DNA from: a virus
Virus record (IMG/VR): IMGVR_UViG_3300003177_000121
Coordinates: 1 to 45,220 of that record
Direction: 5' to 3' (one strand)
Length of the DNA: 45,220 bases
Position numbers and translations under genes: made by a program. Positions within the stretch are counted from its first letter, which is position 1, and every line of letters begins with the position of its first letter. Under the pieces are notes generated by a model. The model had not been told where the DNA came from. It searched no databases and saw only the letters and a program-made list of their open reading frames with translations. Positions 1-45,220 of the stretch are shown piece after piece.

Positions 1-1
1 A

Positions 2-799
2 AATCCTAATAGGTATGTTACACAGAAAAATTTTATGCATCATCATGCTATATATTCAAAAAATCCTAAGCAACTTATTATTAAACAATTTTCACTGGAG
101 CAGAAACATTATGATAGACTAAAAACTTATTGGGATACTGGTTTAATAGAACTAACTAATAATGGTATAGACTTAGTAAATAGGCCAACTGAAGTTATTT
201 TTGACCAAGCAATGTCTTTAGCTATGAAAGTAAGACAAGCTTTATTTGACCCTAGTATTTTAGGTTTAGATACAGAGTCTGTATATTTCGAACATTTAGA
301 ATTACTAATAGATAGTTTAGGAGATGAGCAATTAATAATATTTACTCATTTTCAAAATACACTGGCTTTAGTTAAAAAATTGCTGGACAAAAAAGGCCTA
401 TCCTACGGTGAAATACACGGTAAAATAACTAGACCAGTTAAAGAAAAGGCTAAAAAAGACTTTAAATCAGGAAAAGTCCAACTACTTATTGGTAATCCAA
501 AAAGTATGGGTGTAGGCTTAGATTTTCAAAATTGTCATAATATGGCCTTCTTTGAATTGGACTATGAAGTGGATTCTTTTTGGCAAGGCCAAGATAGGTT
601 ACATAGACCAGGACAATTACATAGTGTAAATTACTATGTATTTATAGCTAAAAAGACTATAGCTGTCGATTTAATGAAGTCAATAATGACAAATGCTAAT
701 TTTGTAAAGAAGTTACTCAATAAAGAGTCTAGTTCTGAATTTTTTAATTCTAGTATAACTGAAGATGAGGTAAAAATATGGCAAAACAAAATGAATTAG
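2..799 (+). CDS. SNF2-family DNA helicase/translocase, C-terminal part (5' end outside window)
   Basis: The frame is open from base 2, so the gene starts before the window; the ATG at 35 is internal. What remains is RecA-like domain 2 of a superfamily 2 helicase. The segment IIFTHFQNTLALVKKLL matches motif IV, GVGLDFQNCHNMAFFELDY matches motif V, and QGQDRLHRPGQ matches motif VI with its arginine finger and the RxxGQ ending typical of SNF2/RapA-like proteins. The ATPase half (Walker A and B) would lie upstream. Phage proteins of this family remodel DNA in replication or recombination. The 3' end overlaps the sigma gene by 22 bases, which suggests translational coupling. The family call is firm; the exact role is inferred. 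Confidence 0.88.
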   Translation, partial: NPNRYVTQKNFMHHHAIYSKNPKQLIIKQFSLEQKHYDRLKTYWDTGLIELTNNGIDLVNRPTEVIFDQAMSLAMKVRQALFDPSILGLDTESVYFEHLELLIDSLGDEQLIIFTHFQNTLALVKKLLDKKGLSYGEIHGKITRPVKEKAKKDFKSGKVQLLIGNPKSMGVGLDFQNCHNMAFFELDYEVDSFWQGQDRLHRPGQLHSVNYYVFIAKKTIAVDLMKSIMTNANFVKKLLNKESSSEFFNSSITEDEVKIWQNKMN

Positions 800-1374
800 A
801 TAAAATAGAAATAGTAGCACCAGATATTTTAGTTACAACTCACCTATATATAGCGACCTACCTAGCTCGTAAATATTCAAGAAGCAGTGCACCCTTTGAT
901 GATTTATACCAAGAAGGTTGTATAGGTCTAATAAAAGCTAGTACTAAATTTGATCCCTCTAAAGGATTTAAATTTTCTACTTATGCTACTTGGTGGGTAA
1001 AGCAAGCAATATTTAGTAGTCTAACCTCTAGTACTAGAACAATACGTTTGCCTAGTCATATAGTACAATTAAAATTAAAACTATTTAAATATAGTGAGTA
1101 TTATATAAATGAGTTTGGAAAAGAACCAAGTGTAAAAATACTGGCCGAGCATCTAGAAATACCTATTGAAAAGGTAGTCAAGTTAAAGAATTTACAACTA
1201 GAAGTAGACCTTGAAGACTTTGAGACATTTATAACTTCTAAGGATGAAACAGCCTTAGATCTATTAGAACAAGAAGAAGATAGAAAAGATATAATAGCCA
1301 GCTTAAGTAATCTTACTATAAAAGAAAAAGTAGTTATAGGTTTACAGTATGGAATACTGAGTAAAATTAAATAG
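778..1374 (+). CDS. Phage RNA polymerase sigma factor, sigma-70 family, lacking region 4.2
   Basis: This 198-aa protein resembles a primary-type sigma factor. Region 2 (residues about 30-95) has DLYQEGCIGLIKASTKFD and FSTYATWWVKQAI, the core-binding and -10-melting helices, followed by TRTIRLPSHI of region 3.0. Region 3 follows to about residue 165. Region 4.1 starts as LTIKEKVVIGLQYG and then jumps to LSKIK and a stop. The normal helix-turn-helix of region 4.2 is absent, although LSKIK looks like the usual tail after that helix. An in-frame loss of about 30 codons would explain this. Such a factor could bind core and a -10 box but not a -35 box, as T4 gp55 does. Function is likely late transcription (inference). 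Confidence 0.85.
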   Translation: MAKQNELDKIEIVAPDILVTTHLYIATYLARKYSRSSAPFDDLYQEGCIGLIKASTKFDPSKGFKFSTYATWWVKQAIFSSLTSSTRTIRLPSHIVQLKLKLFKYSEYYINEFGKEPSVKILAEHLEIPIEKVVKLKNLQLEVDLEDFETFITSKDETALDLLEQEEDRKDIIASLSNLTIKEKVVIGLQYGILSKIK

Positions 1375-1382
1375 GAAATAAA

Positions 1383-2327
1383 ATGAAAAAAGTATTAGAT
1401 AAAAAAACAGGTGAAATAGTTCATGCTTATGACTTTGGTGGATCAGATATTGTAAAAGTACCAGGTACGCCGCCAATTTTAGTTTGGGCTGATAAAAGTC
1501 AGGAAATAACTAGCTATATTAGGACATATGAATCTTTAAGTCTAATCCCCTCTGAAGAGTCCATTGAAATAGACAAACCTACTTGGGAAATAGTTTCACA
1601 TCAAGATATTTCTACCTGTAATTGGAGAGTCACGGTTAAAAATAGTTTTACTGGAGAAGTAAAATCTGGAGTATATCCTTTTAATCTACAGGGCAAGGTT
1701 TATCAACTGCCATGTCCAGATGGCAATGGTCCATGGGTAATTGCTAGCTGTGGAGGATATAAAATAAAAACAGGTACAGATCCCATATGCTATATTTTAG
1801 AGGGTACTGGAGAAACTATATGTAAGCTTAATATAAGTTATCCATCTAATAATCCATTAGTTTTAACATTTTATATGTCTCATGTAGAACCTGGGCCTGA
1901 TTCAGGATACATAGAATTAGTCCATGAGGATGGTTGGTTACCCTATCATTTACTAGATAAATCATACTATCCGAGGGTTTCCACGTCACTTAATCTACCA
2001 TTTTCTGAACTAGAGGACCAATCACCACCTTATCATTGGAAATCTGAGGGGTTTGATAAATTTTGGGAAAAATGCGGTGGTCCGGTTTATCGCGAATGGA
2101 TTGGTATAACTGGTTCTGGTAAGTCATTTACACTTTGTTTTTTAACAACTGGTAATCTTGACACTTCTAATTATATATATGGCATACGAAAACAAATCTC
2201 TATTTCTATACCGGATTTCAGCCCATTAAATCCATGGGATTATAAAACAGTATCGAAGTTAGACTATGACCCAGTAAGATTAGGCTATCTAGTTAGATTA
2301 GCGCGTATTTGGGGAGAAAATCATTAG
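1383..2327 (+). CDS. Hypothetical protein, 314 aa
   Basis: Not recognised. The ATG follows AGGAAATAAA eight bases after the sigma stop, so it is probably cotranscribed with the sigma gene. The protein is rich in Gly, Pro, Trp and Tyr and looks beta-rich, with many short turns, rather than like an enzyme of a known fold. The opening KKVLDKKTGEIVHAYDFGGS is hydrophilic. Near residues 240-250 the string GITGSGKSFTL fits the Walker A pattern, but no Walker B or other NTPase motif follows and the segment is close to the C-terminus. No signal peptide or membrane segment is visible. It could be virion-related or regulatory. Confidence 0.6.
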   Translation: MKKVLDKKTGEIVHAYDFGGSDIVKVPGTPPILVWADKSQEITSYIRTYESLSLIPSEESIEIDKPTWEIVSHQDISTCNWRVTVKNSFTGEVKSGVYPFNLQGKVYQLPCPDGNGPWVIASCGGYKIKTGTDPICYILEGTGETICKLNISYPSNNPLVLTFYMSHVEPGPDSGYIELVHEDGWLPYHLLDKSYYPRVSTSLNLPFSELEDQSPPYHWKSEGFDKFWEKCGGPVYREWIGITGSGKSFTLCFLTTGNLDTSNYIYGIRKQISISIPDFSPLNPWDYKTVSKLDYDPVRLGYLVRLARIWGENH

Positions 2328-2511
2328 GTTTTAAATCTGAATCTTAAATTTTTAGAGTTTAGCAATAGAATAACAGATTAAAGTATCACTAATAATACTT
2401 AGTATATAATAAATTTAAATAAAGGAGTGAAGATGTAAGATTAAAAATTGAGAATTAAGAACTGAGATGGCGGTTTAACAATAAAGATAAAAATAAATAT
2501 AAGGAAAAATT
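2328..2511 (+). other. Non-coding leader between the 314-aa gene and the replication genes
   Basis: This 184-base AT-rich stretch has no ORF of useful size. It holds a TATAAT at 2405-2410, then AAAGGAG with an ATG directly followed by TAA (2433-2438), which is a start-stop unit with a good ribosome site. Further on comes the ribosome site AAGGAAAAATT of the next gene. It probably carries the promoter or leader for the genes from 2512 onward. A remnant of a deleted small gene is also possible. Confidence 0.45.
2405..2410 (+). promoter_or_regulatory. Possible -10 box TATAAT
   Basis: A perfect TATAAT lies in a gene-free leader about 100 bases before the 2512 start. No good TTGACA is present 16-18 bases upstream. 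In sequence this AT-rich a chance match is easy, so only the position in the leader supports the call. Confidence 0.3.
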
Positions 2512-2766
2512 ATGGCAAAAACAAAAATAGAAGACATGGACTTAGAATCTAAAAAAACAACAAAAACAGACACATCAGTGGTAGACGTAGAGGTGACAGG
2601 CAATACAGGAATGGCTGTAAGAGGGACAAATCCATCTGTATTAGCTAACTTAAATCAAGGCTTTGAAGGTATTGAATCAATTGCAAATTTTATGCCTTAC
2701 TTTATAGTAGATGGTACAGAGTTGTTAAATAAGATAACTGAAGTTAGACCAAACTTTAGTAGCTGA
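2512..2766 (+). CDS. Hypothetical protein, N-terminal segment of a frameshifted gene (ssDNA-binding candidate)
   Basis: The ATG at 2512 has AAGGA upstream. The frame runs 84 aa and stops soon after TEVRPNFSS. The +1 frame is open from 2738 and reads TLVAESFDGTVSTEGQN into the next listed segment, so one gene of about 190 aa spans 2512-3091 with a break near 2750. The N-terminal 25 residues are charged and Thr-rich (KKTTKTDTSVVDVEVTG). No family is recognised. Being first after the leader and just ahead of the nuclease and polymerase, a single-strand DNA-binding or similar abundant replication protein is a reasonable guess, no more. Confidence 0.55.
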   Translation: MAKTKIEDMDLESKKTTKTDTSVVDVEVTGNTGMAVRGTNPSVLANLNQGFEGIESIANFMPYFIVDGTELLNKITEVRPNFSS

Positions 2767-2803
2767 GAGTTTTGATGGCACAGTTTCTACTGAAGGTCAA
2801 AAT

Positions 2804-3091
2804 ATGCAAGAAGCATTGGCTGAAACAAAAGCTAAATACCCAGGTCAAGAAGAAAAGATTAAGATTCAAGCTAGATATGATATTTATTTTGATTGGGATT
2901 ATCCAGAAGAAGGCACTAAGCTTACAAAAGTATCTTTAAGTCCTTCAAGTAAATATGCTTTTAGTGCTTATTCTCAAGAATTGGCTAAACAAGGCCTTGG
3001 AGTTACCCAAGTAACTACTTCTCTTGGTGCAAAAAGAACTGTGTCTAAACAAGGTTATAGATATAGTGTTGTAACTTTTGAAAGAGCCTAA
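2804..3091 (+). CDS. Hypothetical protein, C-terminal segment of the frameshifted gene starting at 2512
   Basis: The frame is open from 2738; the ATG at 2804 is only its first internal Met, and no ribosome site precedes it. The segment KIQARYDIYFDWDYPEEG followed by beta-like stretches (TKLTKVSLSPSSKY, YRYSVVTFERA) suggests a compact beta fold. Either a one-base indel near 2750 or a real +1 shift joins it to the upstream frame. The coding potential on both sides of the break looks equally good, so this reads as a single broken gene rather than two. Confidence 0.5.
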   Translation: MQEALAETKAKYPGQEEKIKIQARYDIYFDWDYPEEGTKLTKVSLSPSSKYAFSAYSQELAKQGLGVTQVTTSLGAKRTVSKQGYRYSVVTFERA

Positions 3092-3092
3092 T

Positions 3093-3488
3093 ATGAATAC
3101 TATTTCAAAAATAGTTCTAAAAAATCTTCAGCTAAAAGCTGGAGATTTGAATGTACCAGGTAAGCTAGAAAAATTATTCATTGCTTATAATAAAATAAAT
3201 GCTAATTTAGAAGCTTATGCTGATAGTTTAAGTAAAAGTTATAACTGCGGAAATTGTGGAAAACAGAATAGAAGTGCTATAGTAGAAACAAAAACAGTAA
3301 TGGCTAATGGCACTACCAGTGTAAAAACAACTAGTCCTTTAGAAGAAGTTAAACAAGAGAAGAATTCAAATTTATCGGCTAGAGATATAGAAGAATTTAA
3401 ACAGGAAAAGAATTTAAATTTAACTCCTAGGGATATAGAGGAAAGAATTAACTATTACACAGCTTTGCAAAGTATTAAGGAGAAATAA
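3093..3488 (+). CDS. Hypothetical protein with a CxxC knuckle and a duplicated C-terminal segment
   Basis: The best start is the ATG at 3093 (MNTISKIVLKN), one base after the previous stop; an upstream TTG would lie inside the preceding gene. The 131-aa protein is basic and hydrophilic. It has YNCGNCGKQ in the middle, a CxxC pair that could hold metal only with a partner, as no second pair exists. The end carries a near repeat of about 20 residues: VKQEKNSNLSARDIEE, then FKQEKNLNLTPRDIEE. It is cotranscribed with the replication genes. No family recognised. Confidence 0.55.
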   Translation: MNTISKIVLKNLQLKAGDLNVPGKLEKLFIAYNKINANLEAYADSLSKSYNCGNCGKQNRSAIVETKTVMANGTTSVKTTSPLEEVKQEKNSNLSARDIEEFKQEKNLNLTPRDIEERINYYTALQSIKEK

Positions 3489-3857
3489 ATGAGCGAAGAG
3501 TTTAAAAAAGATTCAATGGTTAATACTAAGTATAAACCATCACTGATTGAGCCTAGCTTTAAAAAAGATTTGGCTAAGTTGCTAACTTTAGGCGGTATGA
3601 AGTATGGTTTTAATAATTGGAAACTAGCCACTAAAGAACAAGTTGTAGAATATAGAGATGCCTTAGAGAGACATCTAATAGCCCGTGATAAAGGTGAATA
3701 CTTGGACAAAGATACTGGTTTGCCACATATAATCTGTGTAGCTTTTAATGTAATGGCTTTGCACTTTTTTGATGCTAAATTTTTTGACATAAACTTAGAT
3801 GACTCTATTTGGCAAGAACGGTTAGACTATTACAAGGAGCTTAAAAATGGTAAATAA
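3489..3857 (+). CDS. MazZ-like dATP/dGTP diphosphohydrolase family protein (DUF5664-type)
   Basis: This 122-aa protein shows the pattern of phage DUF5664/MazZ-like all-alpha pyrophosphohydrolases: LLTLGGMKYGFNNWKLA, then YRDALERHLIARDKGEYLD, DTGLPHIICVAFN and a Phe-rich end. The acidic residues in ALERH and GEYLDKDTG and the following His fit the metal-binding helices of the MazG superfamily. Family members hydrolyse dNTPs to dNMPs and PPi, and some act in phages with 2-aminoadenine DNA. No PurZ is seen here, so the substrate is open. The start at 3489 follows AAGGAGAAATAA. The end overlaps the nuclease gene by 11 bases. Confidence 0.68.
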   Translation: MSEEFKKDSMVNTKYKPSLIEPSFKKDLAKLLTLGGMKYGFNNWKLATKEQVVEYRDALERHLIARDKGEYLDKDTGLPHIICVAFNVMALHFFDAKFFDINLDDSIWQERLDYYKELKNGK

Positions 3858-4584
3858 AATTTTTATTGACACAAATAATTATTTGAAAAGAATATACCAC
3901 GGTGGAGGAGATCCATATAGCTTGTGGATGATGCTATTAAGACGATATGAAACTCAAGAAGTTTTTGTAGTTTGTGATACGGCTACATCACGACTCTATA
4001 GAAAATCTATTAATCCGGATTATAAAAAAGGACGTAAGCAAGATGATGACCCAATTTACTGGGAGCTTTATAATAACGCAATAACAATAGCTCGCCATTT
4101 TCCCAATATAAAAGTTATTGAAGTAACAGAGGGTGAAGCCGATGATTTTATAGGTTGTAAAGCTTCAAAAAATGATACTGTGATTTCTAATGATAAAGAC
4201 CTTTGGGTATTATTATCTAAAGGAACTAAAATACTTATAAATGCCACTACTCAAGTTGATAGTCAATTAGTGGCTACAAAATTTGTACATCCTGAGCCTG
4301 AGCTAATTACAGTTTATAAATGTTTGGTTGGCGATCCCAGTGATAATATAAAGGGTAAATTTAGATTTGGTGTAAAAGCCTATGAAAAACTTCCAGTAAA
4401 AAGACTACGCAATATTTTAGAGGAGCTTAAGACTAAAAATTATGAAGATGAGCTTATAGATGAAAATGTAAAACTAAGCTATGCTATGGTAAAATTTTTT
4501 CAAGACTATAAAACAAGGTTCTTAGAGCCTCTAAATTTTAATTTGTTAAATGATTTTATAACTTCAAAAGGAATAATATGCTAA
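3847..4584 (+). CDS. 5'-3' exonuclease / flap endonuclease (PolA N-terminal type)
   Basis: This 245-aa protein carries the metal-binding acids of the phage and PolA 5'-nuclease family: IFIDTN (D8), VVCDTATSRLYRKSINPDYK (D44 with the substrate Arg/Tyr/Lys cluster), TEGEADDFIG (E97, D99, D100), SNDKDLW (D116, D118) and LVGDPSDNIKG (D163, D166), which opens the helix-hairpin-helix. It would remove RNA primers and 5' flaps at the fork. It sits directly before the polymerase, whose own N-terminus has no 5'-nuclease domain, so the two together make the complete Pol I set. The ATG follows AAGGAGCTTAAAA. The stop overlaps the polymerase start by seven bases. Confidence 0.88.
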   Translation: MVNKIFIDTNNYLKRIYHGGGDPYSLWMMLLRRYETQEVFVVCDTATSRLYRKSINPDYKKGRKQDDDPIYWELYNNAITIARHFPNIKVIEVTEGEADDFIGCKASKNDTVISNDKDLWVLLSKGTKILINATTQVDSQLVATKFVHPEPELITVYKCLVGDPSDNIKGKFRFGVKAYEKLPVKRLRNILEELKTKNYEDELIDENVKLSYAMVKFFQDYKTRFLEPLNFNLLNDFITSKGIIC

Positions 4585-5780
4585 TAAGTAATAAGAATAT
4601 AAATGAAGCAATAGAATTGTTAAAAAAAGATGAAGGTACTATATGGTCTATAGACCTTGAAACTTTTTGTCCAATTGATAATTTTCCAGAGATAACTGGT
4701 AAAACAAAACCTTTAGATAGATTGAATTCAAAAATAGTTTCTTTGCAAATAACTACTGCTCATCTTCATAATTTTTATTTTAATTTTGCACACTCAGATG
4801 GGGATTTAGACTATTCATGGTTAAAGGTTATCTTTGATCTTAAACAAACAAATACGCATTTAATTGCTCATAATTTTAGTTTTGAGTGGACTTTATTATA
4901 CCTTCATGACGTAGATCTAACTAGATTTACTCTGTGGGACACAATGGTAATGGGCTGGTTAAGAAATGAAAACGAACAACAAGGTTTAAAATCAAGTATT
5001 AAAAAATACTTTAACTACCAGATGGCTACTTATAAAACAACCGTTGGTGATGGTAATATGTCTATGATTACTGGTGAGGAAGGTTATGCCTATGGTATGG
5101 ATGATGCTATATGGACATTAAAATTGTTTGACAAGTATTATGCAGAGATTAATACTGATTATTATTTAACTTTTGATGAGCCTATACTTAAATATATAGC
5201 TATGCACTATATAAAAGGTCAAAAAGTTGACATAAGCATTATAAAAGATTTTATTCTAGAGGATGAAATTAAAAGCCAAAAACTTTTATCTGAATATCCA
5301 ATATTAAGAGGTTTAAACTTAAATAGTCCAAAGCAAGTAGCTAATTTACTATTTAATGAACTTAGACTACCTCCAGTTAAAGTATCAAAAAAGACTGGCC
5401 AGCCTAGTACGGATAAAGAAACTTTAAATACACTAATTTTAGACCATTCTAAAACAAATCCAGAATTAAAAGCTTTTGAAGAAATTAGAAAGATTGAAAC
5501 GAAAAAGAAGCTGTATTATAAACCTTATCCTAAGCTTGTTTATCCTGATGGCAGATGGCATAGCGCGATTAGGCATACTGGTACAGTCACTGGTAGATTT
5601 AGTATGAGTAGCCCAAATTTGCAACAAATGGCCAAAAGAGGTGATAGTGTTAAAATCAGAAGAGTCACAAGTAGAACTTCGTATGGCTGCTCATTTATCC
5701 CAAGATCCAAAATTAGTAGATGCTTATCTTACTGGAAAAGACTTGCATACAGTATCGGGTACAAACATTTTAAATTGTAG
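4578..5780 (+). CDS. Family A DNA polymerase, 3'-5' exonuclease and palm-start segment (frameshifted)
   Basis: This is the N-terminal segment of a phage Pol I-type replicase. Exo I is WSIDLETF (D26, E28), Exo II is AHNFSFEW (Glu where Asp is usual) and Exo III is YGMDDA (Y172, D176). The thumb/palm entry GRFSMSSPNLQQMAKRGD is clear. After residue about 360 the frame becomes nonsense, and homology resumes in the +1 frame. The residues that should follow (normally about 15 aa ending in the catalytic DYSQ) cannot be found in any frame, so a block as well as the frame has been lost near 5640-5665. The start overlaps the nuclease stop. Confidence 0.85.
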   Translation: MLISNKNINEAIELLKKDEGTIWSIDLETFCPIDNFPEITGKTKPLDRLNSKIVSLQITTAHLHNFYFNFAHSDGDLDYSWLKVIFDLKQTNTHLIAHNFSFEWTLLYLHDVDLTRFTLWDTMVMGWLRNENEQQGLKSSIKKYFNYQMATYKTTVGDGNMSMITGEEGYAYGMDDAIWTLKLFDKYYAEINTDYYLTFDEPILKYIAMHYIKGQKVDISIIKDFILEDEIKSQKLLSEYPILRGLNLNSPKQVANLLFNELRLPPVKVSKKTGQPSTDKETLNTLILDHSKTNPELKAFEEIRKIETKKKLYYKPYPKLVYPDGRWHSAIRHTGTVTGRFSMSSPNLQQMAKRGDSVKIRRVTSRTSYGCSFIPRSKISRCLSYWKRLAYSIGYKHFKL

Positions 5781-6444
5781 CTATGATGAGATGAAAAAAA
5801 GATTAGAAAGTGGTGATTTAGAAGCTAAAAAGGCTAGACAAAAAGGCAAAACATTGAACTTTGCAGCCTTATATGGCGCAGCCCCGACAAGATTAAGTAA
5901 ATTTGATTTACTCGATTGTTCTATTGGAGAAGCTTCTTTCTTTTTACAAGCACATAGAGAAGGCTATAGTGGCTATTTTCATGACTTTGTTAATAAAATA
6001 TTAAAAGATGCAAAAGAAAAACTCTATGTTGAAACTATATTTAAAAGAAAAAGACATCTACCAAATCTTACTTCTCCTTTAAAAGTTTTAAGAATTGATG
6101 CAGAACATCAGGCTGTAAATGCAGTAGTTCAAGGTTCATGTGGAGAAATAATGAAATTAAGTTTTGCCAGACTTGGTAATGAAAATTTATTGTACAATAA
6201 AGATTTACAGTTTATTTGCCCTATTCATGATGAGTTTGTTTTTTCAGCCTCTAGAGAGGGTGTTCATAAGTATCTAAAAACTATAAAAGAAATAATGGAA
6301 CTAACTCCAAAAGGCTTTTCAATCCCAATTCTGGCCGCTGCATCTGTTGGAGTTAACTTCGCTGATCAAGTAGAAATTGAAGACCTAGATAAACTTGATT
6401 ATTATATGGATAAAGCTCTAGAATATAAATCAAAAGGAAATTAA
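5641..6444 (+). CDS. Family A DNA polymerase, palm/fingers segment (continues the gene at 4578)
   Basis: The same polymerase continues in the +1 frame. ESQVELRMAAHLS matches the rest of motif A (SQIELR), but the catalytic Asp-Tyr before it is replaced by Glu-Glu at the junction. Motif B is KARQKGKTLNFAALYGA and motif C is PIHDEFVFSA with the catalytic Asp. The frame then runs cleanly to 6444. The GTG at 5641 is not a credible start. As written the enzyme would be dead, but everything outside the junction is well kept, arguing for a recent or artefactual loss. Full gene span is 4578-6444. Confidence 0.85.
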   Translation: MIVLKSEESQVELRMAAHLSQDPKLVDAYLTGKDLHTVSGTNILNCSYDEMKKRLESGDLEAKKARQKGKTLNFAALYGAAPTRLSKFDLLDCSIGEASFFLQAHREGYSGYFHDFVNKILKDAKEKLYVETIFKRKRHLPNLTSPLKVLRIDAEHQAVNAVVQGSCGEIMKLSFARLGNENLLYNKDLQFICPIHDEFVFSASREGVHKYLKTIKEIMELTPKGFSIPILAAASVGVNFADQVEIEDLDKLDYYMDKALEYKSKGN

Positions 6445-7083
6445 ATGACAAAATTTGATAAAGTATATAAAGATACTCTTGAGTATGTAATAACTGAAGG
6501 AACTAATAGCACGAATAAAAGAACAGGCTCAACTGTTAGACAAGTTCATGGTTATTCATTTAACTATGATATGAATTTATTACCGAGGTTAAGATTAAGA
6601 AAAACCTGGATTAGTTCTGCAGCTGCAGAGCTAGCCTGGTTTTTATCCGGCACTAAAGATGCCTCATGGATAAATGAAAAAACCAGTATTTGGAGAGAAT
6701 TTACTGATTCAGAAAATAATATAAATACTGCCTATGGCTATAGATGGAGATATAAATGGGGGTATGACCAAGTAGAAAATATAATAATGAAACTTAAGCT
6801 CGATAATAGTTCTAGGCAACAAATTTTACTCAGTTGGGATCCTGAGGAAGATAATATTAATATAGCCAAGAATATACCTTGTCCATTTGTCTATGTAATA
6901 AATATTATAGATAATAAATTAAATATACACCTAACTTTAAGGTCAAATGATGCTTGGTTGGGCCTACCTTATGATATAATGACTGCTTGTTTATTAGGAA
7001 GAGCATTTGCTAATTCATTGGACGTTAAATTAGGAAGTTTACATTATTCAGTAGCTAATTTACATTTATATGAAAATATATAA
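6445..7083 (+). CDS. Thymidylate-synthase-fold enzyme, dCMP (hydroxy)methyltransferase type; 3' end frameshifted
   Basis: The fold is clear: ELAWFLSG, TSIWREF, AYGYRWR, IPCPFVY with the nucleophile C146, and LTLRSNDAWLGLPYDI. The numbering matches E. coli ThyA (C146, R166, S167, residue 177). ThyA has Asn177, which reads uracil; here the residue is Asp177, the change found in dCMP hydroxymethylase and in TS mutants that prefer dCMP. His147 is replaced by Pro. The frame stops after LHLYENI. The +1 frame then reads YKKTSPSIEIQNSNSF, and a third frame reads KPFDKYTFSGWTPR (to about 7199), so the C-terminus is present but broken twice. The start follows AAAGGAAATTAA. Confidence 0.8.
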   Translation: MTKFDKVYKDTLEYVITEGTNSTNKRTGSTVRQVHGYSFNYDMNLLPRLRLRKTWISSAAAELAWFLSGTKDASWINEKTSIWREFTDSENNINTAYGYRWRYKWGYDQVENIIMKLKLDNSSRQQILLSWDPEEDNINIAKNIPCPFVYVINIIDNKLNIHLTLRSNDAWLGLPYDIMTACLLGRAFANSLDVKLGSLHYSVANLHLYENI

Positions 7084-7205
7084 AAAAACAAGCCCTTCTA
7101 TAGAAATTCAAAATTCTAATTCTTTTAGTATAAATGAAATTAGAATAGACAAATTTTAAACCTTTTGATAAGTATACTTTTTCTGGCTGGACGCCAAGAG
7201 TTAAT

Positions 7206-7592
7206 GTGGCAACTCAAAGTTATGCAAAAAAGAAAAAAGTAGCCTGTATATTAGTTAAGGATAAACATTTTGTATCTGCAGGAGTAAATGGCACTTTAAA
7301 AGGCTTACCTAATAGGTGTGAGGATAAAGATGGAAAAAGTATGCATGATATAGTAGTACATGCAGAAATGAATGCAATAGCTAATGCAAGCGATAAAAAT
7401 GATATAAAAGGCTGCACAGCGTACTTAAACTATGGCCCATGTGAACATTGTGCAAAAACTCTATTACAATTTGGTATAAAAGCCTTACATATTAGAGGAG
7501 ATATAAAATATACTCAAGTGGTTCAAACTTGTATAGATTATTTAGGAGAAAATAATGTTAAAATTGAAACTAAAAACAAAAAATACAGTTAG
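7206..7592 (+). CDS. dCMP deaminase (N-terminus missing)
   Basis: Zinc-dependent deoxycytidylate deaminase: HAEMNAIANA gives the His ligand and catalytic Glu, and YGPCEHCAKTL gives the PCxxC ligands. ATQSYAKKKKVACILVKD matches the usual beginning after the first helix. The GTG at 7206 is only the first possible codon. In the same frame the upstream codons read as the end of the preceding TS-like gene (FSGWTPR), so the stop of that gene, the spacer and the first 10-15 codons of the deaminase appear to be lost. The enzyme makes dUMP from dCMP. Its pairing with a dCMP-type synthase is notable, since both use the same substrate. Confidence 0.82.
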   Translation: MATQSYAKKKKVACILVKDKHFVSAGVNGTLKGLPNRCEDKDGKSMHDIVVHAEMNAIANASDKNDIKGCTAYLNYGPCEHCAKTLLQFGIKALHIRGDIKYTQVVQTCIDYLGENNVKIETKNKKYS

Positions 7593-7794
7593 TGAAAAAC
7601 AATTTAAAAATCCTTATATAGAAGAAGTTAAGAAAATGGCAAAAGAACATATAATTGAGTTATGGAAAATTGGATTTATAAGTTTAAAAAATAAAAACCT
7701 AGTTGCAGAAAATATCTTAAAGTATAAAGCTTTAAAAATTATTCTAACTACCAAATTTTGTATAGACTTACCAAAAGATAATTTAAAGGATTAA
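7555..7794 (+). CDS. Hypothetical protein, 79 aa, basic
   Basis: This small Lys-rich protein overlaps the deaminase 3' end by 38 bases in another frame. The ATG at 7555 follows GGAGAAAATA, a reasonable ribosome site. Predicted to be mostly helical (EEVKKMAKEHIIELWKIG). It ends one base before the DHFR-like gene. No family recognised; it may be a small regulator or accessory of the nucleotide genes. Confidence 0.5.
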   Translation: MLKLKLKTKNTVSEKQFKNPYIEEVKKMAKEHIIELWKIGFISLKNKNLVAENILKYKALKIILTTKFCIDLPKDNLKD

Positions 7795-7795
7795 T

Positions 7796-8266
7796 ATGAC
7801 AGGTTGTATGTTAGCTGATAAAAACTTCTTCATTGCAGATGCAACTGGTAATATCATATCAGGACCTATAGAAGATAAAGCTCGTTTAAGAAAAAGAATA
7901 ACAGACAAGGTAGTGATTATAGGCTATAATACTTGGAAAAAAGATATATCTAACTATCCAAAGCTAATTGCCTTGCCCTCAATATGGCTAGTTATTAGCA
8001 CTAAATCTTTTAATCCTTATCATTATAATGTCAAGATAATAAAGCCTAATGAAAAAGATCTTTACAATATAGACTACTGTCTAGGAGGGCCAAAAACATT
8101 AGAACTACTAAAACCTTATAAATTGATAATTAGCCAAATTAATACCACTGAGATATCTTTTGGCTATAAACTAGAAATTAAAGACTATAGTCTAGTCTCT
8201 ATAGAAGATAAAATAAGCTATAAAGAATTAACTTATGAGCTAAAAAAGGATGAAGATGAAAAATGA
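7796..8266 (+). CDS. Dihydrofolate reductase-like protein (divergent)
   Basis: This 156-aa protein has the order of DHFR elements. An N-terminal strand (CMLADKNFFIADATGNIIS) precedes PIEDKARLRKRI, where the active-site acid is expected. VVIIGYNTWKK matches the cofactor-binding G-R/Y-x-T-W segment, and YCLGGPKTLELL matches the GG loop before a helix. The match is weak but the order and length fit. DHFR would recycle dihydrofolate made by thymidylate or 5-methyl-dCMP synthesis; a pure hydroxymethylase would not need it. It starts after AAAGGATTAAT and overlaps the RecU-like gene by 17 bases. Confidence 0.66.
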   Translation: MTGCMLADKNFFIADATGNIISGPIEDKARLRKRITDKVVIIGYNTWKKDISNYPKLIALPSIWLVISTKSFNPYHYNVKIIKPNEKDLYNIDYCLGGPKTLELLKPYKLIISQINTTEISFGYKLEIKDYSLVSIEDKISYKELTYELKKDEDEK

Positions 8267-8537
8267 TGGGATGGCCAGTCAAAAAGATTATTTAGACTTA
8301 TTAAAGGAAGAAATGAAATATGATATAAATTTTATAGTTCATGAATTTGTAGATACAAGAAAAGCGCGAAACTTTGTTGAGAGTAATCCATCTGATTTTT
8401 TTGCATGCTATAAATCTACTCCATGGCTAATAGAAGTTAAATCTAGTATTGATCTAGCACGTTTTCCTTTATGGATGGAACTATATGTTTGTAATCCACC
8501 ATGTAATATGGGATTTATGGTATTTTGTACCATTTGA
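8250..8537 (+). CDS. RecU-like Holliday-junction nuclease (frameshifted; true end near 8613)
   Basis: The segment PSDFFACYKSTPWLIEVKSS followed by ARFPL has the D...ExK active site and the FPL turn of RecU-type resolvases of the restriction-endonuclease fold. After ARFPL the reading becomes unclear (WMELYVCNPPCNMGF). Homology returns in the +1 frame as WYFVPFDFIYKTYMSKKRSI, the usual RecU ending, continuing to a stop at 8611-8613. One base is out of frame, and perhaps ten residues holding the conserved HQ are missing. RecU resolves recombination intermediates, which suits its place before the SbcD/SbcC-like genes. Confidence 0.66.
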   Translation: MKMKNDGMASQKDYLDLLKEEMKYDINFIVHEFVDTRKARNFVESNPSDFFACYKSTPWLIEVKSSIDLARFPLWMELYVCNPPCNMGFMVFCTI

Positions 8538-8579
8538 TTTTATTTATAAAACATATATGAGTAAGAAAAGATCAATTAG

Positions 8580-9482
8580 TTGGAAAGATTTAAAACCTTT
8601 TACGAACACCTAGATAAGGTTAGAAAAGTAACCTATGGTAATGCAGATATTTGGAATAATAAACCTTTTGAAATAACTAAAAGTATAATAGACTTTGAAA
8701 AGCCCACGAGAATAATTTTTCTTGGTGATATTTTCGATAAATATAAACCGGATAGTTTATCCACGGTTAAGTTCATTTCTATGATAAAAGACATAGATAC
8801 TTATATAATAGAAGGCAATCATGATAGACCAAAAATGAATCAGCCTTACTGTTTTGAAGAGTTAGATACTTTATCAAATATTACTATTATAAAAAGAAAT
8901 ACTATAAGTAATTTTGCACCAAAATTTTATGGTATAGGCTGGTGTGATACACAAGAAATTTTTGTTTCAAAACTAGAGTTATTACTAGACGAAATTGAAG
9001 AGGAAAGTATTCTTTGTTTACACTGTAATCATAGTGATTGGAGAAATGAGATGGATAATTATATCCCTGAAAATATTATAAATCAGTTTAGTGCTTTAAA
9101 TGTTACTATTTTTGCAGGTCATGACCACAGCCATTTTGCTATTAAAAACTTTATTAGTCTTGGTTCTGTAATCCCAAATAATATAGGAGAAATTGGAGAA
9201 AAAAAATATTGGAGTTCAAAAACTGGGCTTGTTACTATAGATACAAAAGTTGGTAATAGTCTTAAGGATGATGTAATATTACTTAGAAAAGAACCCTTTG
9301 ATATTGATCCTAATAAGGCTTATTATATAAAAACAAAAAATGCTATAGAACAAGATGACCTAAAACTTGAAGAAAAAAATTTACATATAGATATACTTGA
9401 AGATTTTACTACAGAGGCTATTAAAGCTGGGTTTGACCTAGAGTATGTAAACAAGCACTTAGGAGGCACTGATGATAACTAG
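8580..9482 (+). CDS. SbcD/Mre11/gp47-like recombination exonuclease subunit (N-terminus missing)
   Basis: Calcineurin-like phosphoesterase: IIFLGDIFDKYK (GDxxD), IEGNHDRPK (GNHD), LCLHCNHSDWR and FAGHDHSH (GHxH) supply four of the five metal-binding motifs. The first motif (DxH at the very start of the family) is absent: the frame opens at a TTG at 8580 directly after a TAG, inside the RecU-like tail. About 15-20 N-terminal codons have therefore been lost together with the gene boundary. With the SbcC-like partner it would process DNA ends for recombination-dependent replication. The 3' end overlaps the partner's ATG. Confidence 0.82.
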   Translation: MERFKTFYEHLDKVRKVTYGNADIWNNKPFEITKSIIDFEKPTRIIFLGDIFDKYKPDSLSTVKFISMIKDIDTYIIEGNHDRPKMNQPYCFEELDTLSNITIIKRNTISNFAPKFYGIGWCDTQEIFVSKLELLLDEIEEESILCLHCNHSDWRNEMDNYIPENIINQFSALNVTIFAGHDHSHFAIKNFISLGSVIPNNIGEIGEKKYWSSKTGLVTIDTKVGNSLKDDVILLRKEPFDIDPNKAYYIKTKNAIEQDDLKLEEKNLHIDILEDFTTEAIKAGFDLEYVNKHLGGTDDN

Positions 9483-9701
9483 AATAATTTTAAATAACTA
9501 TAGGTCATACAAAAAACTTGATAAGAATTTTTCAGTGAAGCTATTGGCTATGCTTTACAAGGAAGTTCTTTACAAAAAGGCGCGGCTACTACCTGGATAA
9601 AAAAAGGTGAAACTGTAGGCAGTGTTACTCTTTATATTGATGATTTTGTAATTATTAGAGGAAATAAAAAACAAATAGTTAAAGATATTGAAGGGGCTAT
9701 A
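9472..9701 (+). CDS. SbcC/Rad50/gp46-like ATPase, N-terminal segment (P-loop missing)
   Basis: The ATG at 9472 follows GGAGGCACTG and opens with MITRIILNNYRSYKKLDKNF, the classic SMC/Rad50 N-terminal strand. At about 9530 the frame changes, and the next readable text (0 frame, from about 9531) is SEAIGYALQGSSLQKGA, the helix just after the P-loop. The Walker A motif GxxGxGKS and its surroundings, about 20 residues, are missing. The frame then continues as VTLYIDDFVIIRGNKKQ into the next segment. The full gene spans 9472-11213 and overlaps gp47. Confidence 0.72.
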
Positions 9702-9944
9702 GTGGCTCGAGGCCATACTGGAATTAATGAGTGGGTGACTAAAGTCTATGGCTTATCTCCTGAGCTATATAAAACTTCTTTTCATATAGCTCAAAAAGAA
9801 ATTTCAGCCTTTGCTAGTCTTGGTTCAGTAGAAAAAACAAAAAGAGTAGAAAAATTGTTACGTCTTGATATTATAGATAAAATAAAGCAAGAAGCTCAAT
9901 TAAGTAGACGAGATACACTAAGTAAATATACAAACAAGACTTAA
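9702..9944 (+). CDS. SbcC/Rad50-like ATPase, second segment
   Basis: The frame is open from about 9531; the listed GTG is internal. ELYKTSFHIAQKEISAFA matches the Rad50/SbcC Q-loop region, where the Gln contacts the metal, and KTKRVEKLLRLDIIDKIK leads into the coiled coil. A stop at 9942 comes from a small indel: the text SRRDTLSKY continues in the -1 frame as KQDLKDTKDSL with no loss of residues. Confidence 0.7.
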   Translation: MARGHTGINEWVTKVYGLSPELYKTSFHIAQKEISAFASLGSVEKTKRVEKLLRLDIIDKIKQEAQLSRRDTLSKYTNKT

Positions 9945-10207
9945 AAGATACAAAAGATAGTCTTATTGACCTAGAAACAAAAATAAAAGATCTTAGGCAA
10001 GAAGAGCTAAATCAAGCCTCTTTAATATCTGAATATAATTCAAAAGTAGCTTTATACAATAAAAAAATTAGCCTTAAAAAGAGACTTTTAAATAAAAGCT
10101 TAACCAAACAAAACTTAAAGGATAAAATACAAGAAACTGAGGATAAAAAGGCTAAAAATTTAGTTATACTCGCAGATAAAAAGTTATTTAATGAAAAAAT
10201 AAATTTA

Positions 10208-10933
10208 TTGAATACTTTACAGCATGCAAATATACAAGAAAAATATTTCACTAAGTCTTTAGAGCATTGTATGGATCTTAAAAGTAAGATTAAAAATAGC
10301 AATTTAGCTGTAGAAAATTTAAAAGAGTATACAGAAGCTGAATTATCTTGGGCTAAGTCAGCTGATACAGAAAAAGATCTAAATAGTTTAAAAGTAGAAA
10401 TATTAGATCTAGATAGAAGAATAAAAACCTTAAAAGCTAAACCTACTACTTGCCCTACTTGTGGACAAACTATGCCTGATATACACGAACTACCAAAAGA
10501 AATAAGTATACTAGAGCTTAAAAAGGAAGAGCTGTCTACAAAATTTGTAAAAAAAGAAAAAAGATTTGAAATAACTAGGCTTAAAGAGTCTATATTTAAG
10601 ACTAAATATACCTTAGAAGATATAAGTATAATGTTAAATTCTATAAAGTTAAAAGATAAGTATCTAAGATTACAAGAGTTAAAAGATGTAGAAGAACCTA
10701 AAGAACAATTGGTTAGTGATAGCTATTTAGACAGTACTATATTAGATTTTAAGCACGACTTAAGTATTAAAGAGAGACTAGAAGAATATAAAGATATAAG
10801 TTTACCAAAGCCTATACAAGTTAAAAAATTTAGCCAAATCATAGAAGATTTAACTGCAAAAGAACATGAACTAAATAAAAAGCTTAATTCTATAGAACAA
10901 AGTATAGAGACTAAAAAGAAAAATTATTGCTAG
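10208..10933 (+). CDS. SbcC/Rad50-like ATPase, coiled-coil and zinc-hook segment
   Basis: The frame is open from 9926 to 10933; the ATG at 10208 is internal. It encodes two long charged coiled-coil arms around TTCPTCGQTMPD (about 10449-10478), the CPxC zinc hook through which Rad50/SbcC dimers meet. The frame stops after ETKKKNYC. Removing one A from the A5 run near 10920 gives ETKKKIIASYRNAF, which runs on into the last segment. Confidence 0.75.
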   Translation: MNTLQHANIQEKYFTKSLEHCMDLKSKIKNSNLAVENLKEYTEAELSWAKSADTEKDLNSLKVEILDLDRRIKTLKAKPTTCPTCGQTMPDIHELPKEISILELKKEELSTKFVKKEKRFEITRLKESIFKTKYTLEDISIMLNSIKLKDKYLRLQELKDVEEPKEQLVSDSYLDSTILDFKHDLSIKERLEEYKDISLPKPIQVKKFSQIIEDLTAKEHELNKKLNSIEQSIETKKKNYC

Positions 10934-10967
10934 TTATAGGAACGCCTTTAGTTCTAAAATAGTACCT

Positions 10968-11213
10968 ATGATAGAAGAAAATGCAAATAAAATTGTAAAT
11001 TATCTATCCGAAGGTAAAATAAAGAAACTTAGCCTTGAAAACTCCTATTCTATTAGAGATTATGACTTGTATAGTGGTGCAGAAGAAGATTCAGCTAACT
11101 TTGCTTTAAGATTGGCTATTGCTCAAATATCTAGACTTGGCAGTTATAATACTATTATACTAGATGAAGATATGCAAATAATTTATATCTCACATGGAGA
11201 TGTAAATTATTAA
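10968..11213 (+). CDS. SbcC/Rad50-like ATPase, C-terminal segment (region after Walker B missing)
   Basis: The frame is open from about 10923, and the ATG at 10968 is internal. LYSGAEEDSANFALRLAIAQ is the ABC signature region (SGxE), and TIILDE is Walker B with the catalytic Glu. It then joins in frame to DMQIIYISHGDVNY, the H-loop strand. The D-loop and the helix that normally separate them, about 25 residues, are absent. The last codon overlaps the convergent gene on the other strand by four bases. Confidence 0.75.
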   Translation: MIEENANKIVNYLSEGKIKKLSLENSYSIRDYDLYSGAEEDSANFALRLAIAQISRLGSYNTIILDEDMQIIYISHGDVNY

Positions 11214-12955
11214 TATGTAATTGGTATATTAGGGTCTAAATAGCCCTGATATACAGCATAAGCATACGCTTCACTAGTAATTAACCACTTAACTTTATCA
11301 GCATATATATTATAGGCAGTTATAAAGTCGTTCATATCTAAACTTGTATGATCTATAGAAGGTATAAAATTGTTAATAAATCTATACTCAACCGTTATTA
11401 AAGAAGATCCATCTGAATTATTATGTATAATCATATCTTTATACCTACAAGGAGCTAATTTTTCTGAAATATTACCAGTCATATTTTGAGATAAAATTTT
11501 TGTCCAATCAAAAGTCATAGAAGATACCCCTGGAAATATCTGCATAACTTGACCTGCATCTAAATCTATTTTAGATAGATTACTGGCTTCAACAGGAGAA
11601 AAATTTAAAAACTTTGTAGCTATATAATATAGAACATTTATTGTTTTTTCTATATCTGTAAAGTCTGCATTAACTCTATAAGCCTTCGGAGTAAAATAAT
11701 CATAAATATTAAATAAGACTACACTTATATCAACGCCATCTGTATAAGAGTCTTTAAACTTACCTACAAGATTGCCCTTAGAATACAAACTGTATTTAGT
11801 TATAGGCATTTGTGTATACATAAAATCATTATAACCAGCCTCCATAGTCGGTGCTTGCGTATAACTTAAAGAACTACAATCCTTACAAGGGTCACCAAGG
11901 ATATACTCCGGTACACAACCAAAATCAGTACAGATCTCACCTTGTGCACAGCTAGAATTTATAGTTAATTTATCAGATGGAACTTTAAAAATATCACTTA
12001 GAGTAAAACATGGGCCAATTTCTTTGCCATTATATAGTACTTTTTGACAAGCTTTTATATATTGCCCATCGTTAACTTCTTCTGGGTCATAACATTTAGT
12101 ATCTTTTGGAAAACAGCCAAAATCAGTACAAATGTTATCTTGCATACAAGTGTTACCTATAGTTATTTCAGTAGGGTTAACTTTAAATGGTTTTATTGTG
12201 TCAAAACAAGAAGGAATAGTAAGACCTTTACAGGGGGTACTAGGACACTGCTTAAAAGTACTTGGATCAAGAGTATAGTTTGCCCAGCCTTTAGGTGTTT
12301 TTAATAAGAATGTGAAAGGACTAGGAATAGTAAAAATTAATTTTTGAGCATCTGTACAAGTGCTTAAAAGTGCATTTGGAATACTAAATAGAGGCGAAAA
12401 TACTGCATTATCTTTATAGCTAGTATTTTCATAATAAGGGTTATTTATAGCTATTTTATTGGTTGTTATATCATAGCAATCAATTAGACTTAAAAAATCA
12501 TCTAGATCTATATCTCTTTTAAACTTCCATTTAGGATCTGTAATTAAATCTAGATTATTATCAGTTATAGGGTTATAAGTTTCTGGATAATCTAAACAGT
12601 CTTGACTATAAGTATCACAAATGGCTAAATGGCTTTCTGGAATTATACTTATTCGTCTATACTTACCAGCTTTTAAGACTAACTTTAAACCTGTAGCTGT
12701 ATTAGAAAGATTTAAAACTAGTTTAAAATCAGTTATAGAAGCCTCAATATCTATATCCACTGCACTAAGTTCAAAGGCACTGTTATATACTGTTTTAGTC
12801 TCTTTGTTGTACTGAGTTTCAAAAGAATATGGATTATGTAATACTAGTTTATTGGCCTTTTTATTATAACATTCTATAATATTGGTTAAAAAAGTAGCGT
12901 ACGTTAGCTTACATTGTTCTTGTTTTACCAGTTCTACTCCTGAATATTCAGTCAT
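11210..12955 (-). CDS. Virion-associated hypothetical protein, Cys-rich with two repeats (possible tail fibre or tip)
   Basis: The last gene of the late block, 581 aa. Residues about 250-350 hold two copies of a 60-70-aa unit ending CMQDNICTDFGCFP and CAQGEICTDFGCVP; each begins with a strand like FKVNPTEITIG. The four-Cys pattern suggests disulfide or metal-stabilised modules, unusual in the cytoplasm but common in adhesins. N-terminal and C-terminal parts are mixed alpha/beta with no family match. Its place after fibre-like genes suggests an exposed virion protein (inference). The start follows the preceding gene by one base. Confidence 0.55.
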   Translation of the reverse strand: MTEYSGVELVKQEQCKLTYATFLTNIIECYNKKANKLVLHNPYSFETQYNKETKTVYNSAFELSAVDIDIEASITDFKLVLNLSNTATGLKLVLKAGKYRRISIIPESHLAICDTYSQDCLDYPETYNPITDNNLDLITDPKWKFKRDIDLDDFLSLIDCYDITTNKIAINNPYYENTSYKDNAVFSPLFSIPNALLSTCTDAQKLIFTIPSPFTFLLKTPKGWANYTLDPSTFKQCPSTPCKGLTIPSCFDTIKPFKVNPTEITIGNTCMQDNICTDFGCFPKDTKCYDPEEVNDGQYIKACQKVLYNGKEIGPCFTLSDIFKVPSDKLTINSSCAQGEICTDFGCVPEYILGDPCKDCSSLSYTQAPTMEAGYNDFMYTQMPITKYSLYSKGNLVGKFKDSYTDGVDISVVLFNIYDYFTPKAYRVNADFTDIEKTINVLYYIATKFLNFSPVEASNLSKIDLDAGQVMQIFPGVSSMTFDWTKILSQNMTGNISEKLAPCRYKDMIIHNNSDGSSLITVEYRFINNFIPSIDHTSLDMNDFITAYNIYADKVKWLITSEAYAYAVYQGYLDPNIPITY

Positions 12956-12956
12956 T

Positions 12957-13868
12957 TTATTCCGCCTCTACTATAGTTACTTTATCATATTCAAAGAGAG
13001 GTTTAAAATCTGAAGGACCTAATATTTCAGACATATCGCAGTTTTGTAAACTCATTAAATGATCCTTCTCTGCTTGAGTTATTCCACAGTTTTGTAAACT
13101 CATTAAATGATCCTTCTCTGCTTGAGTTAAACCTTGACCTACTATATCACAGTTTTGTAAACTCATTAAATGATCCTTTTCTGCTTGAGTTAAGCTAGTA
13201 GACACTGTTAAAGACCTTACGCCATAGTTCCAAATGGCCTTAATTAACTTATCACTATAGCTCCAAGAAGTTCCATTCTGCGAAGTACCTTCATTCATAA
13301 TATACCCATTTACAACATAACCTTCATCTACATAGTTACTTAAGTTTTCAGTTCCTACATAACCAGGTTCAACATAACCAGGCTCAGCATATTTATCATG
13401 TTCTTCTTTTGTTAGTCCAGAAGCACTAGTTGGAATAGCCATTAATTTATCATGTTCTTCTTGAGTTAAACCTGTACCACCTGATGCTACTGTAATTATT
13501 TCTACTTGTTTTGGTATATAGTTTATATCTACACGATTTGAAAGGCTATTTCTATTAAAACATTCTACACCCTCAAGACCAATATCAGATATTATAGTTT
13601 CATCTATAGTTAAATAGCCTTCAGCATCAAAAGGAACTATATAAGTACCTCCCAGTAAGACTAAATAACGTTCTGTTCTTTTAGAGCCACTAGGGTTTTT
13701 TTTCTCTGCTCCTCGCATAGTCATAAATACATCAAAAGGTCTTAAAGACTCATCTGTTAACCTTAAATTTCGCATAGCCCTGTAAATATCTATAGGATGA
13801 ACTAAAGTATTGACAGTAGATTTGTCTAAATAAACTAACCTATTTACTGGGTCTATATGATCTATCAT
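12957..13868 (-). CDS. Tail fibre-like protein with LTQAEKDHLMSLQNC repeats
   Basis: This 303-aa protein has an ordered N-terminal 110 residues (IDHIDPVNRLVYLDKS...) that probably attach to the tail, followed by repeats. Two looser copies of LTxEEHDKxM come first, then the Gly/Tyr repeats YAEPGYVEPGYVG and YVDEGYVVNGYI, then three near-identical copies of LTQAEKDHLMSLQNC before a short tail. LTxEEHDxLM repeats are familiar in phage fibre and baseplate-attached proteins, where they form short coiled or collar-like segments. The repeat copies are nearly identical in DNA, so they arose recently. The start follows GGAGATTTAACTTT. Confidence 0.6.
   Translation of the reverse strand: MIDHIDPVNRLVYLDKSTVNTLVHPIDIYRAMRNLRLTDESLRPFDVFMTMRGAEKKNPSGSKRTERYLVLLGGTYIVPFDAEGYLTIDETIISDIGLEGVECFNRNSLSNRVDINYIPKQVEIITVASGGTGLTQEEHDKLMAIPTSASGLTKEEHDKYAEPGYVEPGYVGTENLSNYVDEGYVVNGYIMNEGTSQNGTSWSYSDKLIKAIWNYGVRSLTVSTSLTQAEKDHLMSLQNCDIVGQGLTQAEKDHLMSLQNCGITQAEKDHLMSLQNCDMSEILGPSDFKPLFEYDKVTIVEAE
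13039..13192. repeat. Three direct repeats of 43 bp inside the fibre-like gene
   Basis: Copies at 13039-13081, 13087-13129 and 13150-13192 differ at only one or two positions. Each encodes TQAEKDHLMSLQNC on the minus strand. The spacers differ in length (5 and 20 bases) and code for different linker residues, so the units were copied rather than slipped in register. Confidence 0.85.
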
Positions 13869-13889
13869 AAAGTTAAATCTCCATTTTGC

Positions 13890-13925
13890 TTAAAGTCTTA
13901 TAATATTTTTACTATAAGACTTTAA
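13890..13925 (-). terminator. Perfect 13-bp inverted repeat between two fibre genes
   Basis: The arms at 13890-13902 and 13913-13925 (TTAAAGTCTTATA and its complement) flank a 10-base loop. The hairpin lies in the gap after the 13943 stop and before the 13868 start. It is AT-rich and not followed by a strong T run on the minus strand, so it may act as a weak terminator, an mRNA-stability element or a processing site rather than a classical terminator. Confidence 0.5.
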
Positions 13926-13942
13926 ACTGAGTAGTCTAATGG

Positions 13943-15531
13943 CTAAGAATTATTTTCAACAGCTGGTGCACAAGTAAATGAGATTGTTGTACTTCTTGTC
14001 AAAGTATACAATGTTTTAGCTTGGGTTGCACCCCCATCACCTTCACATACAAAAACACAGTTTTTATTAGCTCCAGCAGATCCTAAAACAGTGTCACTAT
14101 CATAGTCGAAGTTAAAATCAATTTCATCATTTACATCAGCACTGCTAGCTAAGCCTTTTACAGGATTACCTGCATTATCTTGAACTGTGATAGCACTCTT
14201 CCTACGTCTACCTTTACCCCAACTAAGAATTGGTAAGATTTTGATGCACCACTGTCATCAGTAAATTTTAATCTTTGTTGGTCTGAAGTAGGGATATTGT
14301 AAATATACAAACCTAAACTGTCAGCACCACTTCTTAAAATAACTTGCCCAGCTGCATTATAATAATACCAAGTATTTACATCTTTACCAATAGTTGTTGT
14401 GTTAGTACCACTATCTATATCAGTAGTTGCCATTGCAGCTGCATCAAGCCAAGCTACACATTCAGCAAGCTTAGCTTGCCCATTAGGGGTTGTGTCATCT
14501 GTTCCTGAGCCATAGTTGTGTAAAACCCAAGTAAATGTTCCAGCTGATTCTGCAAACTCATCTCTAGTTACAGGTGTAGATAAGTTTTCTAACTTCATAT
14601 TTTTCCAAACACCTGCTGGTGTAGTCCATACATCTACAAATGGCATATCTGTATTATTTGTAGTCAAATGAGGTGTTTCATTAACAGCAAAACCAGTTGA
14701 ATATCCACCAAGTTCAGCAATACTTAAATCAGTGTCTGTTGCTTTTCTATCATGTGTTTCACCATAAGTTCTAATTGAAACAATTTCAGGATTTTTTGTA
14801 TTATCAACAGGGGTACCACTATTATAATCATACACCAATACAGCTTCATCTATTTGTCCTACTTTAGAATAATCAACCGCTGTAGTAAATTTACCAAGTT
14901 GATAATAGGGTTGTGAAGTAGGTTCTATATTAGATAAACCTTTGTTACCAAAGTATATTTTTTGTACCTGCCCAGAGGCATCATATTCATTCCAACCAGA
15001 ACCTCTAATAATTTTACTATCAGCATTTGTTGATGGGATTCTACCTTTTATAAAGTTATAAGCTCCACCAAATTTAAATGTTCCTGAGGTCCACCTATCA
15101 TATTGTCTTAATATTTCATCTCTTGCTCTTTCTTGGTTTTCAAAAGCATATATCGCTTCAAATTTAATGCCATCAGTTGCTAATAATGGGTTAAGTGAAC
15201 ATTCATCAGCTGTTCCAGTACCCGTTCCTGACCCAGTTGCTTTAAATATTAATCCAACTGTATTAGTTGCTGCCCCAATAGTAGTAAAATCAGTACTACC
15301 TACAGCTGTAATCATATAATATGTGTCTGCTACCATGCTAGTTGCAACCACATCTGCTGTTCCTGTTGGAGTTACAGCCCTTGTTAAATCTATATATGGT
15401 GCCTCAGAAGCACTAAGAAATTCTATCTTAGCATTTGTAGCATCAAAATAGATATTACCATTTATATTCCCACTTCTACTACCTGTACTCTGTACAAGAG
15501 TAGAATCATAATTGGATAAGTCAATTACCAT
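13943..15531 (-). CDS. Virion structural / fibre protein, frameshifted near 14215
   Basis: The main frame (14158-15531, 457 aa) starts MVIDLSNYDSTLVQSTGSRS. Residues about 55-110 hold YMITAVGSTDFTTIGA, NTVGLIFKATGSGTGTG, a module widespread in phage fibre proteins. After SYQFL the -1 frame continues as SWGKGRRRKSAITVQDN for 90 residues to a stop at 13943-13945. One missing base, or a real -1 shift, would join them to a protein of about 525 aa. Ser/Thr/Gly-rich composition fits a beta-rich exposed virion protein. Confidence 0.62.
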
Positions 15532-15544
15532 TTTAAATCCCCTT

Positions 15545-17202
15545 CTAGTTATTTATGTCTTTTTCAAGTGTTATTGTAACGCTTTTATTTGAATCGCTTA
15601 AAGTATAATATGTATCACTTTCTACGAAATCCTCTTGATTATGTGGGAGTATTTGAACTGCCATCACTTTATCCTGTGTATAATTATATTGATAAGTTTG
15701 ATTGTCTGCAGTTGCACTTTCTTCCCCTGCTAAGTTTATAGCCCCATCAAGGCTTCCTTTATTATTTACTTCATATAGCCTCCATTCATACCCAGTTATA
15801 CTTGGGGATAGTGTAAATTTGAAATTAACTACCTCGTGAATATCTACCTGTCCTGTACCATTTCCTGGGTTGTCTACTACTATATTAGTATTGTTAATTG
15901 TGTTTATTATTAAATTATGGCTAGAATCATCATTATACACCTTACCTGAAATTTGAACATTACTGAAAGTTATTGTGCTATCTGCACCTGTATTTATATG
16001 TAAATCCCCTGTTAAATTTAAATCACTAATATTAGTTGCTGCAGTTAATAATATTAAACCATTTATATTCATAGCACCATTTATATCACTATTAGTTATA
16101 AGTTCCCATCCGTTAGTCATAGTATAGTTTATACCATCTATTGTAGTCAAGGGTAAATTTGGAGTTTTTGAAGCACTTACTGTAATTGTATTTGCTGTAC
16201 TATCTATAACAATATCAGATATATTACTTGCGTCTGCCTCTGAAAGAGTTACAAAGTTATTTATATTTAAATAAGTTGATTGGTCTAATGGTTTATTAAC
16301 TATTGTTTAGTGTTTGGTGTTGTGCCTCCTGCTCTATCATAAGTATTAGCAATTATATTTATAGGGGTATAAGCACCATTATTATCTGATAATACATTTA
16401 AAAGTTCAGTATTAGTATTATCTTCTATATACACTACTGCATTTGATACAACTGTTGTACCCTCTCTTATAATAGTCTTAAAAGAATATTCCTCTTGAAC
16501 TAAATAATCTGCTTTATCACTACCACCCACAGATACAGTCCAACTAGATACTGTACAATTTATAACATTTAATTGTGCAAAACTATTATCGTTAGGTAAC
16601 CATAAAGATAGTAATGTTGAGTATGTAAAAGCACTATTTTTAATTGTTGCATTTATACCATCATCTAAGTATAATGGACTTTGAATACTACAGTTATCTA
16701 CAGTCATATCAGGTGTAAATAAATAAAATTGAACATCAGGTTTGATTGTTGTATATGTTAGAGTTCCAGCACAAGCATATACAATAATACTTGTTAATTC
16801 AGTAACATCTAAAAATGAATATGTTCCTCTTATCCATACATTATCAGTAGAGTTTGATTTCCAAATACCACTTTCCATAGACAAATTCCCATCCACATAT
16901 TTATAATCACTACCATTATAATCCATTAATCTAAAATCATACAATTCAAATGATGCTTTTGCCTTAACTTCCCAATCAACAGTAGTCCCTGATACTCCTA
17001 ATTGTAAATTTTGAGAATTTACTGTCAATGTGGTATCTGTTGAGCCATCCCCAATAATTAAACTAGCTTCTATAAGGTAAGAATTATCTAATTGTGTTAC
17101 AACGCCCCAACTTCCATTATCATTAGCTGTTTTTACATCTGCAAGAGTTGTTGTATCTGTAATAGTAATAATTTTATTAGTTGAGTCATAGGTTACAGCC
17201 AT
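15545..17202 (-). CDS. Fibre-like beta-helix protein, frameshifted near 16300
   Basis: Two frames make one gene: 16300-17202 (300 aa from MAVTYDSTNKIITITDT) and a frame open from about 16295 to 15545. Adding one A to the A3 run near 16300 gives PNTKTIVNKPLDQST with no loss. Residues 30-230 show many short Asn/Thr/Ile strands typical of parallel beta-helices. A second DSTANTITV unit after the join echoes the N-terminal DSTNKIITI, which suggests a duplicated attachment domain. Probably a tail fibre or spike subunit. The start follows AAGGATAACTA. Confidence 0.58.
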
Positions 17203-17205
17203 TAG

Positions 17206-17477
17206 TTATCCTTCTTGCCTTACATAAACATTTTGAAGGGCATTAGCAAGTCTTTCATTTTCTTTTTTCATATACTCTATTCTTACTTCTGCTTGTTCTA
17301 ATTTATATTCCCATATTTCTTTAGCCTTATCCCTGCCAAATCTTATACCTGCATTCCAAGCTATATGTTCATAATCTCTTGCGAAATTTCATTAGCCTCT
17401 ATACTCCAATCGCTTGTTTTTTCACCACTACTATGTTGTGTTATATGTGCATTTTCTAATTTTATATATTGTTTCAT
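17206..17477 (-). CDS. Hypothetical small coiled-coil protein (frameshifted)
   Basis: The ATG at 17477 (MKQYIKLENAHITQHSSG) follows AAAGGATTAAA. The first frame stops after 38 codons. With one more A at about 17390 it continues as NFARDYEHIAWNAGIRFGR and ends in a coiled coil (EYKLEQAEVRIEYMKKENE) at 17206-17208, for about 89 aa. It lies between the fibre and lysis genes. A short C-terminal helix of this kind is common in fibre chaperones, but no family is recognised. Confidence 0.5.
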
Positions 17478-17486
17478 TTTAATCCT

Positions 17487-17867
17487 TTAAAAATCTTTAT
17501 GAAAAAAGAATGCAAGAACCACCCCACCTACAATAGTGCTAACTATTGTAAGCAAAACTTTCTTTAACAATTCATTTGGTAAACTTTCCATTACTATATT
17601 ATCATAATGTTTTATTTGCTCGGCTCGCACATCTTCTCTAGCTTTAAGCGCTGGGCAACCTGCATTATTACATTGATTTTCCAATGTCTCCACTCTAACA
17701 AAGCATCTTTTGTTAGACAACTGTAAATCTTTAATAGACATATCAACTTCTATTAATTTTGTTAATGTATCAGAAATACCTGTAAATTGTTTGTCATGTT
17801 CTAGCAATTTATTATTAATATTTTGCAAAGCATCAATAATTATTTTATTATTATCATCATTGCCCAT
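17487..17867 (-). CDS. Putative XhlA-like membrane-anchored protein (holin accessory)
   Basis: This 126-aa protein has a long hydrophilic coiled-coil N-terminus (INNKLLEHDKQFTGISDTLT), two Cys residues near the middle (NQCNNAGCPA) and one C-terminal membrane segment, KKVLLTIVSTIVGGVVLAFF, followed by a short basic tail. That architecture is seen in XhlA-type hemolysin/holin-associated proteins. Its position right after the spanin genes supports a lysis role. It overlaps the o-spanin stop by 11 bases. A tail-anchored protein of other function cannot be excluded. Confidence 0.52.
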   Translation of the reverse strand: MGNDDNNKIIIDALQNINNKLLEHDKQFTGISDTLTKLIEVDMSIKDLQLSNKRCFVRVETLENQCNNAGCPALKAREDVRAEQIKHYDNIVMESLPNELLKKVLLTIVSTIVGGVVLAFFFHKDF

Positions 17868-18138
17868 CGAGCTTCCTTATAGCTAAAATGTTATCTTTAT
17901 AGCCTACTGCTGTGTCCCAAAGTTTTAAAATATAGTTTGCAACACATGATTGCATTTTACATTGAGGTATCTTAGGCATAGGATTAATTGTTAAAAGTTG
18001 TTTAGGTATTTTCACTTTTATAACCTTAATTTTTCTTACTGTTATTACTCTCGTTGGTTGAGGTTTGATATTTCCGCAACCTGCTAAGAGTATTATTGAG
18101 GACAGGAGCAACCATCCCATCATCTTTTGCTTTAACAT
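17857..18138 (-). CDS. Rz1-like outer-membrane spanin lipoprotein
   Basis: Signal sequence MLKQKMMGWLLLSSIILLAG with lipobox LLAGC at Cys21, then a basic, Pro-containing periplasmic part of about 70 aa. Two Cys (CKMQSC) near residue 60 could pair. The gene starts inside the i-spanin gene in another frame, sharing 113 bases, which is the classic overlapped Rz/Rz1 layout. As o-spanin it would bridge to the inner-membrane partner and fuse the two membranes in the last step of lysis. This is the best evidence here for a Gram-negative host. Confidence 0.72.
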   Translation of the reverse strand: MLKQKMMGWLLLSSIILLAGCGNIKPQPTRVITVRKIKVIKVKIPKQLLTINPMPKIPQCKMQSCVANYILKLWDTAVGYKDNILAIRKLDGQ

Positions 18139-18496
18139 ATTTAATCCTTGTCTCTATTTGTGTAACAATTTTAACCCTATTTTTAGCTTTATTATACCTA
18201 TTTTTAAGCACTCTAATTCTGTACAAATATGTTTGCTTAAGTTTGTCTATTTTAGCTAGATTTTGCTTATTATTGTATTCTAACTCTGTTACTTTATCTT
18301 TATACTTATTTGTTAATTCTTTTTGATATAAAATAGTTTGTTTAGAATATTTTAAAGCTTGTTTTAAACTTGTATATTTGTTATACCCAAAATAAACTAC
18401 TCCTAATAAAGTAACCCCAAGTAATATATCTATCAAAATAGATGATTTACTTCCTAAGAAACTTTTAGCAACTGCAAATATACTGCTAAACCACAT
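18026..18496 (-). CDS. Rz-like inner-membrane spanin (i-spanin)
   Basis: This 156-aa protein has one N-terminal membrane segment (ILIDILLGVTLLGVVYFGY, about residues 21-40) and then a highly charged helical domain rich in Lys, Tyr and Leu (KQTILYQKELTNKYKDKVTE) predicted to form a periplasmic coiled coil. Type II signal-anchor topology matches Rz. The gene overlaps the lipoprotein gene and lies next to the lysin, completing the lysis cassette. Confidence 0.7.
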   Translation of the reverse strand: MWFSSIFAVAKSFLGSKSSILIDILLGVTLLGVVYFGYNKYTSLKQALKYSKQTILYQKELTNKYKDKVTELEYNNKQNLAKIDKLKQTYLYRIRVLKNRYNKAKNRVKIVTQIETRIKYVKAKDDGMVAPVLNNTLSRLRKYQTSTNESNNSKKN

Positions 18497-18497
18497 T

Positions 18498-18581
18498 TTA
18501 ATCCTTTGTTGTAAAAAATATACATAATGCTATGCCAAAAGCTATCCCAATAAGTATTGAAATTTCAAGTTCTATGTACAT
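18498..18581 (-). CDS. Tiny single-pass membrane peptide, 27 aa
   Basis: The ATG at 18581 follows AAAGGAAAATAA. The peptide MYIELEISILIGIAFGIALC then IFFTTKD is almost entirely one membrane helix with a small-residue face (GIAFGIA). It ends one base before the i-spanin ATG and starts ten bases after the lysin stop, so it is a member of the lysis operon. Such a peptide could be a pinholin or holin regulator; this is inferred from context only. Confidence 0.5.
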   Translation of the reverse strand: MYIELEISILIGIAFGIALCIFFTTKD

Positions 18582-18591
18582 TTATTTTCCT

Positions 18592-19163
18592 TTACCAAAA
18601 TATATAATCACTATCAACTATTTTATAAAGCATACCATATTTATAAACTTTTATACTATATAAATAATTAATTTTACAAGCATTTATTATTTGCTCATTA
18701 TTAAAAACTATATTTCTTCTCTTACAGTATCTATAAGCTAAACACCAAGGTATTTCTTTTAATCCTGTGGCTTCTCTTGCTTTTTTAATTTGTACGCCTG
18801 TTTTTTACAGTCTCTCATAATCAAAGCTTGAGCTCTAATCTGGTTTTTAACACTTCCTACACTATATATTTTATATTTTTTTAAATAGTTTTTCCAAACT
18901 CTGAATGTTATCTGTGGTAATCCCTCACTACCTATCCCATCTTTACTAAGTATATTTCTACATCCACTTTCTTGTTGTATTTGCCCTATCCCAAACCAGT
19001 AAGGATAATCTATCCCAAATACTTCATAATGAGCTAACTTTTCCTGTTGAGAATATCTGATACATCTTGTAGAACTATATGCTCTTACGGCTAGAATTAA
19101 AGCTATAGTAATTAAAATAAGTATAGACCTGTAAAATAATTTATTTACCTCTTTATCAGTCAT
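18592..19163 (-). CDS. Membrane-anchored lysin, lytic transglycosylase-like (SLT fold), frameshifted near 18805
   Basis: The best start is the ATG at 19163 (MTDKEVNKL) with GGAGG six bases upstream. A signal anchor (ILILITIALILAV) precedes WFGIGQIQQESGCRN, where the Glu in QQESG fits the catalytic acid of soluble lytic transglycosylases, and GSEGLPQITFRVW matches their GLMQI motif. The frame stops at 18759. With one more A in the A6 run near 18800 it continues CKKTGVQIKKAREATGLKEI to a stop at 18592-18594. The anchor suggests SAR-type export. It would cut peptidoglycan at lysis. Confidence 0.7.
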
Positions 19164-19164
19164 T

Positions 19165-19425
19165 TCAACCTCCAAAAGCGTAGCATAGTGGAACTACTAT
19201 ATAGAAACTGATTGCTACTATAGTATTTGGTTTAAACTCGTTTGTCCAGTTAACCCTAGGAAATAAAATTTTTCTTGTTATATGTGCATGTAAAATTCCT
19301 GCACTAACAAGTAACATTTTTAATAGTACTAATTGTAAAGGTGCTGCAAAAATTAAATATTCTTTAAAAACTAGCAATAAAACTATTGCTGTAAAAATAC
19401 ATAAATCAATTATTATTCTTTTCAT
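19165..19425 (-). CDS. Putative holin (three membrane segments)
   Basis: This 86-aa protein shows hydrophobic stretches at about residues 4-20, 24-48 and 68-84, with a charged loop (HITRKILFPRVNWTNEFK) between the last two. Size and topology match class I holins. It is the first gene after a TATAAATA box, and its last codons hold the ribosome site of the lysin, so the pair are coupled. No sequence family is recognised, so the call rests on topology and place. Confidence 0.58.
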   Translation of the reverse strand: MKRIIIDLCIFTAIVLLLVFKEYLIFAAPLQLVLLKMLLVSAGILHAHITRKILFPRVNWTNEFKPNTIVAISFYIVVPLCYAFGG

Positions 19426-19447
19426 CTAAATACCTTTTAAATATATT

Positions 19448-19455
19448 TATTTATA
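19448..19455 (-). promoter_or_regulatory. TATAAATA late-promoter-like box before the lysis cassette
   Basis: On the minus strand the 50-base gap before the holin gene reads TATAAATA about 22 bases ahead of its ATG, with the ribosome site AAAAGG in between. The octamer equals the T4 late promoter consensus, and no -35 box is seen. It is one of few gene gaps in the late block, which supports a real role. Confidence 0.5.
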
Positions 19456-19475
19456 TACAAAGTAGAATAGTTTGG

Positions 19476-20345
19476 TTATCTAAATATTGTGATATTCTTA
19501 GTAAAAGATTTATCTTCTACAGTCACTTTTATATCAAAATTATTAGTGCCTTTATTAAGTATTTTTGTATATAAACTTTCAGAGTTTGGGTCTATAAAGC
19601 GCAAAGGTATATGGATCCAAGGTCTAGAACAAGTAGTGCCATCTATATCTGGAACTATCATTGCACTTGCTGAAATAGGCTCATAAGTAAATTCTATTCT
19701 ATCTTTATCTGTTTTTAAAGATACTATATCTCCAGTATTAGCTTTTATTTCTAATACTTTATCTATTGTAATTTGAGTAGTAAAACTTGTATGGTCAAAA
19801 TAATTAAATCTAAAAGGCTTAATTTTTACTGGAATTATTTCAGTAGAGACATTTAAAGTTCTTCTATTAAATAAATCAATTTCATCGGGTAAATTCCATA
19901 GACCAGATACTTTTGAACTATCAAATATTCCTGTGCTAAATATTTTTTGCCAAAGATACCCAGAGTCAAAGTAATAAGGATTAAAGAAAAATTTAGACTT
20001 AGTAGTACTACTCCAATAAGGTATGTTATTAATATCAAGGTTTAAAAATTTACCTAAAGAACTTTTTACATAAACAACATTAGAATCAGAAAATATAACT
20101 TTATTAATGGCATTAGAATAAGATATAATAGTTCCTGAGTAAAGAATATCTAATATATTTTTGGTGTCAAGTTTTTGTTTATAGATAGTAAACTCTAGAC
20201 CTAAAGTAGCTTTATTAGGGCTCACTATTTCTTGTAACTTATTATTAATATAAATAGCTATATTAGTTGAATTGCTATCTATACAGGCTATATTATAGGG
20301 TAATTTACTATTTGTTGAATTATAAATATGTGTATAAGTTAACAT
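19476..20345 (-). CDS. Hypothetical tail-associated protein, 289 aa
   Basis: No family recognised. The protein is beta-rich with many Asn, Ile, Tyr and Ser residues. A possible internal duplication is not evident. CSRPWIHIPLRFIDPNSESL near residue 245 precedes a C-terminal domain (FDIKVTVEDKSFTKNITIF) like an immunoglobulin-type sandwich. It sits between the tail hub genes and the lysis cassette, the usual place of tail tip or fibre-attachment proteins. The ATG follows a GAGAGATTAAA site at the end of the preceding gene. Confidence 0.5.
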   Translation of the reverse strand: MLTYTHIYNSTNSKLPYNIACIDSNSTNIAIYINNKLQEIVSPNKATLGLEFTIYKQKLDTKNILDILYSGTIISYSNAINKVIFSDSNVVYVKSSLGKFLNLDINNIPYWSSTTKSKFFFNPYYFDSGYLWQKIFSTGIFDSSKVSGLWNLPDEIDLFNRRTLNVSTEIIPVKIKPFRFNYFDHTSFTTQITIDKVLEIKANTGDIVSLKTDKDRIEFTYEPISASAMIVPDIDGTTCSRPWIHIPLRFIDPNSESLYTKILNKGTNNFDIKVTVEDKSFTKNITIFR

Positions 20346-20346
20346 T

Positions 20347-20932
20347 TTAATCTCTCAATACAATTATTGATGTTATTACTAAGTATAAATTCTTATCTGA
20401 TAATTCTATAATAGATCCTTTTTTATAGTAAATAACTTTGCTTAAAAAAGCTTCTCATACCAGAGATATCTACAGTTAATCTAGTATCTAATGATTTATT
20501 CGCAGTATGCCCAAATGGTTTATACATGCTTATATCTCCTTGATAAGCTATATCTTTATAAGCATATAGCATATCGTCAATAAAATTTATTGGCCTAAAT
20601 ATAAAAGATTCTTTATTATTTATAGTAGTTAAACCATTAAACACAGCAAAAGTATAAGTATACCCTGGATTTAGATCTGTTAGTTTTATTAAACTACTAT
20701 CTGAGTCTAAAATTGGCTCTAGTGAATGTATACCTAAAAAGTACATAAACATAGCTTTTAAATCTTTAAAGACTAAATTCATACCCCAAGCTTCTTTAGT
20801 ATCTATATTTTCTATAGTATTTCCAGTGCAAATAAGCGCTGGATAAGTATCTCCGAGTATATCTGTAGATTCAAATGACTCAAACTTCGACATAAATTTT
20901 GATCGAGTTATTGTTAAGCTTGAAATATTCAT
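20347..20932 (-). CDS. Hypothetical tail protein (frameshifted near 20440)
   Basis: The main frame (20423-20932) gives 169 aa starting MNISSLTITRSKFMSKFES. It breaks in a T6 run; with one T fewer the text RSFLSKVIYYKKGSIIELSD runs on to a stop at 20347-20349, about 195 aa. The start overlaps the hub gene stop by four bases (ATGA type), so they are translationally coupled. The family is unknown; probably part of the tail tip. Confidence 0.5.
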
Positions 20933-23124
20933 AACTCCACCATATCCTCTGCCTCTATAAGAAACTCTATTTTTGGAGCTTTAAAACTTGTACCTAATGG
21001 AAAATCTATAAACTCCACTATTGATAAATTAGGATAATTATTAGCTTCTGGTACAGATAAACCTTGAATTGTAGTTTTATTATTGGTCTCTATTGGCTGG
21101 ACTGTGCCTAGTAAACTAGCTTTTAAATAATACTTTAGATCCTTTGATGTTATTATGCCATTAGAAATTAAACTAGCTGAATTAGTCAAACTAACAACTT
21201 CTTTTTTAATAAAAGTTTCTGGAGAATCTTTATCTAAATTTGGTAAAGTTAAATCTATAGAGTTTATATCTGTAGAACCAAATGAAATAATCTGTTCTAC
21301 TGTATTTTGTAAGGGCCTATAGCCTTTAAACATGTATAAGCCCATTTTTGGGCTTTCTATGTCAGTATCTTTAATTAGCTTAGTAAATAAACCAGAATAT
21401 TTTGCTGCGTTATAGTTATGATATTTATTTATAGTGGGGCAATATGGTTGATTAGGTGTGCCGGGATAAATATACATCTCTAATTCTTTAAGATTACTAT
21501 TATTAGACTCATCTGGAAACATCTTAAACTTTAATTTATACCTTGTACAACCTGAGTCTGATATCCCAGTTACAGAATTTCCTTTAGAATCGGTTATACT
21601 AGAAGTAGTATATAAAGCATTATTTATTTTTATACTGTGTATATGAGTTAGTTTACCAAAACCAAGAACATAAGCTATATTTGCAAAATAATATCGCCCA
21701 GAGTCTTTAAAACTTCCGCCTAGATTAACTTCATTTATAGAGGCTGTTCCTAAGCCCAAGATAGTTGTTTTATAAAATGTATCTAAATCAGCATTACTTA
21801 TAGGAATTACTAGCTTATCAATAAAAGTTAACACAGATTCAAATAAAACTTCAGCTTCAATAGCTTTATCAATAAGTGCTTGTAAAGCTGTATCTGTAGT
21901 AGTATTTTTAGTTAGCCCTTGCCAAAAACTTTTACTTAAGTCATATATTCTATAAATTAGCTCTTTTTGCTTTAATAAAGCTGCTACCTGTGGTCCACTG
22001 CTCTGCGTATAAAGCTCGTGAATTTTAGTTAGTATAATACTACTCAAGTTATATCTTTCAAATATAAAATTTGTAGCCACTTCTTTAGTTAAAGAATTAA
22101 AAGAATCTACAGTTGTTGAGTTTACTACTGGAACATAAGAAAAACAATTTAAAAATTTTAAACTTATATCAAATTTATTTTGTATTTCAATATAAGCATT
22201 TGTAGTTCTATATGTTTTCATATAAGTAGCAGCTATGTCTAAATCTGCATAATGCTGAAAATGTACCCAATCCTCATCTATAGTAACATAATTATTTATT
22301 ACCTGAATAATATTAGTATTTAATTTATCTACTTCAATATTTAAAGTATTTTTAGAAGGAGTTGTAGCATTTATAGATATTATAAGCTGTTTTATATACT
22401 TGTAATAATCTGTTGAACTATCAAGTGTATTTAAGCTATCGCTTATTGAAATAACTATATCATAAACAGCTAATAAATTGGCCATACTGTTGGTTGCTTT
22501 TTGAGCTAAGTCTAATAAATTATTATAGTTACCATTAGAACTAATTAAATTAGTAATAGTGTCACAACCAGTAAGTATAGTCTGATATTGATTATTTAAA
22601 TGAATCAAATAGTTTTTTAGATTATATAAGTATACTTCATATAAACAATCTGTAGTAGTACAATCAGAGGGACATTTAACAGGAATTCCAGATATATAGC
22701 CTAAGTCATTTGCACATAGGTCTTCTGTAGTATCACTAGTGGGTAAATTAATACTACTTAGTATAACTAATGGTCTATCTTCTAGGCCTAAGTCTACTAA
22801 ATTCATTAATGGTAACATAGGTTTAGCTGATACATCTAAGCATCTAAAACTAACTTGACCATAGTCATTCTTTTGTAACATTCTTACAGCTGTATCTGAC
22901 ATGGCTATTGGCTTACCAGTAACAAAAGTTTTTCCATCAAGATATGGTAAAGTTACATTACTCACTAAGCCAGAATTAGTTAAATTTAAAGCCTCAGCTG
23001 TATCTACTGAATAAGGTAAAAATCTAAGATTATTAAGAATACAAGTAGAATAATTTGCATCGCCTAAAGAACCTGTGCATAAATTTTCTGCATGGGTATA
23101 TGATATTATTCTGCTAGTACTCAT
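20929..23124 (-). CDS. Tail tip/hub protein with GTA_TIM/gpJ-like segments
   Basis: This 731-aa protein contains, near residues 470-500, RYYFANIAYVLGFGKLTHIH followed by SIKINNALYT. This resembles the A-x-G-x-G/x-E-G-x-V-x-x-I core of phage J-like and GTA TIM-barrel hub proteins. Then comes YIYPGTPNQPYCPTINKYH and KYSGLFTKLIKD, matching their Gt..Q..d and YrGla segments. The first 400 residues are helical and specific to this phage. It would form the tail tip that meets the cell surface. It overlaps its neighbours by four bases on both sides. Confidence 0.6.
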   Translation of the reverse strand: MSTSRIISYTHAENLCTGSLGDANYSTCILNNLRFLPYSVDTAEALNLTNSGLVSNVTLPYLDGKTFVTGKPIAMSDTAVRMLQKNDYGQVSFRCLDVSAKPMLPLMNLVDLGLEDRPLVILSSINLPTSDTTEDLCANDLGYISGIPVKCPSDCTTTDCLYEVYLYNLKNYLIHLNNQYQTILTGCDTITNLISSNGNYNNLLDLAQKATNSMANLLAVYDIVISISDSLNTLDSSTDYYKYIKQLIISINATTPSKNTLNIEVDKLNTNIIQVINNYVTIDEDWVHFQHYADLDIAATYMKTYRTTNAYIEIQNKFDISLKFLNCFSYVPVVNSTTVDSFNSLTKEVATNFIFERYNLSSIILTKIHELYTQSSGPQVAALLKQKELIYRIYDLSKSFWQGLTKNTTTDTALQALIDKAIEAEVLFESVLTFIDKLVIPISNADLDTFYKTTILGLGTASINEVNLGGSFKDSGRYYFANIAYVLGFGKLTHIHSIKINNALYTTSSITDSKGNSVTGISDSGCTRYKLKFKMFPDESNNSNLKELEMYIYPGTPNQPYCPTINKYHNYNAAKYSGLFTKLIKDTDIESPKMGLYMFKGYRPLQNTVEQIISFGSTDINSIDLTLPNLDKDSPETFIKKEVVSLTNSASLISNGIITSKDLKYYLKASLLGTVQPIETNNKTTIQGLSVPEANNYPNLSIVEFIDFPLGTSFKAPKIEFLIEAEDMVEL

Positions 23125-23990
23125 AACTCTACGCCTAATAAATAATTATCTGAATTACATTCTTTTTGAGGTGCTGTAAAATCCCCGCAGTAGGTTAAAG
23201 CCTCAGAAGTAAAGATATTATAATTTTTACTTGCTTTGCCTATAGAACTAAAACCATAGAAATTTTTTGTATTTTTAAATTTAGTATGGCATCCTCCATA
23301 AGTTTTATCACAAGATATAATTAAGTCTAAATCAGTAATAATAGTACCATCTATATAATTTAAGTCTAAAACTATTTCTGTACTTGTTATTTCTAATATT
23401 CTTGATCTATAAATTTTATTTAGCCTAATATAAGCAAGCTCTATATTTTTTAGCCTATTAAAAACAGGCTTTGCTGTAATATCTACTGAGACCTCACTAA
23501 GGACTAATTGATTATAGGTTAAAGTATAGGGTATTGTACCAGTAAGTGTGTTTATTTTTACAGCATCAAAATGTAAAGAATAATCTTCTGAATTAAGCCC
23601 ACAAATTTCAGAGTAAACTTGTAACTGACAAATATTCTCTACTTTTGGTAAAAAAGGCTGCTTTAAGTATAAACTAGCCTTAGATACTATTGATAAAGTT
23701 ATATCTTTATTTAATCTATAAACTACTTGTGTAACTATACCATCCAGTAATAAATTAAACTCATTATTTATATACACATAGATCTGTAGACTATAATTTT
23801 TAGTTAGATAAATTAGCTCATCTAATTTAGCTGCAGCTTGTTTAGGCAAGTCTATAGAAGCTATATCAGAGGCTAAGCCGGCTTTTAAACTTAGGCCACT
23901 CAGCTTTAAACTGCTAATAAATTGTACATCTGTGGTCTTGTTATGGTTTGCAAGTTTTAAACCATTAGCAAATAAAAGAGTTACTAGCAC
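23121..23990 (-). CDS. Distal tail hub protein, DUF2163/gpL-like with a possible Fe-S site
   Basis: This 289-aa protein ends with ISCDKTYGGCHTKFKNTKNF and YGF, like the C-x-x-t-x-x-x-C-x-x-rF-x-N-x-x-nF-x-G block of lambda gpL and DUF2163 (GTA hub) proteins. Two more Cys lie upstream in NICQLQVYSEICGLNSEDY. Lambda gpL is known to hold a [4Fe-4S] cluster on four Cys, so the same is possible here. A further pair (YCGDFTAPQKECN) follows. Placed between the tape measure and the J-like gene, exactly where gpL belongs. Confidence 0.62.
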   Translation of the reverse strand: MLVTLLFANGLKLANHNKTTDVQFISSLKLSGLSLKAGLASDIASIDLPKQAAAKLDELIYLTKNYSLQIYVYINNEFNLLLDGIVTQVVYRLNKDITLSIVSKASLYLKQPFLPKVENICQLQVYSEICGLNSEDYSLHFDAVKINTLTGTIPYTLTYNQLVLSEVSVDITAKPVFNRLKNIELAYIRLNKIYRSRILEITSTEIVLDLNYIDGTIITDLDLIISCDKTYGGCHTKFKNTKNFYGFSSIGKASKNYNIFTSEALTYCGDFTAPQKECNSDNYLLGVEL

Positions 23991-24459
23991 TTGACACTCC
24001 TATAGTATTAAACACTCTATCAATAGGTTGCATATACTCTTTAAAACTAGCTCTCATTGTTACTAAACCATTAGCTCTATGAGAGACAGAAATAGAATTA
24101 AACATAAACTGTACTCTATGACTAAGCTTTATATTTCTTGGCATACTAAGCTGATTATTAATATTAAACTCTATGCCCTCATAGTTTATTATGCCTGAAT
24201 TCTTTGAAAAATTTAAAGCTCTAAGGACATCAAATTTATGCTCACCATAAAACTTAGTTTCTTGCGGATAAACATAGGATAAAATATTGTCTGTTTCTTC
24301 ATAGACTAAACTAAAACTTGGACCTACTTGAGTAATTAAAGATATAGATTCTTCATTTATTAACATGTTCTCTAAGTAATTCTTTAATTCGTGGTCTATT
24401 AAGCCAAAGTCTATTTCCCATAATACATAAGGAATAGAAACTGCCCAAATTAAGTACAT
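23965..24459 (-). CDS. Tail protein downstream of the tape measure (distal tail candidate); N-terminus uncertain
   Basis: This 164-aa protein has a C-terminal beta domain (SHRVQFMFNSISVSHRANGL) like lambda gpM-type or Dit-type tail proteins, though not recognised with certainty. The ATG at 24459 has no ribosome site. An ATG at 24496, directly after the tape measure stop (TAAATG), opens MVIDTFLYSDLKYVLNLGS in another frame, so the true start may be there with a frameshift near 24440. It overlaps the gpL-like gene by 26 bases. Confidence 0.5.
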   Translation of the reverse strand: MYLIWAVSIPYVLWEIDFGLIDHELKNYLENMLINEESISLITQVGPSFSLVYEETDNILSYVYPQETKFYGEHKFDVLRALNFSKNSGIINYEGIEFNINNQLSMPRNIKLSHRVQFMFNSISVSHRANGLVTMRASFKEYMQPIDRVFNTIGVSSASNSFIC

Positions 24460-24496
24460 ATTTTAAATCGCTATATAAAAATGTATCTATTACCAT

Positions 24497-25327
24497 TTAT
24501 AAGTACTCCTCAAAAACTCTTTTTACCCCGTCAGCTATAGCTGGCATATTTCTTTCTATACTAGTTAAAGAAGCATCTGGTGATACAGGTATAGTTATAT
24601 TATAATTATTACCCACCGGAACTTCATTAAATATGTTACTATTATGTATAACATTAGTATTCATACTTGGTATACTGAAACCTTTATTTTCATTTAAGCC
24701 ATTAAAAAAATCTGCCCCTAGAGCTCTAACAGCCTCTTTTCTAACTACTGCCTCTCCTGGTTCTAACATTGAAGGAATTATATCTCCTCCACCATAACCT
24801 GGTAATACAACTCCAGTAGCATGTTTATGAGTTGGTAACGGAGTACTAAATATACTTTCTATGTAATTAAAAGCACTATTAAAGGCATTACCAAGAGTAG
24901 AACCCAAGCCTCTAACAGCACCACTTAAACTATAGCCATTTTGCTTAATTAAAAGGCTAGTTTGCCTACTAGACTGATTAATAGAATTATTAAAGTTTTT
25001 AAAGGCAAAAATAAAAGCCTTCTGTGGAAATAAAAAAGAACTTTTCATACGAGATGCAATACTACTAAATGTATTATTAAACTTATTAGACCCATTAGAC
25101 ATACTGTTATTTAATTTACTATAAGCTTCAGTTATTTTAGATGCTGCTGGACCAGTCTTTTCTGTAAATAAATGAACCCCAAGATTAAGTTCTTTTATCA
25201 TTTCATTTGCTAAGGCTGTTTTAATCGTGCTTGTTTTAAAACCATTATCTATAGCTTTTACCATCTCGTTAGCCGAATTAAAGCCTAATTTTTTAAATGC
25301 AGCTACAAGTTTTGGATTAGACTCCAT
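24497..25327 (-). CDS. Tape measure protein, C-terminal segment
   Basis: The protein continues the upstream frame: removing one base near 25340 joins KQKL to ISALFQKMESNPKLVAAF. It ends with GVVLPGYGGGDIIPSMLEPG and EAVVRKEAVRALGADFFNG, the conserved motif found near the C-terminus of many siphovirus tape measure proteins. After that come about 60 residues ending FEEYL. The listed ATG at 25327 is therefore probably internal. If this is a separate gene, it would start with MESNPKLVAAFKKLGFNSA with no clear ribosome site. Confidence 0.62.
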   Translation of the reverse strand: MESNPKLVAAFKKLGFNSANEMVKAIDNGFKTSTIKTALANEMIKELNLGVHLFTEKTGPAASKITEAYSKLNNSMSNGSNKFNNTFSSIASRMKSSFLFPQKAFIFAFKNFNNSINQSSRQTSLLIKQNGYSLSGAVRGLGSTLGNAFNSAFNYIESIFSTPLPTHKHATGVVLPGYGGGDIIPSMLEPGEAVVRKEAVRALGADFFNGLNENKGFSIPSMNTNVIHNSNIFNEVPVGNNYNITIPVSPDASLTSIERNMPAIADGVKRVFEEYL

Positions 25328-28300
25328 TTTTTGAAATAAAGCACTTATTTAATTTTTGCTTTAAAATAGTGGCATTAAACATAGCCAACTCTATGCTTTG
25401 TTTATAAGAGGCGGCATACTTATGAGCTAATATCTTTGCATCAATATGCCACATTCTTAATGTATCTGATTGTTTCTTTTGAAAGGCAGCCATACCTTGT
25501 TTAAACTGTAAAGACATTACTTGAACCATTTCTGCAGTTTGTGCTTTTAAAGCTTCTTGAGCTTGCTGACGAGCTATTTCTATCTCTGCTGCTTGCTGAG
25601 CTTTTCTACGAGCTGCAGCTGCTTCAGCTTGTGCTCCTGAGATAGAATTTTCCTTTGAGTCAAAAGAGAAAGTTCTAGAAAGTTGTGCTTTCATATCTAC
25701 TGCTTTTCTAGTTATATCCTCCATTGAATCTGAATAAGCTTGATTAATTTTAGCTCTAGTTGCATCTTCATTTATCTTATCTAAACTTCTAGCAAAATTC
25801 CTGTTAAGGTCATCTAGTCTTTGTTGAGCTTGCCTATGAACATCTTGCTCAGCTTGAACTCGTTTTCTAGATAGATCCTCCATTGCTTGTGAAAAATTTG
25901 TGGCTACATCTTGCTCAGCTTGAGTTAGTCTTCTTGCTGTATCCTCCATAGCTTGTTGAAATTTAGTATTTATATCCTCTAAGGCTCTTTTTTGGTCTAA
26001 ATTTATTTTTTCAAGTTTTCTATTATAGCTCTCAGTCAAATCAGCTAAAATATACTGTTGTTTTGTAGCACTATCTTGTAATTGTTGAGTATATCTTATT
26101 CCAGAATCCCTTAGTTGTAAATCCAATTTTACCATTGATGTTTGTAAATCATATAATTTAGAACCCATATCACCTTTAGCACTTGTTACAGCTCCAACAG
26201 TAGATGTAGTTCTATATGAGCCATTAGCCATGCCATACAATAATTTTACTATATCCTGAGTAGTTACCTGATTACCCACAGCTGCAGAAGCCGCTGTTAC
26301 TTGCACACCAGGATTAGCTACTTGATTTTTTATATAATTTGGGTCTACTAGAGCTTTATTAACATCATAGCCATATCCAGATTGAGCTCTGTCTATGCCC
26401 ATACTTGTTAAATCTTTATAAGTTTTATTAAATATAGCACTATTAACATCTCCACCAGATGCTTTATAAGCAGTTTGATAAGCAGCTTTTACCAAGTCTT
26501 CTTTAGTTTTATTTATATTTATCCATTGTTTTATAGCTGTTGTATTTTCGGCTAATTTAGCTTTGTTAGCATCTAAAGCAAGTTGTAAATTAGAAAATTT
26601 ATCTGCAACCCCTATTGCATCTATAGTTCTTTGATAGTTTAAGTTAATTTGTTGTACCTGTCTAGCATAATTTTTAGTTGCATCAGTTATTGCATAATTT
26701 CGTGCCTTATTTAAATCAACTACAGCCCTTTCAAAATGAATTCCAGCCTGTAAAATATTTCTATCCTTAGCTATTCCTATATTTTCAGTTTGACGACTAT
26801 AGCCTACTTTTACTTTTTCTAGATTTCTAGACCTACTTATATTTACATCTTCAGATTGTCTTGTATAATTTATACTAATATCTTCTAGCCTTCTAGCTGT
26901 TTGTAGATTTAAATCAGCTATGGCATATACCTTTTTCAGGTTTAGGTCTTGTATTGCATATTGTTTAGACCTACCTATGCTTGCCTGGTTTTCTACATCA
27001 GAAAGGTTCAAATTACGAAGATTTCTAGACTTGCTTATACCCGCATCTCTTATAGCATGTTGAGTTTGTATAGCTAATGAGCCTAGATTAAAATTATATC
27101 TTCTACTTAGAGCTTCTTTCTGTTGTTCAACTTTTATACCTATAGACTCTAAGTTAAAAGAATAATTTCTATCCAATGCCTCCAATTTATGAGAAGCATT
27201 TAAATTTATCTGATTTGATTTAAAAGTGGTCTGTAATCTGTTTATATCTAAAGCGTTTTGGCGCCTTATACCTAAATTTTCTTTATAAATTTTTGCACTC
27301 AAAGCCATTTTTTCAGAGCTAGGAGCATTTGCATCTAAAGCAGCTTGTAAACCTTTTTTAAATTTATACTCAAAAGCACTACTGGCTTGATCTGCACCAT
27401 GTATAAGAGTATTATTTTTATTTAGGCCTATATCTTTAAATATAGCCATATTATTAACAAAACTATCTATACTTTTCATTACTTTTAAGTCTAGTTTTGA
27501 TAATTCTAAAGCTTCATTCATAGGAGTTTTTAAAGCATCAATAGTTCCTTTAAAACTACTTCCTAGATCTTCAGAAGATTTAACATTCGTGTTGACCTGA
27601 TTTAGTCTAGTTAAGTCTAAATTTTTATAGCTACTAGAAGTATCAGAACTACTAATAAATCTTCTAATTGCAGCTGAGCTTTTAAAAATTTTATCTAGTC
27701 CAGCTAACTTAACATCAGAAGCTTTATTCTTTATTTCTCTATAAGCATTTAAAGTTGACTTGGCTAAACTGTCAGTAAATTTATTTCCCTCTATACCTAA
27801 TACTCTATTAAACTGAGTAAAAGATTGTTTCATTGCAGTATCTATCTTATCTAAGGGTTCTTTAACTGCTTTTCCAAAAGACTCTTTTAAATTAGATATA
27901 TCTCCTAGATCTCCTAAGAAAGTTCTATACCCTGCCTGATCAGCTAAAACAGACTTAAGTCTCTTTCTGATATCTGATCTTTTTGAACTATATATATTTT
28001 GCTTATTATTTTCTGCAGCAGTATCTATCTGTTTTAATATTCCAGCAAGTAATTCTGAATTATTAGAAGTTAATACTGCAGCTACGGCCGTTTTATTTCT
28101 ACCATCTATTATCTGTTTTTCCAAATTTTTCATGTCAGAATTTGTTTTAGGCCCGAAGCCAGTTTTATCTCTAAGAACTTTTAAATAAGCACTTGTTTCA
28201 GATCTCATAATATCTTGAGTATTAGACTCTCCGTATAGAATAGGAGAAACCCTAGCAATTTCATCAAAAGGTTTATTAAAAGGATTAGATATAGCAACAG

Positions 28301-30791
28301 ATCTATATTTAGCATCTGAGGTGACTTTAGTTATAACATCTTTAGAAGGTCTAGCGTATAGATCATTTGAAGTAATGCCTTTCAATACTCCTTTAGAATA
28401 CTTTGTACGAGCTTCAACAAGTGTTTTTTGTACTAAAGCTATATTTTTTATTAACTGTTTTGCATTATTCTTATTATCAAGGGTTATATCAGAAGTAATC
28501 TTAACATTTGTTCCCATATAGCTATTTAAGTCAGTTAATTGTTTATTATACTGTACAGCTAAAGAGTAAGCGGTTTTAAGACTTAATAAGTTTTTATTTT
28601 CATTATCCTCTGTTATAGCTCTGTTTTTAGCTAATGCTTCTGTTAATTTACTGCCTACTAAGTTAGAAGTATCAATAGTCTTTAATATATTCAAAGACTT
28701 ATCTTTCTTTATACTTTGGCTAGTTTTTTGTAGGTCTGACTGTAAACTTGCATAGCCTGAAGCTGTTATAGCAATGTCTTGAAATAGTTTTTTAGCACTA
28801 GTACCTACTATCTTTTTATTAGCCCACGCTTCTAATTTATCTATTCCTGAATTAACCCCTAAAGAATCTTGTATAACACTAGTTCCTAGTGCAGCAGCAG
28901 CACCGACAGCTAATGAAGTCCCTCCAGTAAATGGTGCTGCAGCAATTGAGCCTGCTATAAGCGGCGCAGCGGCTTTAGCTATACTTGCGCTTAAATCCAC
29001 CGCTCCTACAGCTGTACTACCAGTCTTATCTTTTTGTGCTAATGCATGTGGATAGGCCATTGCAGCCGTTACGCCTAAACCAAGTATACTTTTTTTAAAA
29101 ACACTTTTTACAAGATTAGTGATCATGCTTTCCCCAGCTTCGCCTTCAACTCCGCTAAATAGATCACTTAGACTACTGCCTTTAGACCCAAAATTAGCCT
29201 TTAGTCTACTTGTCAAACTAGCTTTATGCTTCAAGCCATAATAGGCTGCAGCTGCAGCTAGGGCTGCTGAAGTTGTTAATCCTACACCCCCACTAGTGGC
29301 TACTTTAGGTATACCTAAATTATCTATATACTGTTTACCCCCACCTGTAAATAAAGTTCTATCTCTAGACTTAGTATTTACCGTTAAAAACTTAAATAAA
29401 CTTCCAGAAGTGCTTAATAAGCCTTCTGTACCTGTAAAAGCTTGAATTGCCCAAGAGTTAATCATATTTTTAAATCTATTTTTTGTAGAACTAAGTTGTA
29501 CTGCATTAGCGTTTTCAGCTGCTTGTGTCCCTGTTATACTCTGTCTAAAAGGCTCAGCTTTATCAATTTGATTTGATACAGCAGCATAAGCTGTTCTTTC
29601 TCTTATCTCCATACCCTTAGTAGCATCTTTAAAGTTATAGCCGCTTTTCTTCATAAATTTAAATACGCCTATAACACCTTCATTATTAAATACTTTATTA
29701 AATTCTTGCAAAGAAATATCAGCGTCCTGTAAAGAACGTGTAAATTTCTTTGATGGTGCTATTATGTCTGAAAATAGCATCCTTTGACCAGTACCTAGAG
29801 TAGAGCCCCTTTTTATACCAGCATCTTTCATTAAGGCTGTTATGGTAACTACGTCTTTTAAAGGTATATTACCTTGGGCTGCTATGTTACCAGAATATTG
29901 CAAAGCTAAGCCAAGAGAATTTATGTCTAGTTTTGATTTATTTACTGCAGCTGTAAACTCATTAGCTACACTAGCCGAATCTGAGTATGCTTTATTCCAA
30001 ATTGTTAATGCAGAGGTCATTGTTTGAGTAGAATCTTGTAAAGATGATCCTGTAGCTGTTGCTAATTTTACAACACCGCCTAAAGATGATTTAATATTAG
30101 TAGCTGAATAGCCTGCTTGACCTAAAATAGTAGCTGCATCTGATATTTCTGAGGCTGAAAATTTAGTCGTTACAGCTACTTTTTCTACAGCCTTTGTAAG
30201 TACCCCCATTTCTCCTGTTGTAGAACCAGTTATAGCTTGCAAATTCTTTAGTCTGTCTTGAAAGTCTAAAACACTGCCTACAGCCCCGGTCATAAGTGAT
30301 GTTCCTGCGCCTAATAAAGCATACGAACCCATAAAAGCTGCATTATTAATCATTTGATCACTAAAGTTAGCCCATCTACTTGAAGCTTGATTCTTCATAA
30401 CTCTTTGTCTAGTATAGGCATCTACTTTAGTATTTAAAGCCTCTTGTGTATTAACATATTCTGCAGAATTATCTGCATGTAGTTTATTAATGTCAGCTAC
30501 TGCTTTAGCTGCATCAGTAAGTGCAGCAGCATCTTGTAAGTCTTTTGCACTTACCTCTGGTGCAGTTTTCATTTTTGAAATAAATTTATTAATATTGTTT
30601 TCATTTATTGGTGTTTTACCATAATCAAACTCGGCACCAAAATCTTTCTTACTCATACCAACTATCTTAGATAGCATTCCCAAATGAGAGTTTAATTTTT
30701 CCAATTTACTATTAAGTACTTCGGCATTTTTTATATTTTTGGTATACTCAGGAGTTGTGGAAGCTTGATTGAATTGTCTCTTTAAGGTCAT
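25317..30791 (-). CDS. Tape measure protein, main segment (1824 aa)
   Basis: Residues about 170-450 form the PhageMin_Tail/TMP core domain (FQDRLKNLQAITGSTTGEM, TILGQAGYSATNIKSSLGG, TSALTIWNKAYSDSASVANE). Hydrophobic stretches near residues 510-520 and 610-650 (AAPLIAGSIAAAPFTGG) may insert in the membrane. Two coiled-coil blocks, at about 1199-1394 and 1578-1698, are built from 11-residue repeats. Tape measures set tail length and guide DNA entry. The frame is open upstream to about 30943, so the ATG at 30791 is internal: adding one T near 30930 joins it to the next segment. Confidence 0.85.
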   Translation of the reverse strand: MTLKRQFNQASTTPEYTKNIKNAEVLNSKLEKLNSHLGMLSKIVGMSKKDFGAEFDYGKTPINENNINKFISKMKTAPEVSAKDLQDAAALTDAAKAVADINKLHADNSAEYVNTQEALNTKVDAYTRQRVMKNQASSRWANFSDQMINNAAFMGSYALLGAGTSLMTGAVGSVLDFQDRLKNLQAITGSTTGEMGVLTKAVEKVAVTTKFSASEISDAATILGQAGYSATNIKSSLGGVVKLATATGSSLQDSTQTMTSALTIWNKAYSDSASVANEFTAAVNKSKLDINSLGLALQYSGNIAAQGNIPLKDVVTITALMKDAGIKRGSTLGTGQRMLFSDIIAPSKKFTRSLQDADISLQEFNKVFNNEGVIGVFKFMKKSGYNFKDATKGMEIRERTAYAAVSNQIDKAEPFRQSITGTQAAENANAVQLSSTKNRFKNMINSWAIQAFTGTEGLLSTSGSLFKFLTVNTKSRDRTLFTGGGKQYIDNLGIPKVATSGGVGLTTSAALAAAAAYYGLKHKASLTSRLKANFGSKGSSLSDLFSGVEGEAGESMITNLVKSVFKKSILGLGVTAAMAYPHALAQKDKTGSTAVGAVDLSASIAKAAAPLIAGSIAAAPFTGGTSLAVGAAAALGTSVIQDSLGVNSGIDKLEAWANKKIVGTSAKKLFQDIAITASGYASLQSDLQKTSQSIKKDKSLNILKTIDTSNLVGSKLTEALAKNRAITEDNENKNLLSLKTAYSLAVQYNKQLTDLNSYMGTNVKITSDITLDNKNNAKQLIKNIALVQKTLVEARTKYSKGVLKGITSNDLYARPSKDVITKVTSDAKYRSVAISNPFNKPFDEIARVSPILYGESNTQDIMRSETSAYLKVLRDKTGFGPKTNSDMKNLEKQIIDGRNKTAVAAVLTSNNSELLAGILKQIDTAAENNKQNIYSSKRSDIRKRLKSVLADQAGYRTFLGDLGDISNLKESFGKAVKEPLDKIDTAMKQSFTQFNRVLGIEGNKFTDSLAKSTLNAYREIKNKASDVKLAGLDKIFKSSAAIRRFISSSDTSSSYKNLDLTRLNQVNTNVKSSEDLGSSFKGTIDALKTPMNEALELSKLDLKVMKSIDSFVNNMAIFKDIGLNKNNTLIHGADQASSAFEYKFKKGLQAALDANAPSSEKMALSAKIYKENLGIRRQNALDINRLQTTFKSNQINLNASHKLEALDRNYSFNLESIGIKVEQQKEALSRRYNFNLGSLAIQTQHAIRDAGISKSRNLRNLNLSDVENQASIGRSKQYAIQDLNLKKVYAIADLNLQTARRLEDISINYTRQSEDVNISRSRNLEKVKVGYSRQTENIGIAKDRNILQAGIHFERAVVDLNKARNYAITDATKNYARQVQQINLNYQRTIDAIGVADKFSNLQLALDANKAKLAENTTAIKQWININKTKEDLVKAAYQTAYKASGGDVNSAIFNKTYKDLTSMGIDRAQSGYGYDVNKALVDPNYIKNQVANPGVQVTAASAAVGNQVTTQDIVKLLYGMANGSYRTTSTVGAVTSAKGDMGSKLYDLQTSMVKLDLQLRDSGIRYTQQLQDSATKQQYILADLTESYNRKLEKINLDQKRALEDINTKFQQAMEDTARRLTQAEQDVATNFSQAMEDLSRKRVQAEQDVHRQAQQRLDDLNRNFARSLDKINEDATRAKINQAYSDSMEDITRKAVDMKAQLSRTFSFDSKENSISGAQAEAAAARRKAQQAAEIEIARQQAQEALKAQTAEMVQVMSLQFKQGMAAFQKKQSDTLRMWHIDAKILAHKYAASYKQSIELAMFNATILKQKLNKCFISKNGV
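25700..26060 (-). repeat. Second hendecad (11-residue) coiled-coil block in the tape measure
   Basis: About eleven units of 11 residues, each with E/D-x-x aligned and Arg/Lys/Gln at the start, for example QKRALEDINTK, FQQAMEDTARR, LTQAEQDVATN, FSQAMEDLSRK, RVQAEQDVHRQ. Each unit is 33 bases. An 11-residue period predicts an almost straight or right-handed helix bundle rather than the usual left-handed heptad coil. Confidence 0.8.
26610..27195 (-). repeat. First hendecad (11-residue) coiled-coil block in the tape measure
   Basis: About 17 units of 11 residues, for example YAIQDLNLKKV, YAIADLNLQTA, RRLEDISINYT, RQSEDVNISRS, RNLEKVKVGYS, RQTENIGIAKD. An aromatic or Arg opens each unit, and a hydrophobic pair closes it. 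The unit length is constant, with no insertions over nearly 200 residues. Confidence 0.82.
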
Positions 30792-30913
30792 TTGATCAGA
30801 TGAACCAAGATTAATATATTGGTGTAAAAGTTCTTGATTAACTTTACCTTTTGACTTAACTATTTCATCTATAAAACTTTTTACAGGGTCATTCTTTGCA
30901 TAAGACTGTTTTA

Positions 30914-33481
30914 TTAAATTAGTCTGTAACTTAAACTAATTCCTGCACTTTGCATATATCCATTTATAGCTTTTATAACCCCTTTCAAATCATTAGGTTG
31001 AAAACTGCTTGGCTTTATCTCCTTTCCAAGATTACTTTTTCCTTCTTTAATAGCTTTAATTCTGGCATTTTCTGAAGCTTTTGTTAATTCCTTTTCTTTA
31101 TCTGAATAACTTTTTAGACTATTCCATTCTTTAGAATTCTGGACTACGGCCCTTTTTTCTTCTATTGCTTTTGAAACTCCCCCTTGGGTATAATTGAGAT
31201 GATCTGTTATATCCTCTGAACTTAGCTGCGCTCTTATAGGCTCATTAGTAGCTTCATATATTTTTGCAAAGTCTATATTATCAGTAGGTTTAAAATTAGC
31301 TCCGTTTTCTGTTCCTTCAGGTTTTTTAGTCCTAGTACTCTTCTTTGGAGTTTCCTCCTCTAATTTTTTATCTAAGATATCTATAATACTAGCTGCATTA
31401 TCAGTTTCGGAAATAAGTTTTTTCTGCTCCTCAGTAGGGTTTGTAGCCTTTGTAGCCTCTAGATATTTTTTTATCTTGTCTTGTGTAGCACCTAAATTTT
31501 TTAGCTCTTCTTCAGTTAAACCACCAGCGCTAAAATACTTAACTTTACCATCTGAAGCTGCTTTAGTAAATCTATCAAAGGAAGCTTTGCTATTAAGTCC
31601 TAAATCACGTACAGTTTTTTGACTTAGTACAGCTTCACCTCTCTGTAATAAAGCAGGTACATCATCTTTAATTGAGTGTCCTGGAATATAACCCCCTATA
31701 GCAAACTTTTTTACACCTTGTGCAAAACTACTTTCTAAGCTCCCAAAATGATTTGATTTTAAAGAATTTGCTAAATTGCTTAAAATAGTGAGTTTAGAAC
31801 TATAATCTTTATCAGGTAAAAAAGTTTTGTCAGAAGCTAGTTGCTTAATTCTTTGTTTTATGGCAGCATTAAACTTTTCAGGATCTTTGTTTTTGTATAA
31901 ACTATTCATATATTTTATATCTTTGTTCCAGTATAAAATATCTAAGCCTTCTTTATCTAATTTTGGTGTCTTAAGACTGTCTATTAAATTTAATGCTTTA
32001 TGTTTATCACCAACGTCTATTGCAGACTCATATCTAAATTTCAATGAATTTAATTTTTTTGTTTTTTCTTCTATGCCTAGATCAGGTAGAAGATTTTTAT
32101 TACGTAAAAAATTATTAAATAGCACTTCTAAACTATCCTTAGATATAGAAGTACTTGCTGTTTTTAATACATCAGCTAAAATATTAAAATGCTTTTGAGT
32201 GGTACTAAGACCTTGTCCTAAGTAAGCATTATCTCGATCTTTTTTTAAACTTTTCAAACTTTTTTCTGCAGGTTCTTTTTTACCTGCAGACTTTTCTAAA
32301 GATTCAGCTAAATCAGTTATTGGCATATAGGTAGTTACATCTTTTAATTCCTCAGACTTTATATGTGCCAAGTTATATAGACTATTTCTATACTGTTTAT
32401 AACTATTATTTATATTTCCTATGGTCTGCTCAGAATAAGACTTATCTTCTGGAAGTATATGCTTAGAAACTAAATTACCATAAGCTTCACTTTCTAAACC
32501 TTTTAAAGTTTTCTTATAATCTGCTTCAATAGCCTTTTCTGGATCTGTAAAATACTTTTGGGTTTCTTTAGTTATATTGCCCATGTTAAGATTTTCTACT
32601 CTTTTATTTAAACCTGCAATAACATTCTCAACAGCTAATTGATGTATAGGACTTTGATCAGCATTAATTCCCATTCTAGAAATCATATTTGCTATATTTT
32701 TAATCTCGCTTTTATCAATACCTTTTCTCAGACCTACAGTTAAAAGTCTTCCTATAGAAGATTTAAGACTACTAGTAATATTACTCACAGGAGATTGACT
32801 TCCAAAATTTAAATGACTTTTAGCTCTTTCTTCTAATACTTTTAAACCCTCAGGTCTAGATACAGCCTTTTTTACTATCAACTTATCTAAATAAGTTCTA
32901 CTATATTTATTAGTTTTAAAGGCTTCTTTTATAACTGATGTTTTACTTGAAGGACTATAATCTTTTGGATGTTTAATGTTATAGATAGAATTACCTAGTT
33001 CTACAGGGTCTAGTTCTTTTAAAGGTATTAAATCTTTATTATAGTTATACTTTGTTAAAATACCTTGAACATGATTAGCTAATTCATACTCCTCTACAAG
33101 AAAAGCTCTTTTAATAGTATTATCCTCTGGTACAAAAGTTTCTTCTCCTAAAGCTTTATGTTTCATTAGTTCTTTATGCTTAGACTCTATAACTGACATT
33201 TCTTTTTTGTACTCAGTTATTAGTAATTTATTCTTAGCTGTTGGATTCATTTCTAAAGCTTGTACTAGATTATCTCTCTTTAACCAAGCATAATCATCTT
33301 GAACATTATCCCCAGTCCAAGTATTAAATAATTTTAAGCCTCTACCTTGCATACTACTAAGATTAACTTTTGATTTACCCTCTGCATTAGCCTTTTCAGC
33401 CATAGCATTTCTTAAAAACTTACCTGATTCTCCTTTATGTCCTACCCCAAGGGTATATATTATTATAGTAATCTTTTCCAA
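30914..33481 (-). CDS. Tape measure protein, upstream segment with an internal GGYIPG motif
   Basis: An 855-codon frame of charged, helical sequence. FAIGGYIPGHSIKDDVPALL then QRGEAVLSQKTVRDLGL (about 31600-31720) is a full copy of the motif that usually marks the C-terminus of tape measures, here in mid-protein. A Lys/Glu-rich linker follows (EEETPKKSTRTKKPEGTENG). It begins by overlapping the preceding frame at 33435-33481, where one extra base near a GGGG run breaks the text (YYNNIYPWG, then HKGESGKFLRN). It ends in SAGIS with the join to the main segment. The TTG at 33481 is not a real start. Confidence 0.65.
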   Translation of the reverse strand: MEKITIIIYTLGVGHKGESGKFLRNAMAEKANAEGKSKVNLSSMQGRGLKLFNTWTGDNVQDDYAWLKRDNLVQALEMNPTAKNKLLITEYKKEMSVIESKHKELMKHKALGEETFVPEDNTIKRAFLVEEYELANHVQGILTKYNYNKDLIPLKELDPVELGNSIYNIKHPKDYSPSSKTSVIKEAFKTNKYSRTYLDKLIVKKAVSRPEGLKVLEERAKSHLNFGSQSPVSNITSSLKSSIGRLLTVGLRKGIDKSEIKNIANMISRMGINADQSPIHQLAVENVIAGLNKRVENLNMGNITKETQKYFTDPEKAIEADYKKTLKGLESEAYGNLVSKHILPEDKSYSEQTIGNINNSYKQYRNSLYNLAHIKSEELKDVTTYMPITDLAESLEKSAGKKEPAEKSLKSLKKDRDNAYLGQGLSTTQKHFNILADVLKTASTSISKDSLEVLFNNFLRNKNLLPDLGIEEKTKKLNSLKFRYESAIDVGDKHKALNLIDSLKTPKLDKEGLDILYWNKDIKYMNSLYKNKDPEKFNAAIKQRIKQLASDKTFLPDKDYSSKLTILSNLANSLKSNHFGSLESSFAQGVKKFAIGGYIPGHSIKDDVPALLQRGEAVLSQKTVRDLGLNSKASFDRFTKAASDGKVKYFSAGGLTEEELKNLGATQDKIKKYLEATKATNPTEEQKKLISETDNAASIIDILDKKLEEETPKKSTRTKKPEGTENGANFKPTDNIDFAKIYEATNEPIRAQLSSEDITDHLNYTQGGVSKAIEEKRAVVQNSKEWNSLKSYSDKEKELTKASENARIKAIKEGKSNLGKEIKPSSFQPNDLKGVIKAINGYMQSAGISLSYRLI

Positions 33482-34388
33482 GATTTTCTTGGTCTCTACC
33501 TATCATGCCTAAAGATTTGCCTAAATTTACTAATTGTAATATCTCAGTACTACTAGCTTCACCTTTTCGTACTTTATTAATTAAATTTGTTAGATAAGGT
33601 ACTTTATGTTTAGAAAGCCCTTTAGTATCTTTTATCACCTTAGTAGATAGTAATTTATCTAAAGATTCAATATTAAAACCTCTCGAGGCTTCACTACCCA
33701 CTAAAACTTTATTAAGAAGCTGATCTTTCTCAAGAGTATCACCTTTAATCTTATTCCAGTCTGCTTTTTCTGAATTAATATCACCAAAAGCAAACAAATT
33801 TGCCTCTATATCTGCAGGAGTATAGCCTTCGTCAAGTAGTTGTCTTCTTTTTGATTCTAAATTTTTACTTTTATCAATAGCTTCTATACCTAGAGCCTCA
33901 CTAAGAGTTTCACCAAAGGCATTTGTAGTGTATTTATCAGAAAGTTGGCCAAAATTCTCCCCTGAACCTATTAATTCTTTTTCTACAGCAAAACTATCCA
34001 TACTTTTAACTTCTTCAGGATGCACTAAAGAATAGCCATCTAAAAGCCTGTTAGAAAATTTACTTAAAGCTTGCTTTTGCTTATCACGATTTAACATTGA
34101 ATTATCAAAAGTAGCCTTCAACTGTCTATTTTTACTGGTATTTAAAGCACTCCTATCCTGTATAGATTCTATAGTATTTTTATCCATAAAACTACCAAGA
34201 GTTTCTAAGGTCTTAGAAAAAATATTTTTATTATATTTACCTTTAGCCACTTCACCAATTAAGGCATCTAAGAAATCTTTTCTGAAATTACCCTCTAAGT
34301 TTGTTACTCCTTCAAGTATAAAAGGTTCACTATAATTTGGAATTCCAGTAGATAATATAGTTTTTGCAGCTAACCAAGGTCTATCCAT
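33435..34388 (-). CDS. Tape measure protein, N-terminal part segment (open from about 34545)
   Basis: A 317-aa frame from the ATG at 34388 (MDRPWLAAKTILSTG), but the frame is open further upstream to about 34545 (SKLVTIGSRLDELKFVQQKK). It is helical and charged, with no recognised domain and no ribosome site at 34388. It ends at YPWGRT through the indel near 33450. It forms part of the same long reading as its neighbours. Confidence 0.55.
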   Translation of the reverse strand: MDRPWLAAKTILSTGIPNYSEPFILEGVTNLEGNFRKDFLDALIGEVAKGKYNKNIFSKTLETLGSFMDKNTIESIQDRSALNTSKNRQLKATFDNSMLNRDKQKQALSKFSNRLLDGYSLVHPEEVKSMDSFAVEKELIGSGENFGQLSDKYTTNAFGETLSEALGIEAIDKSKNLESKRRQLLDEGYTPADIEANLFAFGDINSEKADWNKIKGDTLEKDQLLNKVLVGSEASRGFNIESLDKLLSTKVIKDTKGLSKHKVPYLTNLINKVRKGEASSTEILQLVNLGKSLGMIGRDQENLGKDYYNNIYPWGRT

Positions 34389-34536
34389 TGTAAATAAATT
34401 AACCTGTTTATTAAAATCTTCAGACTTTTTTGTAATACCATGATTATTTAATAACTCAAGATAATTCTTTTTAGTTATACCCTTTTTTTGTTGAACAAAT
34501 TTTAGTTCATCTAATCTTGAGCCTATTGTAACAAGT

Positions 34537-34970
34537 TTAGATATTAGGTATTATAGAACTATAAATGCCATTTGCTGATACATTAACTGCCTCAGCCTTT
34601 TTAAGTATTTTTTCTCTCAAGTCTAAATAATGATCCCTAGATCTTTTTACTCTGTCCTCAGCCACCTTTAGTACTATTTAATAAGTCTACTTTATCAGTA
34701 TTAGATATTCTTATCAAATGCTTTAAATCGCTAATAGAGGTATTTTTTAATAACTTCCTGGCGAAATTCTTTATAAGCATCTGGACGTAGTTCTCTCTGT
34801 AAATTTAAATAATTTTTATCTATCTCCTCTAAAGACCATTGACCTTCCTCATTAGGAAATATTTGAGTTACTTTATCAAGTTTTTTTCTTAGTCTGTCAA
34901 CTCTAAAATCATTGGTATAAGTTATTCCATTGGAATCTTTTATAGGATTTTCACTATAGCTTAAAAACAG
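34537..34970 (-). pseudogene. Tape measure protein, short broken segment
   Basis: Three successive frames carry good coding text on the minus strand: YSENPIKDSNGITYTNDFRV to a stop at 34731-34733, KNTSISDLKHLIRISNTDK to a stop at 34658-34660, and VLKVAEDRVKRSRDHYLDLR to a stop at 34537-34539. Each break lies at or near a short run (A6 near 34742). With small indels corrected they link the first segment (34954-35649) to the one ending at 33435. Four breaks in 450 bases make this the densest frameshift cluster in the window. Confidence 0.5.
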
Positions 34971-35649
34971 GATTTAATCCATCTTTAGAAACTGTTCGTA
35001 CCTTGTCTAAGTCATTAAACATATCTAGTACCCCAGAAATTAGCACACTAGGTTTTCCTGGATCTAAATTTTTTATCGTTGGTAATATCACCTCGCCTTT
35101 AGAATTACTTAAAAAACTATCTTTTATCACCATTTTACGATTAGCACTGCTTATTTTTCCAGTAAAATGTTTTATTTTATACTCACCAGGTTCTATATTT
35201 AGAGCATCAGCTAATTTTTTTATTTCTTCTTTAAGCTTTGCTCCTCTAGTAGAATAATTACTAACTTGAGTATTAGTTAAATGATAATCTTTAGAAAATT
35301 GTGCCCAGTCGGCCTCAAAGTTTGGGTTTTTTTGTACAGCATGATATTGAATAAAATTGTTAGCTATTTGATCAAAACTATTTCTTTCACCAAAAGATCG
35401 TAACACTGTAGATACATTTTGATAGGCTTTTGTTCTAGCTGAAAGGGCTAAACCTGCATCTTCTTTACTAAGTATAGGTTTATCTCTCAATAGACTGTAC
35501 TTACTCCTGAGATATCCATTAACCGTATTTAATGATCTAGTATCTTTTATTGTAGAATTACCCTGTAGTTTCTTATCTTCAGCAAATGCCTCGTCAATAA
35601 GTTCATTTATATTATCTAGATTAAACTCGTCAATATTCATTTTTATCAT
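34954..35649 (-). CDS. Tape measure protein, probable N-terminus
   Basis: The ATG at 35649 overlaps the gpGT stop as ATGA, the usual coupling before a tape measure gene. MIKMNIDEFNLDNINELIDE opens 231 aa of helical text before the first break at GLNPVFKL. If all breaks are corrected, the coding stretch from here to 24497 gives a single protein of about 3700 aa. It may instead be two proteins, with the internal GGYIPG motif near 31650 marking the end of the first. Confidence 0.6.
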   Translation of the reverse strand: MIKMNIDEFNLDNINELIDEAFAEDKKLQGNSTIKDTRSLNTVNGYLRSKYSLLRDKPILSKEDAGLALSARTKAYQNVSTVLRSFGERNSFDQIANNFIQYHAVQKNPNFEADWAQFSKDYHLTNTQVSNYSTRGAKLKEEIKKLADALNIEPGEYKIKHFTGKISSANRKMVIKDSFLSNSKGEVILPTIKNLDPGKPSVLISGVLDMFNDLDKVRTVSKDGLNPVFKL

Positions 35650-36232
35650 AATCCTCCAGCCAAGAAACTTTCTATTCCATTAAAACTTGCTTTTGGTAAA
35701 TTTGAGTCTGTTTTTTCTGTTTCAATATTATTACCATTAGCTTTTGCTACTAGTATAAACATATCATAAAGTTTAGAGTTGGTAATCTTTAATTTCAATT
35801 CTGCGCTATACAGAAGTTCTTTTCTAGTGAGTATAAATGCAACTTTTAGTAACTCTGCATTTTTAAAGTCATAAAGCCATAAAAATAGATCATCTACTTT
35901 AAACTCTGAGATTGTCTTTATTAATTCGAACTGGTCTGATCTGCCATCTGAAGTTTCTCCATTCTCTTTTGGGTCTCCTGTGCTCTCTTGTTTCTGCGGA
36001 AAAAAAAATCTGTGAAATAGTCATAAACCTCTTGTAAATAAGTCTCACACTCTTCAGCCGTAAGTATATTTACATTAAATGGCTCTGTTATATTACCAAA
36101 GCTGTCTCTATCGGATAGAACTTCTATTAGTACTTTTTCACTTAAATCAGGATTAAAAAATAAATTAGAAAAGTTATCATCCGTTGTAAGTATTTTATAA
36201 AGTACTTTATGTAAACCCCAGGTTATTTTCAT
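35646..36232 (-). CDS. Tail assembly chaperone fusion gpG-T (by -1 frameshift)
   Basis: The zero frame (35921-36232, 103 aa, MKITWGLHKVLYKILTTDDN) ends soon after a T9 run (A9 on the plus strand, 36000-36008). From that run the -1 frame is open without a stop to 35646-35648 and reads QFELIKTISEFKVDDLFLWL, then a C-terminal domain ending SFLAGGL. A short product plus a -1 extended product directly before the tape measure is the conserved G/GT arrangement of long-tailed phages, where the T domain recruits the tube protein and G coats the tape measure. T9 is a plausible slip site. Confidence 0.68.
35921..36232 (-). CDS. Tail assembly chaperone gpG (unshifted product)
   Basis: This is the 103-aa zero-frame product of the G/GT pair, ending RRNKRAQETQKRMEKLQMAD then QTSSN. 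It is acidic in the first half (TAEECETYLQEVYDYFTDFF) and basic in the last 25 residues. The gene starts with GGAG upstream of the ATG. It would coat the tape measure during tail assembly. Assignment is from position and architecture, not sequence identity. Confidence 0.6.
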   Translation of the reverse strand: MKITWGLHKVLYKILTTDDNFSNLFFNPDLSEKVLIEVLSDRDSFGNITEPFNVNILTAEECETYLQEVYDYFTDFFFRRNKRAQETQKRMEKLQMADQTSSN

Positions 36233-36251
36233 TATATGGCTCCTTATATAA

Positions 36252-36290
36252 TATTAGAAGAGACCAAGGAGCCATTGGTCTCTTCTAATA
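36252..36290 (-). terminator. Perfect 16-bp hairpin downstream of the tail tube gene
   Basis: The arms at 36252-36267 (TATTAGAAGAGACCAA) and 36275-36290 pair without a mismatch around a 7-base loop (GGAGCCA). It lies in the gap between the tube gene and the chaperone gene. In the minus direction it is followed by an A/T-rich stretch. It may reduce read-through after the highly expressed tube gene, or protect the 3' end of its mRNA. The loop GGAG on the plus strand is not a ribosome site for any plus-strand gene. Confidence 0.7.
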
Positions 36291-36296
36291 CTAAAT

Positions 36297-36314
36297 GCCC
36301 CTAATTAAAGGGGC
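36297..36314 (-). terminator. Small GC hairpin just after the tail tube stop
   Basis: GCCCC at 36297-36301 pairs with GGGGC at 36310-36314 around an 8-base AT loop. It lies only seven bases past the tube gene stop and directly before the 16-bp hairpin, so the two form a tandem. The stem is GC-rich against a very AT-rich background. Confidence 0.55.
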
Positions 36315-36320
36315 TTAACT

Positions 36321-37091
36321 TTAGCACCCAGCTGCTGAGAATTTCTTAGCTAGTCTTCCCATAGGAAATTTTTTGATTATTTGCTTAGTTACTGCATCTG
36401 GTGCACCAAAATTTTGAGTAGATGATGCCACCTCTGCTGAGCCAGAAATTGTACCCTTCCAAATATCATAAACAAAAGGAGTATTGTCAAGAGGCATAAC
36501 GCCTACAATTTGAATAGTTAATGGTGGAACATTATCTTCAGAACCAAGTTTTATTGAAACTACTTTTACTACTTGAAAATCTGTTGTTGTTTCCCTAGGC
36601 ATCGGTAAAGATACAGAAATTTTACTATTACCCGCATCCACTGAAGCTACTTCCATAACCATAACATTATCTGGAGCAAATTTATCATATACATAAATTG
36701 TATCATCTGCTGTAAAACCAGTGGTATCTGCAACAGTTAGATCAGTATCACCAACAATACCTGCTGTAGCTATTGTTGTACTTGCTTCTGTATTAGAAAT
36801 TGCAGCGGCTAATGCCTCATTATCACCATAGATCATTGCCAAGTTACTTATACTATATTCATTTAAGTTACCAGAAACTGTCATTTCTCTAGATGTTACA
36901 GCTGTTGCATAGGTTTTCTGAGGAAAACCCGCTTTAAGTTTTGCTTGATTAGTAGTCATAGCTACTTTAGAATCTTGCAAAAGTCCAATTGTATCTGCTG
37001 GTCCTAACTTACCAGCTTTTGTTAAATCACTAGATACTCTAATATCTAGATCGCCCATAAAAAATTCTTGGGTCTTAGCTTGATTAGCCAT
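36321..37091 (-). CDS. Major tail tube protein
   Basis: This 256-aa protein has the pattern of siphovirus tube proteins: an N-terminal loop (FFMGDLDIRVSSDLTKAG), a strand pair (YATAVTSREMTVSGNLNEYS) and a C-terminal half with VVSIKLGSEDNVPPLTIQIV and a closing strand. Residues about 105-170 (TDLTVADTTGFTADDTIYVY) form an extra beta module, common as a decoration on tubes. Position before the chaperone pair and hairpins, and an A/G-rich ribosome site (AAAAAGGACATAC), support high expression. Confidence 0.65.
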   Translation of the reverse strand: MANQAKTQEFFMGDLDIRVSSDLTKAGKLGPADTIGLLQDSKVAMTTNQAKLKAGFPQKTYATAVTSREMTVSGNLNEYSISNLAMIYGDNEALAAAISNTEASTTIATAGIVGDTDLTVADTTGFTADDTIYVYDKFAPDNVMVMEVASVDAGNSKISVSLPMPRETTTDFQVVKVVSIKLGSEDNVPPLTIQIVGVMPLDNTPFVYDIWKGTISGSAEVASSTQNFGAPDAVTKQIIKKFPMGRLAKKFSAAGC

Positions 37092-37136
37092 GTATGTCCT
37101 TTTTAATTTTATTTACTTTTAATTATACAGTCTAAA

Positions 37137-37616
37137 CTACTTTAGATAGCCTATAAAGGTGATCTTCAATGAATTAAAACTTGCCTTAAACTGCCCCGCG
37201 CTTAAAGCATCTTGGCTTAAACTCTGTATCACTAACTTTTTACCTGTGTCATTTAATACTGTTGAGGATGCCTCTAATCCAGCAGCTTCATAAACTGTAA
37301 CTGTAGAGTATTTTTTATGTAAAACTTCAAAATGTTCAAATACTTTCAAAGTTAATATAGAGTTTATGTCCTTTGTTGAAGAAAAAGAAGGCACTAAATT
37401 ATACTCAATATGAATAAATTTATTTTTAGTATCTTTTAATCTTTGCATCACAACTATTTTATCAGTATCTGTATTTAATATAGCAGCTGTAGCTTCAAAA
37501 GAAGTAGTACTAGCGAATTCAAAATCTGGTAAATCTGGATCATTTGCTAATTCAGATATAAATTGATTAAATAAGTAATAAATACTAGCTGCTGCATCTA
37601 AACTATTTGCCATCAT
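37137..37616 (-). CDS. Tail terminator-like / minor tail protein
   Basis: This 159-aa protein starts MMANSLDAAASIYYLFNQFI, a helix of the kind that opens tail completion proteins of the lambda gpU group. A beta sheet follows (DKIVVMQRLKDTKNKFIHIE). It sits between the head closure gene and the tube gene, the conserved place of the tail terminator. No clear sequence match, so the role is by position. It overlaps the upstream gene by four bases. Confidence 0.5.
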   Translation of the reverse strand: MMANSLDAAASIYYLFNQFISELANDPDLPDFEFASTTSFEATAAILNTDTDKIVVMQRLKDTKNKFIHIEYNLVPSFSSTKDINSILTLKVFEHFEVLHKKYSTVTVYEAAGLEASSTVLNDTGKKLVIQSLSQDALSAGQFKASFNSLKITFIGYLK

Positions 37617-38215
37617 TGCTCCCTTGTAGCGTGCAAAATTATTGCCCCAGAAGTTACTCCTAAGGATGTCTGCTTAAATCTTAAACCTTCATAGTATATA
37701 ATATAAGTTCTATTTAACTTTATCTCTGAGTTTTTAGCAAGATAAAAAAGTATATCTCCTGTATTTACAATTTGTGTTTTATTCACACTTAAGCTTTCCT
37801 TTATATGTGCAGGAAAAACCCCATTAATAATCTGTAATTTGTTACCATCTATGTTAGCAATATTGCCATCAGTCTCTAGTTGCTTTGTTCCACCAATGGC
37901 ATTTTTAATGGCTATTACCTCTTGTAACTGTATATACTCAGACATAGGTAATAGTTCATAGGTCCATTGATCCTTATTAAAAGGTTCTTTTAATAAATCA
38001 AATACTAGGTATAACTGACCTTTAATATTTATATACCTACCAACTAGATCTGGTCGTATGTCATTCTTAGCGGTAATAAAAAGGTGTATTTTAGAAGGTG
38101 CTAAGGTATTCTGTTGCAAGCTATATCGAAATTGAATTTTATTCTTAGTATAATTACTACTAACAAAAAAATCCATTTGTTTTTGAAACCGGCTACGGAC
38201 TAAATTTATGTCCAT
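37613..38215 (-). CDS. Head-tail connector / closure-like protein
   Basis: This 200-aa protein starts MDINLVRSRFQKQMDFFVSS and is beta-rich. The segment GRYINIKGQLYLVFDLLKEP resembles the small-barrel core of head closure proteins, where a loop closes the connector. Position fits. The ATG at 38215 lies five bases after the previous gene's likely stop at 38220. Confidence 0.5.
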   Translation of the reverse strand: MDINLVRSRFQKQMDFFVSSNYTKNKIQFRYSLQQNTLAPSKIHLFITAKNDIRPDLVGRYINIKGQLYLVFDLLKEPFNKDQWTYELLPMSEYIQLQEVIAIKNAIGGTKQLETDGNIANIDGNKLQIINGVFPAHIKESLSVNKTQIVNTGDILFYLAKNSEIKLNRTYIIYYEGLRFKQTSLGVTSGAIILHATREQ

Positions 38216-38219
38216 GTTT

Positions 38220-38565
38220 TTAACCTTGAGTTACTGGATCAGTACTAGGGGTTACTATTGTGAATAATGAAACATCAGATACTATTGGCTTTTCTATTTT
38301 ACTTATAAAGTTTGCAGCATATTATAGACTTTGGTATAGACATAGCTATTGAGTTACTAAGAAGAGTTATAGCTTTGTAACCCATATAGTCTAATTGTGT
38401 TACAGCTTCCTTTGTAGGATTATTATCATCAAGTTCGACAACAGTAGCAAAATACTGTTGTCTTAATAGCTTAACTTTTAATATTATTTTAGAATTATCA
38501 AGTAGCTCATCAGATAATTCTGCTGCTGTAAGACCACATAGGCTCCTTATATAGTCATTAGTCAT
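38220..38565 (-). CDS. Head-tail adaptor-like protein (frameshifted near 38320)
   Basis: The true start is the ATG at 38565 (MTNDYIRSLCGLTAAELSDE); the frame upstream of it is only the shadow of the Ala/Lys-rich gene end. The first frame stops at 38299. The text ISKIEKPIVSDVSLFTIVTP runs on in another frame to 38220-38222, giving about 114 aa. Small all-helical adaptors of the gp6 type start with a similar LTAxELSD helix and sit here. The function is inferred from position. Confidence 0.52.
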
Positions 38566-38569
38566 GATA

Positions 38570-39853
38570 TTACTTAGTCTTTCCAGCTTTTGCCTTAGCT
38601 GCCGCTTCAGCTTCAGCTTTTGCCTTAGCTGCTGCCTTAGCTTCAGCTTTTGCCTTAACTGCTGCCTCTGCTTCAACCTCAACCATTTCAACCTCTATTA
38701 AAAGTCCTTCAGCAAGTGCACTTCTAATTGTTCCGGTTACTTTTACCTCGACAGCATCAGGACCATTTATAACAGTCCCTTGCTCTTGACAGTAAACAAC
38801 CATTTTAGGATTTTTAACTTTAACTTTCATAATTGAGATACTTATAACCACGCTAGTAAATTGCTGTGTTATGATTTTTTCTGTTTCTTGAAGATCAGTA
38901 CCAGCTTGAATAACTCTCTCAAGTGCATATCTTCTGTCAAGAGTAAGAATAAAATCATCTGGAAGAGTATCATCAGTAAATGGAAATATTGTTACATTTT
39001 TCCAAAGACCTCTACCAACTTTTATCTCTTGAGTTATTGGACCTCTTTCAAGGGCTGCCATAACAGCAACTGGATCAACATTTGGCTTATCCATCATGAT
39101 AATTTTAAGTGCAGTATTAACACTACAATAATAAGTATCAGGTGCATAAGGAGCAAAACTTGCTGTCCATTTTAACCAAGCTTCATAGTTTAGCTTATGA
39201 TCCCCAGCACTTATAGCAGTAGACAAATCTGAAGACTTAGTTGCAATTGTACCATTGACTGCAGTAGAAATGGCTTTCTTAAATAAACTTGTTCTTTGAG
39301 ATAGCATTATTCTATTAATAACTATGTTAAGTATATCTAAGGTGGCCTCTCTTTGGAACTCATAAGACATATCTACTTGAACACCCCTTTTTACAAGACT
39401 TTTTGATTCATCTGACCAGCCAATTTGTACTCTTGGGAATGTACCAAACTCACCCACTCTGCCCATTGCATATTTACCGTCAGCTATGTCATTTATATAA
39501 AGTTCTTTATATGAGCTTTGGGTAATGTTTCTTGTAGCAGATAGTAGATCATCTACATTATAGTCTTGATCTTTTAGTAATGCTACTCTTGCAGTTTTAG
39601 ATATTAGTTCTGGAAAAAGAACTCTTGAACCGTCAGTTTGTAATGAATCACCATAAGTTTCAAGTGGTGTAGCAGTCAAAGCTTCTTCGATTGTAGATGC
39701 ATAAATACCATTTACTGGATCACCTTGACAAACAATACCAAACCTTCTTAGTTGCCTCTCAAATGCATCTAGAGTATCTCCAGGAGTGCTTGGATTAATT
39801 CTATTAAGCAATTGTGAAAAATTTATCCCTTGATCACTTGCCAACTTATACAT
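38570..39853 (-). CDS. Major capsid protein, apparently fused to a downstream Ala/Lys-rich gene; true start near 39897
   Basis: Residues 1-341 fit an HK97-type major capsid protein (IYASTIEEALTATPLETYGD, KRGVQVDMSYEFQREATLDI, DDFILTLDRRYALERVIQAG). An ATG at 39897 with TAAGGATTTAAC opens MSKSLRLDIGQDMQ, and one missing A near 39860 joins it to MYKLASDQGINFSQLL. At residue 342 the text becomes MKVKVKNPKMVVYCQEQGTV, which looks like the start of a second gene of 86 aa with an Ala/Lys tail (38570-38830). The join is in frame and lacks a ribosome site, suggesting a fusion by deletion. Confidence 0.68.
   Translation of the reverse strand: MYKLASDQGINFSQLLNRINPSTPGDTLDAFERQLRRFGIVCQGDPVNGIYASTIEEALTATPLETYGDSLQTDGSRVLFPELISKTARVALLKDQDYNVDDLLSATRNITQSSYKELYINDIADGKYAMGRVGEFGTFPRVQIGWSDESKSLVKRGVQVDMSYEFQREATLDILNIVINRIMLSQRTSLFKKAISTAVNGTIATKSSDLSTAISAGDHKLNYEAWLKWTASFAPYAPDTYYCSVNTALKIIMMDKPNVDPVAVMAALERGPITQEIKVGRGLWKNVTIFPFTDDTLPDDFILTLDRRYALERVIQAGTDLQETEKIITQQFTSVVISISIMKVKVKNPKMVVYCQEQGTVINGPDAVEVKVTGTIRSALAEGLLIEVEMVEVEAEAAVKAKAEAKAAAKAKAEAEAAAKAKAGKTK
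38578..38680 (-). repeat. Ala/Lys/Glu low-complexity repeat in the gene ending at 38570
   Basis: Repeats of about 33-36 bases built on CTTCAGCTTTTGCCTTAGC on the plus strand encode AKAEAEAAAKAKA-type sequence. This is likely a flexible helix or nucleic-acid-binding tail. The repeat array could vary in length by slippage. Confidence 0.65.
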
Positions 39854-39906
39854 ATTTGCATATCTTGTCCTATATCTAGTCTCAAACTTTTACTCATGTT
39901 AAATCC

Positions 39907-40242
39907 TTAATTTAAAAATAGTGCAGAAACTACATCACCAGCTGCTGCAGCTGCTGTAACCTGATTTGAACCTGATGGAAGAACCGCTGTTCCTGCAGCT
40001 ATAGCCGCACTTGCTGTAACTTTAACTACACCAGAAAAATCTACTGTAACAAAACCATCACTAGTTACTGTTTTTAGTTTTCCAAAAAACAAAGCTCCAG
40101 CTACTGCTGCTACTACTCCACCATCTGAATCTAAAGATACAAGTTCTCCTAGATTAGCTACTGTAACTCCACCATTTGGAAGAGTTAAAACTCTTTTTAG
40201 ACTATATTGGCCGTTTAGGTTTAAAAGAGTACTCTTTTTCAC
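39907..40242 (-). CDS. Capsid cement / head decoration-like protein (DUF2190-type)
   Basis: This 111-aa, Ala/Val-rich beta protein (VTASAAIAAGTAVLPSGSNQ and AAAAAGDVVSALFL) matches the pattern of DUF2190-like cement proteins, in which diaaGxxgxv and aGdvv loops recur. It lies between the protease-scaffold and capsid genes. The given start is a GTG whose ribosome site would sit in the end of the protease frame, so the true N-terminus may be altered. The overlap with the protease frame is 41 bases. Confidence 0.58.
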   Translation of the reverse strand: MKKSTLLNLNGQYSLKRVLTLPNGGVTVANLGELVSLDSDGGVVAAVAGALFFGKLKTVTSDGFVTVDFSGVVKVTASAAIAAGTAVLPSGSNQVTAAAAAGDVVSALFLN

Positions 40243-41275
40243 CTTCCAATGATTGTCTACCTGTTGGTAGTTCTTTAGACTTAGTTAAATAAGTATCTAA
40301 ATCTACTAAAAGACCTTCAACTGTGTCTGGTGCTGTATAAGTAGCTTCAAAAGGTGCAGCTAAAGCCTCAACTTTTTCTGTTAATTTAGCTGTAAAAGTT
40401 ATAAGCGCCTCTTTTGCCCCTGTTAAAGCTTCACTTTCTGCTTTATATTTAGCTATGTCAGCAGTTAAAGCGTCTTTTTCACTTTCAAAAGCACTCTCTT
40501 TAACTGTAAAAGCTTCAATAGTCTTAACATCCTCAGCTCTATCAGCTATATATTTAGCCTCAAGATCAATAATCTTGGTCTTCATAGAAGAATTATCTAC
40601 AGCTAAAGCTGAATAATTATCTTGAAGAGTATTAAATTTATCCTGTATATCCATGCCGTGTCCTTTTTTAATTGTTTCAGTATTATCTTGTATAATTAAG
40701 CCGCTAATGACAGTCTCTAATTGGCCTGCCTCAAAGCTAAACTGTTCACAAAAATCTTTTTTACAGCCACAAGCTGCATAACTTTCTTGTATTTTTGCTG
40801 CTGGTACTGCCCCGGCATAGACTAAACTACCTTCCTGCATTGTTATATCATCTAATAAAACATAACATGTTTTGCCATCATAAACCTTTCCTGGAATATG
40901 ATTACAATTCTCCCAGTCAGAAATGCTATTACCACAGATAGAACAGTCATGAACAGCTGCTGAAAAACCTATAGACACTGAATCAAGTAATTTAGTATCT
41001 ATTCTACTTTTTATATCTTGATATTCTGGCACCTCATAAGGAACAAAAAACTTTGATATCACCTCTTGATCCTCATTAACTTTAGCCTCATACCATCTAC
41101 CAGATGGAAAACTATTGCTATTATGATTCATCAATAATGGCATTGATAAATTATTTATTTGTCCAGAAACTTGGCTTAAAGCATTTACTTTAAACTTTGT
41201 TTGTCTTGTTGTAGGTTTTGTATCAATCAAAACTGCTTGTGACTGATATGAACCCTCAGTTGGTGTAACTTTCAT
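40202..41275 (-). CDS. Prohead protease with zinc-like insertion, fused to a scaffold-type coiled coil
   Basis: In residues 1-170, PLLMNHNSNSFPSGRWYEAK supplies the catalytic His region and LLDSVSIGFSA the catalytic Ser, as in HK97-type prohead proteases. An insertion with CSICGNSISDWENCNHIPGK and a later Cys forms a possible zinc site. Residues about 205-320 form a charged coiled coil (DKFNTLQDNYSALAVDNSSM and AKYKAESEALTGAKEALITF) like a scaffolding domain. A fused protease-scaffold is known in several phages and would cleave itself out during maturation. Confidence 0.66.
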   Translation of the reverse strand: MKVTPTEGSYQSQAVLIDTKPTTRQTKFKVNALSQVSGQINNLSMPLLMNHNSNSFPSGRWYEAKVNEDQEVISKFFVPYEVPEYQDIKSRIDTKLLDSVSIGFSAAVHDCSICGNSISDWENCNHIPGKVYDGKTCYVLLDDITMQEGSLVYAGAVPAAKIQESYAACGCKKDFCEQFSFEAGQLETVISGLIIQDNTETIKKGHGMDIQDKFNTLQDNYSALAVDNSSMKTKIIDLEAKYIADRAEDVKTIEAFTVKESAFESEKDALTADIAKYKAESEALTGAKEALITFTAKLTEKVEALAAPFEATYTAPDTVEGLLVDLDTYLTKSKELPTGRQSLEGEKEYSFKPKRPI

Positions 41276-41295
41276 TATTTTTTCTCCTTACTAAA

Positions 41296-42723
41296 TTATT
41301 TTTTAATTTTCTTATTACTAGACCCGGTTGTAGACCCAGCTCCAGATCCTCCTGTAATACTTCTACCTAATGGATCAGTATTAGGAGTTATATTTTCAAC
41401 ATTCATACCAGGTCTAGTTTGTAAAAAATCTGTGCCTGATAAAGGTTTAACTGGCTCATGCTCAATACCTAATATTAAAGCTGCTTCATCATCTGTTATA
41501 TGACCAAAACTTTGTAATTGTAAAATTCTATTTTGTTTAGCTAACCTTTGAGGTTCTAATTCTAAAGATGGTCTTAAATCAATTGCATCATGTGTACATT
41601 CTATAAAACCTTTATACCCCATTAATCTTGCAGACATAGTTAATACCTGGCTCATTAGCTTTTCTGATTTTCTTTGTAAGTAAGTGGGCGTATTAATGTA
41701 TACTTTAGCTTCAACAGAAGCTACATTTTGATTTCCGCTTCCTTTACCTAATATACTTGGCAATGATTTAAGCGATGAAACTACTTGACTGTCTAAAATT
41801 GAAACAATTGGCCTAAAATCTACAATTGCACTGCCACTACCATTAGATAAATAGTCTATAGATATTGAGTCAAATATTACTAAAGCTTCTTCTGGTTTAA
41901 CTTTGCTCAGCTCTGTGGCTATTTCTGTTTTCTTTTTGCCAAGCCATTTTGCTAATTTTATCTCATCAGCTCTTATTTCTCTAGGCGCATGTTTAACTAA
42001 TACATCTTCTAGGACTTTAACTTTAAGTTTTGGATATCCAGCCTTTTTCATTACTCTCTGTATATCAGCCACCACTGTTTGTTTAAAAGCTATTGCCTGA
42101 ATAGCTGTAAGTAATGGAGACTCAGCTGTCGCCTCATCTGGATCTTTATCTAGATCTTGAAAGAAAAATGTTGGTATATCTAGATTAATTTGCCCATTTT
42201 GTTTCTTTTGAAATGGCTTGTACCTGCCATTATTATATTTCCAACTAATTGAAGTGGCCTTAATTAAGATATAGTCTATAGGTAATTTTGCCTTGTCCAA
42301 AACAAGCTCTAGACCTACTCCACCATATAAGAATAATTGCCGTCTAATAGCGTCTGATAGTTCTTCTGGGGTTAATTTATTAGTAGAAAATAGCCACGCC
42401 GCTTTAAGAGTAGTATTAAATTCTTTAGTTTTATTAGAATCAAAATTGCCTTTCTCATCTTTATAAATAATATTTAGCTTAGTATTTGCAAAACGTAACA
42501 TTGCCCATAAAGCATTTGCAGCATCTGCATCATACCTGTGTAATTCTTTTATAATATCATTAGTGTCATTACCTAATAATCTAATAGACCCTACATCTTG
42601 ATGAGAATTAAAACTTTCAATTGGAACTGTATCTCCATTTTTTAATGAACTATTAACTACACTTTTAGGATTATTACTAGCTTTAACTTTGTTAAATAAT
42701 TTTGAAAATATGCCATTAGCCAT
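41296..42723 (-). CDS. Portal protein
   Basis: This 475-aa protein starts MANGIFSKLFNKVKASNNPK. The segment AANALWAMLRFANTKLNIIY is the helix at the wing/stem border, and IDYILIKATSISWKYNNGRY with PTFFFQDLDKDP matches the stem entry of portal proteins. Late residues LILGIEHEPVKPLSGTDFLQ fit the crown. It would form the 12-mer ring through which the terminase packages DNA. It follows terL in transcription order, with GGAGTTGC before its ATG. Confidence 0.72.
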   Translation of the reverse strand: MANGIFSKLFNKVKASNNPKSVVNSSLKNGDTVPIESFNSHQDVGSIRLLGNDTNDIIKELHRYDADAANALWAMLRFANTKLNIIYKDEKGNFDSNKTKEFNTTLKAAWLFSTNKLTPEELSDAIRRQLFLYGGVGLELVLDKAKLPIDYILIKATSISWKYNNGRYKPFQKKQNGQINLDIPTFFFQDLDKDPDEATAESPLLTAIQAIAFKQTVVADIQRVMKKAGYPKLKVKVLEDVLVKHAPREIRADEIKLAKWLGKKKTEIATELSKVKPEEALVIFDSISIDYLSNGSGSAIVDFRPIVSILDSQVVSSLKSLPSILGKGSGNQNVASVEAKVYINTPTYLQRKSEKLMSQVLTMSARLMGYKGFIECTHDAIDLRPSLELEPQRLAKQNRILQLQSFGHITDDEAALILGIEHEPVKPLSGTDFLQTRPGMNVENITPNTDPLGRSITGGSGAGSTTGSSNKKIKK

Positions 42724-42777
42724 GCAACTCCTTTATTATGTGTATTATGATATAAGTCTTTAACGTAGTATAGATAG

Positions 42778-42862
42778 TCTATTGCCTAACGCTCATTCTA
42801 CTTCCTAACACTCATTCTATTGCCTAACACTCATTCTATTGCCTAACACTCATTCTATTGCA
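42778..42862. repeat. Array of 19-bp direct repeats between terL and portal
   Basis: Four full copies of TCTATTGCCTAACACTCAT at 42778-42796, 42797-42815, 42816-42834 and 42835-42853, plus nine bases of a fifth that hold the terL stop codon. Copies 3 and 4 are identical; copies 1 and 2 differ by one and two bases. The array has no spacers, so it is not a CRISPR. It could be an iteron-like binding site, possibly for packaging initiation next to the terminase gene. Confidence 0.85.
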
Positions 42863-44534
42863 TAATAGTGGTATCAAAAGTTACTGGGGCTATATGTCCT
42901 TCAGTATCTATTAATATTTTACTAGCAATATACATATAGCCTAAACTATGGAGTAAATGGTCTGAGTCTACTTTTACATATCTATACTTATCTTCATCAT
43001 CCTTTTGCCTTTGCTTTACCATGCCCCTTAAATGGCTTTTATATATGTCAAGTGGTACTGATCTATTATCAGACTCTTTATCCATATTTTTATCTAAAGA
43101 TGTATTAACAACTAATTTTTCTATGCCTAAAACAGAATCAAATAGTTGCGTTCTATTTACTATTAAATCTACTTCATTAGCCTTAATATTATATAAATCT
43201 TTTTGGTTATCTGAATAATAGCACGTAAAAGCGGGGCCATCAAATATTTCACAGATGTCTTTTGATAATTTTGTTTGTGGCAAAGCATCACAGACTAAAA
43301 CGTTAATAAGATATTTTCTTTGATATTCCATTACTCGTTCTTTTATTAAATCTTCAGATACTGACTCTCTTTTATATATTAATACTGAATTATCTGGACT
43401 TACCCTACCTAGAGTTAGCCAGCATGTTTTACCAAAGTCAATCCCCATACAAAGACTAAACCCTTTAGGCTCCCCAAGGTCATAAGGAATAAATTTAGAA
43501 TCTGTATCAAACATCATATCATTAGAAACATATTCCTTTCCTAGAGCAAAGTTAACAAAGTCAGAATAGCTGCTATAATCGGTCATACCCTTTAATAAAT
43601 CATAAGGAGTTTGAAAGGCTGTGTCAAAAGGATTTACTTGATAACCCGCTACTGCTCTACCTTCATATTTAGCTACCCACTCTCTTGCTGAGTAACTATG
43701 ATAATCTAGTGGCTTTCTACAGCCTTGGCATAGGTATTTAACATCTGAAGGATGTAAATAAGTTAGATCATCTTTAGTTAATTCTTTTAGTGCGAAGTTT
43801 TTTAGCTTTGGATGATCGACTATTATATCATTATCAAATGAATCACTTGTTTCATTCCATTTACCACAATGAGGACATTTTTTTAAAAAAAATTTTTGAT
43901 CTGATAATTCGAACTCTTTTGAAATACCAAATTTAGGTATAGTTGGTGTAGAAAATTTTCTAAATAATTTCCATTTTGAGTGCTGTACTCTAGAACTATA
44001 TTTATTTATTATGTCTAAATCAGAAAAATCTAACTCATCATGTATTAGGATATCAGCTGGAACTGAGATGGCTGTTTTTGCCCCAATGGTTCCTTTTATA
44101 TATAAGTAACTTTTACCTAGCTTTTTTAATTCTTTGCTATCAACATGAGTATCTAGCATTGACTTTAATAATTTTGAATCTGATATAACATCATCAACTC
44201 TGGTGGTAGAAAAATCTAGTGCATTCTTTCTAGTAGGTTGAGTTAATATGGCTGTTAGTGCTTGATTTCTGGCGAGAAAAGCTAGTGCTGATCTTACCAT
44301 AACTTCTGATAAGCCTACTTGAGCGCATTTTTTTACTACAATATTACGAGATTCATCTGCCATAATTTGTTTTTGAAATTCATGGTCATGAAAATTGTAT
44401 GCTACCCCTTTAATCTTAGTATGCTTACAAACCCAATCAGCCTGGTTTAGTTCTGAATCTTTAAATCCATATCTAGAGTTTAGCTCTGATACAAAAGCTT
44501 GAAGATATACATTAGTACTTTTTTCACTTTTCAT
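42855..44534 (-). CDS. Terminase large subunit (lambda gpA-like)
   Basis: This 559-aa protein belongs to the gpA-type terminases. VVKKCAQVGLSEVMVRSALA is the atypical Walker A (lambda has K-x-x-R-V-G-Y-S/T), LIHDELDFSDLD carries Walker B with catalytic Glu, and FSTPTIPKFGISKEFELSDQ is the coupling motif. CPHCGKWNE and YLCQGCRKPLD form a Cys4 zinc element usual in this group. The nuclease starts at CMGIDFGKTCW. It cuts and packages the genome. The first bases lie two past the small subunit's stop. The stop codon falls inside the first 19-bp repeat. Confidence 0.82.
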   Translation of the reverse strand: MKSEKSTNVYLQAFVSELNSRYGFKDSELNQADWVCKHTKIKGVAYNFHDHEFQKQIMADESRNIVVKKCAQVGLSEVMVRSALAFLARNQALTAILTQPTRKNALDFSTTRVDDVISDSKLLKSMLDTHVDSKELKKLGKSYLYIKGTIGAKTAISVPADILIHDELDFSDLDIINKYSSRVQHSKWKLFRKFSTPTIPKFGISKEFELSDQKFFLKKCPHCGKWNETSDSFDNDIIVDHPKLKNFALKELTKDDLTYLHPSDVKYLCQGCRKPLDYHSYSAREWVAKYEGRAVAGYQVNPFDTAFQTPYDLLKGMTDYSSYSDFVNFALGKEYVSNDMMFDTDSKFIPYDLGEPKGFSLCMGIDFGKTCWLTLGRVSPDNSVLIYKRESVSEDLIKERVMEYQRKYLINVLVCDALPQTKLSKDICEIFDGPAFTCYYSDNQKDLYNIKANEVDLIVNRTQLFDSVLGIEKLVVNTSLDKNMDKESDNRSVPLDIYKSHLRGMVKQRQKDDEDKYRYVKVDSDHLLHSLGYMYIASKILIDTEGHIAPVTFDTTIMQ

Positions 44535-44535
44535 G

Positions 44536-44994
44536 TTATACTTCTACTCTAGCATTAAATTTATCTATGACCTTGTCCTTGATCGATGGATCTACTTCAT
44601 CAAGAATAGTAAAAACAGACTCTTTAAAATCTTTGAAAAAATCTTTGAGCTGTATTTAGTAATTGTGTATCATCTGGATTATCTTTTAAATTTGTTTTAA
44701 CTATTTCATAGGCACCTTGAAATTCTGATGTAATTGAAAAGTCTTCTTTAGTCTTCTTTGTTAGATTAAATATTTCCATAAACTCTTTTTGTATTAAAGG
44801 GTCTACTAAATCATTGATAAAAATATTTGTGTCATCTTGTTTAATTTTTTTTATAGCTCTATATTTAAGGATTCATCTACATTTATATTTTTATTTAGCC
44901 TTCGTTCTCGTTCTATTTTAATAAGTTCTTCTGGTTCTATATCGGTTTCTGTCCCTAGTTCTTTTTTTATGTCTGTATATAATGATTTATTCAT
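44536..44994 (-). CDS. Terminase small subunit-like protein (two frameshifts)
   Basis: Three frames together make about 152 aa. They are MNKSLYTDIKKELGTETDIE (from the ATG at 44994, with GGAG eight bases upstream), then IKKIKQDDTNIFINDLVDPL, then FKDFKESVFTILDEVDPSIK to a stop at 44536-44538. The first break needs one more base near 44865; the second needs one T fewer in a T6 run near 44650. The protein is all-helical and charged. The role is inferred from its place directly before terL as first gene of the late operon. Confidence 0.52.
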
Positions 44995-45018
44995 AGCTGA
45001 CTCCATAATTTATAATTA

Positions 45019-45026
45019 TATTTATA
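45019..45026 (-). promoter_or_regulatory. TATAAATA late-promoter-like box before the terminase operon
   Basis: On the minus strand, TATAAATA lies 24 bases ahead of the ATG at 44994, in the only long gap at the head of the late operon. It equals the T4 late consensus. No -35 box occurs at the expected distance. It is probably the main late promoter, read by a sigma that needs only the -10 region. Confidence 0.55.
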
Positions 45027-45060
45027 GTGCAACTAAACTATGGAGTGCCTATAGAATTTT

Positions 45061-45125
45061 GAAAATTTTTTGAAAATTTTTTGAAAATTTTTTGAAAATT
45101 TTTTGAAAATTTTTTGAAAATTTTG
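45061..45125. repeat. Six 11-bp tandem repeats of phased A/T tracts
   Basis: GAAAATTTTTT repeats with starts at 45061, 45072, 45083, 45094, 45105 and 45116 (the last shortened). Each unit holds an AAAATTTT tract, and the 11-base period is close to one helical turn, the geometry that bends DNA. It lies upstream of the late promoter box and next to the 23-bp repeats. Confidence 0.85.
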
Positions 45126-45143
45126 ACAGTTAATATTTGGCAG

Positions 45144-45218
45144 TTTAAATTTATGAAAAAAATTTACTAAAATTTTCTGGTGTTTTTTCTGACAATTTAA
45201 ATTTATGGAAAAAATTTA
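45144..45218. repeat. Pair of 23-bp direct repeats in the control region
   Basis: The repeat begins TTTAAATTTATG and ends AAAAAATTTA; copies lie at 45144-45166 and 45196-45218 and differ at one position. Each is preceded by a GGCA or GACA tetramer. The 52-base spacing is near five helical turns. They could be operator or origin sites; the window ends right after the second copy, so more copies may follow. Confidence 0.75.
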
Positions 45219-45220
45219 TC

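Follow-up and report, generated by a model that had tools for sequence, protein, structure and literature searches.

The DNA of phage Xp12 contains 5-methylcytosine in place of cytosine (PMC7653180). A deaminase of this phage converts 5-methyl-dCTP to dTTP, and contact with the methyl group was proposed for one of its aromatic residues, W128 (PMC12088426). Of 31 restriction enzymes tried on DNA of AXL1, a close relative of Xp12, five cut it and 26 did not (PMC9206674). In enzymes with the thymidylate synthase (TS) fold, published work assigns the discrimination between dUMP and dCMP to position 177 (PMC8670742; PMC6400193; PMC5175136). PMC8670742 cites Hardy & Nalivaika 1992 and Liu & Santi 1992 for this role, and also cites the conversion of a TS into a dCMP methylase by exchange of Asn177 for Asp. 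The MetaGPA study (PMC8670742) linked position 147, as a second residue, with modified cytosine. T4 dCMP hydroxymethylase is characterized by an Asp/Glu three residues before the catalytic Cys and a Ser/Thr two residues before the active-site Tyr; its D145N variant is inactive, hydroxymethylation being abolished. Methylation yields dihydrofolate, hydroxymethylation tetrahydrofolate (PMC6400193).

Here we analyzed a stretch of viral DNA of 45,220 nucleotides (IMG/VR record IMGVR_UViG_3300003177_000121, positions 1 to 45,220; hereafter the window), in which an earlier note had drawn attention to a TS-fold gene.

A TS-fold gene with aspartate at position 177

The gene and its displaced 3′ part comprise the following elements:

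6445–7083, plus strand: TS-fold, putatively dCMP-specific enzyme, residues 1–212, the N-terminal four fifths (PF00303, residue table)
6871–6873, 6880–6882, 6883–6885 and 6973–6975, plus strand: codons of Asn143, Cys146, Pro147 and Asp177 (GAT)
7152–7208, plus strand: C-terminal tail of the TS-like enzyme (FSGW.P.VNV), out of frame (tblastn with the L015 protein)

Translation of the first element gives 212 amino acids including LRSNDAWLGLPYDIMTAC. The protein matched PF00303 with an E-value of 4.3e-45 (154 bits, curated cut-off 24.3) and PHROG 160 with 1.1e-53, and residues 7–211 were matched by solved TS structures. Numbering follows E. coli ThyA from NC_000913, which was aligned with the window protein; a residue table compared the latter with ThyA, T4 gp42, SPO1 gp29, M6 and relatives. 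C146, R166, S167, D169, H207 and Y209 are numbered identically in the window protein and in ThyA, as the earlier note had stated for the first three. The place of ThyA Asn177 is taken by Asp, which the note had correctly located at 6970–6980.

All 44 metagenomic relatives of the clade, which come from viral contigs, retain Asp177, as do seven isolate phages. The relatives include L015, an intact copy 69% identical to the window enzyme, and L016, which is 52% identical. As all 44 relatives including intact L015 have Asp177, the residue is neither a sequencing error nor due to chance. An initial search for relatives in viral contigs had returned three loci, all of them discarded: in one, the match was confined to a short peptide inside an unrelated protein, and the two remaining loci gave this same short match.

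The gene is broken in the window within its C-terminal fifth. The reading frame is truncated compared with the intact L015 protein of 271 amino acids, a damage that the earlier note had implied by speaking of a restored protein. The C-terminal motif of L015 (FSGWKPKVNV) was found in the window at 7152–7208 out of frame only, where tblastn placed L015 residues 251–269 in frame +3 with an E-value of 5e-4.

That the exchange of Asn for Asp at position 177 acts as a switch from dUMP to dCMP, as claimed beforehand, is borne out by PMC8670742 and PMC6400193. The window enzyme has the Asp of dCMP-specific enzymes and departs from canonical ThyA (Asn177, Leu143, His147) at all three positions. Judged from these residues, dCMP is well supported as the substrate.

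Residues, phylogeny and a neighboring gene bearing on the product

The known hydroxymethylases of T4, SPO1 and M6 have Asp at E. coli position 143, and so did all 38 T4-type relatives examined. In the window and its clade this position is Asn, apart from a single Met among 44 sequences (L052); the Asp/Glu of the T4-type signature is absent from the window enzyme. At position 147 every member of the clade has Pro, where T4-type enzymes have Thr, dUMP hydroxymethylases Asn and ThyA His. Each Xp12-group isolate that we examined combines Asn143 with Pro147. Two residues before Tyr94 the window enzyme has Thr, followed by Ala at position 93; within the clade the Thr site varies between Ala, Ser, Thr and Asn. 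R127 is replaced by Gln, as it is in RDJL3, JWX, L015 and L016. A sub-branch formed by L054, L056 and L058 displays Trp83 and a ThyA-like C-terminus (VAI), and neither a DHFR nor a deaminase was recognised near these genes.

A tree of 70 sequences (quick search, SH-aLRT support, no bootstrap) grouped the window enzyme with L015 (99) and L016 (96) inside a group of all Asn143/Asp177 enzymes (86). T4-type enzymes stood apart with a support of 100 and those of the dUMP-hydroxymethylase type with 97; the deep branching order is unsure, with long branches meeting between the T4 and SPO1 groups. The Asn143/Asp177 group takes in phages of the Bradleyvirinae, the subfamily of Xp12, and AXL1 and other Bradleyvirinae represented Xp12 in our comparisons. 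Measured against these proxies, the window enzyme falls into the same clade and has N143, P147 and D177, at only 34–41% identity to known phage relatives.

Three genes follow downstream:

7206–7592, plus strand: deoxycytidylate-deaminase-like protein with a HAE...PC..C zinc motif (PF00383, E 1e-17; PHROG 174, E 3e-29)
7555–7794, plus strand: small conserved protein between deaminase and DHFR, 50% identical to the equivalently placed L015 protein of 103 aa
7796–8266, plus strand: divergent dihydrofolate reductase (DHFR; weak match to PHROG 316, E 0.013; AlphaFold model matching DHFRs)

The product of 7796–8266 escaped a DHFR profile from which the window, L015 and L016 sequences had been left out, and profile-profile comparison gave a weak probability of 24.6%. 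The AlphaFold model (pLDDT 85) retrieved solved DHFRs in all 50 listed matches, with a probability of 1.00 and TM scores of about 0.7. Sequence profiles being weak, the structure model alone settled the assignment, and the predicted fold confirms the protein as a DHFR.

DHFR and deaminase thus adjoin the TS-like gene in the window. The same TS-deaminase-DHFR cassette is present in Bradleyvirinae, RDJL3 and RcSimone, and JWX has TS and deaminase. In L016 (4036–6669) the order is TS-DHFR-deaminase, and a dUTPase gene and a kinase-like gene lie directly upstream of the TS-like gene. Counting related loci as independent, a DHFR was found near 32 of 43 Asn143/Asp177 loci (none was recognised nearby in the other 11), compared with zero of seven loci of the dUMP-hydroxymethylase type (Fisher p 3e-4) and zero of 38 T4-type loci. 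The Pfam DHFR model did detect a DHFR in five T4-type records, more than 100 kb from the gp42-type gene. Since the DHFR model also picks out E. coli FolA, the zero counts do not result from its blindness.

The earlier note had taken T4 dCMP hydroxymethylase as its model, had also named 5-methyl-dCMP, and made no mention of the DHFR, the deaminase or a possible thymidine route. An enzyme of the T4 type, giving phage DNA with 5-hydroxymethylcytosine that is perhaps further decorated, would fit Asp177, which gp42 and the window enzyme have in common, the Thr in the place of T4 Ser94, and the Phe that replaces W83 in the window. We nevertheless consider it unlikely. Asn instead of Asp/Glu precedes the catalytic Cys by three residues, and T4 D145N gives no product; Pro147 replaces Thr; the clade is distinct from T4-type enzymes in the tree; and no carbamoyltransferase was found in seven records searched. 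In addition, a hydroxymethylase has no need of the adjoining DHFR, whose presence favors methylation because only the latter reaction leaves dihydrofolate. Asn143, Pro147, the Xp12-group clade and the adjacent DHFR and deaminase make T4 hydroxymethylase the poorer model and favor 5-methyl-dCMP as the product.

The deaminase and the supply of thymidine nucleotides

The deaminase-like protein lacks its N-terminus in the window and shares 82% identity with its intact L015 counterpart. Deaminases were located near 37 of the 43 Asn143/Asp177 loci. In an alignment in which AXL1 W128 was taken as the counterpart of W128 of the Xp12 deaminase, a member of the same family, the isolate cassettes have Trp in this column; the window (Tyr102), L015 and L016 have Tyr. 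The Tyr is compatible with an Xp12-like enzyme but not diagnostic, because the site is aromatic in T4 dCMP deaminase too (PMC12088426). The window and each of 22 relatives contain a single TS, and no ThyX was found in these 23 records, some of which may be fragments. For thymidylate kinase, there was only a weak match in the record of L016.

One could argue that TS-like enzyme and deaminase serve thymidylate supply alone, dCMP being methylated and then deaminated with genomic cytosine left largely unmodified. The frequent deaminase, the single TS per record without ThyX and the formation of dTTP from 5-methyl-dCTP in Xp12 are all in line with this idea. It is quite unlikely, however, as the same pool also replaces the cytosine of Xp12 DNA (PMC7653180), and the DNA of AXL1 withstands most of the restriction enzymes tested (PMC9206674). 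An ordinary dUMP-dependent TS that tolerates Asp177 and receives its dUMP from the deaminase is highly improbable: the gene order would suit classical dTMP synthesis too, and the AXL1 genes are annotated accordingly (PMC9206674), but Asp177 is invariant across the group, Leu143 and His147 of TS are likewise substituted, and the exchange at position 177 makes a TS a dCMP methylase, as cited in PMC8670742.

Other genes and DNA composition

Two genes upstream of the TS-like gene are of relevance:

3489–3857, plus strand: dNTP pyrophosphohydrolase-like protein (PF18909 dGTP_diPhyd_N, E 2.4e-20; PHROG 801)
4578–6444, plus strand: family A DNA polymerase (polA), directly upstream of the TS-like gene (PF00476, E 9e-46)

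The product of 3489–3857 is a candidate for the removal of unmodified dCTP. The PF18909 match also led us to consider a diaminopurine ('Z') genome, which was rejected as no PurZ-like gene was present in three records searched. A cytosine-C5 DNA methyltransferase, an alternative source of 5-methylcytosine, was not found in seven records searched. The GC content of the window is about 31%, and CpG has an observed/expected ratio of 0.28 across 1–45220 without an excess of TpG. Neither low GC nor CpG depletion was used as evidence, because full 5-methylcytosine would not single out CpG.

The polA frame is broken near 5650 in the window and intact in L015 (637 aa). Compared with the collinear, intact L015, early genes within 2512–11210 are interrupted by short gaps of an estimated 40–60 nt each. 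Affected are 2512–3088, polA, the TS-like gene, the deaminase gene, 8250–8601 and SbcC. The gap sizes are oddly similar, and the gaps may be genuine or stem from assembly; the structural region 19474–22755, compared with L015, looks intact. Within 7155–7592, the TS tail runs into the deaminase as one open frame. The corresponding L015 genes are read in different frames and share an overlap of about 50 nt.

A putative cassette for 5-methyl-dCMP

Taken together, we assign a probability of about 0.72 to an Xp12-type dCMP methylase cassette, in which 5-methyl-dCMP is made for DNA and the deaminase produces thymidine nucleotides from it. Using methylene-tetrahydrofolate as donor, the TS-like enzyme would attach a one-carbon unit at C5 of dCMP and reduce this unit to methyl. 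The products would be 5-methyl-dCMP and dihydrofolate, and the neighboring DHFR would regenerate tetrahydrofolate from the latter. After phosphorylation, probably by host kinases, the 5-methyl nucleotide would enter phage DNA instead of cytosine, while ordinary dCTP may be removed by the upstream pyrophosphohydrolase. Part of the methylated nucleotide would be converted to thymidine nucleotide by the neighboring deaminase, methylation preceding deamination. Several points speak against this reading: with the C-terminal part of the TS-like gene broken, the window's own copy may not be functional; identity to the known phage relatives is low; Gln replaces R127; the Thr before Tyr94 would be compatible with the Ser94 signature of T4; and 11 loci of the group have no DHFR recognised nearby. 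It is reasonable to predict that the phage DNA contains modified cytosine, which might protect it against host restriction. We consider it probable that the phage synthesizes 5-methylcytosine for use in its DNA; its thymine may derive from the 5-methylcytosine nucleotide as well.

More tentatively, a group of phages across unrelated lineages might use a cytosine-first route to thymidine, drawing 5-methylcytosine and thymine from one pool without a dUMP-based TS of their own. We regard this generalization as possible, with the odds somewhat against it; if true, the Xp12 route would be a common phage strategy instead of one exception. For the methylase cassette itself, the consequence would be that the complete methylation of cytosine known from Xp12 extends beyond a few isolates and reaches an unrelated, AT-rich lineage of uncultured phages. 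Metagenomic TS-like genes could then be sorted into methylases and hydroxymethylases by positions 143 and 177 in combination with 147, a distinction that 177 alone does not provide. Phages that are possibly resistant to many restriction enzymes and possibly make thymidine from 5-methylcytosine nucleotides would be flagged as well.

Comparison with known systems

E. coli ThyA and the window enzyme both have Cys146, Glu58, Trp80, Tyr94, Arg166, Ser167, Asp169, His207 and Tyr209. They differ at positions 177 (Asn in ThyA, Asp in the window), 143 (Leu, Asn) and 147 (His, Pro). The dUMP hydroxymethylases SPO1 gp29 and M6 have the TS fold, the catalytic Cys and Tyr94 in common with the window enzyme and are distinguished from it by Asn177 and Asp143. 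The dCMP hydroxymethylase T4 gp42 shares the fold and Asp177; however, it displays Asp143/Thr147 instead of Asn143/Pro147 and is devoid of the C-terminal tail, and no DHFR adjoins T4-type loci.

AXL1, Mallos, DoCa5 and ZQG1, Bradleyvirinae relatives of Xanthomonas phage Xp12 and its dCMP methyltransferase pathway, resemble the window in Asn143, Pro147 and Asp177 and in the adjacent deaminase and DHFR, and the Xp12-group relatives searched likewise have a single TS and no other. In contrast to this group, to which the enzyme is about 40% identical, the window has a divergent DHFR, Tyr instead of Trp at the deaminase site and its pyrophosphohydrolase gene upstream of polA, not beside the TS-like gene. 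Moreover, the phage is of another lineage, its large terminase being about 31% identical to that of Vibrio phage 264E42.1. In the best-supported reading, the window enzyme joins an already known kind, the Xp12-type dCMP methylases, in an unrelated phage lineage.
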